This document shows, one piece after another, positions 1-64,000 of a stretch of 64,000 nt of DNA. Every line of letters starts with the position of its first letter. Positions within the stretch are counted from its first letter, which is position 1. The DNA comes from Candidatus Saccharimonadota bacterium (GTDB taxonomy: Bacteria > Patescibacteriota > Saccharimonadia > Saccharimonadales > UBA4665). The stretch lies in assembly GCA_028286345.1 (NCBI GenBank), contig JAQBRT010000001.1, positions 310,001-374,000 on the forward strand, given 5' to 3'. Below the pieces are notes generated by a model. It made no database searches. It was not told the DNA's origin and saw only the letters and a program-made list of their open reading frames with translations. The translations under genes and the position numbers were made by a program.

Positions 1-278
1 GTTTTTGTAAGAAAGGCGGCCAATGGGGTATCAATCTGGCCAGTCTCTACAACAATTTCAGGGGCCAGGTACATTTTGTAGTAAGAAACGCCAGCAATAA
101 AAAACAAAAGTTGGAGGGCACGGTCGAGGGCTTGAGGGTCATAATCCACAAAAGGGAAGTCAAAATGGTAGGTTTCGGTAAAATTCAGGGCTTCGTCATA
201 ACCGTAGTTAAAGCTTAATAACCCCGTTGCGGGATCAAAATCATACTGCTTGAAGCGAAAAGTAGCGTAATCACTCAT
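1..278 (-). CDS. murL: MurL-like UDP-MurNAc-L-Ala-L-Glu epimerase, partial (N-terminal 92 residues)
   Basis: The reading frame starts at 278 on the minus strand and leaves the window at base 1. The visible part has the look of MurL, the epimerase that converts the terminal L-Glu of UDP-MurNAc-L-Ala-L-Glu to D-Glu: an FRFKQYDFDPATG opening and an AGVSYYKMYLAPEI segment near residue 65-80. Its ATG overlaps the murD stop as ATGA, so the two are translationally coupled. MurL normally works with an L-Glu-adding MurD2, which fits this pairing. The catalytic C-terminal part is outside the window, so the call rests on the N-terminus and on context. Confidence 0.6.
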   Translation of the reverse strand, partial: MSDYATFRFKQYDFDPATGLLSFNYGYDEALNFTETYHFDFPFVDYDPQALDRALQLLFFIAGVSYYKMYLAPEIVVETGQIDTPLAAFLTK

Positions 279-1579
279 AGCGCTAGCACCGCTGCCTTAA
301 ACTGGACTCCGCGGTCTTCAAAGTTTTTAAACATATCAAAACTAGCAAAACCCGGGGAAAGCAGTATGGCGTCGCCATCGGCCGCCAGACTTTTAGCTTT
401 GGCCACCACTTCTGGCATCGTTTTAAGATCAGTGGCATCCACAAAGTTACTGTAGCCCTGCGTATTTAATGCTTCAATCAAGCGGATGCCGCTGGCACCA
501 ATTATCATCAGTGTTTTGATGCTGTTGGCATTAGTTTTTAAGAACTCCATAAAGTGATCGAGTGGCAGCATGCGGTCATAGCCGCCCACAACTACTACCT
601 TGGGCAGACTGATGGAGGCTATAGCCGCTTCTGTGGAATGTAACCCTGATGAAAAAGAGTCATTATAGTAGCTCACTCCACCAAGCTCACGTACCAACTC
701 CAAGCGGTGCTCTAAACCGGCAAATGTGGTCAAAACTGACCGCAATGCAGCCACATCCTGTGTGACCTGCCAGGCGGCCGTTACGGCAGCGCAGGCGTTC
801 TGCCAGTTGTGCTCACCGAGCAGTTTGAGTTCATCGGTTTGGCAAATAACCTGGTCATCAATGGTAATGGCGCCGTTTTCTACAACTGCGCCCGGCTTTT
901 CGTAGAAAGGAATCTGGACGCCCATGCTGGCATCGGCAATACTTACCGAGTTTTCATTCTTAGCGTAATAAATCGCCAGGTCTTCGTCGTCTTGGTGCAT
1001 AAACAGTTGCTGCTTGGCGGCAATGTATTCTTCAAAATCTTCATGCCAGTCCAGGTGTTCTGGTACTACCATCAGGCAAACAGCGATATGCGGCGAGCTT
1101 TTAAGGTCAATTAATTGGAAGCTTGAAAGCTCTAAAATGACCCAATCATCTTCTTGGATGTCGTTTTTGAGCAATTCTAGTGCCGGAACGCCAATATTGC
1201 CTCCAAGGTGGACAATTTTGCCGGCTTGGCCGAGCATGTTGGCAATCAGTGTGGCGGTCGTGCCCTTACCCTTGGTGCCGGTCACGCCAATGATGTTTTT
1301 TGTGGGGCAAACTTTCAGGAATTCATTGGTGTTGCTGGTAACGAGGTCTAAAACACCCGGTCCGGCCGCCTCAACCAGCTTGCTGGGGTGCACAAACGGC
1401 GAGCGCACTATTACATCAAAATCATTGAGGTTATTTAAGTAGCTTTCACCAAACTGTGTAGCAACTCCCTCGGGGGCGCTGACCTCATTTTGGTCGCAAA
1501 TGGTAATCTCATTGTCCTTTGACCAGTAGTCGTAAGCAGCCTGGCCCTCGAGGCCGTAGCCGATAATTGCGATCTTCAT
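275..1579 (-). CDS. murD: UDP-N-acetylmuramoyl-L-alanine:glutamate ligase (MurD, probably MurD2 type)
   Basis: Cytoplasmic Mur ligase of 434 residues, close to the family length. It has an N-terminal Rossmann-like region (IAIIGYGLEG), the ATP-binding loop GVTGTKGKGTT at about residues 98-108, and a C-terminal ligase domain (VVVGGYDR, LLSPGFASFDMFKNFEDRG) with the conserved lysine-containing ending typical of MurD. It adds glutamate to UDP-MurNAc-L-Ala during peptidoglycan precursor synthesis. The gene directly downstream is MurL-like, which suggests the ligase adds L-Glu (MurD2) and the epimerase then inverts it; that specificity is inferred from the neighbour, not seen in this protein. Confidence 0.9.
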   Translation of the reverse strand: MKIAIIGYGLEGQAAYDYWSKDNEITICDQNEVSAPEGVATQFGESYLNNLNDFDVIVRSPFVHPSKLVEAAGPGVLDLVTSNTNEFLKVCPTKNIIGVTGTKGKGTTATLIANMLGQAGKIVHLGGNIGVPALELLKNDIQEDDWVILELSSFQLIDLKSSPHIAVCLMVVPEHLDWHEDFEEYIAAKQQLFMHQDDEDLAIYYAKNENSVSIADASMGVQIPFYEKPGAVVENGAITIDDQVICQTDELKLLGEHNWQNACAAVTAAWQVTQDVAALRSVLTTFAGLEHRLELVRELGGVSYYNDSFSSGLHSTEAAIASISLPKVVVVGGYDRMLPLDHFMEFLKTNANSIKTLMIIGASGIRLIEALNTQGYSNFVDATDLKTMPEVVAKAKSLAADGDAILLSPGFASFDMFKNFEDRGVQFKAAVLAL

Positions 1580-1588
1580 ATGTATAGT

Positions 1589-1960
1589 TTAAGCAGCAAG
1601 TTGCTTTTTGACCAGGTCAGCCACCTGGCGCGGAGTCATATCAGCTTTCAGGATTACGGCGCTCACCCCAAGGTCTTTGACCTTTTGAGGGATTTCTTGC
1701 TCGCCCATATTGGTCAGGATGATAACTTTCATATTCTTGCCCCAAGTGGTGGCGCGTAGCTTCTCGAGCATCTGGTCACCGGTCATTTCTGGCATCATTA
1801 GGTCGAGTAGAATGATGTCTGGTTTGAGTTTTTCGGTCAGTTCGAGGCCGAGTAGGCCGTTCTCGGCAGTTTCGACGTTAAAACCTTCCGCCTCAAACTT
1901 AAAGCGATACATCTGTGAGATGGCCTGGTCATCCTCGATAATTGCGATATTTGTTGGCAT
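1589..1960 (-). CDS. Stand-alone response-regulator receiver domain
   Basis: About 123 residues holding a single CheY-like receiver and no output domain. It has the acidic pair (IIEDD), the phospho-acceptor Asp in DIILLDLMMPEMTG, the conserved Thr in VIILTNMG, and a Lys in VILKADMTP. The usual K-P pair is K-A here. An ATG at 1969 is possible, but a TATAAT box overlaps it on the minus strand (about 1968-1973) and lies 7 nt before the ATG at 1960, so 1960 is the better start and the mRNA would be leaderless. It lies upstream of murD on the same strand, 9 bp away. A kinase partner is not obvious; the orphan kinase at 5653 is one candidate. Confidence 0.85.
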   Translation of the reverse strand: MPTNIAIIEDDQAISQMYRFKFEAEGFNVETAENGLLGLELTEKLKPDIILLDLMMPEMTGDQMLEKLRATTWGKNMKVIILTNMGEQEIPQKVKDLGVSAVILKADMTPRQVADLVKKQLAA

Positions 1961-1998
1961 TACCGTCATTATACCTGTAAACGCCCTCTATAAAACCC

Positions 1999-2027
1999 TT
2001 GATAAATTAAAATGTTTATGCTATAAT
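1999..2027 (+). promoter_or_regulatory. Sigma70-type promoter, leaderless, for the 2035 gene
   Basis: TTGATA at 1999-2004, 17-nt spacer, TATAAT at 2022-2027 with extended TGC before it. The ATG at 2035 is only 7 nt downstream of the -10 box, so transcription should start at or next to the start codon. No Shine-Dalgarno sequence fits between them. A second TATAAT on the opposite strand serves the divergent receiver gene. Confidence 0.75.
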
Positions 2028-2034
2028 ATTGACT

Positions 2035-2838
2035 ATGATCGAGAACACAGCGTCTATAGCTCAAGCTCTCTGGCTTACATACCATCCAGGTGTCAAGCAA
2101 CATCTCTCTGGTACTATGCGACAAGGCAGGGCTGTATTAGGGGTTACGAGCAAAGCTTTAAAGGAAACTGCGAAGCAAGCATTTCGTGAAAGTAAGACTC
2201 GATCCGTTGGTAAAACTGCTCTGGCTGCCTTTAATGGTGCTTGGCTAAATGGAGAAGATGTCGCCTGGTTTGCGGGAACTGATGCTCTTTTAAACACTGC
2301 TGGCTCGAGTGTTATAGGTAAGACTGCTGCATTGGCAACATCGGCCGCAATTGTTGCGACAGCAAATACAGCGCTAAGCTTTAATAATATTCGTTACTTT
2401 AACCCGACTGGCAACACTGAATCTTCAGAAGATGCTAACAATGAGTCCAGTATGAGAAAGCAATCACGTATCGGCAAACACAGTCGTAAATTTGGTATCA
2501 CAATGGCTGTCGGCGCTCCCATCAATGCAATGCAAGAAAAGTTTTCTAAAAAAGAAGTAGTTATACATAACCTTGGATATGCGGCAATCGGTACTGGTAT
2601 TATTGGCGCAGCTTACGAGGGGATTAGTAAGTTCAGCGCTTTAGAGGTGCTTGAAAGCCCATTGGCAGTTTCAGCTATCGCTACTGCAGTCGTTGGCGCT
2701 CGGTATGTGAATAAGGTCTGCAATGAGGCTGCTGGTACGGAATCTACCGCTGCTGACCAGCAACTTCCAAACCAGATCTATATACCCCTTCATCAGTTAC
2801 AGCTCATTGGCCGTGAACACGAGTACAGAGATCACTAA
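2035..2838 (+). CDS. Hypothetical protein with Ala/Gly-rich helices
   Basis: 267 residues, no family recognised. The protein is rich in Ala, Gly and small residues, with several moderately hydrophobic stretches (for example around residues 95-120 and 175-225) that could be membrane-associated helices, and a charged Ser/Asn-rich linker near residues 125-145. No signal peptide or catalytic motif is visible. The ATG at 2035 is chosen because of the promoter 7 nt upstream; a TTG two codons earlier would lie before the expected transcription start. It is convergent with the arginine decarboxylase gene, with only 6 bp between the stops. Confidence 0.7.
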   Translation: MIENTASIAQALWLTYHPGVKQHLSGTMRQGRAVLGVTSKALKETAKQAFRESKTRSVGKTALAAFNGAWLNGEDVAWFAGTDALLNTAGSSVIGKTAALATSAAIVATANTALSFNNIRYFNPTGNTESSEDANNESSMRKQSRIGKHSRKFGITMAVGAPINAMQEKFSKKEVVIHNLGYAAIGTGIIGAAYEGISKFSALEVLESPLAVSAIATAVVGARYVNKVCNEAAGTESTAADQQLPNQIYIPLHQLQLIGREHEYRDH

Positions 2839-2844
2839 GAGTTA

Positions 2845-3372
2845 TTAGCGAGCCCGAGGCAAGAATCGAGATTTTTTCGTATTTGCTTCTGGCCTAAGAT
2901 TTTCCCACTCACTTGACTCAAAAACGGCAACGACTAACGCACAGACTGGAAGTGCGACACATTTCTTGCCCACAACATGCATGTTCACGGGGCCAATGGT
3001 TGTGCCACGGTTTGCTTGCAGAGCCTCTAGGCTATTTTTAATATCCGCTCGTACTTCAGCTTCCGAATGACCCTCGTGCTCAACAAAAAGACCCTTTTTA
3101 GTTTCGGGGTCTTGAACCCAACCAATTCCAGCCCAAACTTCCTGGTTCCGTTGCGAAGCACGTTTTTGTGCCATTACAACGTAGAGCTTGTCTCCCCAGC
3201 CACCTTTTGGGACGACTGAGCGATCAGAAACAACAACATCACACCCAGGAGGAAGTACAGAACTTAGATAAATAAGGTTAAAGTTAGCAACGCCAGCGTT
3301 TACAAGCGCATTATCGAAAGCTGAGAGTTCTGTTGGTCCGACGCCGGTACCGCTGTTAATGATTATCTGCAT
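2845..3372 (-). CDS. pdaD: Pyruvoyl-dependent arginine decarboxylase (PvlArgDC)
   Basis: 175 residues matching the PvlArgDC family: the opening IIINSGTGVGPTELSAFDNAL, then FNLIYLSSVLPPGC with the Ser-Ser pair (residues 37-38) where the proenzyme self-cleaves to give the beta chain and the pyruvoyl cofactor on the alpha chain, and a later WAGIGWVQD and EVRADIKNSLE region. The enzyme converts arginine to agmatine and CO2. No agmatinase or other polyamine enzyme lies nearby, so the fate of agmatine is open: polyamine supply or acid/arginine handling. It is divergent from the GNAT-like gene at 3478 with about 105 bp between them. Confidence 0.9.
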   Translation of the reverse strand: MQIIINSGTGVGPTELSAFDNALVNAGVANFNLIYLSSVLPPGCDVVVSDRSVVPKGGWGDKLYVVMAQKRASQRNQEVWAGIGWVQDPETKKGLFVEHEGHSEAEVRADIKNSLEALQANRGTTIGPVNMHVVGKKCVALPVCALVVAVFESSEWENLRPEANTKKSRFLPRAR

Positions 3373-3477
3373 GTTCTTATAAATTATTGGTGAATTATTT
3401 TTGTTTTTGCTAAATCAGTATAATAATAACAGTATTCTAGTACATAATGATTAACTTAACAAGATTACGAGCAAACT

Positions 3478-4308
3478 ATGGCAGCAGCTGAAGCTCCCGA
3501 ATTAAATGAATCGATAGATAGAAACTTTGCATATATATATGCAAATCTTGAAGCCCCAAATTGGGCTCCATGGTTACATTTTAGTGAAGCTGAGCTAGCG
3601 GCCCAAAGCCATGTATTCCTGGATGGGCAATTTGAACTTGAAGAAGAAGACCTGCCCGTAGCCATACTGGCGACTAACCGAATTGATTGGAATGGAGTAG
3701 CCGCTGATTTACCGACTTGGGATGATATCGCCGGAGTCAATATGACGTTTGAGGATACATATTGTCCGCAAGGCAATACACTAGCCTTAATGTCTATGAG
3801 TGTTATGTCTGACAAAAAAGGACAACATCTCCCAGAAAGGCTGATAGGCTTACTTAAGGACTATGCCGTTGCGCAAGAGGTAGATCATATTATTGGCGAT
3901 TTTCGGCCCAGTGGATTTAGTGAATATAAGCGTATAACAGGCGACTTTGATTTCACGAAGTACATAGGATTAACACGGCCAGAGGACAACTTGCCAGTTG
4001 ATGCTTGGCTCCGCAATGTAACACGTCTGGGTATGCAACCACTACGAGTGGATAACAGAGCGATGGTTATACCAGTATCTATAGATGAGTTTGAGAGCTA
4101 TCAGCAACAATATCAGCCTGAGCAATGGCGACAAATAACAGATGAGAATGCTATAGGGCAGCTAATGGGCCAACACCAACCAAAACAGGACATAGAGCAA
4201 ATTAGTGAGGTGTGGGAGTGCGGGGAAACGGGAAGTTGGTATGTTAACCGTGAGGCCGGAGCGGCTGTGTACGTTGAAAGTAATTTGTGGGGCGAAATTT
4301 CTCATTAA
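3478..4308 (+). CDS. GNAT-like acetyltransferase
   Basis: 276 residues. The middle part reads like a GNAT fold: a beta strand TLALMSMSVM (about 101-110) followed by the acyl-CoA-binding-like turn SDKKGQHLPERLI and a helix, then DHIIGDFRPSGF and a late AWLRNVTRLGMQPLRVDNRAMVIP that resembles the terminal beta strands. The N-terminal 90 residues and the C-terminal 60 residues are not recognised. Substrate is unknown. Divergent transcription with the arginine decarboxylase may be functional or incidental. Confidence 0.6.
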   Translation: MAAAEAPELNESIDRNFAYIYANLEAPNWAPWLHFSEAELAAQSHVFLDGQFELEEEDLPVAILATNRIDWNGVAADLPTWDDIAGVNMTFEDTYCPQGNTLALMSMSVMSDKKGQHLPERLIGLLKDYAVAQEVDHIIGDFRPSGFSEYKRITGDFDFTKYIGLTRPEDNLPVDAWLRNVTRLGMQPLRVDNRAMVIPVSIDEFESYQQQYQPEQWRQITDENAIGQLMGQHQPKQDIEQISEVWECGETGSWYVNREAGAAVYVESNLWGEISH

Positions 4309-4309
4309 G

Positions 4310-4338
4310 TTGCAGTGCCTAATATTGATTGATACACT
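4310..4338 (+). promoter_or_regulatory. Leaderless promoter for the 4345 membrane gene
   Basis: TTGCAG at 4310-4315, 17-nt spacer, TACACT at 4333-4338. The ATG at 4345 follows after 6 nt, so the transcript would begin at the start codon. This fixes the start at 4345 and not further upstream. Confidence 0.65.
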
Positions 4339-4344
4339 GTGCTT

Positions 4345-5208
4345 ATGTTTCCGGTCTTTCTCAAAAGTAAACTGACCCAACTCCTTGTAATCATATATCT
4401 TGGCTTAGTCGCTTGGTGGGTAGAAATCAATGCGCATCATCTTACGACGTCTAAGCAAAACATGTACTTCGGTTTTACATATGCACTAGTCGCACTTTTG
4501 GGTGGCTTAAATGGCTTGCGTGTTAGCCGCGGATGGGGAGGCTTCAAGAGCGTTTTGGGCCGAGGTTTGAGTTTTTTCTCGCTCGGCTTACTTTGTTTAG
4601 GTATCGGGCAGCTCATTTTTAGTTATTACAATATTGTTGCGCAAGTCGAGATCCCATTTCCATCAGCTGCCGATTACTTCTATTTCTCGATAATTATTCT
4701 CTATATTCTCGGCTCAGTTACACTTTTCCAATCTTCTGGGTCACGTTATTCACTAGGCACAATAAAAGGCAGAATCGTCGCATTTATAATCCCTGCTTTG
4801 GCATTAGCGGCATCTTGGGTGCTACTACTAAAGAATCTACAACTTGACTTTTCAAGTCTTCACAACGGGTTGGTTACTTTTCTGAGCTATTCGTCACCAC
4901 TCGGCGGGGCAATCTATATTTCAATTGCTATTTTGACATTCCAATTATCTTACCGCACTCTCGGTGGTGTTTTACGTAAACGAATATTATTCTTGGTTGC
5001 CGCACTAATTCTAGAGTACTCAGCAGAATACCTATTTGCTTACAGAGCTGCAAAGGGAGTTTATTTTAACGGTGATGTAGATGATTTAATCTTTGCAACA
5101 TCAGTAGTAGCTATGTGCCTCGCGCTAAACGCTTTTGCATTACAAAAGAAACAAACACAGGATAGTACTGCAGATAAAGTTGCACCGGCTTTGGAAGTAA
5201 GGGGTTGA
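4345..5208 (+). CDS. Polytopic membrane protein, possible sensor
   Basis: 287 residues with about eight hydrophobic segments and short charged loops, ending in a polar cytoplasmic tail. No enzymatic motif is visible. Its layout (a bundle of helices without a large external domain) recalls the 7TM-type input modules that sit next to histidine kinases, and a small gene and a GAF histidine kinase follow on the same strand. That link is inference from position only. The next gene overlaps the end region: the GTAAGGGG at its 3' end acts as ribosome binding site for the ATG at 5211. Confidence 0.75.
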   Translation: MFPVFLKSKLTQLLVIIYLGLVAWWVEINAHHLTTSKQNMYFGFTYALVALLGGLNGLRVSRGWGGFKSVLGRGLSFFSLGLLCLGIGQLIFSYYNIVAQVEIPFPSAADYFYFSIIILYILGSVTLFQSSGSRYSLGTIKGRIVAFIIPALALAASWVLLLKNLQLDFSSLHNGLVTFLSYSSPLGGAIYISIAILTFQLSYRTLGGVLRKRILFLVAALILEYSAEYLFAYRAAKGVYFNGDVDDLIFATSVVAMCLALNAFALQKKQTQDSTADKVAPALEVRG

Positions 5209-5210
5209 TT

Positions 5211-5540
5211 ATGAATGACGACAATGCGCAACAATTGACGCCAGCCTCAGTACCAGGTCTTGACAGTGTGTTTGATCAAATCGTAGCCAAAATCATTGAG
5301 CAGCAGGAAGCAATTATTGGGCCAATAGCTGTTGATCGAGCCAAGCTGGTGAGTGAACTCAAGATTGACTGGCCGCAACATCACATTGATATCGAAGGCA
5401 GTCCCCAAGACGCGGTTAACGAACTTGTTGAGCAGTACAAAGAATTGTTTGGGCAGATTGCCGTCGAGACCTGTAAAGAGGCTGTTGCGAGCTTGCTTGG
5501 CAAGTTGCCTGAAGACCAACAGCCCTCATCTCTGAAGTAA
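5211..5540 (+). CDS. Small acidic hypothetical protein
   Basis: 109 residues, soluble, mostly helical by composition, acidic. No family recognised. The ATG at 5211 is preceded by AAGGGG inside the end of the upstream membrane gene, giving a good ribosome binding site and coupling. It sits between a membrane protein and a histidine kinase, which suggests but does not show a signalling role. Confidence 0.7.
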   Translation: MNDDNAQQLTPASVPGLDSVFDQIVAKIIEQQEAIIGPIAVDRAKLVSELKIDWPQHHIDIEGSPQDAVNELVEQYKELFGQIAVETCKEAVASLLGKLPEDQQPSSLK

Positions 5541-5592
5541 CTCTTAATTTTGTGGGGTCTGGTAGGCGCCCGGTGTATACTTAATATTAATT

Positions 5593-5637
5593 ATGACTAC
5601 CGACGTAATTGATGATCATGAGCATAGAACGGCATAG
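5593..5637 (+). other. Possible 14-codon upstream ORF in the kinase leader
   Basis: ATG at 5593 opens a 14-residue frame ending in TAG at 5635-5637. It is in the same frame as the histidine kinase start (GTG 5653), separated by five codons. A TATACT-like -10 box lies about 12-18 nt before the ATG. It could be a leader peptide that couples to the kinase, or chance. Confidence 0.25.
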
Positions 5638-5652
5638 CCAGTAGGACTCCCG

Positions 5653-7131
5653 GTGGAAAATACACAAGAAAAACAAACAAAGTTGCCCGTAAACTTCGTC
5701 CGTAAAAAGACGTTGCAGGCAACTTTGCAAGAAGTCTCGCAGCAGATGTATTTGCGCAACAAGGAGTTGGCGGAAACCAATAAGACCTTGTCGTTACTCA
5801 GGACAATTGATGGTTTGGTGCTGGAGTCGCATGCTTCAATCAAAATGGTTTGTGAACGGATTACACAGGCTATTACTCAGGCTACCGGCTATGGTTTTGT
5901 TGGTTTAATGACGCGCTCGTCCCACATTCGGGAAGAAGTGGCGCTGTACGGCTGGAGTGCCGGCGGCGAGCAAGTAGAAGATGCCAGAGAACAACAGCTT
6001 TTTGCGCACCCAATGCATCTTAGTTTAGACCATGAATGGTTTTCAACCCCAGAGGCAAGCAAGATGATATCGCTTGATAGCCTCCCTGTTGCAGCGGTAG
6101 CTCGCCTTTTGAATGTTGAGGAGACTGAGGTTCGCAAAGTTATACGTAAGCTGGCCATTAAGTCTGCCTATATCGTGAAGCTACAAACTAGGCAGCGAGT
6201 AGTAGGCCTGTTAGTGATTGGTTTTTACAACCCGATTGAACAGATCGCAGAGAGCGATACCCTACTTATAAACCGGATCAGCGACAGCATCGGCGTAGCC
6301 CTAGATAACAAACTCCTGTTCGAAGAGAACCAGTACGTGCTAAAGCAGCTCAAGGAGTCTAATGCTAAGTTGAAAGCGCTGGATGAGGCTAAGGACGACT
6401 TTATTAGCATGGCGAGCCACCAACTAAGGACGCCTCTGACCAGTATTAAGGGGTACCTGAGTATGGTGATGGAGGGCGATGCCGGTGAGGTTAATGAGAT
6501 GCAGAAAAATATGCTGGGGCAGGCGTTCTTTAGTTCGCAGCGTATGGTGTATTTGATTGCCGACCTGCTCAACGTGTCACGGCTGAGGACGGGCAAATTT
6601 ATTATTGAGACTGCGCCGGTTAACTTGGCAAAAGTTGTTGAGGAAGAGATTGGCCAGCTCAAGGAAACTGCTAAGTCCCGTTCGCTGACCCTCAGTTATG
6701 ACAAGCCAAAAGATTACCCGGACATTATGCTCGACGAGACCAAAACCCGCCAGGTCATCATGAACTTCTGCGATAACGCTATCTACTACACGCCAGCAGG
6801 CGGTCACATTACAGTCAAAGTCATCGACAAGCCAACGACCATTGAGCTGCGGGTCGAGGATGACGGCATCGGTGTACCTAAGTCAGAACAGCCGCACTTA
6901 TTTACTAAGTTTTACCGGGCAGGCAATGCCCGTAAGGCACGGCCAGATGGTACGGGCCTTGGGCTGTTTATGGCCAAAAAAGTTATTGCGGCCCAAGGAG
7001 GCGCGCTGATTTTTGAAAGCCAAGAAGGCAAGGGCAGCACCTTTGGGTTTATCTTTAGTAAGGCTAAGGTCGCGATACCAAAAGAGCTGCCGGCCACTGC
7101 AGCAACAACAGAAAACGACGCCAAAAAATAG
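5653..7131 (+). CDS. GAF-domain sensor histidine kinase
   Basis: 492 residues, apparently soluble. An N-terminal helical segment (about 1-45) leads into a GAF-like sensor region (about 50-215), a coiled linker, then HisKA with the phospho-acceptor His in SHQLRTPLTSIKGYL (about residue 256) and a HATPase_c domain with N box (NFCDNAIYYTP), G1 (VEDDGIGVP) and G2 (GTGLGLFMAKK). No transmembrane segment of its own, so membrane input could come from the protein encoded at 4345. Start is GTG; an in-frame TAG lies six codons upstream. No response regulator is adjacent downstream. Confidence 0.9.
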   Translation: MENTQEKQTKLPVNFVRKKTLQATLQEVSQQMYLRNKELAETNKTLSLLRTIDGLVLESHASIKMVCERITQAITQATGYGFVGLMTRSSHIREEVALYGWSAGGEQVEDAREQQLFAHPMHLSLDHEWFSTPEASKMISLDSLPVAAVARLLNVEETEVRKVIRKLAIKSAYIVKLQTRQRVVGLLVIGFYNPIEQIAESDTLLINRISDSIGVALDNKLLFEENQYVLKQLKESNAKLKALDEAKDDFISMASHQLRTPLTSIKGYLSMVMEGDAGEVNEMQKNMLGQAFFSSQRMVYLIADLLNVSRLRTGKFIIETAPVNLAKVVEEEIGQLKETAKSRSLTLSYDKPKDYPDIMLDETKTRQVIMNFCDNAIYYTPAGGHITVKVIDKPTTIELRVEDDGIGVPKSEQPHLFTKFYRAGNARKARPDGTGLGLFMAKKVIAAQGGALIFESQEGKGSTFGFIFSKAKVAIPKELPATAATTENDAKK

Positions 7132-7192
7132 GCATAACGCAAGCAATTTGCCACCAGTGCAAAAGCATTAGCATAATCTGAAAAATATGGTA

Positions 7193-7221
7193 TTGCATTT
7201 ATTTTAAGTTTGTTCTAAGAT
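7193..7221 (+). promoter_or_regulatory. Promoter of the RHS toxin gene
   Basis: TTGCAT at 7193-7198, 17-nt spacer, TAAGAT at 7216-7221. Predicted start near 7228 gives a 5' leader of about 40 nt with GTGAGGTGA upstream of the ATG at 7268. Confidence 0.6.
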
Positions 7222-7267
7222 TCGAATAGGTAGTAACTTTAAATCAGCAAGAACTGTGAGGTGACAC

Positions 7268-10200
7268 ATGAACGTACTCAGCGACCGTATTACTCTACCA
7301 AACTTCTTTAGAGCGGCCGCGAACGCGTGCTCACACGTCACCAAGCAAAAACAGCGCTTCACGGCGCTGTTTTTTGTTGCCCTATTAATTTTCCAGGGAA
7401 TAGCAGGCTTTGAACCACTATTGGCTCATGCCAATGGCGGCACGCCAGACCCACTGAAGCAAGTTGAGAAAGCAAGTGACTTGCCACAAGCAGTCAGTAA
7501 AGCTCCAAAAACTGCAGCACAGGCTGGCAAATCGTTTAAGCCCAATGAGTCGTTCACCAAAAAGCCTGCTGATAAAACGGTGGTAAGCGAAGTCCCTACA
7601 GATGAGTACAACACAGTCACTACCTACACTGACGGCTCACAAAAGATTCACTCTAGCGCAGTGCAAGTTAATGAAAAGGACGGAAAAGGCTTTACGCCAA
7701 TTAGCCGCCGCTTAAATGAAGATGCGCTGACGACCAAAAATGCAGCTGGCCAAACGCTCGACCTAACAAAGGTTATAAAGCAAAGCGGGCAATTTACGCC
7801 AAAGTCTTTTACTGGCAAAAGCAAAGTCCGTGGTTTTAACTTCCCAACGCTAGATGGAGGGCAGGGCATTACCCTAACTTCCAATGGCAAAACAGTTACT
7901 ATCTACCCGCAAAATGCGAATGCACTTATTATTCCTACAAAGCACGAGGGTAAAAGTAATGACTACATAGTCTATGAAAACGTTTGGAAGAATGTTGACT
8001 TGCAGTACGACTATCTGGGCACTGCAATTAAAGAATCGATTGTCATTAAATCAGCCGATGCTGCCAATGAGTTTAAGTTCAAAATTGCCGGCGGAACAGT
8101 AGTCAAAAAGCCGAGTGGTAACTACAGTATTGAGGGCACCGACATCAGCATTGGCGAAGTAAAGCTGAGCCTATACAACCAAGGTGTAGTTACGGCGCCA
8201 CTCAGCGTCAGTAACGACGGCTCAAGTATCAGCGTGACACTCGACGGAAACTACCTAAAGGGCCTGAAGCCGACTGACTTTCCGGCAGTTATCGATCCCG
8301 ACTATTACGCAGGCTCACCAAGCGTCGATAATAATGGTGCAAACTACGTAAACTTTGATAACTACGGCAACCAAGTTAATTCATCCCAGGACTGGATGGA
8401 TCTTGGTTCAACCCGCTGGAGTAATGGCCAGATCCACGATTGGCACACCATTTTTCACATCCCGTACGACCAAATATTTAACCGCCAACTCGACTACGCG
8501 CAATTTAACACCGCCATGCGTTTTGACGCCCGTGCCGGCGCCGGCTCGCCATACAACTGGGACATGTGGCTGACCTGGGCACCAGCCTTTAGCTTTAACT
8601 ATGGCTGTTGCGGCGAACCAGCAGCACACGGCATCATGGGGCAGTACGGCTCAATTGACGCTACCGGCTTGTTTAACTGGATGAAAGGTAACGTTGGCAA
8701 CGGCGGCTGGATTGAGCTCTGGAGCAACGAAGGCAACGGCGCTTCCTACAAGCGGCTCGACCCGTACTCAACCGATATCGACTTTTACGTTGAAGACTAT
8801 AACTCCCAGCCAAGCGTGCCCGGCATCGTCACCCCAGCCAATGGTCAGGTGTTTGCCGACCAGCAGCCAAGCTTTCAAATGACGCCAAGTACTGACGCCA
8901 ACGGTGATCCGCTTAAGTATTGGTTCCGGGTAACCGGCTCTAATCCCGGCAACTGTTCTGCACCGGGTAACATCCTGGTTGATAGTGGCGAAATTGACTC
9001 TCTCCAGTGGACCGTTCCTGACGGCGTACTCAAAGACGGCGACAATTACTGGTTCTGCGGCTATGTCCACGACCAGGCGGAAGGGACGACACACTCAGCA
9101 GGTAACAACTTCTGGAACTGGACGGCCCCGATACCGTTTAAAGTAGACCTGCGTCTGGGCAAGGACAAAACCCAAACCTATGACGATGTTGGACCATTCA
9201 GCGTTAATTACTCCAACGGTAATGTCACCATGAGCGCTGCTTCGCACACCATGAACGCGCTAGGTGGTTCGATGGGAGTCAACTTAGAATACAACTCGCC
9301 GTATGCTAGCCGCTCCGGGTTAAACGCGGCCTACTACAACAATTCTAGCCAAAGTGGCGCGCCTGCGGTAAGCCGCGTTGACGGTAGTGTGGACTTTGAC
9401 TGGAGTACCGGCAGCCCTTCACCAAACATAGTCAATAATGATAATTTCTCTGCACGATGGACAGGCTACTTTGTGGCACCCGAGACCGGTAACTACACAT
9501 TTGGTGGTAAAAACGATGATGCCATGAAAGTCATCATCAATAACAATATTGTTTATAGCAATAACTGTTATAACTACCAGGTTTGCTGGGGCGGTACACC
9601 AGTAGCATTGCAGCAGGGCCAGGTTGTACCAATATTGGTCGATTTCACAGAAGCTACGGGACCAGCCTACGTCAGCCTCTATGCCAGCTTCAACGGCAAG
9701 CAGCAAGTTGTACCAAAAGCTTGGTTGCGTACGGAGCCAACCGTAGTCCACACTGGCAACGGCTTGACCGGCCGCTACTTTAAGCTTGAATCAACTGATC
9801 CACTAGCCATGCCGACTGATGGCCGCCAGCCATTCTTAAGCCGCAACGACACTACAGTCAATTTTGACTGGGGCGTTGGCTCACCAATCCCGGGAGCGCC
9901 ATCTGACCGCTTCGCTGTTCGTTGGACTGGCTTCATCACAGTGCCGCAAGACGACAGTTATACTTACTGCGTTGCCTCAGATGATGGCATGCGCCTATCG
10001 TTCGACAATGTTGTCTATCGTGAATCGTGGCAGGACCAAGGTGGTAACCAGTATTGTGGGGCTGCTCTAGGCTGGAAAGCTGGCGAAACTCATGCTGTAA
10101 CTCTGGAGTACTACGAAAATGGTGGTGGTGCGGCCGTTCACTTCCAAGTTGCCTACGCCAACCGCGCGGCCGATATTGTTCCAGCAACTTGGCTAACGCC

Positions 10201-13200
10201 TAGTGTTAAATCGGTGCCAGACGGCTGGACGCTTGGTATCGACCCAGACGGCAACGTCAGCTACGAAGCAATGCAAGTTGCCGGCTCGGGCAACGTCACC
10301 CTATATGACTCAACCGGTGAAAAACACCTCTACACCTGGACCGGCAGTGCCTACACACCTCCAGTCAATGAGCACGGAGTTCTGGCTCGCAACAGCGACA
10401 ATACCTACACCCTGCAAGACGATGACGGCCGAACGTACATATTTAACCAATCCGGTGTACTAATTACTGTGACGACGCCACAAGACGACCGTCAACCAGC
10501 AGCACTGCAATATACCTATGGTGGCACGCCGGCGCGGATTCAAAAGATTGTCGACGGCGTTGATACCAGCCGTACCATGTCAGTCTATTATGGTGGGGAT
10601 TCCAGCTGCCCAGCAACTGCCTCAGGTTTTGATGCCACTCCGCCTAATATGCTCTGTGCTGTTACTTCCACCGACGGAAACTACACCTACTTCCGCTACC
10701 GGGCTGGCTTCTTGGCTCGCATCGAAACGAACGGTGGTGTAGTTACCGATCTGGCCTACGACAGTCTCGGCCGCATTATCCAAGTCCGTGAACCGTTGGC
10801 TAACGATGCACTCGGTGCCGGCGTTCGGGCTATGGATGATTCTGTTACAACCCAAATTACCTATGATGCAATTGGCCGGGCGGCAACTGTGACGCTGCCA
10901 GCCGCCACTGCTGGTGCCACCCGCGGTGTCCACACCTATCAGTACACAAGGCTTCCAGATTCCAGCGGCCTCGGCACCACCGCAATGCTTGATACCAATG
11001 AGGCAATGCCGCTTGGCTACTCCCAGAAAATCGATTACGACACACTACTGCGCGAGGTAAACAGTTACGATAAGCAAGGCCTCAAAACCTATACTCAATG
11101 GGATCAATTTAAAGATCTGAGCTTGGCTACTGTTGACCCGACCGGCCTGGAAAGCACCACACTCTATAACGATGCTGACCTGCCGACGGATACATACGGC
11201 CCGGCACCAAGCGGCTGGTTTGACACCAGCACCCGCAAACCTACCACCGTTAGTGGTACCGATTACACCTCCCAAGTCCCACACACCCAGACCCAATACG
11301 ACCAAGGCATCACTGGTCTCGCTGTTACATATTTTGCCCGCAAGACACTTACAGGTGCCCCTGGCCAGCACGCAACCGGCTTCAATAATGCTCCGGCAAC
11401 CTCGATGAGTTACGCTGATGGCGTATATCCAGTTACACCAACCGATGGCTTTAGCCTCCGGGCAACTGGCAAAATCCGCCTAGCCGAAGCCGGTAACCAT
11501 ACTTTCCGCGTTGCTTCAGACGGAGGCGCCCGCCTTTACATTGACGGCAATGTTGTCGTTGATGATTGGACCGATGGCGGCGTTCGGAGCCACCCAACCG
11601 GCAATTACAATAATGTGACCGGCGGCACGCTGCACGACATTACCGTGGAGTACTACCACAGCGGTACGACTGGCCCTGGCAGTGTTCAGCTCTTTAAAAC
11701 CAGTCCAGGCGCTAGCGAATCAGGAGATTTGACCGGTATCCTTAGCCCAAATTACGCGCTGACAACTGCTACTACTGTCTACGATTCTCAGCAAGGCAAT
11801 ATTACGACAATAACCAACTACGGAAGTCGACCAGAATTTGGCCAAGCGCAGAGTGTTACCGAAGATAACGGCGGCCTCAATCTAACAACGGGCTACACAT
11901 ATGAAGCACAGGGAACGGGTAGCTATCTACGCCAAACCAGTAAGACACTACCTGGTGGCGCCAAAACGCAATATCAATATTACAGCGCAACAGATACACG
12001 TGATAACCCTTGCACCACATCGACCGAAACATACCATCAAGCAGGAATGATGAAAGGAAAGGTTCAACCAGACCCGGATGGGTCTGGTGCCCAACCATCA
12101 ATTACAAGTGAATCAATCTACGATGATAGTGGCAGGGTAGTAGCAACTCGGACCAATAGTGATGCTTGGACGTGTACGTTCTATGATGCACGAGGAAGAA
12201 TTGTCAGCACTTCAATTCCTGCTGTAAATGGACAGCCGGCCCGTACCATTACGAACAATTACTGGGTCGGGAGTAGCCCACTCGTAACATCATCAGGTGA
12301 CAGCAATGGCACGGTCACTACTGAAACAGATTTGTTTGGTCGGCCTCTGAAATACACGGATGCACGTAATAATGTGACTACCTATACCTATGATGCTGCT
12401 GGGCGCTTAATGTCACGCACAAGTCCACTCGGCTCTGAAGCGTTCACCTATGATGGCTATGATCGACTTACTGATCAGATGCTTGATGGTGCAACACTGG
12501 CACACGTAAGCTACGACGCTTACGGCCGTATATCTTCAGTTAACTATAGTGCTGGTGCACAGCAACTTTCATCTGTAAATCGGGACAATTTAGGACGCAC
12601 AAACGGCTTGACATATAAGATAGCAAACGGTCAGTCTATAAGCGATGTAATAGTTCGTAATGTCAGTGGCGATGTGGTTAGCGGTACAGAAAACGGCCTG
12701 AGCAAAACTTACGCATATGACACAGGAGGTCGACTACTTACGGCTACACTGGGAAGTAATAACTATAATTACGACTACACAGCGCCAACATCGAGCCAGT
12801 GCAGCCAAGCATCGGCTAACTTGAATGCTAACAAGGATGGAAACCGCACGAAGTACATCGTTAACGGCGCCACAGCAACTACCTATTGCTATGACCAAGC
12901 CGATCGTCTAATCAGTTCATCTGACCCAACCATTGGCACGCCCGTATATGATGCTCATGGCAACACAACTCAACTTGGCTCCCCAGGCAACTCAGTTACG
13001 GCATTTAATTACGATGCTTCGGACCGCAATACGGGCATAACTCAAACCACCACGACCCAGACCACCACGACATCTACAAAAAACAATGTTGGCCAGACAA
13101 CAACCACAGTGACCACAGTAGTCAATACTAAAAAGATAGTCTACACACGTGATGTCCAGGGGCGTCTCACGAGTCGTGTTACGTCAGGGAATACCGCTAC

Positions 13201-14236
13201 AACAACCAAAACAACCACAATTACAGGTACCACCACAAAGACCGCAACCACAACAGATACCCCCACAACTTCTTACTACGGCTACACAGGATCGGGTGAT
13301 ACCCCAGACTTTGTACTCGACTCTAGTAACGCAGTCGTAGAAAAATACCAGCAATTGCCTGGCAATGTCCTACTGACTATTCGACCAAAAGAGACAGATG
13401 CAACTAAAAAGACAGTCTACTCTTTACCAAACATCCATGGTGATATTTTTGCTACTACCACCTCAACGGGAACCCTGGGCACAACTTACTTAACCGGTCC
13501 TTTTGGCGAACAAATTGCTAATCAGGCTAAGCCAGCAAACACGCTCGCAGGTGCCTCATTCGGTTATGTCGGCCAGTATGAGAAGCTGACAGAGAGTAAC
13601 CTAACTCTCAACCCCGTACAAATGGGTGCCAGGGTTTACATACCATCCCTGGGTCGCTTCTTGCAGGTAGATCCTCAAGAGGGTGGCACTGACAATAACT
13701 ATGTGTATAGCGGTGATCCAGTAAACGAATTTGACCTCGATGGCAATGCAATACCTTGGCGTAAAATAGGTAAGGGACTAGTATTTGCCGCTGGGATTGC
13801 CGGCGCAATCGCCTGTGGCGCTAGCATTGTATGTGGCGTGGCCGTTGGGGCCGCAGCTGCGGGTGCAGCCTACGCTGCCACAAATGCAGGAACCAAGCAC
13901 TTTAAATGGAGCGCTTTGGGTAAAGAAGCGGCTATAGGTGGAGCGCTTGGCGGTGTTGCAGGGGGTGCCCAGAAACTATTCAATGCTGCAAAAGGCGGAG
14001 TCTACATCGCCCGTACGGCTACTAAACAGTTATACGTGGGGCAGACAAATAATTTTGCAATAAGAGCTGCACAGCATGCGCGCGCCGGAAAAATTGCAAG
14101 CAATTCAATGAGGGTTCAGATCCCTATTGCTAGCAAGTGGGGCAGAAATTTTGCAGAAAGATCAATTTACAATGCACTTGGTACAAAGAAAGCGCCATGG
14201 TTGGCCAATAAGATTAGGCCACCACACTGGCGATAA
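7268..14236 (+). CDS. Secreted PA14/RHS-repeat polymorphic toxin with GIY-YIG nuclease-like tip
   Basis: 2322 residues. A basic N-terminus and hydrophobic segment (about 28-55) look like a long signal peptide. Three PA14-like modules lie at about residues 680-815, 828-977 and 1347-1495 (G-x-TGYF/TGF, NYTF, DDxx patterns). YD/RHS repeats (YTYDAAGRL, FNYDASDR and others) fill about 1150-2120, interrupted by a Thr-rich tract at about 1920-2000. The RHS core closes with GRFLQVDPQEGGTDNNYVY, then a Gly/Ala-rich helix, then a C-terminal tip of about 70 residues with VYI...LYVGQTNN, R/H in RAAQHAR and Glu in FAERSIYNALG, the GIY-YIG nuclease pattern. Established RHS biology predicts a shell that encloses a variable toxin. 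Two small genes follow as likely immunity. Base composition turns more AT-rich after about 11,750. Confidence 0.88.
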   Translation: MNVLSDRITLPNFFRAAANACSHVTKQKQRFTALFFVALLIFQGIAGFEPLLAHANGGTPDPLKQVEKASDLPQAVSKAPKTAAQAGKSFKPNESFTKKPADKTVVSEVPTDEYNTVTTYTDGSQKIHSSAVQVNEKDGKGFTPISRRLNEDALTTKNAAGQTLDLTKVIKQSGQFTPKSFTGKSKVRGFNFPTLDGGQGITLTSNGKTVTIYPQNANALIIPTKHEGKSNDYIVYENVWKNVDLQYDYLGTAIKESIVIKSADAANEFKFKIAGGTVVKKPSGNYSIEGTDISIGEVKLSLYNQGVVTAPLSVSNDGSSISVTLDGNYLKGLKPTDFPAVIDPDYYAGSPSVDNNGANYVNFDNYGNQVNSSQDWMDLGSTRWSNGQIHDWHTIFHIPYDQIFNRQLDYAQFNTAMRFDARAGAGSPYNWDMWLTWAPAFSFNYGCCGEPAAHGIMGQYGSIDATGLFNWMKGNVGNGGWIELWSNEGNGASYKRLDPYSTDIDFYVEDYNSQPSVPGIVTPANGQVFADQQPSFQMTPSTDANGDPLKYWFRVTGSNPGNCSAPGNILVDSGEIDSLQWTVPDGVLKDGDNYWFCGYVHDQAEGTTHSAGNNFWNWTAPIPFKVDLRLGKDKTQTYDDVGPFSVNYSNGNVTMSAASHTMNALGGSMGVNLEYNSPYASRSGLNAAYYNNSSQSGAPAVSRVDGSVDFDWSTGSPSPNIVNNDNFSARWTGYFVAPETGNYTFGGKNDDAMKVIINNNIVYSNNCYNYQVCWGGTPVALQQGQVVPILVDFTEATGPAYVSLYASFNGKQQVVPKAWLRTEPTVVHTGNGLTGRYFKLESTDPLAMPTDGRQPFLSRNDTTVNFDWGVGSPIPGAPSDRFAVRWTGFITVPQDDSYTYCVASDDGMRLSFDNVVYRESWQDQGGNQYCGAALGWKAGETHAVTLEYYENGGGAAVHFQVAYANRAADIVPATWLTPSVKSVPDGWTLGIDPDGNVSYEAMQVAGSGNVTLYDSTGEKHLYTWTGSAYTPPVNEHGVLARNSDNTYTLQDDDGRTYIFNQSGVLITVTTPQDDRQPAALQYTYGGTPARIQKIVDGVDTSRTMSVYYGGDSSCPATASGFDATPPNMLCAVTSTDGNYTYFRYRAGFLARIETNGGVVTDLAYDSLGRIIQVREPLANDALGAGVRAMDDSVTTQITYDAIGRAATVTLPAATAGATRGVHTYQYTRLPDSSGLGTTAMLDTNEAMPLGYSQKIDYDTLLREVNSYDKQGLKTYTQWDQFKDLSLATVDPTGLESTTLYNDADLPTDTYGPAPSGWFDTSTRKPTTVSGTDYTSQVPHTQTQYDQGITGLAVTYFARKTLTGAPGQHATGFNNAPATSMSYADGVYPVTPTDGFSLRATGKIRLAEAGNHTFRVASDGGARLYIDGNVVVDDWTDGGVRSHPTGNYNNVTGGTLHDITVEYYHSGTTGPGSVQLFKTSPGASESGDLTGILSPNYALTTATTVYDSQQGNITTITNYGSRPEFGQAQSVTEDNGGLNLTTGYTYEAQGTGSYLRQTSKTLPGGAKTQYQYYSATDTRDNPCTTSTETYHQAGMMKGKVQPDPDGSGAQPSITSESIYDDSGRVVATRTNSDAWTCTFYDARGRIVSTSIPAVNGQPARTITNNYWVGSSPLVTSSGDSNGTVTTETDLFGRPLKYTDARNNVTTYTYDAAGRLMSRTSPLGSEAFTYDGYDRLTDQMLDGATLAHVSYDAYGRISSVNYSAGAQQLSSVNRDNLGRTNGLTYKIANGQSISDVIVRNVSGDVVSGTENGLSKTYAYDTGGRLLTATLGSNNYNYDYTAPTSSQCSQASANLNANKDGNRTKYIVNGATATTYCYDQADRLISSSDPTIGTPVYDAHGNTTQLGSPGNSVTAFNYDASDRNTGITQTTTTQTTTTSTKNNVGQTTTTVTTVVNTKKIVYTRDVQGRLTSRVTSGNTATTTKTTTITGTTTKTATTTDTPTTSYYGYTGSGDTPDFVLDSSNAVVEKYQQLPGNVLLTIRPKETDATKKTVYSLPNIHGDIFATTTSTGTLGTTYLTGPFGEQIANQAKPANTLAGASFGYVGQYEKLTESNLTLNPVQMGARVYIPSLGRFLQVDPQEGGTDNNYVYSGDPVNEFDLDGNAIPWRKIGKGLVFAAGIAGAIACGASIVCGVAVGAAAAGAAYAATNAGTKHFKWSALGKEAAIGGALGGVAGGAQKLFNAAKGGVYIARTATKQLYVGQTNNFAIRAAQHARAGKIASNSMRVQIPIASKWGRNFAERSIYNALGTKKAPWLANKIRPPHWR

Positions 14237-14248
14237 AGGAGACGAAGC

Positions 14249-14608
14249 ATGAACCTATTTAGTAAGTTTAAGACCTCAAAAAAGACAGACGTTTCGCAAG
14301 AATTCGTATACGATGAGGCAGTCATCATAACTTTGCATTTAGAAGACGTCACATCAGAAGACGAGATAAAAAAAGTGGAGCAACTCGAAGCACAAATCAA
14401 AGAGTTGCTCCCAGACGGTTCAGGAGTTGACGGTCACGAGTTTGGTGATAATGATTGTATTGTTTATATTTATGGCCCCTCAGCAGATAAGGTTTGGGAG
14501 AAGATAGAGCCCGCCCTAAAAAAGAGTGATTTTAACCATCCAGAAATAGAGCTACAGTACGGCTTACCCGATGATCCTAAAACAAAATCGAAAAAGTTTA
14601 GTATGTGA
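14249..14608 (+). CDS. Candidate immunity protein for the RHS toxin
   Basis: 119 residues, acidic, soluble, starting 12 bp after the toxin stop with a strong AAAGGAGACG ribosome binding site. Alternating strands and helices (VIITLHLEDV, EDEIKKVEQLEAQIKELLPD, CIVYIYGPSADKVWEKIEPAL) suggest a small alpha/beta fold. The acidic composition suits binding a basic nuclease. No named family recognised; the immunity role is inferred from position directly behind a polymorphic toxin. Confidence 0.7.
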   Translation: MNLFSKFKTSKKTDVSQEFVYDEAVIITLHLEDVTSEDEIKKVEQLEAQIKELLPDGSGVDGHEFGDNDCIVYIYGPSADKVWEKIEPALKKSDFNHPEIELQYGLPDDPKTKSKKFSM

Positions 14609-14830
14609 ATGAGTGAGGCATCTGACATGTACCCAGCAAAACACTTTTCACTATCGCTCCCACGAGGCGAAGGTCAAGATAATATACCCGAACTCCTAAA
14701 GCAGCTAGCAAAAGAACTTGAAGCCGTGGATGGCATGGAAGTTATGGACATAGTTTTTCGTAATGAAATTGACGAAGATGGTGTCGATTGGCCTAGCTTT
14801 ACGGTCTACCTGAATGACCTCCGGCAGTAG
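14609..14830 (+). CDS. Second small acidic protein behind the RHS toxin
   Basis: 73 residues, starting immediately after the preceding stop (TGAATG arrangement), so translation is likely coupled. Strongly acidic, with a helix (NIPELLKQLAKELEAVDG) and beta strands. No family recognised. It may be a second immunity protein, or an immunity gene left over from an earlier toxin tip, as is common at RHS loci. Confidence 0.6.
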   Translation: MSEASDMYPAKHFSLSLPRGEGQDNIPELLKQLAKELEAVDGMEVMDIVFRNEIDEDGVDWPSFTVYLNDLRQ

Positions 14831-14876
14831 TGCCGCTTATGCCTATTTACATCCGGTATAAATGTTATGCTTAATA

Positions 14877-14905
14877 TTGACATTTTTGTCAGTATGTGTT
14901 AGTAT
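14877..14905 (+). promoter_or_regulatory. Near-consensus promoter in front of a short terminated RNA
   Basis: TTGACA at 14877-14882, exactly 17-nt spacer, TAGTAT at 14900-14905. No reading frame of use starts close downstream; an intrinsic terminator follows about 70-90 nt later, so the product is probably a small RNA or an attenuated leader. Confidence 0.75.
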
Positions 14906-14911
14906 TAGGGC

Positions 14912-15003
14912 ATCCTTGTTAACGGGTGGGAGGCAGTTAAGCCCGTTACGGACATTTACAGTGGTGGTCTAGTCGTCAGCGCAGCAATGTGCTGGCTTTT
15001 TTG
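14912..15003 (+). ncRNA. Candidate ~90-nt RNA or attenuated leader
   Basis: Runs from the predicted start of the 14877 promoter to the T-tract of the terminator at 14978-15003. It contains a 7-bp hairpin TAACGGG/CCCGTTA around a GTGGGAGGC-containing loop (about 14920-14949). It could be an independent small RNA or a leader that controls read-through to the 15486 gene 480 nt further on. The GTGGGAGGC motif is reminiscent of rRNA-mimic ribosomal-protein leaders, but no ribosomal protein gene follows. Family not recognised. Confidence 0.45.
14978..15003 (+). terminator. Intrinsic terminator of the short RNA
   Basis: AGC plus CAGCA pairs with TGCTG plus GCT around an ATG loop (one bulged G), followed directly by six T. 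This lies about 70 nt after the predicted transcription start. Confidence 0.7.
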
Positions 15004-15118
15004 CCGCTTTGTAACCTTGTCCAGAATCCGTGTAACAGGGGTACTTTAACAAGTCGAATCATTACAGTTCATATGGCGCATCCCCCAAATGTGCCAGCGC
15101 TTACAGATACCCGTATCT

Positions 15119-15199
15119 GGGCAGAGCAGTGCCAATGACCCGGCTAGCCATTCAATGCTAGCCTCCCATGCAACAGGGGTCGTTACTACTGTTCTGCCC
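15119..15199. ncRNA. Candidate structured RNA: nested three-stem hairpin
   Basis: Three stems nest in order: 12 bp between 15119-15130 and 15188-15199 (GGGCAGAGCAGT with ACTGTTCTGCCC, one G-U), 8 bp between 15134-15141 and 15177-15184, and 7 bp between 15142-15148 and 15157-15163 (GGCTAGC/GCTAGCC). No T-tract follows, so it is not a simple terminator. It could be a riboregulator for the downstream pair, a folded recombination site, or a free RNA. The strand is not determined by pairing alone. Confidence 0.5.
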
Positions 15200-15309
15200 T
15201 TGCGGTTGAGGCTCGCCATCCAGTACTAGTACCGGGGCGAACTCCTGTAAGTGCAGAATGTGACAACACCAAACGTACGTATTTCCAGAGCCCGCAACAG
15301 TAAGCGCTT

Positions 15310-15354
15310 CGGATGCGATGTGCTGATTACGCGTTAATCAGTAGGTCGCATCCG
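15310..15354. repeat. Compound hairpin
   Basis: Outer 9-bp stem CGGATGCGA/TCGCATCCG (15310-15318 and 15346-15354) enclosing a 7-bp inner stem CTGATTA/TAATCAG with a CGCGT loop (15323-15341). No T-tract follows. Confidence 0.6.
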
Positions 15355-15461
15355 GAACCTCACTCGAGTAGGTTTTTGGATCAAAGGGCCGCGTCTTCCG
15401 ACGGGGTCCTTCTGCCGCGCATTTCGCGTGCAGAAAAAAGGCACTGGCAAGTAGTCAGGCC

Positions 15462-15477
15462 TTCCCTGAAGGGGGAC
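15462..15477 (+). promoter_or_regulatory. Hairpin that can hide the ribosome binding site of the 15486 gene
   Basis: CCTTC pairs with GAAGG around CCT; the 3' arm is part of GAAGGGGG, the only Shine-Dalgarno-like run before the ATG at 15486. Folding would block initiation. Confidence 0.4.
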
Positions 15478-15485
15478 ACGGAAAA

Positions 15486-16097
15486 ATGACCGCACCCGGA
15501 AACGGTAACCACAACCTCGACCCCAACCTGCTCGCGCAGGTCGGTCAGACGATCAACCTGCTGGAGCAGGCACGTCAAGCAGACGAGACCGGCCTCGGGC
15601 TCCTCGTTGCCGCTGGCAGCCAGTTCGCAACAGCAGAGAACAACCGCAACCAGGTCGGCACAGCCGTCCAGGCCGCTCAGGGCTTCGCCGCTCGCGTCAG
15701 CGTTCCTTCGGGGATCCTCGCGCCCGCGGCTGTCCAGCCCGGTCAGGTCAACGCTCCGGCGCCCGCGCCGCAGCAGACCACAGTCACCACCGCACAGAAC
15801 CGCAGCACCAACTTCTGGCCGGCCGCCATCGTGGCGTTCGTCTTGACGTTCGTCGTTGCGGCGATCGTGTGGGCCATCGGCGCCAACATCGCTGGAGGCC
15901 ACGGTGGCTGGGCTCATGACGGCAGCTACCAGCTGTTGTTCGCGCTCGTCCTCGCGGGCGGCGTGGCTTGGCTGGTCGCCAATCGTGTCCGTGACGGTCG
16001 TCCCCCGGTGAACATCACCGTCAGGGCAGCCGCTCCGGCCGCACCCGCAGCTCCGGCTCCCCAGCCGCAGCAGCCCGCCCCCGGCAACCAGCCGTAG
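15486..16097 (+). CDS. Two-TM hypothetical protein of actinobacterial codon style
   Basis: 203 residues. A Gln/Asn/Ala-rich N-terminal region (about 1-110) is followed by two hydrophobic helices (about 118-142 and 154-172) and a Pro/Ala/Gln-rich tail of about 30 residues. No family recognised. Third codon positions are almost all G or C (CTC, GTC, GAC, AAC, CGC), clearly unlike the flanking genes. It is followed 37 bp later by a second gene of the same style, so the pair is probably one unit. Membrane protein with a disordered proline-rich tail is as far as the sequence goes. Confidence 0.75.
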   Translation: MTAPGNGNHNLDPNLLAQVGQTINLLEQARQADETGLGLLVAAGSQFATAENNRNQVGTAVQAAQGFAARVSVPSGILAPAAVQPGQVNAPAPAPQQTTVTTAQNRSTNFWPAAIVAFVLTFVVAAIVWAIGANIAGGHGGWAHDGSYQLLFALVLAGGVAWLVANRVRDGRPPVNITVRAAAPAAPAAPAPQPQQPAPGNQP

Positions 16098-16134
16098 GCG
16101 GAGTACGACTCCCTACGACACCTGAGGAGGTGTT

Positions 16135-17364
16135 ATGTCCAGCACCATGAACCGCCGCGGTCCTGTCGTCCTCATCGGACTGGCCGTGGTCCTCGCTCTG
16201 GCGGCCCTCCTCACGGGAGGCTTCGGCAGTGGCGGCAAGGCAAGTGCAGACGGAACCCCCATCGACAACGGCCCAGCGCTGACAAAGCTGCTGACCGTGT
16301 CAACGTCGAGCGTCGACTGCAAGTCGGTCGTCAGTGAGACGGGTGGAAAGGTCGATGGCAACATCGTCGGCTATGTCATCGGGGTTCTCAAGTCTGTCCC
16401 TCCGCGCAAGTGGAGCGATGCACTGAGCACACCGCTCGCAGGAAGCACGCCCGCTGAGAAGCGACGCGCGCTATACGCAGCGGTCTGTGAAGACCCTGAG
16501 CTCGGATCGTCCATCGCGAACATGCTCGCCCACCTCACCGTGGACGGCGTGAACGTCGGTTCGTTGAACTCGTGGCTGAGTCCCTTCGCGGGCGACGCTT
16601 CGCAGATCAACGACATAGCGGCCAGCTACATTCCGCTGATGGATGTCAAAAAGCCCACCTCGGCGCAAGTCAAGGTGGCAGCCAGTAAGAACGTCGAATG
16701 GCAGGAGGTCGCCTCTAAGGTGGACACGCTGATCGGTCGTTTCAGTCTGGGTGATGTGCGCTCGCTTGCGAGTGTCACGAACTATCACCTGACAGCTGGT
16801 GGGCTGAGCGTTGGCGGACTATCCGAAGTGGGAATCAACCCCCATCAGGAGAACCTGCCCGCCCTCACGATGTCCGTGACCCTCAAGGGAGGCTGTGCCC
16901 CCCTGAAGGTGATCGGCTTCAACGTCGGTGACAAGCGCCCGGAGGTCTTCAAGACTCCGACGTGTGTCAAGCCGCACAAGCCGTCGAAACCGGGTCACCA
17001 CCCGACGCCGACGCCGTGCAAGCACAACTGTGGTCCGACCCACAACCCAACACCCTCGTGTACACCTTCCAAGGTGCATGAGCAGTGCGGCAAGGACGCG
17101 AACTTCGCGCCCCCAGTGACTAAAGCCACTCCGGTCAGGACCCCGCCCCCCGGTGGATACTGCCCACGGCCTGTCACTAAGACGAGCGCATGCTCGCCTA
17201 CGCCGTACACCCCGCCTCCGACGGCGAACCCCTCCCCTGGTAAGGGAGATTCGGGTCCTGGTGCCACAAACACCACACCACCCCCGCACACGTCGAGCCC
17301 GGGCCCAGCCCCGAGTAACACGAGTGCCCCGCACGCCACGGCCACGCCCTCACCGGCCCCGTAG
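16135..17364 (+). CDS. Secreted protein with Cys- and Pro/Thr-rich tail, actinobacterial codon style
   Basis: 409 residues with a consensus ribosome binding site (TGAGGAGGTG). Basic N-terminus and a hydrophobic stretch (about 8-27) then ASADGTP look like a signal peptide. A folded region (about 35-275) has paired cysteines and a C-x-P-L-KVIGFNVG segment; the last 130 residues are Pro/Thr/Ser/His-rich with about ten Cys, like the wall-spanning or disordered tails of actinobacterial surface proteins. No LPxTG-like signal and no terminal membrane helix is present, so how it would be retained is unclear. GC-rich third positions as in its neighbour. Confidence 0.75.
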   Translation: MSSTMNRRGPVVLIGLAVVLALAALLTGGFGSGGKASADGTPIDNGPALTKLLTVSTSSVDCKSVVSETGGKVDGNIVGYVIGVLKSVPPRKWSDALSTPLAGSTPAEKRRALYAAVCEDPELGSSIANMLAHLTVDGVNVGSLNSWLSPFAGDASQINDIAASYIPLMDVKKPTSAQVKVAASKNVEWQEVASKVDTLIGRFSLGDVRSLASVTNYHLTAGGLSVGGLSEVGINPHQENLPALTMSVTLKGGCAPLKVIGFNVGDKRPEVFKTPTCVKPHKPSKPGHHPTPTPCKHNCGPTHNPTPSCTPSKVHEQCGKDANFAPPVTKATPVRTPPPGGYCPRPVTKTSACSPTPYTPPPTANPSPGKGDSGPGATNTTPPPHTSSPGPAPSNTSAPHATATPSPAP

Positions 17365-17379
17365 TGTGCAGCAGTGCCC

Positions 17380-17420
17380 CTGAAGTAGCCAGTCGTCCCC
17401 ACGACTACTAATGGCTTCAG
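17380..17420 (+). terminator. Long hairpin after the high-GC gene pair
   Basis: CTGAAG(17380-17385)/CTTCAG(17415-17420), then CCA/TGG and GTCGT/ACGAC with a CCCC loop. It lies 15 bp after the stop codon. There is no T-tract, as in many actinobacterial L-shaped terminators. Confidence 0.5.
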
Positions 17421-17728
17421 TGAGGATGCAGAGAATGGTCTCCCCCGGGACTATCCAAGCGCGGCAAGCGCAAACTCTGCCCATACGTACGGCTTCGCTG
17501 GATCCTCACGGATTCGCAGCCTGGTGATGTCACACTGGAGCGGTCTTGAGACGAAAACTTGTTGGCTTTACGCCTTCACTTAATTTCTTCTCAAACCGCT
17601 CCTCTCCACCATATTTATATGTATTGTAATGATTTGATTTGCCGCAATGTTAAGTAGGGCTTGCCTTACTGCTAACGTTCCTTAACAAGTTAAGTGTCCT
17701 AAACACCCCTGTAAGCATAAGCGTAGTA
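17421..17728. other. Intergenic stretch, no gene seen
   Basis: About 310 bp without a credible gene. Composition falls from GC-rich to AT-rich around 17,560-17,620, which marks the right edge of the unusual segment. The phrase GTAAGCATAAGCGTA at about 17711-17725 recurs in part (GCATAAGCGTA) at about 26,914-26,924 upstream of the other NTG-tailed surface protein. Confidence 0.5.
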
Positions 17729-17757
17729 TTGACATATGTTGATCATTATGCTAAAAT
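17729..17757 (+). promoter_or_regulatory. Strong promoter of the surface protein gene
   Basis: TTGACA at 17729-17734, 17-nt spacer, TAAAAT at 17752-17757 with extended TGC. The predicted leader is about 120 nt, longer than at most genes here, and ends in AAGGAGG at 17873-17879, five bases before the ATG. This is the best promoter and ribosome site combination in the window. Confidence 0.85.
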
Positions 17758-17883
17758 CGCTTTAATTGCGTAGGAGAGCTTGCAGGTGGAAGCCGCTCAA
17801 CCTATCGTTATTTAACAATTCGCGAGCAAATCAGTTAGTCACAGTATTTATTTTTTGATTTACCAATCTCATAAGGAGGTTAT

Positions 17884-19434
17884 ATGAAACTACTTTCACG
17901 TTTCTCAAACCGTTCCAAATTGCTCATTGTCGGTGCACTGCTCGCCCTAGGCGTAGTTGCAGTTCCTACCGTTGCAAAAGCAACTCTTGGCTCGGATCGT
18001 CCAACCAAGGTATACACCCAAGGTGTTGCCGGGTTTGACCACCCAACGTTCAACTCGTTCACCAACGTTCCAAACATTGGCGACGAACGCAACTTTTTCA
18101 ACGGTCTGTACTCAGACAGCTCAGCCTACACCGACCCTATGCCACAGGTTAAGGATGGTGAAGTCCTGACTCTCGAAGTTTACGTCCACAACGGCGCCGA
18201 CCCATCACTGAACGCCAGTGGTGTTGGTATTGCCAAAGACACTAGTGTCCGTGTTGCCCTTCCAGGCACTACTGCTAAGAACCAGCAAGCCGAAGCTTTC
18301 ATTAGCTCAAGCACTGCTTCTCCAACAGTTGTTAGTGACACGCTCGACATGGGTGCCGCAAACGGTGGGTTCTTCTCACTGGCTTACGTCCCCGGTTCAG
18401 CTCACATTAAGGGTAACTACATTGACGCAGCCCTACCTGACACTATCGTTGGTAGCGGTGCCAAAATTGGTACCGACGCACTTAACGGTGACGTTAAGGG
18501 TTGTTTCGAACAGATGGTCGTTGTGACTATCAAAGTCAAAGTTAACATGCCACGTTACAGCATCAACAAGAAAGTTGATATCGTAAACCAGACCCACGCA
18601 TGGGTTGACACCGAAAACGCTAAGGGCGGCCAAAGTGCTGCTTGGCAGATTGGTTTCACCAACACTGGTGCAACTACCCTCAGCCACGTTGACATTGTTG
18701 ACCAAGTTCCTGCAGGCCTGACCGTAGTTCCTGGCAGCGTTAAGCTTGTTAACGGCAACTACCCAGCCGGTACGCCAATTTCTGACAGCGCAATCCAAGA
18801 CAATGGACGCACTGTTCATGTAAACATTGGCGACTATGCCCCAGGTGATAACGCCTACTTGTACTACACGACCACAATTGACCAGCCTGGTAGCGACGTT
18901 TGTACGCCAACCACTTTGGTTAACAAGGCCTTTGCAACCCCAGAAGGCTTTGGTGCGATTTGGGAACAGGCAAGTGTTACCGTTGCCCCAAGCAACTGTA
19001 ATCACGAAAGCCCAACCTACAGCTGCAAGGCCTTTACGCTCACCGTTGACAAGGCTACCCGCACTGTCACCGTTGCTAGCGCAACAACCAGCCAAAGCAC
19101 TGGTGCCACCTTTGACAACTTCACCATTGACTGGAGCGATAAGACCGCCCAGCTAATGAGTGACAGCCCTGTCGGTAAGACACACCAGTTTGCAGCTGAT
19201 GGTAACTACACTGTAACTGCAGTCGCACACTTTACGACCGCAAACGGTGCAGCTACTAACACCAACGCAAACTGTGCCCAGACTGTCAGCTTTAGCACCA
19301 CACCACAGCCCCCAACAAAGCCTACCACCCTGGTTAACACCGGTGCCGGCGACGTTGCAGCCCTGTTTGGTGCAGTTGCAGCCGCAAGCGCGTTTGCTTA
19401 CCGTTTGTTCCTCGGCCGCCGCGTTAGCGAATAA
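17884..19434 (+). CDS. Abundant-type surface protein with DUF11-like repeat and LVNTG sorting tail
   Basis: 516 residues. Signal peptide at about 1-35 (hydrophobic core then VAKATLG). The N-terminal half (about 40-225) is unrecognised and Asn/Thr/Asp-rich; about 226-350 resembles a DUF11-type beta-sandwich (QIGFTNTGATTLSHVDIVDQVPAGLTVVPGSV); a further beta region precedes the tail. The C-terminus is PTTLVNTGAG, a hydrophobic helix, then RLFLGRR, which has the order of a sortase signal. Codons are strongly biased to C-ending forms, as in highly expressed genes. With its strong promoter it is probably a major cell-surface protein. Confidence 0.85.
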   Translation: MKLLSRFSNRSKLLIVGALLALGVVAVPTVAKATLGSDRPTKVYTQGVAGFDHPTFNSFTNVPNIGDERNFFNGLYSDSSAYTDPMPQVKDGEVLTLEVYVHNGADPSLNASGVGIAKDTSVRVALPGTTAKNQQAEAFISSSTASPTVVSDTLDMGAANGGFFSLAYVPGSAHIKGNYIDAALPDTIVGSGAKIGTDALNGDVKGCFEQMVVVTIKVKVNMPRYSINKKVDIVNQTHAWVDTENAKGGQSAAWQIGFTNTGATTLSHVDIVDQVPAGLTVVPGSVKLVNGNYPAGTPISDSAIQDNGRTVHVNIGDYAPGDNAYLYYTTTIDQPGSDVCTPTTLVNKAFATPEGFGAIWEQASVTVAPSNCNHESPTYSCKAFTLTVDKATRTVTVASATTSQSTGATFDNFTIDWSDKTAQLMSDSPVGKTHQFAADGNYTVTAVAHFTTANGAATNTNANCAQTVSFSTTPQPPTKPTTLVNTGAGDVAALFGAVAAASAFAYRLFLGRRVSE

Positions 19435-19476
19435 GCCGCCTGTGGATAAGCACTAGCGATTTGTCGCAAAATGTGC

Positions 19477-19580
19477 TATGATGCAGCCAGTTTAAGAGTA
19501 ATCGTGACTGACCGCTCATAAAGAACAAACAATCTAAAAAAGCAAAATCCCTCCGGATTTTATATTCGGGGGGATTTTCT
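19477..19580 (+). ncRNA. Candidate short RNA ending in a strong terminator
   Basis: An extended -10 box TGCTATGAT (19474-19482) precedes about 90 nt with no reading frame, ending in the terminator at 19545-19580. It could be a small RNA, or simply the read-through terminator of the surface gene with a chance -10 box. Confidence 0.3.
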
Positions 19581-19583
19581 TTT
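19545..19583 (+). terminator. Intrinsic terminator after the surface protein gene
   Basis: AAATCCCTCCGGAT pairs with ATTCGGGGGGATTT around TTAT (with minor mismatches), followed by TCTTTT. It is the first terminator after the surface gene. Confidence 0.8.
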
Positions 19584-19726
19584 GGCCTCTGTTATGGTAC
19601 TATTTATCGGTTCTGCCGTCAGGCGGATGTACCTTACAAACTATCGGCCCTGTATGCTTTGCATACAGTAGCCACGTGCTCGGAACAAGATTATATGCAA
19701 GCATACAATCGTCGTTCCTGCGCCGT
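19584..19726. other. Leader region of tRNA-Glu
   Basis: Non-coding. It contains a perfect CTGTATGC/GCATACAG hairpin with TTT loop (19650-19668). No clear -35/-10 pair for the tRNA was found. Confidence 0.4.
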
Positions 19727-19801
19727 GGCCCCTTCGTCTATCGGTTAGGACATCAGGTTTTCATCCTGGTAAGAGGAGTTCGACTCTCCTAGGGGTCACC
19801 A
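19727..19801 (+). tRNA. tRNA-Glu (anticodon TTC)
   Basis: Full cloverleaf: acceptor GGCCCCT/AGGGGTC, D arm GTCTATCGGTTAGGAC, anticodon stem TCAGG/CCTGG with loop TTTTCAT (anticodon TTC), T arm AGGAG-TTCGACT-CTCCT, discriminator A and encoded CCA. Its 3' half is the attachment site of the element that follows: the integrase stop codon lies inside the tRNA on the other strand. Confidence 0.97.
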
Positions 19802-21296
19802 AATGAGACTCATCACTAAATGATGGGTCTTTTTTGATGGTTGCCAATCTGTAAAGCCTGCTCAATTTCGACGTTCCAAATTCGTTTTTTGCCAAGTCAT
19901 ACTCTAAGCCCTCGGGGAACACTAATCTTTGGTAGATTATCTGATGTTCTATAGAGGCGTTGCTCCATATACGAGGAGCGTTCGACATAAACTGCAGTGC
20001 ATAATCAATTGTGTCAGTTTTTAGTCTGGACATTGAACCTACGCTTGCAAGTTGTTTTTCTGTGGCATCACTCTCTTCATTAATTTTTGTGGTTAAGCCT
20101 CTCTTTTCTTCAGGTGTGATCTCACCAGACACAAGCATCTCAATTACCTTCGTTTTACGTTCTGTGAGCTCTTCTAGGGCTTTGTGAAGCCTCTTCTGCT
20201 GCGTAGAGAGGGTCTGAGTTTCTTCACGCCAGACACGCACAATAACCTCTTTTAGAAACTTCTCCATTCCTGGGTCTGGAGCTAGAGAAGCTAATAAATG
20301 TAAGAACTGCTCATGAAGCTCTTGAGGATTAATCGAGGGCACTTTACATCTAGAGCAATGATAGCGTGGAGATGGCTTGCCTGACCCGCTCCTTGGACTA
20401 CTCCCAGTGATCGGCTTATGGCAATTTGAGCAATCTAAGAAGCGGCGTAGCGGAAACTCTGGATTATTACGCTTGTACTTAGCTGCAGAGTTCTTATTCT
20501 TCCTTAACAAATCTTGATTTCGATAAAAGACAGTAGGAGTTATAACACCTTTAAACCTAGATGGAATAAGCTGTCCGTCCGTATGCGCGCTTTGTTCGAG
20601 CCCTGCGTAAGTAGGGTTTCTGAGCATTTTACTAATAATCTGAATTTTCATAGGCTTACCAGAAGCGGTTTGAAGGCCTATCTCTTCACACAGTGTGAGT
20701 AGACTAGCCACCGTATATGCCCCCGTTGCATACGCCTCGAGAATTGCTGTGACTTTATCGCCTACACCTTCCATTGGAGCTAGTGTAGATTTTCCAAGTA
20801 CGTCTCTAACATTTTTGAGCCCATGTGGTGCTTTGCTCATGCGATAACCCTCTTTCGCATGACGCTTCATGTTATCTCGGACACGTACCGACTTTACTTT
20901 ATTATCATGCTGCGCTAGAACGGCTTCTATACCCTGAATAAGCTCATCATTAATACTTTCTTCCAAGCTCGAATTAATATTCTTGTACTCAACGCCTATC
21001 TGGGATAGGGTGGCACGAAGCGCAAAGAAATCAGCAGCGTTCCTTGTTAGTCGATCTGTTTGATAGGTAACGACGTAGCTGACTTTCCCTTTGTTTGATT
21101 CTAAATAGCTGAGCATCTCTTTCATGGCTGGACGGTCTAACGTCTTAGCTGAAACACCGTCGTCATGATATATCTTTTCCACCAGCACTTGATTTCGAGA
21201 AGCCCAGTCTTGGCACGTCATCTGCTGTGTCTCAAGGCTTGCCCCTTCGGTTTGCTTTGTCGTAGAAACCCTTAGATATATGACAGCACGCTTCAT
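19761..21296 (-). CDS. Large serine recombinase (integrase) of the tRNA-Glu element
   Basis: 511 residues. N-terminal resolvase domain (about 1-145) with catalytic Ser in YLRVSTTKQTEGASLETQ and the DGVSAKTLDRP and TDRLTRN motifs; recombinase domain (about 150-270); zinc ribbon with CSNC...CSRC (about 288-318); coiled-coil region (about 350-420); then a C-terminal segment. The last 12 residues (VTPRRVELLLPG) are encoded by the complement of tRNA-Glu, so the protein end comes from the host side of the junction. It overlaps the next gene by 4 bp. It should catalyse integration at the tRNA and, with a partner, excision. Confidence 0.95.
   Translation of the reverse strand: MKRAVIYLRVSTTKQTEGASLETQQMTCQDWASRNQVLVEKIYHDDGVSAKTLDRPAMKEMLSYLESNKGKVSYVVTYQTDRLTRNAADFFALRATLSQIGVEYKNINSSLEESINDELIQGIEAVLAQHDNKVKSVRVRDNMKRHAKEGYRMSKAPHGLKNVRDVLGKSTLAPMEGVGDKVTAILEAYATGAYTVASLLTLCEEIGLQTASGKPMKIQIISKMLRNPTYAGLEQSAHTDGQLIPSRFKGVITPTVFYRNQDLLRKNKNSAAKYKRNNPEFPLRRFLDCSNCHKPITGSSPRSGSGKPSPRYHCSRCKVPSINPQELHEQFLHLLASLAPDPGMEKFLKEVIVRVWREETQTLSTQQKRLHKALEELTERKTKVIEMLVSGEITPEEKRGLTTKINEESDATEKQLASVGSMSRLKTDTIDYALQFMSNAPRIWSNASIEHQIIYQRLVFPEGLEYDLAKNEFGTSKLSRLYRLATIKKDPSFSDESHLVTPRRVELLLPG
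19796..19802. repeat. Putative attachment core, left copy (TCACCAA)
   Basis: The 3' end of tRNA-Glu reads TCACCAA. The same seven bases occur at 26072-26078, just before an intrinsic terminator that would suit the tRNA. The short core fits a large serine recombinase, which needs little identity between sites. Confidence 0.55.
19806..19838 (+). terminator. Terminator downstream of tRNA-Glu on the element side
   Basis: AGACTCATCA/TGATGGGTCT around CTAAA with six T after it. It restores termination for the tRNA after integration. It lies inside the 3' end of the integrase gene on the opposite strand. Confidence 0.75.
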
Positions 21297-21508
21297 GATT
21301 TTCTTGTTCCTTTAGCCCTCATGATATCATTATTTTTATCATTTATGGAACAGACATATCGACGCACGGCAATCCGTACCACTGTTTCTGTGTCATTAAT
21401 AAGCTGAAATAACTCTTCGTTGGTTAAATCTTTTGCTGATGCCCCTAAGAGCTTCCGAGCCTCTTTTATGGATATTATTGGTTTTCTTGGAGATAGTAAA
21501 TTAACCAA
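21293..21508 (-). CDS. Small basic protein coupled to the integrase
   Basis: 71 residues, basic, ending in an ATGA overlap with the integrase start. A helix-rich middle (ISIKEARKLLGASAKDLTNEELFQLINDTETVVRIA) is all that can be seen; no family recognised. It could be a DNA-binding regulator or a directionality factor, since such small basic genes often sit next to serine integrases, but nothing in the sequence proves this. Confidence 0.6.
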   Translation of the reverse strand: MVNLLSPRKPIISIKEARKLLGASAKDLTNEELFQLINDTETVVRIAVRRYVCSINDKNNDIMRAKGTRKS

Positions 21509-21867
21509 AGTGTCATAATGACCCTTCTTGCTCGTTCCCGTCCAATCACTCTCGACGCGGGTTTATTATCTGTTTTCAGACGAACTTACAAAGTATGGTT
21601 AATGAACCTTATAGGCGAATGTAACCTAATTATACCATCGTGTGCGTATTGCTGCTTTCTCTAAGGTATAATCAAGGACAAGTCGTTCATTCGACCCACG
21701 ACCTAAACTCGTAAGGGCATGGTCATCAAATCTACATGGAAATAATAAGCTCGTCGTCAGAGCGCTATTTCCATGTAGTTGCATTCCGAAAGGTTTGTAG
21801 GTGGCTTCGGCCATCGCTGGCGGCGAGCTTTTTGGTTGCCGCCGATATTACATAAATAGGAGATGGC
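21509..21867. other. Non-coding stretch of the element with inverted repeats
   Basis: About 360 bp without a convincing gene. It holds the 13-bp inverted repeat at 21732-21778, a GGCGGC/GCCGCC hairpin at about 21820-21846 and a TATAAT box at about 21666. It is the divergent control region between the integrase side and the cargo side. Confidence 0.5.
21732..21778. repeat. Perfect 13-bp inverted repeat
   Basis: CTACATGGAAATA (21732-21744) and its exact complement (21766-21778), 21-nt loop. No T-tract follows on either strand. It may be an operator, an RNA hairpin, or part of the recombination machinery. Confidence 0.7.
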
Positions 21868-22131
21868 ATGACCAAGAACCAAAATCATTCTAAAACGCTT
21901 AAACTGACAATTATAATCTGTATAACTTTAGTTTTATTAGGGGCAACTGGCTCTTGGGTATATATTCAAAAGCAACAAATAGACCAAAAGAATAGTGCGC
22001 TTCAACAACAAAAGCAGCTGGTTGAGTACCAACAAGAACAGCAAAATAAACGTGATGCAGCAGATAACAAAGCAAAATGCCAAAACGTGCCAAGTAGCAG
22101 TAGCGACAAATTTAGTGGTTTATTCTGCTAG
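21868..22131 (+). CDS. Small single-TM protein with Gln-rich coiled coil
   Basis: 87 residues with TAGGAGATG upstream of the ATG. A basic N-terminus, one transmembrane helix (about 12-32), then a Gln/Lys-rich helix (QKQQIDQKNSALQQQKQ) likely to form a coiled coil outside or inside the membrane, and a Cys-containing end. No family recognised. It resembles small spanin-like or anchor peptides in shape only. Confidence 0.75.
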   Translation: MTKNQNHSKTLKLTIIICITLVLLGATGSWVYIQKQQIDQKNSALQQQKQLVEYQQEQQNKRDAADNKAKCQNVPSSSSDKFSGLFC

Positions 22132-22167
22132 TAAAACTTAAATTTTAGGGTAACGAATAAGCTAACT

Positions 22168-22722
22168 ATGCAGAATATGCTTCTCTTTCATAATTCAGAT
22201 ATGCTTTTTGATAGTCTGAAACCACCTACAGATACCAAACCTTTATTTTATTGGTATGCGGATAGGTTTTGCTCTATTCTCGGTCCTCAAAAATACTTGT
22301 ATTTCTTTGCCTTTAACCCTAAACGGGATGGGATAGAACTAAGGTCTAGAACAGAAGGACTGGGCTTCAGCGACCTTCATAAGCAATATTTAGAATATGA
22401 GGCATTCTGCGAAGGCGAGAGACCTGACATCACTTATGAAGAAGCGGGTATTGTGATGTCGTTCAGCGAAATGAAGCCCGTATTGATTTTAGAGTTCGAC
22501 GGGAGCGGAAAACATAAAGTCCTAGGAGCGAAAGGTACTTTTGAGATTTTCGATAGCCAAAATAAGCCGATCAAGTTCACTGCATTAAAAGAGATAGTCG
22601 AGCTAATACCTGATATTAATATGTGCCTACCAATTGCAAATCCAAAGCAAGTCAGCAACGGAGATTATAGGTACGATGACTGGCTTCCTATGGAATCAAA
22701 AATGAATGGTACTTGGCTTTGA
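22168..22722 (+). CDS. Element-borne hypothetical protein
   Basis: 184 residues, soluble, aromatic-rich (LFYWYADRFC, YLYFFAFNP). The pattern of beta strands and short helices does not match a family I recognise. It lies 36 bp after the one-TM gene and 93 bp before the nuclease-like gene on the same strand, and may be co-transcribed with them. A second ATG three codons in (22177) is also possible. Confidence 0.65.
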   Translation: MQNMLLFHNSDMLFDSLKPPTDTKPLFYWYADRFCSILGPQKYLYFFAFNPKRDGIELRSRTEGLGFSDLHKQYLEYEAFCEGERPDITYEEAGIVMSFSEMKPVLILEFDGSGKHKVLGAKGTFEIFDSQNKPIKFTALKEIVELIPDINMCLPIANPKQVSNGDYRYDDWLPMESKMNGTWL

Positions 22723-22815
22723 TTCAATAATTTGAATAACTCTTCCTAAGTGCTAACATAAAAGCGTAAGCACTAAGAAAAAAATAAAAACGATTATAAT
22801 AAGGGTGTGCACTCA

Positions 22816-23460
22816 ATGCTAACGTACGAATCAGAGATGTTGCCCATCTTATCCGCCAACAAGCACAAGCTGGGTAGTTTTAAGTATGAGGCTCGTGAGC
22901 TCCCATCAGGCTATGGTATAGCGGATGTAGTGTTTTACAACCTAGATAATCGGGTAGCTCGTAAAAGAATAAAGACTGGCCCTATAAGCTCGACTGACAT
23001 CTTGCGCTTGCTTACCGAGTTGTCTGGCTATGATGAAATTATCAATGTCACTATGTTCAAACAGAGGATAGCTTCGGTATCGACGAGGACTGAAGCTATA
23101 ACTTACCTGGTCAATAACGGCTACATCCAAGAACTTGAAGATGGATCTTTCAAAAGAGTTAAAGATTATAAGATTGGCTTCAGTGATGTCGTAGCCATTG
23201 AAGCGAAGTTGAAAGATTGGCGTAGAGGGCTGTATCAAGCTTATAGATACAAAGACTATGCTAACAAGTCATATCTCGCACTTTACTCTCCTTATGTGCA
23301 CAGGGCGTTAAAAGAGATCGATGAATTTAGGAAATACAATGTAGGTCTTATTGAAGTTAGTGACGAAGGATTAGAGATATTATTTGAGCCTAGTAGGTCT
23401 GAAATAAAGCCAAATTTGTTTGCTGCAACTGCCTATGAAAGCACGATTGCAAATGTCTAA
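22816..23460 (+). CDS. PD-(D/E)XK nuclease-like protein
   Basis: 214 residues. The middle shows a candidate restriction-endonuclease fold core: GYGIADVVFYN early (possible acidic residue of strand 2), then DVVAIEAKLKDWRRGLYQAYRYKDYANKSYLAL, where E-A-K follows a hydrophobic strand and is followed by the helix with Gln/Tyr typical of this superfamily, then a strand and KYNVGLIEV. A winged-helix-like region (ILRLLTELSG...AITYLVNNGYIQEL) lies between. ATG 22816 is preferred over GTG 22807 because AAGGG at 22801 is then properly spaced. It ends 4 bp inside the convergent kinase gene. Confidence 0.65.
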   Translation: MLTYESEMLPILSANKHKLGSFKYEARELPSGYGIADVVFYNLDNRVARKRIKTGPISSTDILRLLTELSGYDEIINVTMFKQRIASVSTRTEAITYLVNNGYIQELEDGSFKRVKDYKIGFSDVVAIEAKLKDWRRGLYQAYRYKDYANKSYLALYSPYVHRALKEIDEFRKYNVGLIEVSDEGLEILFEPSRSEIKPNLFAATAYESTIANV

Positions 23461-25517
23461 GTCAGCGTATCACGCCATACTTCGATAAAGCTTCCTTTAT
23501 TTTGGGCATCTAGAATAATGCCCGCGCTATCTAATTTAGAAAAACACTCTTCAGCATGATCGAGCATATCGTATACGACCTTTTTACGATCTTCAGTGCC
23601 TACAGGATGCGCGGCGATCTTATCAATCTGTCCACCGAAGCTATCCATGAAGTGCAGTGTGCGCAAGTCGGTATCTGTCGTCTTAAAGCCACCAACTCCG
23701 CCTACTTGTTTGGAGTACATCGAGTCACTCCCCATGTTAAGGGTTTTGTTTAAGTCGTCGAAGCTGTCCTTACTAATATCTCGATCAATATCGAGGTCAC
23801 TGAACAAATCGCTAATGTAGACACGGTTCCTAATATTTTCACTCAATCGTCGCACTCCGCGAGGACGTGGTTTTATGAAATACTCTATGTCGTGCTTACG
23901 GGGCTCCTTCGGATTAATAGCAATTGCAAAATTGTTGCTTGCAAAGGGGCAGACTACGGACTGGTCAATATTAGATATCATCAATGCTTTAAAAACTGAG
24001 ATTTTATCTATGAAATCGCTGATGCCTGCTAGAATGCGCTTATCCTCAAACGGTAAGTGACTGGCTTTAGGCATTTCAAACTGAACATACAGGTAATCAA
24101 AATCAGAATGCATAATCAACTGATCTATCAAGTCGTCGAGATATTCTTGATTCGTTAGTATTTGTTTTGAAATAACAACGCCGAATGCGAGAGGCTCATT
24201 ATGATTCTCTCGTTTTAAGATTTTATCGGCCATTTTATAAGTGTTGAAGCTCAGGTCTAACAAACTGTCAGAAGGCTTTTCAGCGTAAAAGTAAGGAGCG
24301 ATGTAGTAATTTGGCTCAAATTCAATTTGATGCTTAATTACGCTCTCAGTAAAGTCGCCTATTTTTATAGGGTCTGTAATAAAGTGCTCATCGATTCGAT
24401 CCAAATAGTAAGGAAGTCGCGCTAATGGATCTTCATGATTATCGCTGTTAAACTGCATACGATAAGTTAATGGATCAACCATAATGCTGACGCCTTTATC
24501 TTTCATGCTAGTGATAAATTTCTTGGTTGAATCTGAGCATTTTTTTGAAGGGATAACCATGCCCAGCGAAACGTCAGGATGATCCTTCAGGAATGTTTTC
24601 ATCGGTTTCTGAGATGGTCCATATATCCAGTATTGTCTAGCGTAGGAATGCGCATTAATAGGAATGTTGAAAAGCGCACTACTTTTGATGGTTCTACTTG
24701 CTACGCTTATTTCTAGAAGTGCCGCAAGCTTCTCTCGAAGAGCCTCATCTTTAATATCTAGTACCTCACCTGATCGTATTTTGTCTGAATAGGTGTGTCG
24801 CTGACTTACATCCCATGTCCTACCAAAACCATGACCGCACAGCAACTCAAAAGCTACTACTCCTAAAGAGTAAAGATCGCTGGCAAATGTAAGCTGACGT
24901 TCATTTTTCGGGGCTTTATGTAGAGCAAGCCTAGTCTTTTCTGGTGATAAATAGCGTGCTGGCCCTTGGGGTTTCGCAAGTTCAGGGCGGCTGAAATTTA
25001 TAAACTTCGCAATACCTAAATCAATTACCATGTAGCCATCAGAACTTTTAATAATATTTCCAGGCTTAATATCTTGATGGATTATTCCAAGTTCTCGTAG
25101 GTCATTTATAACTCTTACACCAAAATCAACAAATTTATGTACTTCTTGCTCTGAAAAAGCGCCCGACTTGGAGATGCAGCGAGCCAAATCAGCACCATCG
25201 ATATAGGGGAATACAAGGTAGGGCATACTCATTGAGCCAACCTTTAGAGTACCGAAAGATAGTAGTTCTCCAACTGGGATATCACGGCCAGAACTCTTGA
25301 TAGCTTCGTGCGCGTTCTTTTCCTGCTCTAATTCCTCAGGTTTAACATAACGGGTAACCCTAAGAAGTTTTATGACCACTGGTGTTTTATCAGAAAACTC
25401 TACCTTGAAAGTCTCGCTGTTAAGCCGTTTGTCTGATCCAATCCTTGAAACTTTTGTCGCATCAGAAAAGACAGTTTGCACTGCCTCAATGATTAGTTGC
25501 TCCTTATTTCCTGCCAT
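23457..25517 (-). CDS. Ser/Thr protein kinase fused to a large unknown domain
   Basis: 686 residues. The N-terminal 290 are a eukaryote-like kinase: VVIKLL lysine, catalytic loop IIHQDIKPGNII, DLG in place of DFG (VIDLGIAKF), SPEKT in place of APE, and DLYSLGVVAFELLCG of the F helix. The catalytic Lys and both Asp are present, so it is probably active. The remaining 400 residues alternate strands and helices (LGMVIPS, GVSIMVDPLTY, PLAFGVVIS, DYLYVQFEMP, FKALMIS) like a beta/alpha barrel, with no family recognised. No transmembrane segment. It sits tail to tail with the PD-(D/E)XK-like gene in a mobile element, a context common to defence cargo. Confidence 0.88.
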   Translation of the reverse strand: MAGNKEQLIIEAVQTVFSDATKVSRIGSDKRLNSETFKVEFSDKTPVVIKLLRVTRYVKPEELEQEKNAHEAIKSSGRDIPVGELLSFGTLKVGSMSMPYLVFPYIDGADLARCISKSGAFSEQEVHKFVDFGVRVINDLRELGIIHQDIKPGNIIKSSDGYMVIDLGIAKFINFSRPELAKPQGPARYLSPEKTRLALHKAPKNERQLTFASDLYSLGVVAFELLCGHGFGRTWDVSQRHTYSDKIRSGEVLDIKDEALREKLAALLEISVASRTIKSSALFNIPINAHSYARQYWIYGPSQKPMKTFLKDHPDVSLGMVIPSKKCSDSTKKFITSMKDKGVSIMVDPLTYRMQFNSDNHEDPLARLPYYLDRIDEHFITDPIKIGDFTESVIKHQIEFEPNYYIAPYFYAEKPSDSLLDLSFNTYKMADKILKRENHNEPLAFGVVISKQILTNQEYLDDLIDQLIMHSDFDYLYVQFEMPKASHLPFEDKRILAGISDFIDKISVFKALMISNIDQSVVCPFASNNFAIAINPKEPRKHDIEYFIKPRPRGVRRLSENIRNRVYISDLFSDLDIDRDISKDSFDDLNKTLNMGSDSMYSKQVGGVGGFKTTDTDLRTLHFMDSFGGQIDKIAAHPVGTEDRKKVVYDMLDHAEECFSKLDSAGIILDAQNKGSFIEVWRDTLT

Positions 25518-25554
25518 CTCCGTTCATTATAGTTCAAGGCAACAGCTTTGAGAA

Positions 25555-25959
25555 CTAGTCAAGAACGCTTTGAAATTTAATTCGTACATTTGTTATGGAG
25601 CGCTTACCAAACATTTGGTAGTGCTTCATCATCATATCTATAGCTTTTAATTTATCGCGCGTCGTCTCACGCTCATTATTAATAATGGTGGTCAGCTTGA
25701 GTAATAACAGTTCTGGCTCCATAGTTTGCATTTGTCCGAGTTTTTCCGATAACCACTTGGGCCGATTGTGCGTCAGATTACGAGCAGTCTCTGAGGTGTA
25801 GCCTGCGCTCATTGCTGACTGGTAGCAATTCCCAAACGTTACACTCTCTGCTGTAAAGTAGAGCTCAATAAACTTCTCTTGTCGCGGGTCTAAAGCCGTT
25901 ATAGCTGTCGGGAGTACCCCTACCGACTTTTTTTCAGTTTTTGCTTCAATTAACATCAT
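25555..25959 (-). CDS. Terminase-small-subunit-like DNA-binding protein
   Basis: About 134 residues from ATG 25959 (GGAACTG upstream); a TTG at 26055 would add 32 residues but overlaps the element end region. The core PRQEKFIELYF...GNCYQSAMSAGYTSETARNLTHNRPKWLSEKL has the helix-turn-helix pattern of phage terminase small subunits (Terminase_2 type). No large terminase, portal or capsid gene is present. In satellites such lone proteins redirect packaging; here it may equally be a simple DNA-binding regulator. Confidence 0.65.
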   Translation of the reverse strand: MMLIEAKTEKKSVGVLPTAITALDPRQEKFIELYFTAESVTFGNCYQSAMSAGYTSETARNLTHNRPKWLSEKLGQMQTMEPELLLLKLTTIINNERETTRDKLKAIDMMMKHYQMFGKRSITNVRIKFQSVLD

Positions 25960-26071
25960 TTTTTCAGTTCCTATAGCTGCTGGTATGTTAATACCCTTGT
26001 TGACTGAACTAATGTGGTATACCAGTTGTCTAGTTCTAACAGTATTGCGTTCCAATTCGAACGCAAGTAGT

Positions 26072-26078
26072 TCACCAA
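26072..26078. repeat. Putative attachment core, right copy (TCACCAA)
   Basis: Same seven bases as the tRNA-Glu 3' end at 19796-19802. Eight bases later begins the terminator at 26086, which would directly follow the tRNA in the empty site. Confidence 0.55.
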
Positions 26079-26085
26079 TAAAAAC

Positions 26086-26111
26086 GGATCACTGCAAAGT
26101 GGTCCTTTTTT
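26086..26111 (+). terminator. Intrinsic terminator, probably the original tRNA-Glu terminator
   Basis: GGATCACT/AGTGGTCC with a GCAA tetraloop, then six T. No plus-strand gene lies just upstream inside the element, which supports its origin as the tRNA terminator displaced by integration. Confidence 0.8.
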
Positions 26112-26120
26112 ATTGGATGT

Positions 26121-26876
26121 TCAGGTCCGTAGTAGGCGCTTGCGCGGCAATTTGAGTTCCCAAGCCGGCCCCTGGATGACACGGCCGGCAGCAACTAGGT
26201 CGTGGAAGTATTTCCAGCGGGCGTCGCGCAGGGCCGGGCCTTTTTCGTGGTCATCGCCACCGCGCGGCATGCCTAAAATGCTCTGTATGATTGGCACGGT
26301 GACTCGGCCACCCACTTGGTTGCCAATCCATTCGCCCTCGGTGGTGGCTGCTTCAATAATGGTCAAAATAGCTTCTTCGACGGCTGGCTTCGGGTTGAGC
26401 TTATGAAATGGAAAACTTGGGCGGAACTGGTTGCGGGCATCAAAACCAAGGCTGTCAGAAACATTAATTTGGCGGGCGGTGATGAGCTTTTGCCGCGCTT
26501 GGCAGCCGGCCTTAAATACTCGGAATACCTCTTTGCCAAATGTCCTGTCAATAATGCGGTAATTAAAGTCGCATTCACAGGCCAGGCGGATGCCAGGTTC
26601 GAGCGGGTCGGAGCCGTTGCTTACGCGGGCTTTTGAACCTTGCTGTACGCTGCTCGCTAGCCACATTACAGACTCACCGTCGATAGTGTAGGTTTCTAGG
26701 GCCTCGAACTGTTTTCCTAGGGCTTCGCCATGTTGGGCAAGGGTAGGGAAGGGTGCAACTTCTTTGAGGAGGGTGTTGGCTGCAGCCATGCTCATTTGCC
26801 AGTAACCAGCTTCTGTATCGGTAATAGGCAATTCCCAGTTGGTGTAGGTGCTGCTGGGAGTTGTCTCAAGACTCAT
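26121..26876 (-). CDS. Hypothetical cytoplasmic protein
   Basis: 251 residues, soluble, no membrane segment or signal. It has a mixed alpha/beta look with a Cys pair (RLACECDFNYRIIDRTFG) and a GRVTVPIIQSILGMPRGG stretch. No family recognised. It is the first gene beyond the right end of the element and its composition matches the chromosome, not the element. Divergent from the LANTG protein gene. Confidence 0.7.
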   Translation of the reverse strand: MSLETTPSSTYTNWELPITDTEAGYWQMSMAAANTLLKEVAPFPTLAQHGEALGKQFEALETYTIDGESVMWLASSVQQGSKARVSNGSDPLEPGIRLACECDFNYRIIDRTFGKEVFRVFKAGCQARQKLITARQINVSDSLGFDARNQFRPSFPFHKLNPKPAVEEAILTIIEAATTEGEWIGNQVGGRVTVPIIQSILGMPRGGDDHEKGPALRDARWKYFHDLVAAGRVIQGPAWELKLPRKRLLRT

Positions 26877-27020
26877 GCGCCCTATTATTCACGGACGCTA
26901 CGCCGCTTGCAAGCATAAGCGTATCCCTGTAAGGATTTTTACCAAAGAATGCAGAGGTAGGCGTATAATTTAAAGTAAGTGGGCTTCATATAATCAGTTT
27001 TTCTTAAAGAGGAGTCAACC

Positions 27021-27365
27021 ATGCAGCAAAGTCGTAGCCAAAAAATCCTGACAGCAGTCATTTTTGTAGTGCTCGTTGGCTTTTTAGTGTTTGCCGTTTT
27101 GGCATCGCGTCATTCAAAAAATACGCCAGCTCCGGGCATATCGCGTATTCGCGGTTCGCAGGCCGGATCTAACACCCCTACGTCGACTACCCCATCAAAT
27201 CCAGCGCCATCAACGCCTTCAACCAGCACCAGTTCTTCGGCTGCAGGTTCGACTAGCCAGCTTGCCAATACTGGCCCAACTCAGACTGTAACGCTTTTTA
27301 TTGCGGCAGTAGCCACCGGGACGGCTGTGGCTCACATTCATCAGCGCCGCGCGCCGGTCAAATAA
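27021..27365 (+). CDS. Small surface protein with LANTG sorting tail
   Basis: 114 residues. An N-terminal hydrophobic helix (about 9-28) acts as signal or anchor, followed by a Ser/Thr/Pro linker (about 40-80), then SQLANTGPTQ, a hydrophobic helix and HQRRAPVK. The order motif-helix-basic tail is that of sortase substrates, and the motif matches the LVNTG tail of the 17884 protein. It has an AGAGGAG ribosome binding site and two TATAAT boxes upstream (26964 and 26989). A short anchored stalk or wall spacer is the likely role. Confidence 0.75.
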   Translation: MQQSRSQKILTAVIFVVLVGFLVFAVLASRHSKNTPAPGISRIRGSQAGSNTPTSTTPSNPAPSTPSTSTSSSAAGSTSQLANTGPTQTVTLFIAAVATGTAVAHIHQRRAPVK

Positions 27366-27432
27366 CAGGTTTATTTTTACGTTAAACAGGGTATAATAAG
27401 CTTAAGTAGAACTAGTCTAGGGTGGAACAAAA

Positions 27433-28866
27433 ATGCATCAAACCGACATAGCGCCCAAAGTGCCGCTGCAAAAATTTAAACGGACCAAGACCATCGCAAC
27501 AGTTGGCCCGTCTACCAATACCTACGAACAGATTTTAGGCCTCATTAAAGCCGGGGCAAATGGCATTAGGCTCAACTTTAGCCACGGCACACACGAGGAG
27601 CGCACCCAGCAAATCAATTGGATCCGTGAAGCCTCTGAGGCATATGGCAAGCCAGTTGCTATTATCCAGGACTTGCAGGGACCCAAGATCCGTCTTGGTG
27701 ATTTTGATGGCGTCGTTGAAGTAAAGGCGGGGCAGGCACTCAGCTTTGGTTACCACGCTAATTATATAGAAACTGGCCACCTGCCAACGCAGTACGACCT
27801 AGCCAAAAAAGTTAAAGCCGGCGAGCGCATTTACCTGTTTGATGGCCGGGTCCGGACTACCGTTACCCAGGTCAGGCAAGGCATTGTCCACACCAGGGTT
27901 GAAAATGACGGCTTCTTGCTCAAGCGCAAAGGCATGAACCTCCCGGACACTGATTTTGGCGGTGACATTATTACGCCCAAAGACCGCGCCGACCTCATTT
28001 ACGGTTCAGCCCAAGACATTGACTACGTGGCCCTAAGTTTTGTGCAGACCGAAGACGACATCAGCCGCTTGCGTACCCTACTCAAAGGCATGAAGAGCAC
28101 GGCCCGGATTATTGCTAAAATTGAGACCAAAGCTGCCGTTGATAACCTAGACGCTATTGTCCGCGAAGCCGATGCCGTGATGATCGCCCGCGGCGACCTG
28201 GCGGTTGAAACTCCGGCCGAAAGCGTGCCAATTGTGCAACGCAAAATCATCGGCCTCGGCTTGCGCTATGCCAAACCCACAATTGTTGCCACCCAAATGT
28301 TGGCCAGCATGGTCGAAATGCCCGAACCTACCCGCGCCGAAGTATCGGACGTCGCCACGGCTGTCCTGATTGGTGCTGACTGTGTAATGCTCAGCGATGA
28401 AACAGCCAACGGTAAATACCCGATTGAAGCAGTTGAGACCATGAAGCGCATTGTCCGCTACACAGAAGATAATGCGCCACTCAAAGTCCAATACCCTGAG
28501 CGTGAAGACCATAGCCGCCAAGCCTCAATCAGTAAAGCTATTTTGAGCCTGGCAGATAGCATTGAAGCCAAAGCCATCGTGGCCGAAACCCGTTCCGGGG
28601 CGACAGCCTTGCAGCTGGCTGCCCGCCGGCCAAACGTGCCAATTATTGCCGTTACCAGTGACGTCCGCACTACGCAACAGCTAGCGATTGTATTTGGCGT
28701 AAAGAGCTATACCCGTCCAATTGATGCCCATGCCGCTACCAAGCTGACCAACTGGCTGCGTGATAAAAAAGTGCTACACCGCGGCGACATTGTGGTCACG
28801 GCTTCTGGCAAACACCCAGGGGTGGTAGGGACTACAGACACAATCAAGGTACGCGTGTTAGAATAG
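27433..28866 (+). CDS. pyk: Pyruvate kinase
   Basis: 477 residues, full length for the two-domain-plus-C form. Visible signatures: TKTIATVGPSTNTYEQILGLIKAGANGIRLNFSHG at the start, QDLQGPKIRLG, the active-site region ARIIAKIETKAAVDNLD with MIARGDLAVETP, and the C-terminal domain with RSGATALQLAARRPNVPIIAV. It converts PEP and ADP to pyruvate and ATP. It heads a pyk-pgk-tpiA run, giving the lower glycolytic ATP-forming steps one control point. A TATAAT box lies about 35 nt upstream and AGGGTGG serves as ribosome site. Confidence 0.97.
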   Translation: MHQTDIAPKVPLQKFKRTKTIATVGPSTNTYEQILGLIKAGANGIRLNFSHGTHEERTQQINWIREASEAYGKPVAIIQDLQGPKIRLGDFDGVVEVKAGQALSFGYHANYIETGHLPTQYDLAKKVKAGERIYLFDGRVRTTVTQVRQGIVHTRVENDGFLLKRKGMNLPDTDFGGDIITPKDRADLIYGSAQDIDYVALSFVQTEDDISRLRTLLKGMKSTARIIAKIETKAAVDNLDAIVREADAVMIARGDLAVETPAESVPIVQRKIIGLGLRYAKPTIVATQMLASMVEMPEPTRAEVSDVATAVLIGADCVMLSDETANGKYPIEAVETMKRIVRYTEDNAPLKVQYPEREDHSRQASISKAILSLADSIEAKAIVAETRSGATALQLAARRPNVPIIAVTSDVRTTQQLAIVFGVKSYTRPIDAHAATKLTNWLRDKKVLHRGDIVVTASGKHPGVVGTTDTIKVRVLE

Positions 28867-28892
28867 GCGTAACATAAGCGGTAAGGGTGGGA

Positions 28893-30176
28893 ATGTTTAC
28901 CAAACAAACAGTACGAGATATAGATCTGCACGGCAAAACCGTGCTGCTTCGTGCCGACTACAACGTTCCCCTTGAAGACGGTAAGATTACCGATGATTAC
29001 CGCATTCAGCAATCATTGCCAACTATCCACTACCTGTTAGAGCAAGGCGTGCGGCTGATTGTTTGCTCACACCTTGGCCGTCCAACTGGTCCTGGCGATA
29101 CCGAAAACAGCCTATTCCCAGTTGCTAAGCGTTTGCAACAAATCCTCGACAGGCCAGTAGCTTTTGCAACTGACTGTATTGGCGAGCCAGCCCGCAAAGC
29201 TGCTAGTACGCTCAAGCATGGCGAAGTCTTATTATTAGAAAACCTCCGTTTCCATCCTGAAGAAGAAGCTAACGACCCAGAATTTGCTAAGCAGCTGGCT
29301 GATTTGGCCGACGTTTTTGTCCAGGATGGTTTTGGTGTTGTCCACCGGGCCCACGCCAGCACAGAAGCGGTGACCCACTACCTACCAAGTGTTGCCGGTC
29401 TGCTGCTGGAAAAAGAAGTCGATACCATTACCAAAGTCATGGAAGCCCCCGAGCGGCCACTGATGGCGATTGTTGGCGGCGCCAAAATTGCCGAAAAGAT
29501 TGATGTATTACACAAATTTATCGAAATTGCCGACTTTATCGCCGTTGGCGGCGCCATGGCTAACACTTTTCTGGCTGCCCAGGGCGTTGCTGTTGGCGAT
29601 AGTTTATACGACAAGGCCGATGTGCCGGTAGCCCGCGATCTTCTGCGCCGCGCCGCCGCCGAAGCCCGTAAGCGGCCATTTGTCTTCGCTGTACCCCATG
29701 ACGCCGTAGTAGCCGAAAAAATTGATAAAACCGCACCAACCCGTATAGTCGACTTTAGTGCCCACGTTATTGCCGATATAGAGAGTTATCCCAAACGGGC
29801 CACAGCTGCTAGCGGCAAAGTCCATGCCCACGAGCACATCCTAGATATTGGCCCTTTTAGCGGCTCATTTATTGCCGGCGGCGTCCAGCTGGCCAACACC
29901 GTTATCTGGAATGGCACCATGGGTGTTACCGAAACTGCCGGGCTTCAAGGCCCAATTGGCCCCTATGCCCACGGTACCGAACTGGTTATCGAAGCCTTGC
30001 TCGGCGAATTTGGCCACAAGCCGTTTACGGTGGTCGGTGGTGGTGATACCGTTGGCTATGTTGAAGCCCGCAAACTTGTTAAAGCCTTTGGCCACGTTTC
30101 CACCGGTGGCGGTGCCAGTTTAGAACTAATGGGCGGCCGTAAATTGCCTGGTGTCGAGGCTCTTAGGAATACGTAG
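28893..30176 (+). CDS. pgk: Phosphoglycerate kinase
   Basis: 427 residues. N-terminal domain with LRADYNVPLEDG, SHLGRPTG and FVQDGFGVVHRAHAST; C-terminal nucleotide domain with IVGGAKIAEKID, NGTMGV and GGGDTVGYVE followed by STGGGASLELMGGRKLPG. It makes ATP from 1,3-bisphosphoglycerate. ATG 28893 is chosen over GTG 28887 because AAGGGTGG precedes it. It lies 26 bp after pyk and 10 bp before tpiA, on one transcript. Confidence 0.97.
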   Translation: MFTKQTVRDIDLHGKTVLLRADYNVPLEDGKITDDYRIQQSLPTIHYLLEQGVRLIVCSHLGRPTGPGDTENSLFPVAKRLQQILDRPVAFATDCIGEPARKAASTLKHGEVLLLENLRFHPEEEANDPEFAKQLADLADVFVQDGFGVVHRAHASTEAVTHYLPSVAGLLLEKEVDTITKVMEAPERPLMAIVGGAKIAEKIDVLHKFIEIADFIAVGGAMANTFLAAQGVAVGDSLYDKADVPVARDLLRRAAAEARKRPFVFAVPHDAVVAEKIDKTAPTRIVDFSAHVIADIESYPKRATAASGKVHAHEHILDIGPFSGSFIAGGVQLANTVIWNGTMGVTETAGLQGPIGPYAHGTELVIEALLGEFGHKPFTVVGGGDTVGYVEARKLVKAFGHVSTGGGASLELMGGRKLPGVEALRNT

Positions 30177-30186
30177 TACAATAAGC

Positions 30187-30984
30187 ATGAACACTATGAA
30201 GAAAAAACTCGTCGTCGCCAACTGGAAAATGCATCTCTCTACAAGTGAAGCCAGTATTTTGGTGCACCGCTTGCACGAGCACATCAAAACCCATCGCACG
30301 ATCGAAGTTGTGTTGGCGCCAAGTATGCTCACGCTGCAGCCAATTAGTCTCGAGATCGATAGCCGCCGCTTTAAGCTCGCTTCCCAGGACGGTTACCCTA
30401 AAGATGATGGCCCGTACACCGGCGAAGTGTCGTTTGCCATGATGCGCGACCTGGTCGACTACTCAATTATTGGCCACTCCGCCCGCCGGATTTACTTTGA
30501 GGAAGGCTTAGAGCTAATCCGTGACAAAGTCCAGGCTGCTGTGCGCAACGGTATTACGCCCATCCTCTGTGTTGGCGAAACCAAGAACGAACGTGCCCAA
30601 GGCGAAGCCAAGCGCGTTATACATGACCAAGTTACCAGTGCAGTTTCCAACCTGACAGCCGAGGAAATCGAAAAAATAGTGATCGCCTATGAGCCAATCT
30701 GGGCAATTAGCACCTTTGACGGCGAGCCTTCAAAGCCAGAAGACATGCAGCGGGCCATGGAGTATATCCGCCAAATTATTAAAGAGTTATATGGTGAAGC
30801 TGCCGCCAGCAATGCCCGCGTTTTGTACGGCGGCAGCGTTGAGCCGCACGATGCCCGGGCTTACCTGAGTTTGCCGGGCTGCGACGGTGTACTTGTGGGG
30901 GCTGCTAGCCTTAATTACCGGCAATTCACCGATATTGTAGAGATTGCTTATGACGTCCAAAACCAAACTGAAGACCATGCCTGA
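30187..30984 (+). CDS. tpiA: Triosephosphate isomerase
   Basis: 265 residues. Contains VVANWKMHLS, the catalytic His in SIIGHSARR (usual GHSERR; Glu is Ala here), the catalytic Glu in VIAYEPIWAIS, and the phosphate loops LYGGSVEPHDARAYLS and DGVLVGAASLN. The start at 30187 is followed by MNTMKKK; 30196 is also possible. It interconverts DHAP and glyceraldehyde-3-phosphate. The 3' end overlaps the next gene by 8 bp. Confidence 0.96.
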   Translation: MNTMKKKLVVANWKMHLSTSEASILVHRLHEHIKTHRTIEVVLAPSMLTLQPISLEIDSRRFKLASQDGYPKDDGPYTGEVSFAMMRDLVDYSIIGHSARRIYFEEGLELIRDKVQAAVRNGITPILCVGETKNERAQGEAKRVIHDQVTSAVSNLTAEEIEKIVIAYEPIWAISTFDGEPSKPEDMQRAMEYIRQIIKELYGEAAASNARVLYGGSVEPHDARAYLSLPGCDGVLVGAASLNYRQFTDIVEIAYDVQNQTEDHA

Positions 30985-31654
30985 AGCAAAACGTAAACCC
31001 AGCGCCAAGCAAGTCATTGACGTGCACAAACCCGGCAAGACCCCAGCCGAGGATACTTCCAAGCCGGTTATAGTTAATAACCGCCAAATTTTGCGCGACC
31101 CGATGGTTACCAACGAATCCACAACCCCCGTTCCCGAAGTAAAGGGCGCGCCAGACCTACCAAGCAGCACACCTATGCCAGGCACCGTTCCTGGATCTGA
31201 ACAGGTAGTAGAGGCCAAGGCAGACGTCCTTGTCCCAGAAGCTCCGGCCGAGGCTGAAGAGCCAGCCGCTGAGCCTAAGCACAATATTGTTATTGCACCA
31301 CTGACAATAGAAGAACCTGCAAAAACTGAAACTGAAGTTGAGCCTGAGGCCGAACCGGCAGCTACCGAAAAGCAGGACCAGCCCATATTGGCACCAGATA
31401 GCAGTGCTGAGGCTGTTGAGGCCGAAGCCGAGGAAGCCGAAGCTAAACGCCAGGTTGAGTTGCAAAAACTGGCCGATAGCAAGAAGTACTTTTTGCAAAT
31501 CAATGCTATAGAGCAAAAACGCGCCGAGCAATTCATTGCCCTGGGCATACTACTGGGCCTAGTGCTGGCACTCGCCTGGCTTGATATATCACTTGATGCC
31601 GGCCTGATCCATATAGATAACATCCATCCGGTGACGCACTTCTTCTCAAATTAA
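30977..31654 (+). CDS. Membrane-anchored protein with long acidic N-terminal region
   Basis: 225 residues from the ATG that overlaps the tpiA stop. A long Glu/Pro/Ala-rich, probably disordered cytoplasmic region (about 1-155), a short coiled helix (QVELQKLADSKKYFLQINAIEQKRAEQF), one transmembrane helix (about 190-208) and a short outer tail. Architecture resembles that of other CPR single-pass anchors. No catalytic motif. Function unknown. Confidence 0.75.
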   Translation: MPEAKRKPSAKQVIDVHKPGKTPAEDTSKPVIVNNRQILRDPMVTNESTTPVPEVKGAPDLPSSTPMPGTVPGSEQVVEAKADVLVPEAPAEAEEPAAEPKHNIVIAPLTIEEPAKTETEVEPEAEPAATEKQDQPILAPDSSAEAVEAEAEEAEAKRQVELQKLADSKKYFLQINAIEQKRAEQFIALGILLGLVLALAWLDISLDAGLIHIDNIHPVTHFFSN

Positions 31655-31684
31655 GTTACAACAGATTAAAATCGCTGTTTTTGC

Positions 31685-31690
31685 TAAAAT
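31685..31690 (+). promoter_or_regulatory. -10 box of a leaderless promoter for the helicase gene
   Basis: TGCTAAAAT, with TAAAAT at 31685-31690 six nt before ATG 31697. The -35 region is weak, so the extended TGC probably matters. It decides for the ATG at 31697 over the preceding TTG. Confidence 0.5.
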
Positions 31691-31696
31691 ATATTG

Positions 31697-33856
31697 ATGC
31701 ATGATGATCTGTTAGTTGGGCTCAATCCAGAGCAGCGCCGGGCCGTCGAAACTACCGAAGGCCCGCTGTTGATTCAGGCTGGTGCCGGCTCGGGCAAAAC
31801 CAAGACCCTCACTCACCGCATTGCTTATTTAATTGCCACCAAGCGTGCCACGCCATTTAATATTCTGGCAGTCACCTTTACTAACAAGGCCGCCAAAGAA
31901 ATGCGCGCCCGCGTAGCCGAGCTTCTCGGCCAAAATGCCGACAACCGCGGCTTTATGCCATACATGGGCACGTTTCATGGTATTTGTGTCCGCTTACTTC
32001 GCCAAGACGGCGATCACATTGGTATACCCCGTAGCTTTGTTATCTTCGACGAAAGCGACCGCCAGGCAGCCGTCAAGCAAGCCAGCAAACAAATAATGGT
32101 AGACGAAAAGGCGTTTCCAGCCCGGGTTATCTCCGGCATTATCAGCAGCGCCAAGAACGATATGATAGGACCGGCCGAGTTTGCCAGTACTGCAGGGAGC
32201 CCCGCCCAAAAAGTTGCCGCCCAGGTTTACCCTCTATATGAACGGGCGCTCAAGGATGCCTCAGCCCTAGACTTTGACGATTTAATCAACCGCACAGTAA
32301 GCATGTTGCAAGCCCAGCCCGAAATTCGCAAAAAATGGCAAGACCAGTTCAAATACATCATGATTGACGAATACCAAGATACAAATGCTGCCCAATATAA
32401 ATTAGTTAACATGTTAACTAATGTTGATCGCAACATTGCCGTCGTTGGTGATGACTGGCAATCGATTTATTCTTGGCGAGGAGCCGACTTCCGGAACATC
32501 CTCAATTTTGAGCGCGACTACAAAGACTGCACTGTCATTAAACTCGAACAAAATTATCGCAGCACCGGCAACATTTTAAAGTCGGCGCATGCAGTGATTA
32601 CCCGCAACGCCCAGCGCTCCGATAAGCAGCTGTGGACCGATGCTGGTGACGGCCTGCCGGTACAAATGCTCCAAGTCTCTAGTGAGCGGGCCGAAGCTGA
32701 AGCTATTATTCGACGGATCCGTAACGGCGTTGACGGCGGCATGCGGAAATATAAAGATTTTGCGGTACTATACCGCACCAATGCCCAGAGCCGTTCGATA
32801 GAAGAAGGGCTGGTGCATTACGGTATCCCATACCGGATTGTGGGTGGCCAGCGTTTTTATGACCGTAAAGAAATCAAAGATTTGCTGGCCTACCTACGGG
32901 TAATTTTTCAGCCGGAAGACCGGATTAGTTTTGAGCGCATTGTTAATGTGCCAACCCGTGGCATCGGCAGCAAATCGGTGCAAACCTTTTTTGCCTGGCA
33001 GCAGCTGCAGGGTTTAACTTTGCTGCAGGCGCTAAACCGGGCTGGTGACTGCCAGGAACTGACGCCCAAAGCCCGTAAAGGTTTTGCCGAGCTTGGTGAT
33101 ATGTTCATGGCCATGCGCGTTGTCATGGAAGATGCTAGCGTTTCTGGCCTGATTGACTCGCTGCTCCGGCGCATCGACTACCTACACTATCTTGACGACG
33201 GCACGCCGCAAGGCGAAGCCCGCCAGGAAAACGTCCGTGAACTGCTCAGCGTTGCCCAAGAGTACCAAGATGTTGGGCTCGACGGCTTTTTGGAAGAAGT
33301 TGCCTTGGTTAGCGACCTGGATAGCGCCGATTTTGATGGTAATGCCATAACCCTGATGACGCTGCATGCTGCCAAAGGCCTGGAGTTCCCGGTGGTATTT
33401 ATGACCGGCCTAGAGGAGACCATCTTTCCACATTCACGCGCCCTTTATGACCAAAGCGAGATGGAAGAGGAGCGCCGACTCTGTTATGTGGGTATGACCC
33501 GCGCCCGCCAAGAACTCTACATGGTTTATGCGAGCGGCCGTTTATTATATGGTGGCGTCCAGCACAATCCGCCATCACGGTTCTTAAGCGAAATCGACAG
33601 CAGCTTTACAACTACCAACGAGCACGAGCCGGAGTTTAGTTTTCAGTCATCTTATTCTGGCGATGAGCCACGCGTTGTGGCTGACCCGAGCGAGATGCGC
33701 TATGTGCCAGACCTGCAAGAAGGTGACGGTGTACGGCACCAAGTTTTTGGCGTTGGCACGGTCATGGAACTAGATGGAGACACGGCAGTCATCTACTTTA
33801 AGGGCAAAGGCGCGCGCAAGCTAAACATTAGTTTTGCGCCACTCGAAAAGTTATGA
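31697..33856 (+). CDS. pcrA: UvrD/PcrA-type superfamily 1 DNA helicase
   Basis: 719 residues with the full SF1A set: Walker A AGAGSGKTKTLTHRI, TFTNKAAKEMRAR (Ia), YMIDEYQDTNAAQY (II), GDDWQSIYSWRGA (III), LEQNYRST (IV), TLMTLHAAKGLEFPVVF (V) and RRLCYVGMTRARQELY (VI). A C-terminal Tudor-like segment (GDGVRHQVFGVGTV) resembles PcrA. 3'-5' DNA unwinding in repair and replication-fork clearance. It overlaps the NUDIX gene by 4 bp. Confidence 0.97.
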   Translation: MHDDLLVGLNPEQRRAVETTEGPLLIQAGAGSGKTKTLTHRIAYLIATKRATPFNILAVTFTNKAAKEMRARVAELLGQNADNRGFMPYMGTFHGICVRLLRQDGDHIGIPRSFVIFDESDRQAAVKQASKQIMVDEKAFPARVISGIISSAKNDMIGPAEFASTAGSPAQKVAAQVYPLYERALKDASALDFDDLINRTVSMLQAQPEIRKKWQDQFKYIMIDEYQDTNAAQYKLVNMLTNVDRNIAVVGDDWQSIYSWRGADFRNILNFERDYKDCTVIKLEQNYRSTGNILKSAHAVITRNAQRSDKQLWTDAGDGLPVQMLQVSSERAEAEAIIRRIRNGVDGGMRKYKDFAVLYRTNAQSRSIEEGLVHYGIPYRIVGGQRFYDRKEIKDLLAYLRVIFQPEDRISFERIVNVPTRGIGSKSVQTFFAWQQLQGLTLLQALNRAGDCQELTPKARKGFAELGDMFMAMRVVMEDASVSGLIDSLLRRIDYLHYLDDGTPQGEARQENVRELLSVAQEYQDVGLDGFLEEVALVSDLDSADFDGNAITLMTLHAAKGLEFPVVFMTGLEETIFPHSRALYDQSEMEEERRLCYVGMTRARQELYMVYASGRLLYGGVQHNPPSRFLSEIDSSFTTTNEHEPEFSFQSSYSGDEPRVVADPSEMRYVPDLQEGDGVRHQVFGVGTVMELDGDTAVIYFKGKGARKLNISFAPLEKL

Positions 33857-34311
33857 TGCGCGCCTGGGCTTACCTAGGACGGGCTTTGTACTTTGTTGTA
33901 CGGCTGGTTGTTGGGCGCCTACTGCGCGGTACGCTGCGGACTCGGATTTTGGTTGTTCACGGTGACAGCCTACTACTTATCCAAGATTGGATTGGCAACG
34001 GCCAGTGGGTGCTGCCTGGCGGCGGCCTGCATAAGAAAGAGCCGGCTGCTAGTGGCGCAAGCCGCGAATTACGTGAAGAAACAGGGCTAGCCATTGACCC
34101 GTCTATCCTGCAAGATGCCGGCAGTTATGAATACAACCACAATAGTTTCCAGTTCCGGTACCAGCTATTTGCGTTAAGGCTCGTTGAGCAACAGCCTGTC
34201 AGCGCCAAATGGCCAGAGGTTATTAGTGCGCAATGGGTTCCGCGAGGCAAGTTAACTACCCTAAAGGTTGCACCCGAAGTCCTGACCGCTGTTGAGCACT
34301 GGCCGCAGTAG
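33853..34311 (+). CDS. NUDIX hydrolase with N-terminal basic helix
   Basis: 152 residues. The Nudix box is intact: GGGLHKKEPAASGASRELREETGL fits GX5EX7REUXEEXGU. An N-terminal amphipathic, Arg-rich and hydrophobic helix (about 5-28) precedes the domain and could attach it to the membrane. The substrate, a nucleoside diphosphate derivative, cannot be read. The start overlaps the helicase stop (ATGATG/TGA), suggesting a repair or nucleotide-cleaning link. Confidence 0.92.
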   Translation: MMRAWAYLGRALYFVVRLVVGRLLRGTLRTRILVVHGDSLLLIQDWIGNGQWVLPGGGLHKKEPAASGASRELREETGLAIDPSILQDAGSYEYNHNSFQFRYQLFALRLVEQQPVSAKWPEVISAQWVPRGKLTTLKVAPEVLTAVEHWPQ

Positions 34312-34353
34312 CCAATTTTTGCTACAATACAGGGGTATTTCAGGGAGTTTCCA

Positions 34354-35643
34354 TTGCCTACGACCATTCAGGATCTTAAGTTACGTTTTATGCGCTACCG
34401 CCGGGTACGTTTGCCGCGGCGCATTACGAAAATGAAAATCATGAGCCGCCACCCGTTTGCGGTACCGTTTTTTACGTTGACATTTTTAGTACTTATTACT
34501 GGTTTGGTTTATGTACTGGCGCGGCAAACGCACCATTTACCGCATGATGTAGGCTCAAACATCGTTATTATTTCGTATGACCATCAGCAACAAACTGTGC
34601 CAAGCCGCCACCAAACTGTTGGCTCGCTGCTCAAAAAGTTACATATTCCGCTGGCGCAGGGTGATGTGGTAGAGCCTTCTGAGGCCACGTCAATTGATCA
34701 GGACCAGTTCCGCATTAACATCTACCGGGCGGTTCCAGTCACTGTGATTGACGGCCAAAACACAACCTTTGCTTATAGTGCCGCTACCACCTCACGCAGT
34801 ATTGCCCAGCAGTCCGGCCAAACCGTCTACCCTGAAGATAAGCTGATCACTTCGCCTGTCCAGAACTTTGTAAAGTCCGCCGCCATTGGCGAGCAGGTAG
34901 TTATTGACCGCGCCACACCAGTAAACGTTGACCTGTACGGCACACCGGTAGTACTGCGCACCCACGCTAAAACTATTGGTGATATGATGCGCGAAAAGAA
35001 TATTTTGCTGCAAAAGAATGACCAGATTGTACCGTCAGTAAATACGCCAATTACTGCCGGCCAGCAAATCTCTTTCCTGCGCACCGGCACCAAGACAGTA
35101 ACGACCACCGAAGAAATTCCTATGCCCGTTCAAACAATCGCCGACGATACGCTAGCCTATGGCACTAACGCTGTTCGTCAGCAGGGAACACCCGGCCAGC
35201 AAACAGTTACCTACCAAGTCAGCCTGGAAAACAACGTCGAAACGGGCCGTACACTTATCCAGAAAGTAGTCACCAAAGATGCCGTGACGCAAATTGTAGT
35301 TGTTGGTACTTCTTTAAGTGGTATTAAGGGCGACATGGCCTTGGCCGGAATTGCCGCCAGTGATTACCAGTACGTTGACTACATTGTGAGTCATGAGTCC
35401 GGCTGGTGCCCAACCAAAATTCAGGGCCAATACGGCGGCTGCCCACCACTCACCGGCGAGGTCCCAACTTACGGCGGCTACGGCCTTTGCCAATCCACAC
35501 CACCACAAAAAATGGCAACAGCCGGCGATGACTGGCGGACTAATCCCGTTACCCAATTAAAATGGTGCTCAAGTTACGCCCAGCGCCGCTACGGAAGCTG
35601 GGCTGCCGCTTATCAACACTGGCTATCGAGTCACAACTGGTAG
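34354..35643 (+). CDS. Rpf-like murein hydrolase with DUF348 repeats and G5 domain
   Basis: 429 residues from a TTG start with CAGGGAG seven bases upstream; TACAAT lies about 30 nt upstream. Basic cytoplasmic N-terminus, one transmembrane helix (about 38-56), DUF348-like repeats (about 75-230), a G5 domain (about 235-315, TTEEIPMPVQTI...QGTPGQQTVTYQV), then a lysozyme-fold C-terminus: catalytic Glu in VSHESGW, YGGYGLCQ, NPVTQLKWCSSYAQRRYGSWAAAYQHW. This is the layout of resuscitation-promoting-factor proteins of Actinobacteria. In an epibiont it could act on its own wall or on the host's. Confidence 0.9.
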   Translation: MPTTIQDLKLRFMRYRRVRLPRRITKMKIMSRHPFAVPFFTLTFLVLITGLVYVLARQTHHLPHDVGSNIVIISYDHQQQTVPSRHQTVGSLLKKLHIPLAQGDVVEPSEATSIDQDQFRINIYRAVPVTVIDGQNTTFAYSAATTSRSIAQQSGQTVYPEDKLITSPVQNFVKSAAIGEQVVIDRATPVNVDLYGTPVVLRTHAKTIGDMMREKNILLQKNDQIVPSVNTPITAGQQISFLRTGTKTVTTTEEIPMPVQTIADDTLAYGTNAVRQQGTPGQQTVTYQVSLENNVETGRTLIQKVVTKDAVTQIVVVGTSLSGIKGDMALAGIAASDYQYVDYIVSHESGWCPTKIQGQYGGCPPLTGEVPTYGGYGLCQSTPPQKMATAGDDWRTNPVTQLKWCSSYAQRRYGSWAAAYQHWLSSHNW

Positions 35644-35645
35644 CT

Positions 35646-36437
35646 ATGACAGATACCCCCTTTGCCAAAAAATCACTAGGTCAGCATTGGTTGCACGATG
35701 CCGCTAGTTTGCAAGCCATGTGTGATAGTGCTGCAATTACTGCCGAGGATGTGGTCCTAGAAATTGGACCTGGTCTGGGCACACTGACTGAACTGCTTGT
35801 TAGCCGCGCCAAGCACATCACGGCCGTCGAGTTTGATACCATTTTGTCCAAGACCCTACCCGACCGCGTAAAAGCCAGCAACCTAGACGTAGTTTCGCAA
35901 GACATTCTAAGTTTTGACTTTACAAGCATGCCCGCTGGCTACAAAGTAGTCGCCAATATACCGTACTACCTAACCAGTAATTTAATTCGCGTCATGAGCG
36001 AAACCCCCAACCCGCCCAGCGTGGCTGTTATATTGATCCAGAAAGAAGTTGCCGAACGCGTAGCCGCAGCTCCCGGAGCGATGTCTATTTTGAGCGTCAC
36101 GGCCCAGATCTATTGGGAAGTCTCACTGGGGCTAGAAGTACCGGCCCGGTTATTTACACCGCCACCAAAAGTTGATTCGCAGATTCTCGTCCTAAAACGG
36201 CGCACTGCGCCCATGTTTGCCGACTTTGATATTAAAACTTACTTCCACGTCGTTAAGGCGGGTTACAGCCAAAAACGTAAAACTATCCTCAATAGTTTAA
36301 GTGGCGGTTTGGCTTTGGATAAGGCTGTGATTAAGTCATGGTGCGAGCAAGCAGGCATAGATCCGTCACGCCGGGCCCAAACCTTGTCATTAGAGGATTG
36401 GTATTGGCTCAGCAAAGTGTATTCTGCCAACACTTGA
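35646..36437 (+). CDS. rsmA: 16S rRNA dimethyladenosine transferase RsmA (KsgA)
   Basis: 263 residues. KKSLGQHWLHD replaces the usual KKSLGQNFL, then the SAM motif LEIGPGLGTLTELL, AVEFD, and NIPYYLTSNLIR with the NxPY motif of adenine-N6 methylases, and the C-terminal FTPPPKVDS. It dimethylates two adenosines near the 3' end of 16S rRNA. The ATG at 35646 lies 2 bp after the upstream stop. Confidence 0.96.
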   Translation: MTDTPFAKKSLGQHWLHDAASLQAMCDSAAITAEDVVLEIGPGLGTLTELLVSRAKHITAVEFDTILSKTLPDRVKASNLDVVSQDILSFDFTSMPAGYKVVANIPYYLTSNLIRVMSETPNPPSVAVILIQKEVAERVAAAPGAMSILSVTAQIYWEVSLGLEVPARLFTPPPKVDSQILVLKRRTAPMFADFDIKTYFHVVKAGYSQKRKTILNSLSGGLALDKAVIKSWCEQAGIDPSRRAQTLSLEDWYWLSKVYSANT

Positions 36438-36469
36438 CATGTTAAGTATGCAGTATTACAGTTACCAAT

Positions 36470-36934
36470 ATGGGACCTACCAACAATCTCGGTTACCTTA
36501 TCCAGCACCTTGCTGCCGTTATTGGTAAGCAGTCAGACCAAGTCTTGCAAGAACAACTTGGCATTGGCTTGAGCCAGTTCAAAATCTTAATGGTGCTAGA
36601 ATGGAACCCCCAAGTTCAACAAAAGTTTATAGCTGAAAGCCTTGGCCAAACCGAAGCCAGCGTTAGCCGCCAAATTAAACTGCTGCAAAAAAAAGGCCTC
36701 CTGACTACCCGGATCGATAAAGACAACAAGCGCAAACGTATCACGGCACCAACCCCACTTGGCATGCAAGTTACAGAAGCTGCCACGGCCATACTACGCC
36801 GCAGTTTTGGGCCAGACTTTTCCATGATGGGTGAAAAGCAAATGATGCAACTAATTGCCCAACTACAAAACCTGCACTTTGTTGTCTGCCGTCCGGGCAA
36901 GCTCGGTGCCTGCGACCATCCGCTTGGCTTCTAA
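36470..36934 (+). CDS. MarR-family transcriptional regulator
   Basis: 154 residues with the MarR order: helical dimerisation start, winged helix (LSQFKILMVLEWNPQVQQKFIAESLGQTEASVSRQIKLLQKKGLLTTR) and a wing DKDNKRKRITAPTPLG, then C-terminal dimer helices. A Cys near the C-terminus (VVCRPGKLGACDH) could sense oxidants, but this is a guess. A TATTACAG stretch lies upstream. Confidence 0.88.
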   Translation: MGPTNNLGYLIQHLAAVIGKQSDQVLQEQLGIGLSQFKILMVLEWNPQVQQKFIAESLGQTEASVSRQIKLLQKKGLLTTRIDKDNKRKRITAPTPLGMQVTEAATAILRRSFGPDFSMMGEKQMMQLIAQLQNLHFVVCRPGKLGACDHPLGF

Positions 36935-36961
36935 ACACTAGCGTGATATTGACAAAAGTGT

Positions 36962-36967
36962 TATAAT
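36962..36967 (+). promoter_or_regulatory. -10 box of tmRNA
   Basis: TATAAT with a TGTTA upstream. The TTGACA at 36949 is only 7 nt away and cannot be its -35 partner; the region 17 nt upstream is a poor -35. Confidence 0.5.
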
Positions 36968-36991
36968 GTAAGTTCGTCGTAAGACGCATAC

Positions 36992-37377
36992 GGGGCTGAC
37001 TTTAAGCTTGACGTTGGACTTTATCGGTTAGATCAGCAGGTCGCTTGTCAGCGTATAGGCACACCTTTACAGATGCAAATCTTAAAGATTCACTGTTAGC
37101 TCGCTTTGGTAACTTCCAAATGCCAGCTGCAGTACCAGTTTTAGCTTAATTGCTAATTCCGTGTCGCGCATGATGCCTGATAGTGCAAAGACACGCTATA
37201 TCTTCAGGACGCTCAGTTAGAATTATCCTAGCTAGCTGCTAAGACTTTAGGATTGCTGGAATGAGATGTTTGTTCGTTTCGATACTCGTTCCCTAAGAAA
37301 GCAAAACGAACTATGCCTGTAGACGACTAACCAAGATAAACCGGCGGACGCGGGGGCAGTGCCCGCCAGCTCCTCCA
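36992..37377 (+). ncRNA. ssrA: tmRNA (transfer-messenger RNA)
   Basis: The 5' end GGGGCTGA...GCTTGACG and the 3' end GGCGGACGCGGG...CCCGCCAGCTCC are the tRNA-like half, with acceptor GGGGCUG/CAGCUCC carrying the G3-U70 pair recognised by alanyl-tRNA synthetase. The tag frame starts at GCA 37075 and ends with TAA 37147-37149; the peptide begins ANLKDSLL and ends AVPVLA, 24 residues. Oddities: the seven-base T loop reads GGCAGTG in place of the usual TTCRANT, and the base before CCA is T in place of A. It rescues stalled ribosomes with SmpB. Confidence 0.93.
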
Positions 37378-37381
37378 CAAG

Positions 37382-37411
37382 AGCCTTAGGTGTAATACCT
37401 AGGGCTTTTTT
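37382..37411 (+). terminator. tmRNA terminator
   Basis: AGCCTTAGGT/ACCTAGGGCT with GTAAT loop and six T. Its right arm overlaps the end of the convergent regulator gene. Confidence 0.9.
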
Positions 37412-38079
37412 GTTGCATTTTCAGGCGGTTGCTTAGACGAACGTTGGGTATCAAGTAGTTCTTTCAACATATCTACATGAATAATGATGTGTTGCCGCCC
37501 AAAAACTAAGTAACCTTTATTTTCTAATTGCTTAATGACCTTGCCGGTTGTTTCCCTTGAAAGCCGGACCATTGAGGCTAGTTCCTGGATAGTTATTTTC
37601 ATATCCAGGCGGCTATAGCTACCTTCATCAGTACCAAACCTTTCAGCTAGTTTTATGAGACGGTAGGCTATACGTTGCTTTGATTCCCCCATATTGAGGT
37701 TAACAATACGATCGAAAAGCTTAGTTTGTTGGTGCATCAGCGGCATTATGGCAGTAGGGTTATCATCTAAGAAAGCCTTAAATTCTTCGATTGGTTTTGT
37801 ACGGACGGTTACGTCTGTTAGCGCTATGAAGTAGTCGCCTATTGGATGGGCCAAAAAGAGCTGGCCTAATGGGAAGATCTCACCTTTACCGTAGACGTAA
37901 TGAATTATTTCTTCTCCGCTTTCACTATAAGAAATTATTTTTACGTAGCCATCCTCAATCAGATAAGCAAACTGGCTAATCTTAAAATCCTGCAAAATAG
38001 TGTTATGGCGGCGAAAGCTTGTTGGGCTGCCATTATCAAAGCTGGATTTCAGCAATCTGTTCGCCTTTTGATAGTCCAT
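37399..38079 (-). CDS. Crp/Fnr-family transcriptional regulator
   Basis: 226 residues. N-terminal cyclic-nucleotide-binding-like beta roll (about 25-115, with GEEIIHYVYGKGEIFPLGQLF), a long dimer helix, and a C-terminal winged helix with TIQELASMVRLSRETTGKVIKQLENKGYL. The cysteines of an Fnr iron-sulfur cluster are absent. Effector unknown. It is convergent with tmRNA and divergent from the HTH gene at 38260. Confidence 0.92.
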   Translation of the reverse strand: MDYQKANRLLKSSFDNGSPTSFRRHNTILQDFKISQFAYLIEDGYVKIISYSESGEEIIHYVYGKGEIFPLGQLFLAHPIGDYFIALTDVTVRTKPIEEFKAFLDDNPTAIMPLMHQQTKLFDRIVNLNMGESKQRIAYRLIKLAERFGTDEGSYSRLDMKITIQELASMVRLSRETTGKVIKQLENKGYLVFGRQHIIIHVDMLKELLDTQRSSKQPPENATKKP

Positions 38080-38259
38080 TATGTCTCCCGCCCATTCGCA
38101 CCTAAGCGGATTTATTATTACTCTCGAATCAAGTTCTTCAATTAATAGTACTTCGTGAACTAGTTAACAACTATGAACTATTTCACTGGCAAAGCTTGCC
38201 AGACATGTGGCTACTAGCCGGCTGACTTATAGTATGCTGCCGGTTTACTATTGAGATCC
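38080..38259. other. Divergent control region
   Basis: Between the Crp/Fnr gene and the double-HTH gene. An ACTTCGTGAACTAG...CTAGTTAACAACT area (about 38149-38172) is AT-rich with an inverted GAACTAGTTAAC half. CTGACT (38222-38227), 18-nt spacer and TACTAT (38246-38251) form a weak promoter eight nt before ATG 38260. Confidence 0.4.
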
Positions 38260-38628
38260 ATGCATAAAAAGCCAGTAGAACATAAAAACTTCATTCGGAT
38301 AGGTGAGGCCTCAAAATTACTCGGTGTATCATCCGACACGCTAAGGCGTTGGGCTAATGCCGGTAAGATTAACACCGTAAGGCTCGACGGTAAAAACAGA
38401 TATTTTAATGTTGCCGAGTTGCGGTCGTACAAAGCAAAACAAACCCTGACTACACAGCAGGCGGCCGAAGAACTAGGTGTATCTACCTCAACAGTACGCC
38501 GGTTGGAACAACAGCTCTTATTAGTACCGCAGCGCGATGCTAACGGTTGGAGGATGTATGAGAAAGAGTTAATCGCCGCCAGTAAGGCAGCCCTGAATAA
38601 CAACGGTGTCTATTATTATGCCGTTTAG
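38260..38628 (+). CDS. Double MerR-type helix-turn-helix protein
   Basis: 122 residues made of two short HTH units: FIRIGEASKLLGVSSDTLRRWANAGKI with RYFNVAEL (about 8-55), then LTTQQAAEELGVSTSTVRRLEQQ with WRMYEKEL (about 62-108). Both look like excisionase/MerR DNA-binding domains without an effector domain. It overlaps the next gene by 11 bp. A DNA-binding adaptor or regulator is likely; target unknown. Confidence 0.85.
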   Translation: MHKKPVEHKNFIRIGEASKLLGVSSDTLRRWANAGKINTVRLDGKNRYFNVAELRSYKAKQTLTTQQAAEELGVSTSTVRRLEQQLLLVPQRDANGWRMYEKELIAASKAALNNNGVYYYAV

Positions 38629-38938
38629 TCTTTTTGCATTGGTCATATGCAGTGTTATTTGCAGCATAGTATGGTCACCAAAAACCCAAGCCTATTCTTA
38701 TCATGTAAACACTTCAGTTAAGCCGGCGCGTTATATCATCATAAACAGCTCGTCTAAAATAGTGGGGATAATAAGTAACACCCCTGAAGAAGTTACCCCA
38801 GAGGTATACAAAGACTGGATGGGCAAAAAACGCGTAAAACTAGAGCCCAATGTTGAGGCTCAGTATCAAAAAATCAAAAAACAAATTAGTTTTTCAAAAA
38901 CTGGAATTGTCTATAGAAAAGCTGCCGGCAAGAGCTAA
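38618..38938 (+). CDS. Small secreted protein
   Basis: 106 residues from ATG 38618 (GTG 38606 is the alternative). N-terminal hydrophobic signal (about 1-24) ending TQAYS, then a basic, beta-rich region (RYIIINSSSKIVGIISN, Lys-rich end). No family recognised. Starts within the upstream HTH gene, so expression is probably coupled. Confidence 0.65.
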   Translation: MPFSLFALVICSVICSIVWSPKTQAYSYHVNTSVKPARYIIINSSSKIVGIISNTPEEVTPEVYKDWMGKKRVKLEPNVEAQYQKIKKQISFSKTGIVYRKAAGKS

Positions 38939-38943
38939 GCCGC

Positions 38944-39459
38944 TTACTGCGACACCTGTGTAGTGCCACTAGTAGAGTCGTTGGACTGCATCATCACGCC
39001 GCCGCCTGAGGAGCTAAAGCCAGGGTTGATGACAATAGTTGTGGCGATTGTAGTATCTGTGCCGCTGGTTTCGACAAACACAGAGTCGCCAACTTTAATA
39101 TCACTGACATTAGCGGTTGCGCCGGCATTTAGGGCTTTAGTAGAGCTGTCGATAGTGTAGGTTTTAGTTGTACCTGTGCGCTGGCTCTGAACGCTAATAC
39201 TCGTGGCGTCTACGGCTGTAACGCTGCCAATTTCACCACCGATCCGGGCGCCAAATTTGGGGCCGCTACCCGTGCCAAAGGTTGTTACTCCCGAGGAGAC
39301 GGTCATCAGTGGCTTATCACGGCTTTTTTGGAAAGCAGTGCCACCATAAAAACTGAGGCCACAAAGAGCTAGGATAAAAAGCGGCAAGGTAATTAGAAGT
39401 ATTGGGAAAGCACCTTGCTTTTTGTGGCTTTTGGGGGCGTATTCTTGGTAGTCGTCCAT
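38944..39459 (-). CDS. Membrane-anchored DUF5666-like protein
   Basis: 171 residues: a basic N-terminus, one transmembrane helix (about 18-40), then an external beta domain (IGSVTAVDATSISVQSQRTGTTKTYTIDSSTKALNAGATANVSDIKVGDSVFVETSG) of the DUF5666 type, with a Ser/Gly-rich C-terminus. It is the last gene of the two-component/ABC module, 1 bp after the ATPase gene on the same strand, and may act as the adaptor or periplasmic partner of the exporter. Confidence 0.75.
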   Translation of the reverse strand: MDDYQEYAPKSHKKQGAFPILLITLPLFILALCGLSFYGGTAFQKSRDKPLMTVSSGVTTFGTGSGPKFGARIGGEIGSVTAVDATSISVQSQRTGTTKTYTIDSSTKALNAGATANVSDIKVGDSVFVETSGTDTTIATTIVINPGFSSSGGGVMMQSNDSTSGTTQVSQ

Positions 39460-39460
39460 A

Positions 39461-40132
39461 TTATTTCTTTACCAGTTTACCATCGTTGAGACGGAAGGTT
39501 TTATCAGTTTTGCCGGCAATAGACAGGTCATGGGTGACTGTGACAATTGTGGTGTTCTCGGTTTTGGCGAGTTCGTGTAGGAGCTCAAAAATCATTTCGC
39601 CAGTTTGGCTGTCTAGGTTGCCGGTTGGTTCGTCGGCTAAGATTAGTTTTGGCTTGTTAGATAGGGCGCGGGCAATAGCGACGCGCTGCTGCTGGCCGCC
39701 GCTCAAACGGGCTGGTTTACGTAGCTGCTGGTCGTCGCTCAAGCCGACCCGCGAGAGCAAGGCTTTGGCACGCTCCAAGCGGTCTTTTTTGGGAACGCCC
39801 GCAAACTCCATTGGTAGCATGACATTTTCTAGGGCGGTCAGGTTAGGTACTAGGTTGTACCCTTGAAAGACAAAGCCAATCTTGTGTGCCCGGTAGCTTA
39901 TCAAGGCATGGTCATGGAGCTTGGTGATGTCTTGGTCGCCAACACTAATCGATCCGGAGGTAGGCTTTTCGAGCGCACCAAGCAGGCTGAGCAGGGTGCT
40001 TTTACCGCTACCGCTGCGCCCAATGATTGAGGCGAATTGTCCATCGGCAACACTAAAGCTTATATCGTTTACGGCATGCACTTGGGTATCGCCAGAGGCA
40101 AAGGTTTTCTTGAGGTTTTTAACTTCGATCAT
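39461..40132 (-). CDS. MacB/LolD-type ABC transporter ATPase
   Basis: 223 residues. Walker A GRSGSGKST, Q loop FQGYNLVP, signature LSGGQQQRVAIARAL, Walker B LILADEPTGNLD, and H loop VTHD. The GNLDS...G ending is typical of MacB/LolD/FtsE relatives, which power mechanotransmission through FtsX-type permeases. It lies 9 bp after its permease gene. Confidence 0.95.
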   Translation of the reverse strand: MIEVKNLKKTFASGDTQVHAVNDISFSVADGQFASIIGRSGSGKSTLLSLLGALEKPTSGSISVGDQDITKLHDHALISYRAHKIGFVFQGYNLVPNLTALENVMLPMEFAGVPKKDRLERAKALLSRVGLSDDQQLRKPARLSGGQQQRVAIARALSNKPKLILADEPTGNLDSQTGEMIFELLHELAKTENTTIVTVTHDLSIAGKTDKTFRLNDGKLVKK

Positions 40133-40141
40133 AGGTACTCC

Positions 40142-41527
40142 TTATTCCGCCCGCATGACTTCTGCTGGACGCACTTTTGCTATGAAGAACGCTGACACTG
40201 CACTGCCAACAACTGCGATCAGTAGGGCAGCTAGCAAACCGTAAAGGATGATGCTAAAGCCAACTGCGGCATGAATGTTAGCAAGCCCGCGGCCGATGCC
40301 GCCAAACTGTACACGTACAAAGCCGCCACCGCCTGGCCCGCCCGTGGGGCCGCCTGATGTGCCAGAGCTGGCGTTATTAACAAGTAGTTTTGTGATCGGG
40401 TTGCCGGCGATAGCTCCAATGACAATCCCGATAACTGCACTGAGCATGGTGAGCGTAATAGCCTCGGACATGAACTGCCCAACGACTTTAACATTGGAGG
40501 CCCCAATGGCCTTGAGGACGCCGATCTCGCGGCGGCGTTCGCGGACAATCATCACCATGGTCATGAGGATGATGACAGCACCGGCTATCACAGAGCCAAT
40601 TAAGCTATATAGCGAGATGGTCTGGATGTTTTGTAGTGGTGCGACCGATGCTTGGGCGCGGGTAGAATCATTAGTGACATCGGCGACACTGCCGAGTGTT
40701 GTCGATGCGGCAGTCGTGACCGAGGCTACATTTTCGACAGAGTCGACATTTAGGATGGCACTGGTTAGTGCACCTGCCTGGCTGCTAAGTGTCTGAACCG
40801 CCACAAGTGGCATTATCACTTGGTTGTTGCTGAAAGTATTGCCAGCGTCAAAAATGCCGGCGACGGTAACAGTCTGGCCGTACGCGGTAAATGTTGAGCC
40901 AACTTTGAGGTTATTCTTGGTGGCCAGTGTACTGCCAAGCAAGGCAACATTTTCAGTGCTATTGCTGGCAAACACTTTGCCGCTCTTGAGCGTAAAGGTA
41001 CCGCCACCAACGTTATTTGAAAGGTTGGTTGGGTCAGTGGATCCAACGACTGTAACTGGGGGCGTAAAGCTCACATTGGATTGGCCGCCGCCAGTACTAA
41101 ATGACGAAGGCCCACCCGTAGCACCACCAGTATCAGGCCGAGGTGTAAATGACTGGCCGCTATTGCCGGCAAACCGTTGGCCAAGGCTGCCGGCATCAAT
41201 TGCCGAAACCAAGTTGGTGTTAGTGGTTGTTAGGCGGTCGCTCAAGCTCTCAGTTACTGAGGTAACGTGGGCTAGTGTTTTAACTTTAGCAACCTCGGTT
41301 TCAGTGAGAGCGTTACCGCCACCATCAAAACCGCGTACGCCAGCTGGCGAAACGCTAACCGTGTTACCAACCGATGCTTTTACTGAATCAATTTTAGCGC
41401 CGACTGCTTGGTGTGCCAGTAGCATTGCTAGGCTGAGTCCAATACTCAGCCCCAGAATGGTGACAAGCGATAGTGTACGGATGACATTCCGGAAAGCGTT
41501 CCGTATTCCGCGCGTGATGACATTCAT
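40142..41527 (-). CDS. FtsX/MacB-type ABC permease
   Basis: 461 residues. One N-terminal transmembrane helix (about 18-38), a large external domain (about 45-300), then three C-terminal helices of the FtsX fold (about 305-330, 355-375, 430-455). A Gly/Pro-rich insert (about 385-405) lies in the last external loop. It would form the membrane part of a MacB-like exporter for peptides, lipids or antibiotics; substrate unknown. Upstream two-component genes suggest induction by envelope stress. Confidence 0.93.
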   Translation of the reverse strand: MNVITRGIRNAFRNVIRTLSLVTILGLSIGLSLAMLLAHQAVGAKIDSVKASVGNTVSVSPAGVRGFDGGGNALTETEVAKVKTLAHVTSVTESLSDRLTTTNTNLVSAIDAGSLGQRFAGNSGQSFTPRPDTGGATGGPSSFSTGGGQSNVSFTPPVTVVGSTDPTNLSNNVGGGTFTLKSGKVFASNSTENVALLGSTLATKNNLKVGSTFTAYGQTVTVAGIFDAGNTFSNNQVIMPLVAVQTLSSQAGALTSAILNVDSVENVASVTTAASTTLGSVADVTNDSTRAQASVAPLQNIQTISLYSLIGSVIAGAVIILMTMVMIVRERRREIGVLKAIGASNVKVVGQFMSEAITLTMLSAVIGIVIGAIAGNPITKLLVNNASSGTSGGPTGGPGGGGFVRVQFGGIGRGLANIHAAVGFSIILYGLLAALLIAVVGSAVSAFFIAKVRPAEVMRAE

Positions 41528-41594
41528 GTTTATTCCTTTGACTTACGTTATGCTTGCAGTCTGGGCTCACATGCTTAATGTTTGCTTAAAGCCG

Positions 41595-42605
41595 TTATAC
41601 CAGGGGTATTTTAAGCGTAAATACTGAGCCTTTGCCCGGTTTACTCTTGGCAGATAACTCTCCATTCAGCTGGTCTGCAAGCTTGGAGGCCAAGCTTAGG
41701 CCTAGGCCATGGCCTTCAACATGCTGCTTTGACCGGGAGCTGTCGGCGCGGTAGAAGCGGTCAAAAATATGCGGCAAATCCTGGGCGCTAATACCAGCAC
41801 CCTTATCAGTCACTGACAGCCAAGCTTCTTTGCCAACCGTTTTGGCCGAAATCTGAATGGCATTTTTTGGCTCGCTATATTTAATGGCGTTATCAAGGAA
41901 GATGCTGATCACTTGGGCTATGCTTGGCAAATCGCCCAAAACAGTAATTTTTGGGATGGTATCTTCTATGGCAATCTCTTTAGCTTGTGCAGCTTTCAGG
42001 CAGTTATTAATAGCTTCGCTGACGGCGTCATTCAGCTTAACAGGGCTTGGCGGGGAGCTGTGGTGATCGGCGTGGGCCAGCTGTAGTAACGTATCGGCCA
42101 GGGCACGCAGTCGTACTACTTCTTCGAGATTACTAACCAGCAAGGCTTTGGCTTTGGGCAGGCCAAGTTTTGAATCCCGCAGTGCGACTTCGTTTTCGGT
42201 TTGCATGGCGGCTAGTGGGGTGCGCAGCTCGTGCGAGGCATCGGAGGCAAAACGGGCTTGGGTTTCCATGGCTTCCTCTATCGGCTCGAGGGTCCGGCGG
42301 GCAAGTAAATAACTGAGTAAGCTTCCAAGCAAAAACACTGCAACGTTGAGCCAAATCAGGCGGGTGATAAGTTCGTGGCGGCCTTCGTCGATACGGTTCT
42401 GGAAGAACACGTGGGCTGTGCCGGCGCCAGTAACTTGGTCGCTAAAGAAACTATCCGGAGGAATCTGCCGGCCGATTTCATGAGCTGAGGTATGGAAAAT
42501 AGTAATACTAAAAGCGACGCTCATAACCATAATAATTGCCAAATAAGATAGGGATAGGCGCAGCGTGGCGTCGTATTTTTTTAGCCAGGCACGGTAGTTG
42601 GTCAT
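41595..42605 (-). CDS. Sensor histidine kinase
   Basis: 336 residues, two transmembrane helices (about 17-38 and 82-102) framing a short external loop, then HisKA with His125 in SDASHELRTPLAAMQ, N box IFLDNAIKYSEP, G1 VTDKGAGIS, F box FDRFYRAD and G2 GHGLGLSLASK. Typical small kinase that senses envelope stress through its membrane segment. It starts immediately after the response regulator stop. Confidence 0.95.
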   Translation of the reverse strand: MTNYRAWLKKYDATLRLSLSYLAIIMVMSVAFSITIFHTSAHEIGRQIPPDSFFSDQVTGAGTAHVFFQNRIDEGRHELITRLIWLNVAVFLLGSLLSYLLARRTLEPIEEAMETQARFASDASHELRTPLAAMQTENEVALRDSKLGLPKAKALLVSNLEEVVRLRALADTLLQLAHADHHSSPPSPVKLNDAVSEAINNCLKAAQAKEIAIEDTIPKITVLGDLPSIAQVISIFLDNAIKYSEPKNAIQISAKTVGKEAWLSVTDKGAGISAQDLPHIFDRFYRADSSRSKQHVEGHGLGLSLASKLADQLNGELSAKSKPGKGSVFTLKIPLV

Positions 42606-43277
42606 TTAAGCCTCGATCTTGTAGCCAAAGCCGCGGATGGTTCGGATTAGGTTTGGCGTCTTGAACGGACGGTCAACTTTAGCACGCAAATAGGCAACAA
42701 ATACTTCGACGGTGTTTGGGAGGATATCGGCATCAAAGTCCCATACATGCCCCATAATATTGTTTTTGCTAAGCACCTTATTCTTATTGCGCAGCAAATA
42801 CTCTAGCAAGGCGTATTCCTTACTGGAAAGGGTTATGGACTGGCCGCCGCGCTGTACGTCTTTTGTGACGGTATTCATACTTAGGTCACCTGCTTCTAGG
42901 ACTTCACCGAGTGTTTCTTGTGGCCGGCGGAGCAGGGCGCGGACACGGGCCAGCAGCACCTCAAACGAAAACGGCTTAACCAAGTAATCGTCGGCGCCTG
43001 TATCAAGGCCCTTAACAACGTCGCGGTTCTGGTCTTTGGCTGTCAGCATTAAAATAGGCATGTGTTTGCCCTCGGCCCGGAGTTTTTGGCAAATTTCAAA
43101 GCCGTTCATGCCCGGAAGCATCACGTCCAAGATGACTAGGTCGTAGTCGTCGTACATGGCGCTGTTATAGCCTTCCTCGCCGTCGTAGGCCACGTCAACA
43201 GCGTAAGACTCTTGCTGTAAGCCCTCGCGCACGGCGTTGGCAATTTTATGTTCGTCTTCTACAATTAATATCTTCAT
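42606..43277 (-). CDS. OmpR/PhoB-family response regulator
   Basis: About 223 residues from ATG 43277 (ATG 43283 and TTG 43298 are also in frame). Receiver with VEDE, DLVILDVMLPG, LTAKD and DDYLVKPF; winged-helix output with LSSKEYALLEYLLRNKNKVLSKNNIMGHVW and the TVEVFVAYLRAKVD recognition helix. It heads the five-gene minus-strand unit and probably controls the ABC exporter. Confidence 0.95.
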   Translation of the reverse strand: MKILIVEDEHKIANAVREGLQQESYAVDVAYDGEEGYNSAMYDDYDLVILDVMLPGMNGFEICQKLRAEGKHMPILMLTAKDQNRDVVKGLDTGADDYLVKPFSFEVLLARVRALLRRPQETLGEVLEAGDLSMNTVTKDVQRGGQSITLSSKEYALLEYLLRNKNKVLSKNNIMGHVWDFDADILPNTVEVFVAYLRAKVDRPFKTPNLIRTIRGFGYKIEA

Positions 43278-43398
43278 AGGCATTACTCTACGTCCCAATA
43301 CTTAAAATTATCTTAAAAGCTATAACCAGTGTAGCGCGCTCAGCGAAATTATCTTCACTGTCGGCGATATAAAAGCCTCTTAAATATAAGCAAACGAA

Positions 43399-43420
43399 AA
43401 GCCGCTCAGGCGAGCGGCTT
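43399..43420 (-). terminator. Terminator on the minus strand
   Basis: AAGCCGCTC/GAGCGGCTT with a four-base loop; the minus-strand tail reads TTTTCGTTT. It ends whatever is transcribed leftward from about 43,600, where a 22-codon frame is the only candidate. Confidence 0.7.
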
Positions 43421-43459
43421 AAGGTATCGGCCTACTTAGGCAGGTCAGCCGGAGAAGGG

Positions 43460-43528
43460 TCAGCTATCAAGTACCTCACTCGTTAGTTGAAAACGCATTG
43501 CCTGCCCGTTAGATCTAGGACTTTTCAA
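43460..43528 (-). CDS. Possible 22-residue small protein or small RNA
   Basis: TTG start at 43528 with GAGAGGGGG eight bases upstream, a TACTAT -10-like box about 45 nt upstream, and the terminator at 43399-43420 downstream. The peptide begins MKSPRSNGQAM and ends SEVLDS. All parts of a small transcription unit are present, but the peptide may be incidental to a small RNA. No family recognised. Confidence 0.35.
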   Translation of the reverse strand: MKSPRSNGQAMRFQLTSEVLDS

Positions 43529-43618
43529 TGGATTACCCCCTCTCTTTGTTTTGCTGTTAATACTTTTATAGTACTACCAAAATCGCCGAAAACAAGTGAT
43601 ATTTGCTACGATATCTTA

Positions 43619-43780
43619 ATGAACCAGCCGGATCCATTGCCCTGCGCCGAAAAACTAGCTTTTGATACCAAAGGCCAGGCCAGCGTAGCGGCCAACGTGG
43701 CTGATTACCAGCACGGGACAAAACTCAAAGCCTACCTTTGTAGCCACTGCCAGCTATGGCATTTATCCAGTAGCTCATAG
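43619..43780 (+). CDS. 53-residue zinc-ribbon-like small protein
   Basis: Starts ATG 43619, six nt after a TGCTACGAT extended -10 box (TACGAT 43607-43612), so it is probably leaderless. Residues end YLCSHCQLWHLSSSS, with Cys-x-x-Cys and a following His, and another Cys near residue 9, enough for a small metal site. Resembles the small Cys-x-x-Cys-x-x-x-H proteins common in CPR and Actinobacteria. Function unknown. Confidence 0.7.
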   Translation: MNQPDPLPCAEKLAFDTKGQASVAANVADYQHGTKLKAYLCSHCQLWHLSSSS

Positions 43781-43849
43781 AGTAAACTATCTCACTGTTT
43801 GCAACTGTTCGCTGCGCCATAATGAGGCTGGTAAAAAGGAGCGTCAGCC

Positions 43850-44041
43850 ATGCAACCCGATGAGCCCAACGAAGAAGAAAAATTAGAAGAACTGCCGGAA
43901 GATAACGGTACACCGTTTTCGCCGCCCGACGATGCAGCCGATAAACTCGACGATACGCATCCGGTAACAGATACCAATATTGATCCACAAGAAGTGTACG
44001 ACGAAGGCTTGCCTGGCGCGGCCGAAGCTAAAGAGCCTTGA
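43850..44041 (+). CDS. 63-residue acidic protein
   Basis: Very acidic (Glu/Asp about a third), Pro-rich, without hydrophobic segments, so probably disordered. AAAAAGGAGCG lies before the ATG, a good ribosome site. No family recognised. Confidence 0.65.
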   Translation: MQPDEPNEEEKLEELPEDNGTPFSPPDDAADKLDDTHPVTDTNIDPQEVYDEGLPGAAEAKEP

Positions 44042-44178
44042 CTTGAATGTAATATCGTGCTAATGTATGAGTATTGTTCTTAATGAATCCGGGTTTGTAA
44101 ATAGTTAATTTTACTCGATTTCATTCATAGCAATCGAGCTATCAATCTAACTAAACAAACTAAAAGGATTCATTTTTT

Positions 44179-45372
44179 ATGCCCTCATACAAATACTCTG
44201 TATATAATTCTGCCAAGCGCAATAACAGCCGTGGCAACAACCGTACCGGTGGTGGTAAGCGCCGTGGTGACTACATCGACCCAAGTCGTTTTATTGCAGT
44301 TGCTAAGCCACGCGCAGATGTTCAGTACACCGCCATCAACAACTTCAGCGACTTTTTCGTTGAGCCTATCCTGCATGCCAACTTAACTGCCAAAGGCTAC
44401 CAAACGCCTTCGCCAATTCAGGACAAAACTATTCCTATGGCGCTCGAAGGCAAAGACATCATCGGTATTGCCGACACTGGCACCGGTAAAACAGCTGCTT
44501 TCGCAGTGCCTGTTATCGATGCGCTCATTAAGAACCCACACTCAAAAGCGCTGATCGTTGCTCCAACCCGTGAGCTGGCTCAGCAAATCGAAGAAGAGTG
44601 CCGTAGCCTAGGTAAGGGTGCTGGATTTAGCGGCGCCGTACTTATTGGTGGCGCTAGCATGGGGCCTCAGCTTCGTGACCTTAGGGCTAACCCACGTATC
44701 GTTATCGGTACGCCTGGCCGTATTAAGGATCACATGGAACGCGGTACCCTAAAGCTACAGCAGTTCAATATCATCGTTCTCGACGAAGTTGACCGCATGC
44801 TCGACATGGGCTTTGTGGCCGACGTGACAGAGATTCTTGACTCTATGGCCAAAGAACGCCAGTCATTCTTCTTTTCAGCAACCATGGACCGCCGTGTTGA
44901 AACACTGATCCAGACCTTTGCCAAAGACCCAGAAACCATTTCTATTAAGTCCGGCGACGCTAGTGAAAACGTTCACCAAGATGTTGTTTTCTACGGCGGC
45001 AAGACCGAAAAAATGGATAAACTGCATGACATTCTCCTAGACGAAAAAGTTTCTAAAGTTATTGTCTTTGACGAGACCCAACGTAGTGTTGAACGTCTCG
45101 GCAATGACCTGCTTGCCCTTGGGTTTAAAGTTGACGCTATTCACGGCGGCAAGAGCCAAGGCCAGCGCCAACGTGCCCTAGAAGGCTTTAAGAAAAACAA
45201 GGTCAACATCTTGGTCGCAACTGATGTTGCAGCCCGTGGTATCGACGTTGCCGACATTACCCATGTCATCAACTTCAGCCAGCCACAGTCATACCAAGAC
45301 TATGTCCACCGTATAGGCCGTGCTGGCCGTGCTGGCAAGATTGGTCACGCTTTAACTTTCGTAAACAAATAA
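44179..45372 (+). CDS. DEAD-box RNA helicase
   Basis: 397 residues. N-terminal basic Asn/Arg/Gly-rich tail (about 1-30), Q motif (GYQTPSPIQDKTI), Walker A ADTGTGKTAA, PTRELAQQ, TPGR, DEVD in place of DEAD (VLDEVDRML), SAT, then the second domain with IVFDETQ, VATDVAARGIDV and HRIGRAGR. DEVD is a known variant. It probably remodels rRNA or mRNA structure. A leader of about 130 nt precedes it, as is common for cold-regulated helicases. Followed closely by typA. Confidence 0.95.
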   Translation: MPSYKYSVYNSAKRNNSRGNNRTGGGKRRGDYIDPSRFIAVAKPRADVQYTAINNFSDFFVEPILHANLTAKGYQTPSPIQDKTIPMALEGKDIIGIADTGTGKTAAFAVPVIDALIKNPHSKALIVAPTRELAQQIEEECRSLGKGAGFSGAVLIGGASMGPQLRDLRANPRIVIGTPGRIKDHMERGTLKLQQFNIIVLDEVDRMLDMGFVADVTEILDSMAKERQSFFFSATMDRRVETLIQTFAKDPETISIKSGDASENVHQDVVFYGGKTEKMDKLHDILLDEKVSKVIVFDETQRSVERLGNDLLALGFKVDAIHGGKSQGQRQRALEGFKKNKVNILVATDVAARGIDVADITHVINFSQPQSYQDYVHRIGRAGRAGKIGHALTFVNK

Positions 45373-45397
45373 TTTTAATTTAACCCGGAACCTTAAC

Positions 45398-47224
45398 ATG
45401 AACCCTGCTCAAGACCCAGCCAAGATTCGTAATATTGCCATCATTGCCCACGTTGACCACGGCAAAACTACTCTTGTTGACGGCCTCATGAAGCAGAGCC
45501 AGACTTTCCGCGATAACCAGGCTGAAATGTCCCAAAGCCTGATCATGGACAGTGGTGACCAGGAAAAAGAACGCGGCATCACCATTACTGCTAAGGTTAC
45601 GGCCGTGCAGCATGGTGACTACCGTGTTAACATTATCGACACACCTGGCCACGCCGACTTTTCAGGCGAAGTTGAGCGTACACTCAACTTGGCTGATGGC
45701 TGCTTGCTGATTGTTGACGCCCAGGAAGGCCCAATGCCGCAGACTAAGTTTGTGCTTGGCAAAGCCTTGGCCGCCGAACTCAAGCCGATTGTAATTATTA
45801 ACAAAATCGACAAGCCTGGATCGCGCATCAAGGAAGTCGAAGACGAATTGGCTGACTTGTTCCTGGAACTGGCTGTTCACGAAGACCAGCTACACTACCC
45901 GGTTTACTACGCTATTGGCCGAGCCGGCAAAGCTTGGACTACACCACCAGCTGACTCAGAATCCGATGCCGACCTGGAAGTTATTTTTGACGCCATAGTC
46001 AAAGAAATCCCGGCACCAAAAGTTGAGCTCGACAAGCCTTTCCAGATGCTTGTGACTGCTCTTGGCCACGACACATTCAAAGGCAAGTATGCTATTGGCC
46101 GCATTACCCGTGGCGGCGTTAAGCCTGGCGACCAAGTTGCCCTATGCAAAAAAGACGGCACCATCACCAAAGCCAAGGTCGACAACGTCTTCATGAGCCG
46201 TGGTGTCAGTAAGTTTGAGGTGCCTGGCGGTATCGCTGGTGACATTGTCCAGCTGACTGGTATTAGTGACGCTCAAATTGGCGAAACCATTGCTGACGTT
46301 AATGAACCAGAAGCCCTGCCGACCATCGAAGTCGAAGCCCCAACCCTGCGTATTTACCTAGGCCCCAATACCTCACCATTCAAGGGCCAGGAAGGTGAAT
46401 TTAATACCTCCCGCCAGATCTCCGAGCGTCTTAAGAAAGAACTCGAAACCAATGTTGGTTTGCAAGTTGAAGAAGACGGCATTGGCTTTACTGTTGCCGG
46501 CAAAGGTGAACTGCACCTTGGCGTGCTTATCGAAACTATGCGCCGCGAAGGCTACGAATTTGAAGTTGGCCGCCCACAGGTTGTAACCCGTGAAGAAGAT
46601 GGCAAAACTATGGAACCAATCGAAGAAGTCCTGATTGAAGTACCGGCCGAACACGTTGGTGCCGTCCAAATGGAACTAGGCCAACGCCGCGCTACCCTCA
46701 AAGAGCAGTTTGCTAGCCCTAAAGGTGTCACTAAACTGGTCTACGAAATGCCAACCCGGGCCCTGCTTGGTATGCGCAATATCTTGCTGACCAACACTAA
46801 GGGTACAATTGTCATGAACTCTCTAACCATTGGCTATGAAGAGCAGGGTAGTGCGCTGCAGCAGCTCCGTCCGGGCGTACTGATCAGCTTTATGACAGGT
46901 ACCTCAACCCCATACTCATTACAGAACGCCGAAGCCCGTGGTACGACCTTTATTGGCCCAGCCGAAAAAGTCTATGCTGGCCAGATTATTGGCCTCAACA
47001 CCCGTTCGGAAGACATGGAAATCAACATATGCCGGCCAAAGCAGCTGACCAACATGCGTACTTCATCTTCTGATGGTGTTGTGCAGCTAACCCCGCCAAC
47101 TATTTTCAGTCTCGAACAGTGCCTAGACTTCCTCGAAAACGATGAATTGCTCGAAGTTACACCCAAGAACCTCCGCCTCCGCAAAAAAGAACTAGATCCC
47201 AACAAACGCAAGCGCGCTAAATAA
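45398..47224 (+). CDS. typA: Translational GTPase TypA/BipA
   Basis: 608 residues, the family length. G1 [11 protein letters not shown]2 region with EKERGITI, G3 DTPGHADF, G4 NKID, then EF-G-like beta-barrel and domains III and V and the TypA-specific C-terminal domain ([36 protein letters not shown]). It works in 50S assembly and stress adaptation. It lies 25 bp after the helicase; both are ribosome-linked. Confidence 0.97.
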
Positions 47225-47238
47225 AGTTTAATTTTCCC

Positions 47239-47268
47239 TTGACCGTTACCTGGCCGACCGGCTAGGCT
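47239..47268 (+). promoter_or_regulatory. Leaderless promoter of the trehalase gene
   Basis: TTGACC at 47239-47244, 18-nt spacer, TAGGCT at 47263-47268; ATG 47275 follows after 6 nt. Confidence 0.6.
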
Positions 47269-47274
47269 AGGGAG

Positions 47275-48534
47275 ATGCTACCACTAGACAAACTAATCAG
47301 ATTTTCATTTCGCCCAGACAAGTATTTGACGCCGGACGAAGTTGCCGACGCCCGAAAGCACATTGCAACCTACTGGGAAAAAGTAACCCGCTTTCACCCG
47401 CAGGATGACGAAAGTCTGCTTGGCATCCCCAAGCCTTATCTTGTGCCATCGTACCAGGAAGAAACAGGCTTTGACTACAATGAGCTTTACTACTGGGACA
47501 GTTTTTTTATGGTCCAGGGCATGCTCGATGACGAGCATAAAGAACTCGTCACTGGTATCCTGGAAGACTTAATGGCGCTGTTTAAGCGTTTCAAAGTCAT
47601 CCCTAATGCTTCGCGTACTTACCTGATGGGCCGGTCTCAGCCGCCCTTTTTGACGACCTTTATTTTTGATGTCTACCAAGCTTATGATCCTGGCGACGAG
47701 TGGCTGAAACAGGCAATTGAAGTTGCCAAGCAGGAGTACAGCACAGTCTGGATGGGCATGAAAAAACCCAACGAGCGCCTTGTGCACCAGGGGCTGAGCC
47801 GTTATTACGACATTAACTACCTGCACGACCTAGCCGAAGCCGAGAGTGGCTGGGACATGACGCCGCGCTTTAACCGCCGCGCCCTCAACTACCTGCCGGT
47901 TGACCTGAACGCCTTGCTCTACAAATACGAAATGGACTTTGCCCGGGCAGCCAAGATTTTTGACGACAAGCGCGAAGCCGCCAAATGGGAAGACGCCGCC
48001 GAGCTGCGCAAAAAGACCATGAATGCCTTGATGTGGGATAAAATCCGCGGGCTGTATTACGACTACAATTACATCAAAGAAAAGCGCAACACCGTCAGCA
48101 GCCTGGCTGCCTACTTCCCGATGTGGGCTGGTATGGTTGACGAAAAACAGGCCGCCACCATGGTCAAAGCCCTCCGCCGTTTTGAAAACAAAGGCGGCCT
48201 GGCTACCACTGACGCGTTGCAGGTTGGCCAATTTGTCCTAGGTTCTGTACCAACGCAGTGGGCGTATCCAAACGGCTGGGCGCCACTGCACTACATTGTC
48301 ATCAAAGCCCTGGAGCGCTACGGTTACCACAATGACGCCCGCCGCATCGCCAATAAGTGGCTCAAGACCAACCTCAATTGGTATAACGAACACGGCCACT
48401 TCCTCGAAAAGTACAACGTCGTATCACCAGACAAGCCACCAGTTAAGGGGGTTTATCCATCGCAAACCGGTTTTGGCTGGACCAACGCTGTTTTTGAGCG
48501 GCTGTGCCAAGATTACATCGACCGCCCGTTATGA
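47275..48534 (+). CDS. Trehalase (GH37 family)
   Basis: 419 residues without signal peptide, so cytoplasmic. GH37 signatures: ELYYWDSFF, NASRTYLMGRSQPPF, AESGWDMTPRF (catalytic Asp region), TQWAYPNGWAP and QTGFGWTNAVF. It hydrolyses trehalose to two glucose. Trehalose is abundant in Actinobacteria, so an epibiont could use host-derived trehalose; that is inference. Its end overlaps the MazG-like gene as ATGA. Confidence 0.93.
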   Translation: MLPLDKLIRFSFRPDKYLTPDEVADARKHIATYWEKVTRFHPQDDESLLGIPKPYLVPSYQEETGFDYNELYYWDSFFMVQGMLDDEHKELVTGILEDLMALFKRFKVIPNASRTYLMGRSQPPFLTTFIFDVYQAYDPGDEWLKQAIEVAKQEYSTVWMGMKKPNERLVHQGLSRYYDINYLHDLAEAESGWDMTPRFNRRALNYLPVDLNALLYKYEMDFARAAKIFDDKREAAKWEDAAELRKKTMNALMWDKIRGLYYDYNYIKEKRNTVSSLAAYFPMWAGMVDEKQAATMVKALRRFENKGGLATTDALQVGQFVLGSVPTQWAYPNGWAPLHYIVIKALERYGYHNDARRIANKWLKTNLNWYNEHGHFLEKYNVVSPDKPPVKGVYPSQTGFGWTNAVFERLCQDYIDRPL

Positions 48535-48833
48535 CCAAAAGCCTTCAAGATTACCAAGACGAAATGAAACGGCTGGTATTAGAGCGTGGCTTTGACAAAG
48601 AAACAGTGCCGGAAGTTTTTACACTCCTGGTTGAAGAAGTTGGCGAGCTCGCCAAAGCCATCCGCAAAAACAATGGTCAAAAAATCGGTGCCCATTCACA
48701 GGTTCACGAGGTTGAAGAAGAGGCCGCCGATGTTTTCTGGCTGCTCATCGATATCTGTAATAGACTAGGTATAGATTTGGCCGCCGCTTTCGAGGCCAAA
48801 GAAGCTAAAAACCGTAACCGGGAGTGGAAGTAA
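48531..48833 (+). CDS. MazG-like nucleotide pyrophosphohydrolase
   Basis: 100 residues. The MazG helical core is visible: VEEVGELAKAIRK (EExxE type) and EVEEEAADVFWLLIDICNRLGIDLAAAF (ExxD type) for metal and nucleotide binding. It would clear non-canonical nucleoside triphosphates. Overlaps both neighbours, so it belongs to the trehalase-HIT transcript. Confidence 0.88.
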   Translation: MTKSLQDYQDEMKRLVLERGFDKETVPEVFTLLVEEVGELAKAIRKNNGQKIGAHSQVHEVEEEAADVFWLLIDICNRLGIDLAAAFEAKEAKNRNREWK

Positions 48834-49255
48834 TGACTGAAATTGGATGCCCATTCTGTAACCCGCTAGAGCGCATCGTAAAAAGTAACAGCACGGCCCA
48901 AGTCATTTTGAGTGACCCGCGCAAGATCCCGGGCCATACGCTAGTTATGCCAAAGCGCCACGTTGAAAAGCCTTGGGAGTTAACCGCCGAGGAACTGAGC
49001 GATATTTACGCATTGATTTTTGACGTTGAGCAAAAGCTGATTAACGGCAAACTTGGTGACGGAGTTGATGTCCGCCAAAACTACCGGCCGTTTATGCAGC
49101 AGAGCAAGCTCAAACTCGACCATGTCCACTTCCATGTCGTGCCTCGTTCACTGGAGGATTACATTTACGCTGTTAGCGAAAAGTACGACACCGAACTGTT
49201 TGCCGAACTCGACGATGACGAGCGTGAAGCCGTCACCAAACTTATCGAAGATTAG
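48833..49255 (+). CDS. HIT-family hydrolase
   Basis: 140 residues. N-terminal CPFCN, PGHTLVMPKRHV and the triad HVHFHVVPR. The HIT fold hydrolyses or transfers nucleotides from mononucleotide or dinucleotide substrates. A 1-bp overlap (TAATG) joins it to the MazG gene. Two cysteines at the start resemble the zinc site of Hint proteins. Confidence 0.92.
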   Translation: MTEIGCPFCNPLERIVKSNSTAQVILSDPRKIPGHTLVMPKRHVEKPWELTAEELSDIYALIFDVEQKLINGKLGDGVDVRQNYRPFMQQSKLKLDHVHFHVVPRSLEDYIYAVSEKYDTELFAELDDDEREAVTKLIED

Positions 49256-49279
49256 TTACAGAGGTGGTACACTGGTAGG

Positions 49280-50728
49280 ATGAGCAAATACTATGTCACC
49301 ACATCTATTCCCTACGTTAACGGCGAACCACACCTCGGTCACGCCATGGAATTCATTATGGCTGATGTTCTGGCCCGCCGCGCCCGCCAGAACGGTGACG
49401 ATGTAATTTTCAGCATCGGTACAGACGAACACGGCGGCAAAATCGCCGAAAAAGCAGAAGAACTTGGTATTAAACCCCAAGCCTTTGCTGATAAAATGAG
49501 CAAATCTTTTGCTGCCCTGGCAGATGACCTCAATGTCAGCAATGACCGCTTTATCCGTACCACTGACAAAGCTCACGAAGATCGCGCTGGCCTCATTTGG
49601 AAAGCGCTCCACAAAGATATTTACAAAGGTAAATACACCGGTTGGTACTGCACCGGCGACGAGGCTTTCTTTACCGAAACTGAAGTCAAAGCCAACAACG
49701 GCATCTGCCCCAATCACAACCGCCCCTACGAAAAAATTGAGGAAGAAAACTACTTTTTCAAACTCAGTAAATACACCGGCGCAATTCTGGAAGCCATAGA
49801 AACCGGCGCTTTTAAAGTTATCCCGGAAACCCGCAAAAACGAAATTTTGTTTGTCCTTAAAGAGGGCCTGGATGACATTAGTATCTCAAGGCCTAAGGAC
49901 AAAATTACTTGGGGCATCCCCGTTCCAGGCAGTAAAGACCAGGTCATGTATGTCTGGTTCGAAGCGCTGATGAACTACATCACCGTCCTTGGATACCCCG
50001 AGCACAACGATTTTAAAGAATACTGGCCCGCTAATGTCCAAGTGATTGGCAAAGATATTATTCGTTTCCACGCTGCTATTTGGCCGGCTATATTGCTTGG
50101 CCTTGGAATTGATCTGCCAGAAAAGCTGTATGTTCACGGCTTCATCAATGTTGATGGCAAAAAAATGAGCAAATCACTCGGTAATTACATCGCGCCAAAA
50201 GACATCATAAGCAAATACGGCTGCGATCCATTCCGCTATTACTTCCTGCGCCATATCCCCAGCTACAACGACGGCGACTTTACCTGGGAAAGCTTTGAAA
50301 AAGCCTACAACAATGAGCTTGCTAACGAGCTTGGCAACGCTGTCCAACGCACCGCCGTCATGATTGAGAAATATCAAAAGGGCATCATTGGCGACATCCC
50401 CGGACCCGCGCATGACATTGCCCAGTACGTGCAGGCGCTCGACGACTGTCGCTTTGACCGTGCCCTCGACGAAGTCTGGGAGCAAGTCCGTGGACTCAAC
50501 CAATATATTGACGAAGAAAAGCCCTGGATGATCGCCAAAGAAGAAGACGAAGACCACTTGCGTGAAGTCCTGGCCTACCAGGTTGGTAGCCTACTCGAAA
50601 TTGCCGAACTACTAGAACCATTTATGCCCGAAACCGCTGCCAAAATCGAAGCTGTCTTTTCCGAAGGCATTATCCGCCCAATTGACGGCACACTGTTCCC
50701 TAAACACGACGCCCCGAGCCATGATTGA
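49280..50728 (+). CDS. metG: Methionyl-tRNA synthetase
   Basis: 482 residues, the short form without the C-terminal dimer domain. TSIPYVNGEPHLGHAME (HIGH motif HLGH), a zinc-knuckle-like insertion with YCTGDEAFF and CPNHNRP, WGIPVPG, KKMSKSLGN (KMSKS) and the anticodon-binding helical domain with EEKPWMIAKEE. TACACT at 49268-49273 is 6 nt before the ATG, so this too may be leaderless. The end overlaps the phosphatase gene by 8 bp. Confidence 0.97.
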   Translation: MSKYYVTTSIPYVNGEPHLGHAMEFIMADVLARRARQNGDDVIFSIGTDEHGGKIAEKAEELGIKPQAFADKMSKSFAALADDLNVSNDRFIRTTDKAHEDRAGLIWKALHKDIYKGKYTGWYCTGDEAFFTETEVKANNGICPNHNRPYEKIEEENYFFKLSKYTGAILEAIETGAFKVIPETRKNEILFVLKEGLDDISISRPKDKITWGIPVPGSKDQVMYVWFEALMNYITVLGYPEHNDFKEYWPANVQVIGKDIIRFHAAIWPAILLGLGIDLPEKLYVHGFINVDGKKMSKSLGNYIAPKDIISKYGCDPFRYYFLRHIPSYNDGDFTWESFEKAYNNELANELGNAVQRTAVMIEKYQKGIIGDIPGPAHDIAQYVQALDDCRFDRALDEVWEQVRGLNQYIDEEKPWMIAKEEDEDHLREVLAYQVGSLLEIAELLEPFMPETAAKIEAVFSEGIIRPIDGTLFPKHDAPSHD

Positions 50729-51371
50729 TGCGTATTTTATCCGTCACGGCATGGCCAAAGTTAACGAGCAACACGGCTACTACGGTGGCCGCAGCAATGC
50801 ATCGCCACTCAATGAAGTTGGCGTCCATCAGTCCATAGTTCACGGCTTAGATATTGCCCGCCACGGCCTCATGCCGGATGTGGTCATTGCCAGTCCTGCC
50901 GTTCGCACCCGTGATACTGCTACGCTAGCACTACAGGCCGCTGGCGTTGATCTAAACCTTCTTATTGAGCCACGTTTCCAAGAAGTTTCACAAGGCAGTT
51001 GGGAAGGGCAGCTCCGTAAAAAATGCATGACCCGCAATATGGAACGTCGTGCCGTCCGTCTAGGTGACCGCTTTAAGGCGCCTGGTGGTGAGTCCAACCG
51101 CGAAGTGCGCAACCGCGTGCTCGAGGCTGTGCACGAAGAGATTGAACCCTTGAACATTCCCGGCCAAACCAGTACCGTCTTTGTCTATGGCCACGCCTAT
51201 GCCAGCAAATTGCTCTATGCCCACCTTGCCGGCTGGGATTTTACCCACATGCGCAGCCAAGATATACCCCACACCTCCATGACCCAGCTTCGCTTTGATG
51301 ACCATGACTGGCTGCCGGGTGTTTTTGGCCGTATGGCATACGAGCTTGACTTAGAAAGCGAGGCCTCATGA
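50721..51371 (+). CDS. Histidine phosphatase (phosphoglycerate-mutase-like)
   Basis: 216 residues. FIRHGMAK holds the phospho-accepting His; VIASPAVRTRDTA gives the second Arg; FQEVSQGSWEG is the usual acidic region; VFVYGHAYASKLL holds the second His. Substrate unknown. ATG overlaps the metG stop; the stop overlaps tatD by ATGA. Confidence 0.9.
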   Translation: MIDAYFIRHGMAKVNEQHGYYGGRSNASPLNEVGVHQSIVHGLDIARHGLMPDVVIASPAVRTRDTATLALQAAGVDLNLLIEPRFQEVSQGSWEGQLRKKCMTRNMERRAVRLGDRFKAPGGESNREVRNRVLEAVHEEIEPLNIPGQTSTVFVYGHAYASKLLYAHLAGWDFTHMRSQDIPHTSMTQLRFDDHDWLPGVFGRMAYELDLESEAS

Positions 51372-52186
51372 TTGAACTCGTTGACACCCATTGCCACATC
51401 CAGTCGGCCGGCAATCCGAATGGCGAGCGCCATACGGCCGAATTATGGGCAAAAACCCCCGATTTACAGGCCAAAGACCTAGTGGCTAGTGCGGCCGAGG
51501 CGGGCGTGACGCGGCTTATCTGCGTAGGCTGTGACCTTGGCGATAGCAAGCTGGCAGTCGGCTTTGTGCAGGATCAACCCGGTGCCTGGGCCAGTATTGG
51601 CATCCATCCGCACGAAGCTGCTGTGTATGCCGGCAAACAGGAGTTATTGGATGAGTTTGCCGAATTGGCAACAAATAAAAAAGTTGTCGCCATTGGCGAA
51701 TGCGGCCTAGACTTTTACTATAACCACTCTCCACAGGCCGAACAGGTCGAACTTTTAAAGTTTCAGTTGGATTTGGCCAAAAAGCACGATTTACCGGCGA
51801 TTTTTCATGTTCGTGATGCCTTTGAGCTGTTTTGGCCCATATTGGAGGCTCATGACGGCATCAGGGGTGTTTTGCATAGTTTTACAGATACAGCCGAAAA
51901 CATGAACAAAGCCGTCGAAAAAGGCTGGTATATTGGCGTAAATGGCATCGCCACATTTTCTAAATCGGCCGCGCAAATGGCCGTTTACAAGGCGATTCCG
52001 TTGCAAAACCTACTGCTCGAAACCGACGCTCCTTTCTTGACTCCTACCCCTTATCGTGGTACTATAAATGAACCAAAGCGCATACGGGTGGTCTCGGAAT
52101 TTTTGGCAGAACTACGGGGCGAAGACCTCGAGCAGCTTGCTGCGGCCACAACCCAGAATGCCCAGGCGCTATTTGGAATCAAATAA
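51368..52186 (+). CDS. TatD-family metal-dependent DNase
   Basis: 272 residues. DTHCHIQ (HxH metal site), IGIHPHEA, AIGECGLDFYY, HVRDAFELF, VLHSFTDTAENM and LLETDAPFLTP follow the TatD order exactly. It works in DNA repair, nucleic acid turnover or RNA processing. The gene pair metG-tatD is often found together in bacteria, which fits. Confidence 0.95.
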   Translation: MIELVDTHCHIQSAGNPNGERHTAELWAKTPDLQAKDLVASAAEAGVTRLICVGCDLGDSKLAVGFVQDQPGAWASIGIHPHEAAVYAGKQELLDEFAELATNKKVVAIGECGLDFYYNHSPQAEQVELLKFQLDLAKKHDLPAIFHVRDAFELFWPILEAHDGIRGVLHSFTDTAENMNKAVEKGWYIGVNGIATFSKSAAQMAVYKAIPLQNLLLETDAPFLTPTPYRGTINEPKRIRVVSEFLAELRGEDLEQLAAATTQNAQALFGIK

Positions 52187-52187
52187 G

Positions 52188-52454
52188 ATGGCTACACAAT
52201 ACGCCCCATTCTCACCAGAACACCGCTCGTCTCCTGAAGACCAAGCGGTTTCTATTCGTATGATGATGATTCAGAATGCCGATGCTTTATTCAACATGGT
52301 CCCGGTTCCAGCCGGAGCTATCGAAACCCCAACCGAAGCTCAGCGGGTTGTGCCACGCCAAGTTACTAACCCTATTGTTAACCATGTCATGAACCAGCCA
52401 ACGATGGGCGAGGCGGCTCAAGATATTATCGATGAAATCTATGGCCAACACTAA
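52188..52454 (+). CDS. Small hypothetical protein
   Basis: 88 residues, starting directly after the tatD stop. Soluble, Met- and Pro-containing, with an acidic helical end (MGEAAQDIIDEIYGQH). Overlaps the next gene by 14 bp. No family recognised. Confidence 0.65.
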   Translation: MATQYAPFSPEHRSSPEDQAVSIRMMMIQNADALFNMVPVPAGAIETPTEAQRVVPRQVTNPIVNHVMNQPTMGEAAQDIIDEIYGQH

Positions 52455-52839
52455 AATCAGCCGTTTACTGCCTAAACTACCTGGCCGACAGGCAACTGAT
52501 GACCAGCGCCGTGCAGAAGCCTACCAGCGCCTGCTCCGCCTAGAAGCTAAACTCGGCGGTGAGCTGTTTGGCCCCGTACCAGCCGGCCGCAGCCGCGAGT
52601 TCTTCTGCCTTGATGAGCGCACCTGGGTCTGGCACGAATCGTGGATTGACGCCTACGGCAACACTCAAATGATCAACACCCATTACACAGTACGTCCTGA
52701 TGCTGTCCTTAAGTCACAGAACAACCAGGGCTACCAAAAAGTCTCAGCCGACGAGTTTAAGACATTGCGCCAAGCCATCAAGCTATATGTCCAGCGCGTA
52801 CCAGCCGAGCTGCAGCGCTACCAATTTAGTACAATTTAG
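52441..52839 (+). CDS. Hypothetical protein, coupled to its neighbours
   Basis: 132 residues, basic, soluble. A helical start (DDQRRAEAYQRLLRLEAKLGGELFG) then a beta-rich part with FFCLDERTWVWHESWID and TQMINTHYTVRPDAV. No named family recognised. It lies within a tight run tatD-88aa-132aa-cysteine desulfurase. Confidence 0.7.
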   Translation: MANTKISRLLPKLPGRQATDDQRRAEAYQRLLRLEAKLGGELFGPVPAGRSREFFCLDERTWVWHESWIDAYGNTQMINTHYTVRPDAVLKSQNNQGYQKVSADEFKTLRQAIKLYVQRVPAELQRYQFSTI

Positions 52840-52845
52840 AGAGTT

Positions 52846-53973
52846 ATGACTGTACGCTACTTTGACCACGCGGCCGCCACGCCGCTTGACGCTGACGTTC
52901 TGGCTGCCATGCAGCCTTATTTTTCGGAACAATTTTATAACCCGTCTGCCACCTACACGGCCGGCCAATCTGCACGAAAATCGCTAGAAGCCGCCCGCAC
53001 CCAAGTTGCAGCAGTGCTCGCTGCCCGTGCCAGCGAGATTATCTTCACTGCCGGCGGTACCGAGGCAAACAACCTGGCGATCCATGGCATCATGCAACGC
53101 TTTCCCGAAGGCAATATCGTCGTTAGCAGCATCGAGCATGACTCAGTCCTAGCTCCCGCGCATCACTATGACTGCCGAGAGGTTGCTGTTATGGCTGATG
53201 GCCGGATTGACCTTGAAGACCTCAAGGCTAAGATTGATGACAATACGGTCCTGGTGAGCATTATGTACGCCAACAATGAGGTGGGTACCCTCCAGCCACT
53301 ACGCGATGTTGGCCAGCTTATCCAAGGGCTGCGCAAAGGCCGCGCCAGGCCGCTCTATTTCCATACCGATGCCTGCCAGGCAGCAAATTACCTAGACCTT
53401 CAGGCCTCACGGCTGGGCGTTGACCTTATGACCCTCAATGGCGGCAAAATATATGGCCCAAAGCAGAGCGGGGTGCTATTTGTGCGCGGCGGGCTGGTGC
53501 TAGAGCCTCTGATTCTTGGCGGTGGCCAGGAACGCGGCTTGCGCAGCGGCACCGAAAACGTTGCTGGTGCAGTTGGTTTTGCCGCCGCCCTAACCAAAAC
53601 TCACAGCCTACGCCGTGAAGAAGCCCAGCGCCTTGAAGGGTTGCAAGAACAATTTGTTGACCTGTTAACAGAGAAGATTCCCCAAGCGGTACTGAACGGC
53701 TCACGCAAATCCCGGCTGGCCAATAACGTGCACATTACGCTGCCTGGATTTGATAATGAACGCTTACTAATCCAGCTCGACGAAGCTGGCTTTTTGGCCG
53801 CTGCCGGCTCGGCCTGTAGCGCCAGCAATGAAGAACCATCGCACGTGCTACGGGCAATGGGTTTGTCTGACCAAGCTGCCCAAGCCAGCCTACGTTTTAC
53901 TATGGGGCGCGCCACGACCGAAGAACAGGTCCGCCAAGTAGTCGATACGCTATCATCTCTGGTTGCTCAGTAA
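52846..53973 (+). CDS. Cysteine desulfurase (NifS/IscS family)
   Basis: 375 residues, PLP-dependent fold. YFDHAAATPLD start, TAGGTEANNLAI, SSIEHDSVLAP, SIMYANNEVGTLQP, FHTDACQA, the PLP lysine in LNGGKIYGPK (usual SGHKIYGPKG), RSGTENVAG, and the catalytic Cys loop SACSASNEEPSHVLRAMG. It provides sulfur for tRNA thiolation or Fe-S clusters; no mnmA or scaffold gene is in view. The last codons contain the promoter of the ATPase operon. Confidence 0.93.
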   Translation: MTVRYFDHAAATPLDADVLAAMQPYFSEQFYNPSATYTAGQSARKSLEAARTQVAAVLAARASEIIFTAGGTEANNLAIHGIMQRFPEGNIVVSSIEHDSVLAPAHHYDCREVAVMADGRIDLEDLKAKIDDNTVLVSIMYANNEVGTLQPLRDVGQLIQGLRKGRARPLYFHTDACQAANYLDLQASRLGVDLMTLNGGKIYGPKQSGVLFVRGGLVLEPLILGGGQERGLRSGTENVAGAVGFAAALTKTHSLRREEAQRLEGLQEQFVDLLTEKIPQAVLNGSRKSRLANNVHITLPGFDNERLLIQLDEAGFLAAAGSACSASNEEPSHVLRAMGLSDQAAQASLRFTMGRATTEEQVRQVVDTLSSLVAQ

Positions 53974-53990
53974 AGCAAAAGCGATATACT
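53963..53990 (+). promoter_or_regulatory. Promoter of the F1-like ATPase operon
   Basis: TTGCTC at 53963-53968, 16-nt spacer, TATACT at 53985-53990, in the end of the cysteine desulfurase gene. ATG 54001 is 10 nt after the -10 box, so the leader would be about 4 nt. Confidence 0.55.
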
Positions 53991-54000
53991 ACAGTCAGAA

Positions 54001-54870
54001 ATGACGCGTCGCCTATTTGCTTTGTCCCTACTTGCCCTGGTACTTGTACCTGGCTTATCGGTGCCTGCGTTTGCAGCTTCAAAAACTCCGGCCGCTACCC
54101 CAAAAGAAGATATTAGCCAAGCTATTACGACGAGCTATAGCGGTGATAGTTCCATCCAGGTGGGCATTATTGTTAAGTTGAAAGATAAAACCGTTGGAAC
54201 GGTTGAGCCACTCCAAGAGGCTGATGCAGAAAAGATGCTTGGCGTAGTCGTGGCCCCTGACGCTGCTGCCGTTACGCTTACTCCAGAAACTGGTAACAAA
54301 CAGCAGATATTTGTTGCCACATCGGGCCGTTATGACGTACTGGTTTCCAACCAGAATGGCATCATTAACCCTGGTGACTTGGTGACAATCTCGGCGGTTA
54401 CCGGTATTGGTATGAAAGCTGATGAAAACCAGGCACAGACACTCGGGAAAGCGGTCAGTGGCTTTACCGGCACCCAGAACGTGATTAGCAAAGTCACGCT
54501 TAAAGACAGCCTTGGCCACCAGACCACGGCCGCTATTGGCCGCATTACTATCGACATCAGCATTATGCACAACCCGTTGCAGCAAAAGGCGACTGACTTT
54601 TTGCCAGCTTTCTTAGCACATGCGGCTACCACGGTGGCCTCAAAACGAGTTAGCGCTGCCCGCGTTTACTTGGGTTTGGCTATCCTAATGGTAAGTGGTT
54701 TTGTGACGGCCAATATTGTCTATAGCGGCGTGCGCAGCGGTATGATCGCAGTCGGCCGTAACCCGTTGTCCAAAAAGTCGATTATTAAAAGCCTTTTTCA
54801 GGCAATTGCCGGCGGTTTAATTGTTTTCATTGCCGGGATTTTTGCAGTATACTTAATTCTAAAGCTTTAG
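54001..54870 (+). CDS. Secreted domain fused to an ATP-synthase-c-like hairpin without carboxylate
   Basis: 289 residues. A signal peptide (about 1-26, ending PAFAAS), an external beta-rich domain (about 35-205; IQVGIIVKLKDKTVGTVEPL, LGVVVAP, NPGDLVTISAVTGIGMKAD), then two membrane helices (about 222-246 and 260-286). The loop between them is SGMIAVGRNPLSKKS, matching the polar loop of F-type c subunits (R-Q/N-P). The second helix, FQAIAGGLIVFIAGIFAVYLIL, has no Asp or Glu where c subunits carry the ion-binding carboxylate (about 18 residues after the Pro); neither has the first. It occupies the c-subunit place in an atp-like operon. Ring formation is inferred. Confidence 0.75.
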   Translation: MTRRLFALSLLALVLVPGLSVPAFAASKTPAATPKEDISQAITTSYSGDSSIQVGIIVKLKDKTVGTVEPLQEADAEKMLGVVVAPDAAAVTLTPETGNKQQIFVATSGRYDVLVSNQNGIINPGDLVTISAVTGIGMKADENQAQTLGKAVSGFTGTQNVISKVTLKDSLGHQTTAAIGRITIDISIMHNPLQQKATDFLPAFLAHAATTVASKRVSAARVYLGLAILMVSGFVTANIVYSGVRSGMIAVGRNPLSKKSIIKSLFQAIAGGLIVFIAGIFAVYLILKL

Positions 54871-54882
54871 CGCTTTGAGCAA

Positions 54883-54904
54883 GCTAACAGTAACCCCTGT
54901 TAGC
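54883..54904 (+). promoter_or_regulatory. Intergenic hairpin after the c-like gene
   Basis: GCTAACAG/CTGTTAGC with a six-base loop and no T-tract. It could stabilise the upstream mRNA or cause partial termination, which would raise the c-like protein over the other subunits. Confidence 0.4.
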
Positions 54905-54951
54905 AACAAGGGAATTCACAAAAAAACGACGCGTATGGTGGGTAAAAAAAG

Positions 54952-55572
54952 ATGACAATTTGGTGGTTAGTGCTAATCCTGGCATTTCTGGCTGCTGCCT
55001 TTGGTGGCTTTATTTGGATTATTTTGCGCCTTGGTGGCGGCTCCGGAAAGCCAAAATCAGAGATTGAAACCATGGAAGGCGCTGTTAAGAACGACGTCGA
55101 ACATATTTTTAATGAGGACTTCCGTGAAGAACTGCGTAACCGCGGCCGCTTGCACTTTGAAAAAATCATTGGCGAGAACGCCATGTTCCTACAGCAGGAC
55201 CTCCGCCTAACTACTTCACAGCTCAACGAGTACATGAAAACGGAGATTACCTCCAAGCTCCGTGAGGAGTTTGAGAAGTATGAACAGTCAATTATGGACG
55301 CCAAGCAATTGGCCGTTGAATCCATCCAGAAGACTAATGCTGCCATTGATGAACAGCGTGAAATCCTGGGCCAGGAAGTCCAAAAAGAGATTATGGCCGA
55401 GAAGAAGCAACTGGTTCAGCGTTTTGAACAGAATATGACCGACATTATCAACCACTACGTACTGGCTGCAATTGGTAACCAGATTGACTTGAACGATCAG
55501 CTTGAGTATATCTTGGCCGACCTGGAAGCAAATAAGCAGGCAATTCTCGAGGATATTGCCCATGGCGCCTAA
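54952..55572 (+). CDS. atpF: F-type ATPase b-like peripheral stalk subunit
   Basis: 206 residues. One N-terminal membrane helix (about 3-25) and then almost entirely charged helix (about 40-200) with heptad-like spacing, the layout of subunit b. A Gly-rich GGGSGKPKSE linker follows the membrane helix. It would tie the F1 head to the membrane module. Longer than the usual b (about 160), with an extended C-terminal helix. It overlaps the delta-like gene by 11 bp. Confidence 0.8.
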   Translation: MTIWWLVLILAFLAAAFGGFIWIILRLGGGSGKPKSEIETMEGAVKNDVEHIFNEDFREELRNRGRLHFEKIIGENAMFLQQDLRLTTSQLNEYMKTEITSKLREEFEKYEQSIMDAKQLAVESIQKTNAAIDEQREILGQEVQKEIMAEKKQLVQRFEQNMTDIINHYVLAAIGNQIDLNDQLEYILADLEANKQAILEDIAHGA

Positions 55573-56128
55573 AACAGCAGCTACCGCACCAGCGTTTAGC
55601 CTGCCACTCAGCGTTGTTGGGCCGGTTGATTTAGGCCGTATGATCCGTGAGCTCGAAGCGCTCGATAACGAACTCTTGCAGCAGGAATTACGTAAGGACC
55701 AACAGGTTAAACTGCCTAAAACCTCACACCTGCTCGATCAGACCATCGAGCTCAACAAATACGACCTCCTCAAAGAGGCCGACCGTAAGGAGTTAAAGCA
55801 GCAGCTGGCTCATCTGCACGATAGCGCACCAACACTGCATATTAGCTTTAGTGCCGACCCATCACCGCTGTTTATTGAGAAAATAATGGCCTGGCTCCGC
55901 AAAGAAATCAGCCCGCAACTACTACTGACCATTGGCGAACAGCCAAACATTGGTGCCGGCTGTGTCGTCCGTACCACAAATAAATATTTTGACTTTAGCC
56001 TCCGTGACCACTTTATGAAACAAAAAGTACTGCTCATGGAGAGCCTAAGCGGAGTAACGCGGCCCGCGCCTGTTGCAGCGCCAGTAGCACCACCAGCCGC
56101 TGCTGTTCATCAGAAAGTCCAGGCATGA
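55562..56128 (+). CDS. atpH: F-type ATPase delta-like subunit
   Basis: 188 residues. N-terminal helices (about 15-75), a middle region, then [35 protein letters not shown], which matches the C-terminal end of delta (GGxxxRxGDxxxDxSxRxxL). The Ala/Pro tail after residue 165 is extra. Delta joins the top of F1 to subunit b. Its N-terminal domain is shorter and less recognisable than usual. Overlaps alpha by ATGA. Confidence 0.78.
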
Positions 56129-57677
56129 ACTCGGGCAACCAGCATTTTGATAAGCTAGTCGCAGCCGGTAACCCTGTCGGTGAAGTTATTGCTGTGGATA
56201 AGTTCTTGGTTAAAGCCCATGGCTTACAACCCTGTGCTGTCCACGCACTGATTATGTTTGAAGATGGTTCAAAAGGCTTTGTGCACCAAGTTCACCCGGA
56301 CCACGTTGTTGTCCTGCACCTGGGTTCTGAAACATTGCGTGTTGGCGTGATAGCGGTTGTCCAGCACCAGGAACTCGTCTGTAAGGTGGGCAAGGACTAC
56401 ATTGGCCGGGTTATAACCGCAACTGGCGAACCACTCGATGGCAAGGGGCCGATTGCGGCCACTAAGACCTGGCCGGTGTTTAACGTTGCACCACCACTGT
56501 TTGAACGTAAACTAGTTGAAGACCAGGTGGAAAGCGGCATTACAGCTATCGACTCCCTTTTCCCAATCGTACGCGGCCAGCGTATGGCGCTGCTTGGCGA
56601 TAGTAAGTCTGGTAAAAGTACCATGGCTACCCAGCTGACTATCAACCAGAAGAATACTGACCAGATTGTGGTGTTCTGCCTGATTGCTAAGCGTCGTGCT
56701 GATGTTGATACCTTGTTGAGCCGCCTCCGCGAAAACGGTGGCCTCGATAAAGCCATCATCGTGGTGTCCACCATGTTTGAATCGCTGATTATGAGCTACC
56801 TGGCGCCATATGTAGCCTGTTCGATGGCCGAATACCTCTGGCAGGAACAAGACCAGGATACGATTATTATTTATGACGACCTTACCTCCCATGCCCATGC
56901 CTACCGTGAAGTTGCACTACTGTCGGGCGTGAGCCCGGGCCGTGACTCCTACCCTGGTGACATGTTCTACGCCCACTCCAGCCTGCTGGAGCGCGCTGGC
57001 CGCCTGGAGCGCAATGGCCGCTGTTTGACGTGCGTGCCAATGGTTCACGCCGCTAACGGTGACATTACTGCCTACCTGCCAACCAACATCATGTCCATTA
57101 CTGATGGGCAGTGGATACTAGACATGGAGATTTTCCGCAATGGTATCCGCCCCGCACTTAACATCGGTCTGTCCGTAACCCGTGCCGGTGGCGTTGGCCA
57201 CAACAAACGCCAAAAGAATATTGCGGCGACCATACTCAAGACGCTTGCCGACTACCGCCAGGCGGAAGAGTTCTCGCACTTTGGTTCCGAACTGGCCCTG
57301 GAAGCAAAACGCGCCCTGGTTACCGGTAAGCGTATTTTTGAAGTGATTACCCAAAGCCCGACCGACACTTACTCGTTGGTATCCCAACAGCTAATGCTCG
57401 ACATTGTGCTTAACATGGAAGATGGCGTTGATATTGATATCAATGCCTTAAAATTGCATGTTACTGAATTTGCAGCCCAAGTGACCAGCGAGGAACAATT
57501 CGATAGCGTCCGGGACCAGCTGAAAGCTAAGTGCATTATCGAGATTAAGGGCGCCGAATCAGCTAAGCCGGCAGAGCCAGCCGCACCCCCTGAGGCTGCG
57601 CCTGATGAAAAACCAGAAGATAAGAAAGAAAAGAAAGACGACAAGCACAAGAAGAAAGAACCGGCGGAGGCAAAAGC

Positions 57678-57681
<4 letters not shown>
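56125..57681 (+). CDS. atpA: F1-type ATPase alpha subunit
   Basis: 518 residues. Beta-barrel start, P-loop GDSKSGKST (canonical GDRQTGKT), Walker B region [31 protein letters not shown], and the Arg-finger motif [11 protein letters not shown]. It carries a charged, Pro/Lys/Glu-rich tail of about 40 residues beyond the normal end. The non-catalytic nucleotide site and Arg finger are intact, so the head should be a working ATPase. Overlaps both neighbours by ATGA/GTGA. Confidence 0.93.
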
Positions 57682-60208
<2,527 letters not shown>

Positions 60209-60212
<4 letters not shown>

Positions 60213-61207
60213 TTGACAATAAAGTAATCAAAACCAAAGGAAGCGCCAGTCGGCGCGGCAGTACTATCGCAAACGCTAAACTGGGTGGCGGTGCGCGTCA
60301 CATAATATGAAAGCGTACCGGCATCGGCGCCAACAGGCGTCACGATTACCCGCGGTGCGTCAGTGAAGCGCTGGGCAAATGTAATGGTAAGAAAGCAGCC
60401 GGGTATGGTGTTGCTGCCGGTGTTGATGTTGATCGTGCCAGCAGTGTCAGAGCCGCTCACAGTCGAGGTACCGCCGGAACCCAAAGCTGGGCCGCTGGTC
60501 CTAGACGGTAGTGGGCCACCGGCAGTAATGTGGCTGGTTAGTACCAGGTTGCCGTTGAGCTGAAAAGTTGACGTAGTAATTTGCGGGGCGCTTAAGGGGC
60601 CGCTAAATGAGCCGCTGCCAGTAACTTGTAAACCTTTAGAAACCGAAAGTTGCCCTTGGATACCGGCGTCACCGCTTACTGCCAAGTTCTTGCCAACCTG
60701 GACTTGCCCAAAAGTACTAGTATCAGTGACATTGAGCGCACTTAGTGTTGTATTGCCACCAACTTGCAAGCTGCCGGCAGTTTCTACCGAGCTGCGCACC
60801 AAGACCTTGCCAGCAAAAATTGCATTAGCCTGGACGTTTAAAACTTGTTTGGCATCGCCAACTGTGGCGTCGCTGGTTGCCAGTTGATTGAGTACGCTGC
60901 TTGATAAATCGGCACTTTTAATAGTTGTATCAGTGGTTTTTTTGCTCTGGAAGTAGGTTAGTGCAATCACAACTCCGGCCAAGACAATGACAAACAAGAA
61001 CATAATCAGGTATATGTTAAAGCGCTTAATAAATGCCTTAAGGCCGCCACGCTCTTTTGTGGCTTCCTCGGGCTTTTTATTAGGGTCGGTGGCGTCGGTA
61101 ACGCCTTCGGTATCATCCGGGCGTTCGAGCGCGTCAATATCATCTGCGTTATCAGGCGCAGCTGTATTTTCCGTCTCTTCAGCGGGTTTTTGTTCCTCGT
61201 CAGCCAT
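60209..61207 (-). CDS. Membrane-anchored fibre-like surface protein
   Basis: 332 residues. Acidic cytoplasmic N-terminus (about 1-60), one transmembrane helix (about 67-90), then an external region. About 125-225 repeats a short pattern (LQVGGNTTLSALNV, VQVGKNLAVSGDAGIQGQLSVSKGLQVTG) like the beta-helical shafts of phage tail fibres and trimeric adhesins; a compact C-terminal head (about 235-332, with GTININTGSNT and a paired CFLT...CDST) ends the protein. Trimeric adhesin or receptor-binding role is inferred. Tail to tail with the ATPase operon, 4-bp overlap. Confidence 0.78.
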
Positions 61208-61301
61208 CTCTTAAATCGTTTACGGTTATCCTTACCATAATACCAGATATAAGCTCAAACGGATTGCCTTTTTAGCAAAATTGCAGCACTATATAGACAC
61301 C

Positions 61302-62039
61302 ATGTCCGTGTGGAAACAAACAGTAAAACTAACACTGTCGGTGCTGTTCATGCTCCTACTATTGCCGGCAGCTGTCTTTGCCGCCCAGTCCGCTTCAAGT
61401 AGCTACCAAGTGAATGAAGTGTTTTTTGGTAGTGGTGGCGAACTACAAGCCTGTTCAAGCAACTACTGTTCCAAGCAATCAGCCGGTGAAACCACAGTGG
61501 GTAATACTGCCAGTAGCAACTTTCAGGCCCAAGGCGGTTTTAATACTAACCGTGAACCGTACATTGAATTCACGGTCAGCAATACCAACATCGACCTTGG
61601 CGAATTAACAGCCACTACCACCAAGACGGCCACAGCCACCTTTACAGTTAAGTCATATTTAAGCCACGGCTATGAAGTAGTGAATGCTTCTGACCCGCCA
61701 ACCAATGGCAGTTATCAGATGCAGGCTATTTCGCCACCGGATGGGTCACTAGTTGGTACCGAACAGTTTGGTATTAACCTGGTAGCCAATACTAGTCCTA
61801 TCACGTACGGGGCCAACCCGGTTAAATTGCCTGACAGCAGCTTTGCGTTTGGTACAGTTAACAGTGATTATTCGGCACCTAACACCTATAAATATGCCAA
61901 AGGCGATGTGGTGGCTTATTCCACTGAGAGCAGTAGCGATACACAATTTACCGTTTCATACCTGTTCAATATTAGTCACGTTACCCCTGGTGGTGAGTAT
62001 TCGCTTCATCATGTTCTGGTAGCGACGGCAACTTATTAG
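61302..62039 (+). CDS. Secreted beta-rich surface protein
   Basis: 245 residues from ATG 61302, about 8 nt after a TATATA box. Signal peptide (about 1-30, ending VFAAQ), a Ser/Asn/Cys-containing start (ACSSNYCSKQ), then a beta domain with FTVSNTNIDLGELTATTTKTATATFTVKSYLSHGYEVVNAS, similar in feel to secreted DUF-type beta sandwiches of Saccharibacteria, and a terminal HHVLVATATY strand. No anchor. Confidence 0.75.
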   Translation: MSVWKQTVKLTLSVLFMLLLLPAAVFAAQSASSSYQVNEVFFGSGGELQACSSNYCSKQSAGETTVGNTASSNFQAQGGFNTNREPYIEFTVSNTNIDLGELTATTTKTATATFTVKSYLSHGYEVVNASDPPTNGSYQMQAISPPDGSLVGTEQFGINLVANTSPITYGANPVKLPDSSFAFGTVNSDYSAPNTYKYAKGDVVAYSTESSSDTQFTVSYLFNISHVTPGGEYSLHHVLVATATY

Positions 62040-62083
62040 CAATATGTTGAGGCGCTATCTGTTAATGAACTATAAAAAAAGTC

Positions 62084-62112
62084 TTGCAGTCTAACCATGA
62101 GCATGTTACGAT
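62084..62112 (+). promoter_or_regulatory. Promoter that decides the start of the next gene
   Basis: TTGCAG at 62084-62089, 17-nt spacer, TACGAT at 62107-62112. Transcription would begin near 62119, downstream of the ATG at 62097, so the ATG at 62145 is the start. Confidence 0.6.
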
Positions 62113-62144
62113 TTACTCGGAAGTTACAAAAACAAAATTCAACG

Positions 62145-63521
62145 ATGAAATACCTACCAATTAAACGATATAGCTATGCGATTACCGCGACACTCTTGTT
62201 GCTGAGTGTCTTTTTCCCGCTTTTTAAGCCTGTACACGCTGGCGCATCCCAGTTAACCTCCCGTCGTATTACGATGAGTGACTCTGGTGCAAGTGGCCAA
62301 GGTATATCGGGTGTTGGTGGTGGTGCTAGCGTGCAATACCAAGTTGCCTTTACCTTAACGACCAATGTTGACGCCCTGGTCATCGACTTTTGTGCCAACA
62401 CGCCAATCATTGGCGACAACTGTAACGCTACCAGTGGTAGCATGAGCCTAACTAGCTTTACGGCTGCAAGTGCTGCCCTGACAACCGCACCAAACGATGC
62501 CGGCCAAATCCGTAACTGGACATCTGTAACAGCCAGCCAATACCGAATCACCCTTGCTAAAGGTACGGGCGCCCAAGCAACTAGTGCCAGCCAGGTCTTT
62601 ACCATCTCTGGTATTACCAACCCAAGTACCCGGGGTTCATTCTATGCCCGTATTTACACATATACAGCTGCTAACGCTGCTAGTTACTCCAGCCCAACTT
62701 CGCTCGGAACCTATAGTGACTACGGCGGTATAGCCCTAGCAATCAACCAGATTATTCGTATCACGGCCCGAGTCCAGGAAACACTGTCATTCTGTGTCAC
62801 CGGTTTGAACCCAAGCCTATGGACAACCAAAGACTGTACTGACGCCACCGCCACAGCTACGGCACCGTCCCTTGTGCTAGGGCATGGTACGCCAACGGCG
62901 ACGTTGGATGCCAGTCAGGACGACTCCGGAACAGTGTTCTCGCAGTTATCGACAAATGCTTCTAGTGGCGCCGCGATTGCCATGCGCAACAATAATAATG
63001 CCAACTCTTGTACTAACGGTGGCTTGAGTGCCGACTTTGGCCAGACCTGTGCTATTCCTGGTGTTGGTTCGACTGCTGCGCTGATCGTCCCTGGTATTGC
63101 TAACTTTGGCCTCTACGTATGGAACAGTGAAGCTGCTGATGCCAGCAGCGTCGGTACCGTTGCGCCAGCCGCACTCTATCGCACCACTGCGCACACGACC
63201 TTTACAACGACTGCCGGTGCCAGCCTTACAGCCTTCACCTCAGCCGCCAGTGCTTCTTCGGGTTCAAACAACTCAGGTGATATTTTCCCAGATGCCACTA
63301 ATGTATTTTATGGCATGGATGCCTCAACCGGTGGCGTAACCCCATCAGCTGTCTCACCATACAACAACGTCCTGACGACCTTTGGTCACGTCGTTGCCGC
63401 TTGTACCGCCCCAGTCTATAAGATCAATAATGCCTACACCTTTACGGCTACAGCCGCACTAACTACGCCAGCCGGTATCTATACCGCAAACCTCGACCTA
63501 ATTGCCACCGGTACGTTCTAA
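62145..63521 (+). CDS. Secreted surface protein (paralog of the next gene)
   Basis: 458 residues from ATG 62145. Signal peptide (about 1-33, VFFPLFKPVHAG), then SRRITMSDSGASGQG...YQVAFTLTTNVDALVIDFCANTP with paired Cys, and a Ser/Ala/Thr/Asn-rich beta region to the end, closing with a YTANLDLIATGTF strand. No membrane anchor or sorting motif, so it is released or held by other proteins. The N-terminal pattern recurs in the gene that follows. Confidence 0.78.
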   Translation: MKYLPIKRYSYAITATLLLLSVFFPLFKPVHAGASQLTSRRITMSDSGASGQGISGVGGGASVQYQVAFTLTTNVDALVIDFCANTPIIGDNCNATSGSMSLTSFTAASAALTTAPNDAGQIRNWTSVTASQYRITLAKGTGAQATSASQVFTISGITNPSTRGSFYARIYTYTAANAASYSSPTSLGTYSDYGGIALAINQIIRITARVQETLSFCVTGLNPSLWTTKDCTDATATATAPSLVLGHGTPTATLDASQDDSGTVFSQLSTNASSGAAIAMRNNNNANSCTNGGLSADFGQTCAIPGVGSTAALIVPGIANFGLYVWNSEAADASSVGTVAPAALYRTTAHTTFTTTAGASLTAFTSAASASSGSNNSGDIFPDATNVFYGMDASTGGVTPSAVSPYNNVLTTFGHVVAACTAPVYKINNAYTFTATAALTTPAGIYTANLDLIATGTF

Positions 63522-63533
63522 GGCCTCCCGTCC

Positions 63534-64000
63534 ATGAAGTGGGTGACGCGCCACACTCAGCGGCCAACGCCAGCTATGCTGCTTGGTTGCGGGCTAGTGA
63601 TTGTAGGGTTAGTGCTCAACCTGCTTTTTGGCTCTGTCTCGGGCGCTCAGCTCGGCAACCGTAGCCTAACGCTCAGTCATAACCAGGCCTCGGCCCAATC
63701 GGTTTACCGGGCTGGCTTTACTACTGTCAGTAATGGTCTGCTGGGATCTGTTACCTTTGAGTTCTGCTCAAATGACCCATTCCCCGAAGACCCCTGTACG
63801 GCACCAACTGGCTTAGACGTAAGTGCTGTAACTTTGACTGACCAGACGGGTGCCACAGGCTTTACCATCGGCGGCGGCACAGATGCCAATCACATTATGT
63901 TAACGCGAGGCCAGCAAAATTTGGTACCAACCCCAGTAGTCTTTACGTTTGATGGCGCAGTTAACCCATCATCTCCAGGCTCATATTTTATGCGTATTCA
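63534..64000 (+). CDS. Secreted surface protein, partial (continues beyond the window)
   Basis: At least 155 residues, starting 12 bp after the previous stop and cut by the window edge. Signal-anchor helix (about 16-35), then RSLTLSHNQASAQSVYRAGFTT...GSVTFEFCSNDPFPEDPC and a LTDQTGATGFTIGG stretch. The R-x-T-x-S start, the F-x-F-C-x-N-x-P core and paired Cys match the preceding gene, so the two are tandem paralogs. Confidence 0.75.
   Translation, partial: MKWVTRHTQRPTPAMLLGCGLVIVGLVLNLLFGSVSGAQLGNRSLTLSHNQASAQSVYRAGFTTVSNGLLGSVTFEFCSNDPFPEDPCTAPTGLDVSAVTLTDQTGATGFTIGGGTDANHIMLTRGQQNLVPTPVVFTFDGAVNPSSPGSYFMRI

What the first reader, a model, noticed from the sequence alone, without database searches (positions are those of the whole stretch)
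7268..14830. Secreted RHS/PA14 polymorphic toxin with GIY-YIG nuclease-like tip and two candidate immunity genes
Seen: signal peptide, three PA14 modules, YD repeats, RHS closing motif, Gly/Ala-rich helix and a C-terminal VYI...LYVG...R...E pattern, followed at 12 bp and 0 bp by two small acidic genes. Established: RHS/YD proteins encase a variable C-terminal toxin released by self-cleavage; GIY-YIG domains are nucleases found as toxin tips. Inference: contact weapon or host-interaction protein of an ultrasmall epibiont, where PA14 modules bind host-wall glycans.
Basis: partly seen in the sequence, partly recalled or inferred. Interest (0 to 1): 0.78.

Follow-up and report, generated by a model that had tools for sequence, protein, structure and literature searches.

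The report
Saccharibacterial toxin with DNA-cutting tip
An ultrasmall bacterium (Saccharibacteria) carries a large secreted interbacterial toxin of a known kind, ending in a GIY-YIG nuclease, and the small gene right behind it is most likely its antidote, because the same nuclease-antidote pair also occurs on quite different toxins of Actinobacteria, the phylum that hosts cultured Saccharibacteria.

Summary
One intact gene (7268-14236, 2322 aa) has a signal-peptide-like N-terminus, three PA14 domains, RHS/YD repeats, an RHS core, a hydrophobic Gly/Ala segment and a GIY-YIG tip; two acidic genes follow at 12 and 0 bp. The GIY-YIG reading is supported by Pfam, by all five catalytic residues invariant across relatives, and by a model whose best structural matches are I-TevI and UvrC. 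The locus is a polymorphic toxin: the chassis occurs in 20 of 393 genomes of the order, homology stops abruptly at the core motif, and about 20 mostly unrelated tips follow, with different downstream genes. Only one other genome has this tip, with a relative of the 119-aa gene at +3 bp. The same tip-plus-119-aa pair follows a different HINT-containing RHS chassis in Amorphoplanes and Actinophytocola. So the 119-aa protein is very probably the cognate immunity protein, in a family absent from Pfam and NCBIfam. The 73-aa gene is not part of this module. RHS/PA14 toxins in Saccharibacteria (Starr 2018) and GIY-YIG "Tox-URI1" tips (Zhang 2012) are already published. This is a new member of a known kind with a new immunity family; its target is unknown.

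The parts
7268..14236 (+). Secreted PA14/RHS polymorphic toxin, 2322 aa, intact
   Evidence: relatives with the same chassis core in 20 of 393 order genomes
7349..7435 (+). Signal-peptide-like hydrophobic segment (about residues 28-56)
   Evidence: Hydropathy; not tested with a dedicated predictor
9308..9682 (+). First PA14 domain (residues 681-805)
   Evidence: Pfam PF07691
9836..10204 (+). Second PA14 domain (residues 857-979)
   Evidence: phmmer to solved PA14 chain 6qdi, E 4.5e-31; Pfam counts three PA14 stretches
11453..11689 (+). Third PA14 region (match at residues 1396-1474)
   Evidence: Pfam counts three stretches; phmmer match to 6m8m at 1396-1474
12329..12436 (+). Best RHS/YD repeat (residues 1688-1723) of the repeat shell
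   Evidence: Pfam PF05593, six stretches in the protein; own-genome scan
13499..13744 (+). RHS-associated core (residues 2078-2159), with two conserved Asp: D2135 (28/28) and D2156 (27/28)
   Evidence: TIGR03696; conservation and abrupt end of homology after 2159
13763..13885 (+). Hydrophobic Gly/Ala-rich segment (residues 2166-2206), possible membrane-crossing segment
   Evidence: Hydropathy
13991..14233 (+). GIY-YIG nuclease tip (residues 2242-2322); Y2246, Y2256-V-G2258, R2266, E2297, N2314
14249..14608 (+). Cognate immunity protein (119 aa, acidic, predicted ferredoxin-like beta-alpha-beta-beta-alpha-beta-beta)
   Evidence: Relative directly behind the same tip in L025, L028 and L029; model
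14609..14830 (+). 73-aa acidic protein, function unknown, not part of the conserved tip-immunity pair
14975..14996 (+). Terminator-like stem (9 pairs, T6 tail) 145 nt behind the operon; a promoter-like site at 14877-14905 lies between, so it may belong to another transcript
   Evidence: consensus match only (number of terminator-like sites equals that in shuffles)

Best explanation
A Sec-secreted, single-gene polymorphic toxin of the RHS kind (WapA-like logistics) in a Saccharibacterium. Shown by sequence: conserved PA14/RHS chassis, interchangeable tip, GIY-YIG fold with complete active site, and a 119-aa gene that travels with this tip. Inferred: the protein leaves through Sec, PA14 domains hold it at the cell surface or on a target, the YD shell encloses the tip, aspartyl-type cleavage near D2156-G2159 frees it, the Gly/Ala helix helps it cross the target membrane, and the basic nuclease cuts nucleic acid (probably DNA) in the target's cytoplasm. 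The 119-aa acidic protein stays in the producer's cytoplasm and protects it and its kin by binding the tip. Likely targets are neighbouring bacteria: rival epibionts or actinobacteria.
For: (1) Domains. (2) Tip: alignment of five tips has the Tyr, YVG, Arg, Glu and Asn invariant; the model is beta-beta-alpha-beta-alpha; ten of Foldseek's top eleven rows are I-TevI and UvrC GIY-YIG domains (prob 0.77-1.00, though no E below 0.001); VIA-align Z 7.7 to I-TevI. (3) Tip swapping: chassis core in 20/393 order genomes; conservation is 27/28 at D2156 and 27/27 at G2159, and by 2168 only 2 sequences still align; about 20 mostly unrelated tips, the window tip matching only L025; G018 shows an array of partial cores with displaced tips and small genes. 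(4) Immunity: 119-aa relative directly behind the tip in L025 (+3 bp, 42% identity), and at about +41 to +70 bp behind the tip on a different, PT-HINT-containing chassis in L028 and L029. In the family and phylum searches the only strong relatives of the 119-aa gene are in the two genomes that carry the tip. (5) Other chassis relatives fit the same scheme: Imm8-like gene behind the L027 toxin (25.1 bits, cut-off 27), a microbial ribonuclease tip in L053. (6) Opposite charges of tip (+15) and 119-aa protein (-10).
Against: No activity, cleavage, delivery or binding was tested. The window tip's Pfam score is just under the curated cut-off (those of L025, L028 and L029 are above). The canonical RHS cleavage letters DPxGL are not kept (DPQEG and DLDGN), so autocleavage is plausible, not shown. 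The 119-aa family also occurs as solitary genes in Actinobacteria (between rsgA-like and hisN-like genes), so it is not exclusively an immunity family; two of six tip-bearing RHS loci (L030, L102) have another small gene behind the tip. Structure matches of the 119-aa model are only generic ferredoxin-like folds.
Confidence: 0.85

Rival explanations
1. The protein is a host-directed factor: it is used on the actinobacterial host to obtain nutrients or to manage attachment, and the immunity gene only avoids self-damage.
For: PA14 domains; the same tip and immunity family occur in Actinobacteria, the phylum that hosts cultured Saccharibacteria (general knowledge).
Against: Tip variety and changing partner genes fit conflict between relatives; a toxic nuclease would harm the host the cell lives on; the chassis is missing from most of the order (20/393), so it is not needed for the epibiont life style. 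The host of this strain is unknown.
Confidence: 0.2
2. Both downstream genes are cognate immunity proteins (double immunity).
For: 0-bp spacing, same strand, both strongly acidic.
Against: The 73-aa gene is absent beside the same tip in L025, L028 and L029; its distant relatives are lone actinobacterial genes away from toxins.
Confidence: 0.12
3. The tip is inactive or is not a toxin (a relic of a homing nuclease fused to an adhesin).
For: Short domain (about 80 aa), Pfam score just under cut-off.
Against: All catalytic positions invariant in five tips from two phyla; partner gene kept next to it on two different chassis; gene intact.
Confidence: 0.05

Closest known systems
Saccharibacterial RHS/YD/PA14 polymorphic toxin of T. 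rhizospherense (Starr et al. 2018, PMC6031116; probably the 2486-aa ORF in L027/CP025011)
   Same: Same chassis (42% identity over 1646 aa), YD repeats and PA14 as published, small immunity gene behind
   Different: Unrelated tip and partner (Imm8-like)
Tox-URI1 (GIY-YIG/URI) polymorphic toxins (Zhang et al. 2012, PMC3482391)
   Same: URI/GIY-YIG tip on RHS repeats with adjacent immunity gene; key residues Y, YxG, R, E, N
   Different: Published partners are Imm14, Imm26, Imm44, Imm51; this partner matches none in Pfam
Bacillus WapA/WapI
   Same: Secretion signal, YD-repeat body, C-terminal toxin, immunity gene; contact-dependent killing (PMC5566331)
   Different: WapA tip is a tRNase; here GIY-YIG. 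PA14 set here; delivery here not tested
T6SS Rhs effectors such as Photorhabdus Rhs1 (PMC8636562)
   Same: YD shell, conserved core with catalytic Asp, variable tip
   Different: No PAAR/T6SS part in the Pfam/NCBIfam scans of this protein; cleavage motif letters differ
HINT-RHS-GIY-YIG toxins of Amorphoplanes and Actinophytocola (L028, L029)
   Same: Homologous tip and homologous downstream immunity gene
   Different: SpvB/RHS/PT-HINT chassis without PA14

Membership tests
RHS/YD polymorphic toxin | YD/RHS repeats and RHS-associated core | tested here: met
RHS/YD polymorphic toxin | C-terminal tip varies between relatives with sharp end of homology at the core | tested here: met
RHS/YD polymorphic toxin | Small immunity gene directly downstream, changing with the tip | tested here: met
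   Position and change with the tip; immunity function itself not tested
RHS/YD polymorphic toxin | Aspartyl autocleavage motif (two DPxGL-type motifs) | tested here: inconclusive
   D2135 28/28 and D2156 27/28 conserved, but letters are DPQEG and DLDGN (motif from PMC8636562)
RHS/YD polymorphic toxin | Toxic tip neutralised by immunity protein | not testable with these tools
   Needs expression assay
GIY-YIG (URI) nuclease | Sequence profile | tested here: inconclusive
   E 3.1e-4, 21.4 bits against cut-off 22.6; relatives L025, L028, L029 above cut-off
GIY-YIG (URI) nuclease | Catalytic Tyr, YxG, Arg, Glu, Asn | tested here: met
   Invariant in five tips; positions checked
GIY-YIG (URI) nuclease | Fold of I-TevI/UvrC N-domain | tested here: met
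   core pLDDT about 80, no Foldseek E below 0.001
Tox-URI1 with known immunity Imm14/26/44/51 | Partner belongs to one of these families | tested here: not met
   No Pfam family for any of five members at E up to 1 except one chance hit; a Methylosinus relative lies beside an Imm26 gene
WapA-type secreted toxin | N-terminal secretion signal | tested here: inconclusive
   Hydropathy only
WapA-type secreted toxin | Contact-dependent inhibition of neighbours | not testable with these tools
   Needs competition assay

The most novel reading that the evidence does not exclude
Saccharibacteria and Actinobacteria draw on a common toxin-immunity currency: the GIY-YIG tip and its immunity gene moved between epibiont and host phyla, and the solitary immunity-family genes of Actinobacteria protect some hosts against such toxins, so that the gene helps set host range or excludes rival epibionts.
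Probability: 0.12. Interest if true: 0.75.

Novelty: new member of a known kind. Interest (0 to 1): 0.42.

Why it matters
It gives a concrete, testable toxin-immunity pair from a genome-reduced epibiont, adds an immunity family that Pfam and NCBIfam lack, and shows the pair on unrelated chassis in two phyla. It offers a handle on whether Saccharibacteria fight one another, their hosts' rivals, or their hosts.

Tried and rejected
PADLOC: nothing for the three proteins. Plasmid tblastn with the tip: no match. Viral contigs: no relative of the 119-aa or 73-aa protein; one stand-alone GIY-YIG protein in a viral contig (L107). Weak GIY-YIG hits across the order (about E 1e-5, mostly short frames) look like ordinary small GIY-YIG or UvrC-type proteins and were set aside. 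The 119-aa and 73-aa proteins are not detectably related to one another. Fold search of the 119-aa model gave only generic ferredoxin-like matches, so no function was read from it. Tree of the 119-aa family: nine actinobacterial rows found away from this tip separate (97/98) from the tip-linked ones and the two saccharibacterial rows pair (99/99), but the direction of transfer cannot be read.

Full report
What is there. The gene at 7268-14236 is a single intact reading frame of 2322 codons, followed on the same strand by frames of 119 aa (12 bp later) and 73 aa (0 bp). Pfam finds three PA14 stretches, six RHS repeats and a GIY-YIG domain at 2242-2282; NCBIfam finds the RHS-associated core at 2078-2159. 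Only two stretches are strongly hydrophobic: residues 28-55, as in a signal peptide, and 2166-2206 between core and tip. RHS repeats were found in no other gene of the genome (0.9 Mb), and the closest relatives found are named Candidatus Saccharibacteria.

The tip. Alignment of this tip with four relatives from Saccharibacteria and Actinobacteria leaves 18 invariant columns, among them the Tyr of the first motif (Y2246), the YVG motif (2256-2258), R2266, E2297 and N2314. From my knowledge of I-TevI and UvrC, these are the catalytic positions of the GIY-YIG family. The model made from these five sequences has the order strand-strand-helix-strand-helix (core pLDDT about 80), and the top structural matches are I-TevI and UvrC N-domains (Foldseek; Z 7.7 and 6.2). 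The fold assignment rests on all three lines together, since each is modest alone.

Polymorphism. The core region was sought in 393 genomes of the order: 20 have it. Aligned to the window core, conservation is nearly complete up to D2156-G2159 and gone within ten residues, although those relatives continue for about 95-195 residues. About 20 different tips follow; pairwise BLAST of their last 100 residues links only a few, and the window tip only to L025. Genes directly behind differ with the tip. One genome (G018) holds several partial cores with tips and small genes in a row, like the displaced cassettes known from RHS loci.

The immunity gene. The 119-aa protein has no Pfam or NCBIfam match. 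A relative (42% identity) lies 3 bp behind the same tip in L025 (Saccharibacteria UBA1050, another family of the order). More tellingly, relatives of about 30% identity lie directly behind the homologous tip in Amorphoplanes auranticolor (L028) and Actinophytocola gossypii (L029), whose chassis is SpvB/RHS/PT-HINT without PA14. The L028 copy has no common start codon near the expected start and was read from a CTG behind an AGGAGG, which is my reading. Two further tip loci have other small genes behind: a DUF4259 protein in L030 and a 149-aa protein in L102. So four of six tip-bearing RHS loci examined have this family as the next gene. The family occurs in 10 of 299 genomes of the Amorphoplanes order, and among Saccharibacteria only the two tip carriers have strong matches. 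This makes chance adjacency very unlikely. A Methylosinus plasmid copy lies beside an Imm26 gene, with RHS genes nearby; Imm26 is a published partner of Tox-URI1 (PMC3482391). The model of the 119-aa protein is confident (mean pLDDT 82) and ferredoxin-like. Caution: the family is also found away from toxins in Actinobacteria, in several genomes between homologues of rsgA and hisN (gene names are my reading of the translations), and a tree separates most of these from the tip-linked ones.

The second small gene. The 73-aa protein has no relative at the other three tip-immunity loci. Distant relatives are lone actinobacterial genes (39% in three genomes, 35% in a fourth, 44% on a Tsukamurella plasmid). 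It may be a second or orphan immunity gene, or unrelated; nothing here ties it to this tip.

Mechanism. Shown: architecture, tip fold and active-site residues, tip exchange, pairing with the 119-aa gene. Inferred: Sec export, surface or target binding by PA14, enclosure by the YD shell, release by Asp-dependent cleavage, membrane passage by the hydrophobic segment, nucleic-acid cleavage, neutralisation by binding. On cleavage: D2135 and D2156 are conserved in 28/28 and 27/28 relatives, but the letters of the DPxGL motif described for Photorhabdus Rhs1 (PMC8636562) are not kept.

What is known already. Zhang et al. 2012 described URI (GIY-YIG) toxin tips on RHS repeats. Starr et al. 2018 described a 2487-aa RHS/YD/PA14 toxin with immunity gene in a Saccharibacterium, which is probably the L027 relative. 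WapA of Bacillus is the best-studied secreted YD toxin, acting on contact (PMC5566331). New here, as far as these searches reach, are the immunity family and its sharing across phyla. In the held library no other paper joins Saccharibacteria with polymorphic toxins; subscription papers are mostly not in it.

Verdict. A good, well-read observation of a known kind of system. Interest is moderate, and rises if the sharing between epibiont and host phyla proves functional.

Noticed in passing
L094, L097, L098, L100 (about 1440-1840): Relatives of the 119-aa protein lie between rsgA-like and hisN-like genes in several actinobacterial genomes: a conserved, unnamed, stand-alone protein family.
   Followed up: partly
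L018 (G018 contig 108, 900-5800): Array of truncated RHS cores, each with a different tip and small gene: a store of displaced toxin cassettes in a Saccharibacterium.
   Followed up: partly
L053: A saccharibacterial RHS tip matches the microbial ribonuclease family (Pfam PF00545, E 1.8e-9).
   Followed up: no
L021 (13400-19000): Second kind of RHS gene with several short core copies, interspersed with small genes that look like membrane proteins.
   Followed up: no
window 14877-14998: Promoter-like TTGACA-17-TAGTAT followed about 70 bases later by a terminator-like stem with a T6 tail: may encode a small RNA or a leader of the next genes.
   Followed up: no
window 21700-21815: LOOT RNA (Rfam RF03000, 69 bits); also tmRNA at 36992-37377 and tRNA at 19727-19798.
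   Followed up: no
L107 (577-897): Small stand-alone GIY-YIG protein in a viral contig near an HNH-like gene and large genes that look like terminase and portal, distantly like this tip.
   Followed up: no

Follow-up and report, generated by a model that had tools for sequence, protein, structure and literature searches.

A gene in the window, the 64,000-nucleotide stretch of a Candidatus Saccharimonadota genome that was analysed, was found to encode a relative of ATP synthase subunit c that carries a signal peptide and a large outer domain and has lost the ion-binding acid. The gene heads an operon for an F1-like ATPase with conserved catalytic residues, and the operon adjoins genes of the Pam pilus system. 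On balance, we lean towards the reading that the operon encodes a non-respiratory F1-type motor, in which the c-like protein would be the rotor-ring subunit and the resulting crown of outer domains would be the base for a surface apparatus formed by the Pam proteins and the neighbouring L protein.

Overall architecture of the c-like protein

The c-like subunit (54001..54870, forward strand) is a 289-residue protein with an ATG start. The preliminary description had proposed that a signal peptide, a beta-rich ectodomain and a c-like hairpin are joined in this one chain, and both the translation of the open reading frame (ORF) and a model generated with AlphaFold2 confirmed this arrangement. Reading of the translation placed the signal peptide at residues 1-25 (54001..54075, forward strand), with an RR n-region, a hydrophobic core and a cleavage-like AFA/AS site at residues 23-26. 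The AlphaFold2 model, which was based on 76 homologues and showed a mean pLDDT of 89.5, contained twelve β-strands within residues 42-190 and two long helices (residues 219-253 and 255-288) that were joined at a conserved GRNP loop. The large domain had been expected outside the membrane, and the sequence signals point the same way: a signal peptide is followed by a c-type hairpin, which should have its GRNP/KK loop on the cytoplasmic side.

Matches to the c-like family at E ≤ 0.001 were present in 73 of the 98 nearest genomes, including a few ectodomain-only matches. The family was also matched in 107 of 244 genomes of the class and 142 of 379 genomes of the phylum, both counts including ectodomain-only matches in large ORFs, and full-length c-like proteins occurred outside the class at loci L075-L094. 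Of the 80 relatives located on named contigs, most were labelled Candidatus Saccharibacteria, and the rest were mainly labelled 'bacterium' or 'Patescibacteria group'. One contig with the whole operon (L167) was labelled Chlamydiae bacterium; it is probably a misbinned Saccharibacteria contig, the other possibility being a transfer. The c-like protein had no tblastn match in 50,697 phage records, no phmmer match in PDB sequences and no match in PHROGs (as P0001). A VirB2/TrbC pilin identity was rejected, as the Pfam match had an E-value of 0.19 and was confined to the region of the signal peptide.

Kinship of the hairpin with ATP synthase subunit c

The transmembrane hairpin of the c-like protein (residues 219-288; 54655..54864, forward strand) is a relative of ATP synthase subunit c in both sequence and fold. 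Superposition of the AlphaFold2 hairpin onto the Chloroflexus c subunit (9itt_I) revealed an rmsd of 1.1 Å over 69 of 69 residues and a Z-score of 11.1; hairpin Z-scores alone are no proof of kinship, since seryl-tRNA synthetase coiled coils reach a Z-score of 8.9 at 3.4 Å. In hhalign, a profile of the hairpin built from 65 c-like sequences matched a profile of 21 canonical c sequences with a probability of 91.6 and a P-value of 8e-7, while the reversed canonical c used as a control gave a probability of 0.1. When the canonical c of the same genome was used as a single query against 1,121 ORFs, it retrieved a distant c-like protein (L091) with an E-value of 5.6e-4. Additionally, the NCBIfam c-subunit model matched 8 of 76 relatives (best 1.5e-5), and no other family matched more members. 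Pfam PF00137 did not report the c-like protein, and its sole match in this genome was the canonical c.

The GRNP polar loop (residues 252-255; 54754..54765, forward strand) was identical to that of the canonical c. All 142 c-like sequences contained an RxP loop, which was RNP in 141 of them and RQP in the remaining one; RNP was also found in all 21 canonical c sequences. The first transmembrane helix of the c-like protein lacked the canonical GxGxGxG and had instead a stripe of small residues with 7/4 spacing. The c-like protein thus resembles F-type subunit c (PF00137 / NCBIfam PRK07159) in hairpin length, in the GRNP loop shared with the canonical c of its own genome, in superposition and in profile kinship. 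It differs in possessing an N-terminal signal peptide and an outer domain of about 150 residues, in lacking the ion-binding carboxylate and GxGxGxG, and in falling below the Pfam threshold. The ATP synthase subunit c family forms rings of 8-17 copies, and the earlier comparison of the hairpin with this ring-forming subunit was upheld by the sequence profiles together with the structural fit.

Structural similarity of the ectodomain to phage proteins

The ectodomain comprises residues 41-190 (54121..54570, forward strand), and in the model its fold resembles that of phage cement and appendage domains. The C-terminal fragment of phi29 gp12 (3gqh) matched with a Z-score of 12.9 and an rmsd of 2.6 over 114 aligned residues, and the HFTV1 chain 8qsy_JJ matched with a Z-score of 12.0; several capsid cement proteins and the phi29 head-fibre base were also matched. 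In a Foldseek search, 8hdt_G (E 3e-5) was the sole ectodomain match below 0.001, and among the 76 relatives, Pfam identified the minor capsid family XM1_gp53 (XM1 gp53) in seven and Phage_cement in one. A carbohydrate-binding-like fold had been named beforehand among the supportive outcomes for the ectodomain; this idea was abandoned, as the structure search returned phage cement and appendage folds.

The fold of residues 41-190 is shared with domains of phi29 gp12 (C-terminal), HFTV1, Pam3, E217 and XM1. Unlike these phage domains, the c-like protein is a membrane-tethered cellular protein, and the ectodomain also occurs in giant ORFs of the same phylum. It was observed alone inside very large ORFs of up to about 4,400 residues across the phylum (G063:C4:8765-9091, G007:C3:94816-95016, G519:C7:38018-38410 and others), which suggests that it is a mobile surface module.

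Organisation of the F1-like operon

The c-like gene is the first of seven genes on the forward strand in the order c-b-delta-alpha-gamma-beta-epsilon. The b-like subunit (54952..55572) contains one N-terminal transmembrane helix and a long helical stalk and showed a weak match to NCBIfam alt_F1F0 b (E 0.0075), and the delta-like subunit (55562..56128, starting at an ATG within the listed ORF 55502-56128) showed a weak match to NCBIfam delta (E 0.0066); both occupy conserved positions. They are followed by the alpha-like subunit (56125..57681), the gamma-like subunit (57678..58544; PF00231, E 8.8e-30), the beta-like catalytic subunit (58546..59850) and the epsilon-like subunit (59847..60212). 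The latter has 121 residues, with a Pfam match at residues 43-119, and consists of an N-terminal extension of about 42 residues and the beta-sandwich only, without the C-terminal inhibitory helices. The location of the gamma gene in the same operon agrees with the link between gamma and the c-like protein that had been drawn at the outset.

All 112 aligned beta sequences retained the P-loop and the catalytic Glu and Arg, and all 120 alpha sequences retained their P-loop K and the Arg finger; some genomes, including that of the window, were counted twice in these sets. Judged by these residues, the F1 part looks active and ATP-hydrolysing. Sequence identities of beta ranged from 45 to 100% among the F1-like proteins and from 40 to 44% between these and canonical beta, which indicates that the F1-like and canonical groups are separate.

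The c-b junction was the only one with a clear gap, which was 81 nt here and had a median of 34 nt over 70 junctions. The remaining junctions overlapped or were at most 2 nt apart at the median, and in the window b through epsilon either overlap one another or are nearly contiguous. The c-b gap is a hint regarding the stoichiometry of c. In the window, this gap also contains a perfect inverted repeat of 8 bp around a 6-nt loop (54883-54904). This repeat was rejected as a control of c stoichiometry on grounds of conservation, since a perfect stem of at least 7 was found in only 1 of 52 gaps, compared with 0.6 expected from shuffles.

Loss of the ion path

In all 21 canonical c sequences, the ion-binding acid was located 16-18 residues past the loop proline (P+16..18). 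Only 2 of 142 c-like sequences contained an acid in this region, namely L201 and L202, each with an Asp at P+17; the protein encoded at 54001 contained none there. Small or aliphatic residues occupied this position in the other c-like sequences, and in 18 further sequences an acid was present elsewhere in the stretch of the second transmembrane helix, mostly nearer the cytoplasmic end.

No homologue of subunit a was detected at E ≤ 1 among 2,621 ORFs of 140 loci and the end of the window. The genome, which is 0.9 Mb in size, also contains the full canonical F1Fo operon, subunits a and c included, at about C2:701-709 kb, and the subunit a family (PF00119) was matched once in the genome, within this canonical operon. 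With neither subunit a nor the ion-binding acid, the motor would be neither ion-driven nor ion-pumping, and an ordinary ATP synthase or ion pump was rejected as the identity of the operon because both are absent.

Neighbouring L protein and Pam pilus genes

The L protein (P0008; 60209..61207, reverse strand) is a conserved neighbour of the operon and contains a predicted disordered cytoplasmic tail, one transmembrane helix, a fibre-like stretch and a C-terminal lectin/tailspike-like beta domain. The best structural matches of the beta domain were tailspike C-termini and H-type lectins with Z-scores of up to 6.9, and Pfam H_lectin was matched with an E-value of 0.025; as these Z-scores are middling, the lectin-like reading of L is weak. 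L may be a membrane-anchored fibre that ends in a lectin- or tailspike-like tip, and it is conserved both beside the motor and in motor-free Pam clusters.

The following genes lie on the forward strand and encode the Pam pilus protein PamT (61281..62039; NF058579, E 3.6e-90, 301.6 bits against a cut-off of 240), a secreted, pilin-like member of the Pam cluster that matched Pam pilin C only at an E-value of 0.35 (62097..63521), and a Pam pilin subunit that begins at 63534 and runs through 64000 past the end of the window (L205:535-1599; NF058581, E 2.2e-44, 151.1 bits against a cut-off of 55). Beyond the window, a protein that reads as chaperone-like and PamR (NF058578, 391 bits against a cut-off of 300) were found. 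Other PamR-like and PamT-like genes were observed elsewhere in the genome (L205:9722-10777 and G000:C2:470032-470235), the PamR-like one directly before an FtsA/PilM-like gene. At another locus (L178:4879-6397), two ORFs that read like pieces of a LAGLIDADG homing endonuclease lie a few kb before a Pam cluster.

The c-like gene shares its clusters with the Pam pilus system of CPR (NCBIfam PamT, PamR and Pam pilin C) and is the first gene in several of them, although the c-like, L and F1 proteins match none of the NCBIfam Pam models. We found no paper on the Pam pilus in the open-access PMC literature.

Co-occurrence of the c-like and F1-like genes

In total, 60 genomes of the class, each at least 90% complete, were surveyed, and F1-like beta was defined by at least 45% identity to the beta of the window. 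F1-like beta and the full-length c-like protein were each present in 34 genomes; 33 genomes had both, one had only the former, one had only the latter and 25 had neither. Canonical subunits a and c occurred together in 34 of the 60 genomes, 24 of which belonged to the 34 F1-like carriers. The other 10 carriers had neither subunit a nor canonical c, with no PF00119 or PF00137 match (G098, G103, G104, G113, G115, G118, G120, G122, G127 and G131).

On named contigs, F1 genes were located downstream of 50 of 57 c-like genes, in 45 cases in the exact order b-delta-alpha-gamma-beta; at least 6.5 kb of downstream sequence was required, which left out 22 c-like genes near contig ends. Five of the remaining seven ran straight into L, PamT, pilins and PamR without F1, and two were incompletely labelled. 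Among loci fetched by place, which share genomes with the named-contig set and from which six were left out as too short, F1 was downstream of 46 of 58 c-like genes. In the other 12, F1 was upstream (two), adjacent on the other strand (five), decaying (one) or not in view (four).

Several exceptions concerned one half of the system only. Genome G005, which is listed as 100% complete, contained an intact set of genes from b to epsilon (L240:6802-12028) with no c-like gene anywhere in the genome and no L or Pam genes after the set. In G137, a decaying copy (L242:3872-6535) retained the c-like gene, b, delta and a truncated alpha and had no gamma, beta or epsilon. The genome of the window also has a second c-like gene (L032), 28% identical to the first, which is followed by relatives of L and PamR without F1. 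G005 and the F1-free c-like genes indicate that the motor half and the c-like half are separable in evolution, and the c-like genes that head Pam clusters without F1 (the 5 of 57 named loci and L032) suggest that the protein may work without the motor.

Proposed mechanism and alternative explanations

In the reading that we favour, several copies of the c-like protein would form a membrane ring through the c-type hairpin, with gamma and epsilon docked to its GRNP loops on the cytoplasmic side. ATP would be hydrolysed by alpha3beta3, which the b/delta stalk would hold in place, and the energy would exert a torque on the ring, which carries the phage-cement-like domains as an outer crown, relative to the other parts of the complex; given the absence of subunit a and of the ion-binding acid, it would not be spent on pumping ions. 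The adjacent surface apparatus, made up of the Pam pilus proteins and the lectin-like L fibre, would be attached to the crown as its base, so that ATP hydrolysis may move, pull or release surface adhesins of an episymbiont. The ring, its copy number, its rotation and the coupling to Pam are the parts of this scheme that we infer. As b has one transmembrane helix and nothing known replaces subunit a, b might slip round the ring.

It is possible, though we regard it as unlikely, that the hairpin protein is instead a trimer or small oligomer whose number is set by the ectodomain, and that it anchors the Pam pilus in the membrane and is pushed by the F1-like ATPase via gamma. Several phage relatives of the ectodomain are presumably trimers, including its best structural relatives (the phi29 gp12 fragment, the phi29 head-fibre base and capsid cement), and such trimers need not fit a ring of ten, the approximate number expected from known c-rings. 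The absence of the canonical GxGxGxG and the c-like genes in Pam clusters without F1 are consistent with a trimeric anchor as well; however, the hairpin retains the length of c, the GRNP loop and the close fit to c, and its gene co-occurs with those for gamma and epsilon.

We consider it improbable that the F1-like complex is a type III export-type ATPase, with the c-like ring as a gate or chaperone platform that exports pilus or effector proteins. F1 and FliI/SctN ATPases are homologous, both appearing among the NCBIfam matches, and the pilus cluster adjoins the operon, but the Pam proteins P0009 and P0010 appear on reading to have signal peptides of their own and should therefore be exported by Sec. 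Moreover, gamma, epsilon, b and delta are all kept here, and export ATPases are not known to have these subunits as such.

There is similarly little to recommend a passive role, in which the c-like protein would be an anchor or brake in a static ring and ATP hydrolysis would only shift the conformation to release adhesins, comparable to the resetting proposed for MIB-MIP in mycoplasmas. The stalk genes b and delta are conserved and would be needless without torque, whereas the lack of a visible stator partner here and the requirement of the Mycoplasma Type 3 ATPase for the surface function of MIB-MIP, as stated in the sections consulted of PMC12994834, would suit such an anchor. Finally, it is very improbable that the operon encodes a second ATP synthase or ion pump of the ordinary kind, with its subunit a supplied by the canonical operon: canonical a and c do accompany F1-like genes in 24 of 34 genomes, but the other 10 have neither, and all but two of the 142 c-like sequences lack the ion-binding acid.

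Comparison with known non-respiratory F1 motors

The Type 2 and Type 3 F1-like (X0) ATPases of Mycoplasma are linked to surface systems (PMC3369863; PMC12994834; PMC11864180, in the parts consulted). Their four F1-like subunits occur without subunit a, as in the operon described here, but they have no b or delta, both of which are present in our operon. Additionally, a 12-TM protein is found in the Mycoplasma cluster, and reading of the ORFs between 54001 and 60212 revealed no such protein. Mycoplasma Protein 5 (MSC_0620 / MMCAP2_0577 / MMOB1650) is much larger than the c-like protein and, by the description in these papers, appears to have the same architecture; in the portions consulted, its authors saw no kinship with FO. 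No NCBIfam model of Protein 5 was among the matches of the 76 c-like relatives.

In Omnitrophota, the beta subunit of a 'symbiotic' non-respiratory F-type ATPase clusters with that of Ca. Saccharimonadia, and the ATPase adjoins pili and was proposed to have a role in attachment (Seymour et al. 2023, PMC10066038, as far as the consulted sections report). That ATPase lies beside type-4a pili, whereas the operon here lies beside Pam genes, and the account in these sections covers alpha and beta only, with no ring subunit.

The motor half is thus partly known already from Mycoplasma and Omnitrophota. The preliminary description had regarded a rotary motor with an external crown as new; this does not hold for the non-respiratory F1-like ATPase as such and stands for the ring subunit with an ectodomain, for which we found no description in the open-access PMC literature. 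Measured against that literature, the new element is the c-like subunit that carries the outer domain. A bolder proposal, which we put forward only tentatively and hold to be doubtful, is that the rotary ATPase turns the crown of identical outer domains and, along with it, a pilus or a fibre with a lectin tip at the cell surface of an episymbiont, and is an ATP-powered extracellular rotor derived from a c-ring that no longer handles ions. The combination of signal peptide, ectodomain and c-type hairpin may also account for the missing rotor in the gliding and MIB-MIP ATPases of Mycoplasma.

Biological implications

Rotary ATPases are textbook ion machines, and F1 motors that do other work are known from mycoplasmas and, by inference, from Omnitrophota. 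A c homologue without an ion site and with an outer domain offers a concrete and testable answer to the question of how the torque of a non-respiratory F1 crosses the membrane. As 10 of the 60 genomes of the class have F1 alpha and beta without a canonical FO, matches to atpA or atpD in them do not imply an ATP synthase, and surveys that count these genes may call those 10 genomes ATP synthase carriers. Our findings tie an unstudied motor to the surface pili of a large episymbiont group, in which the machinery for attachment is under genetic dissection. In many Saccharibacteria-type cells, a second F1 motor may turn or pull surface structures instead of making ATP.
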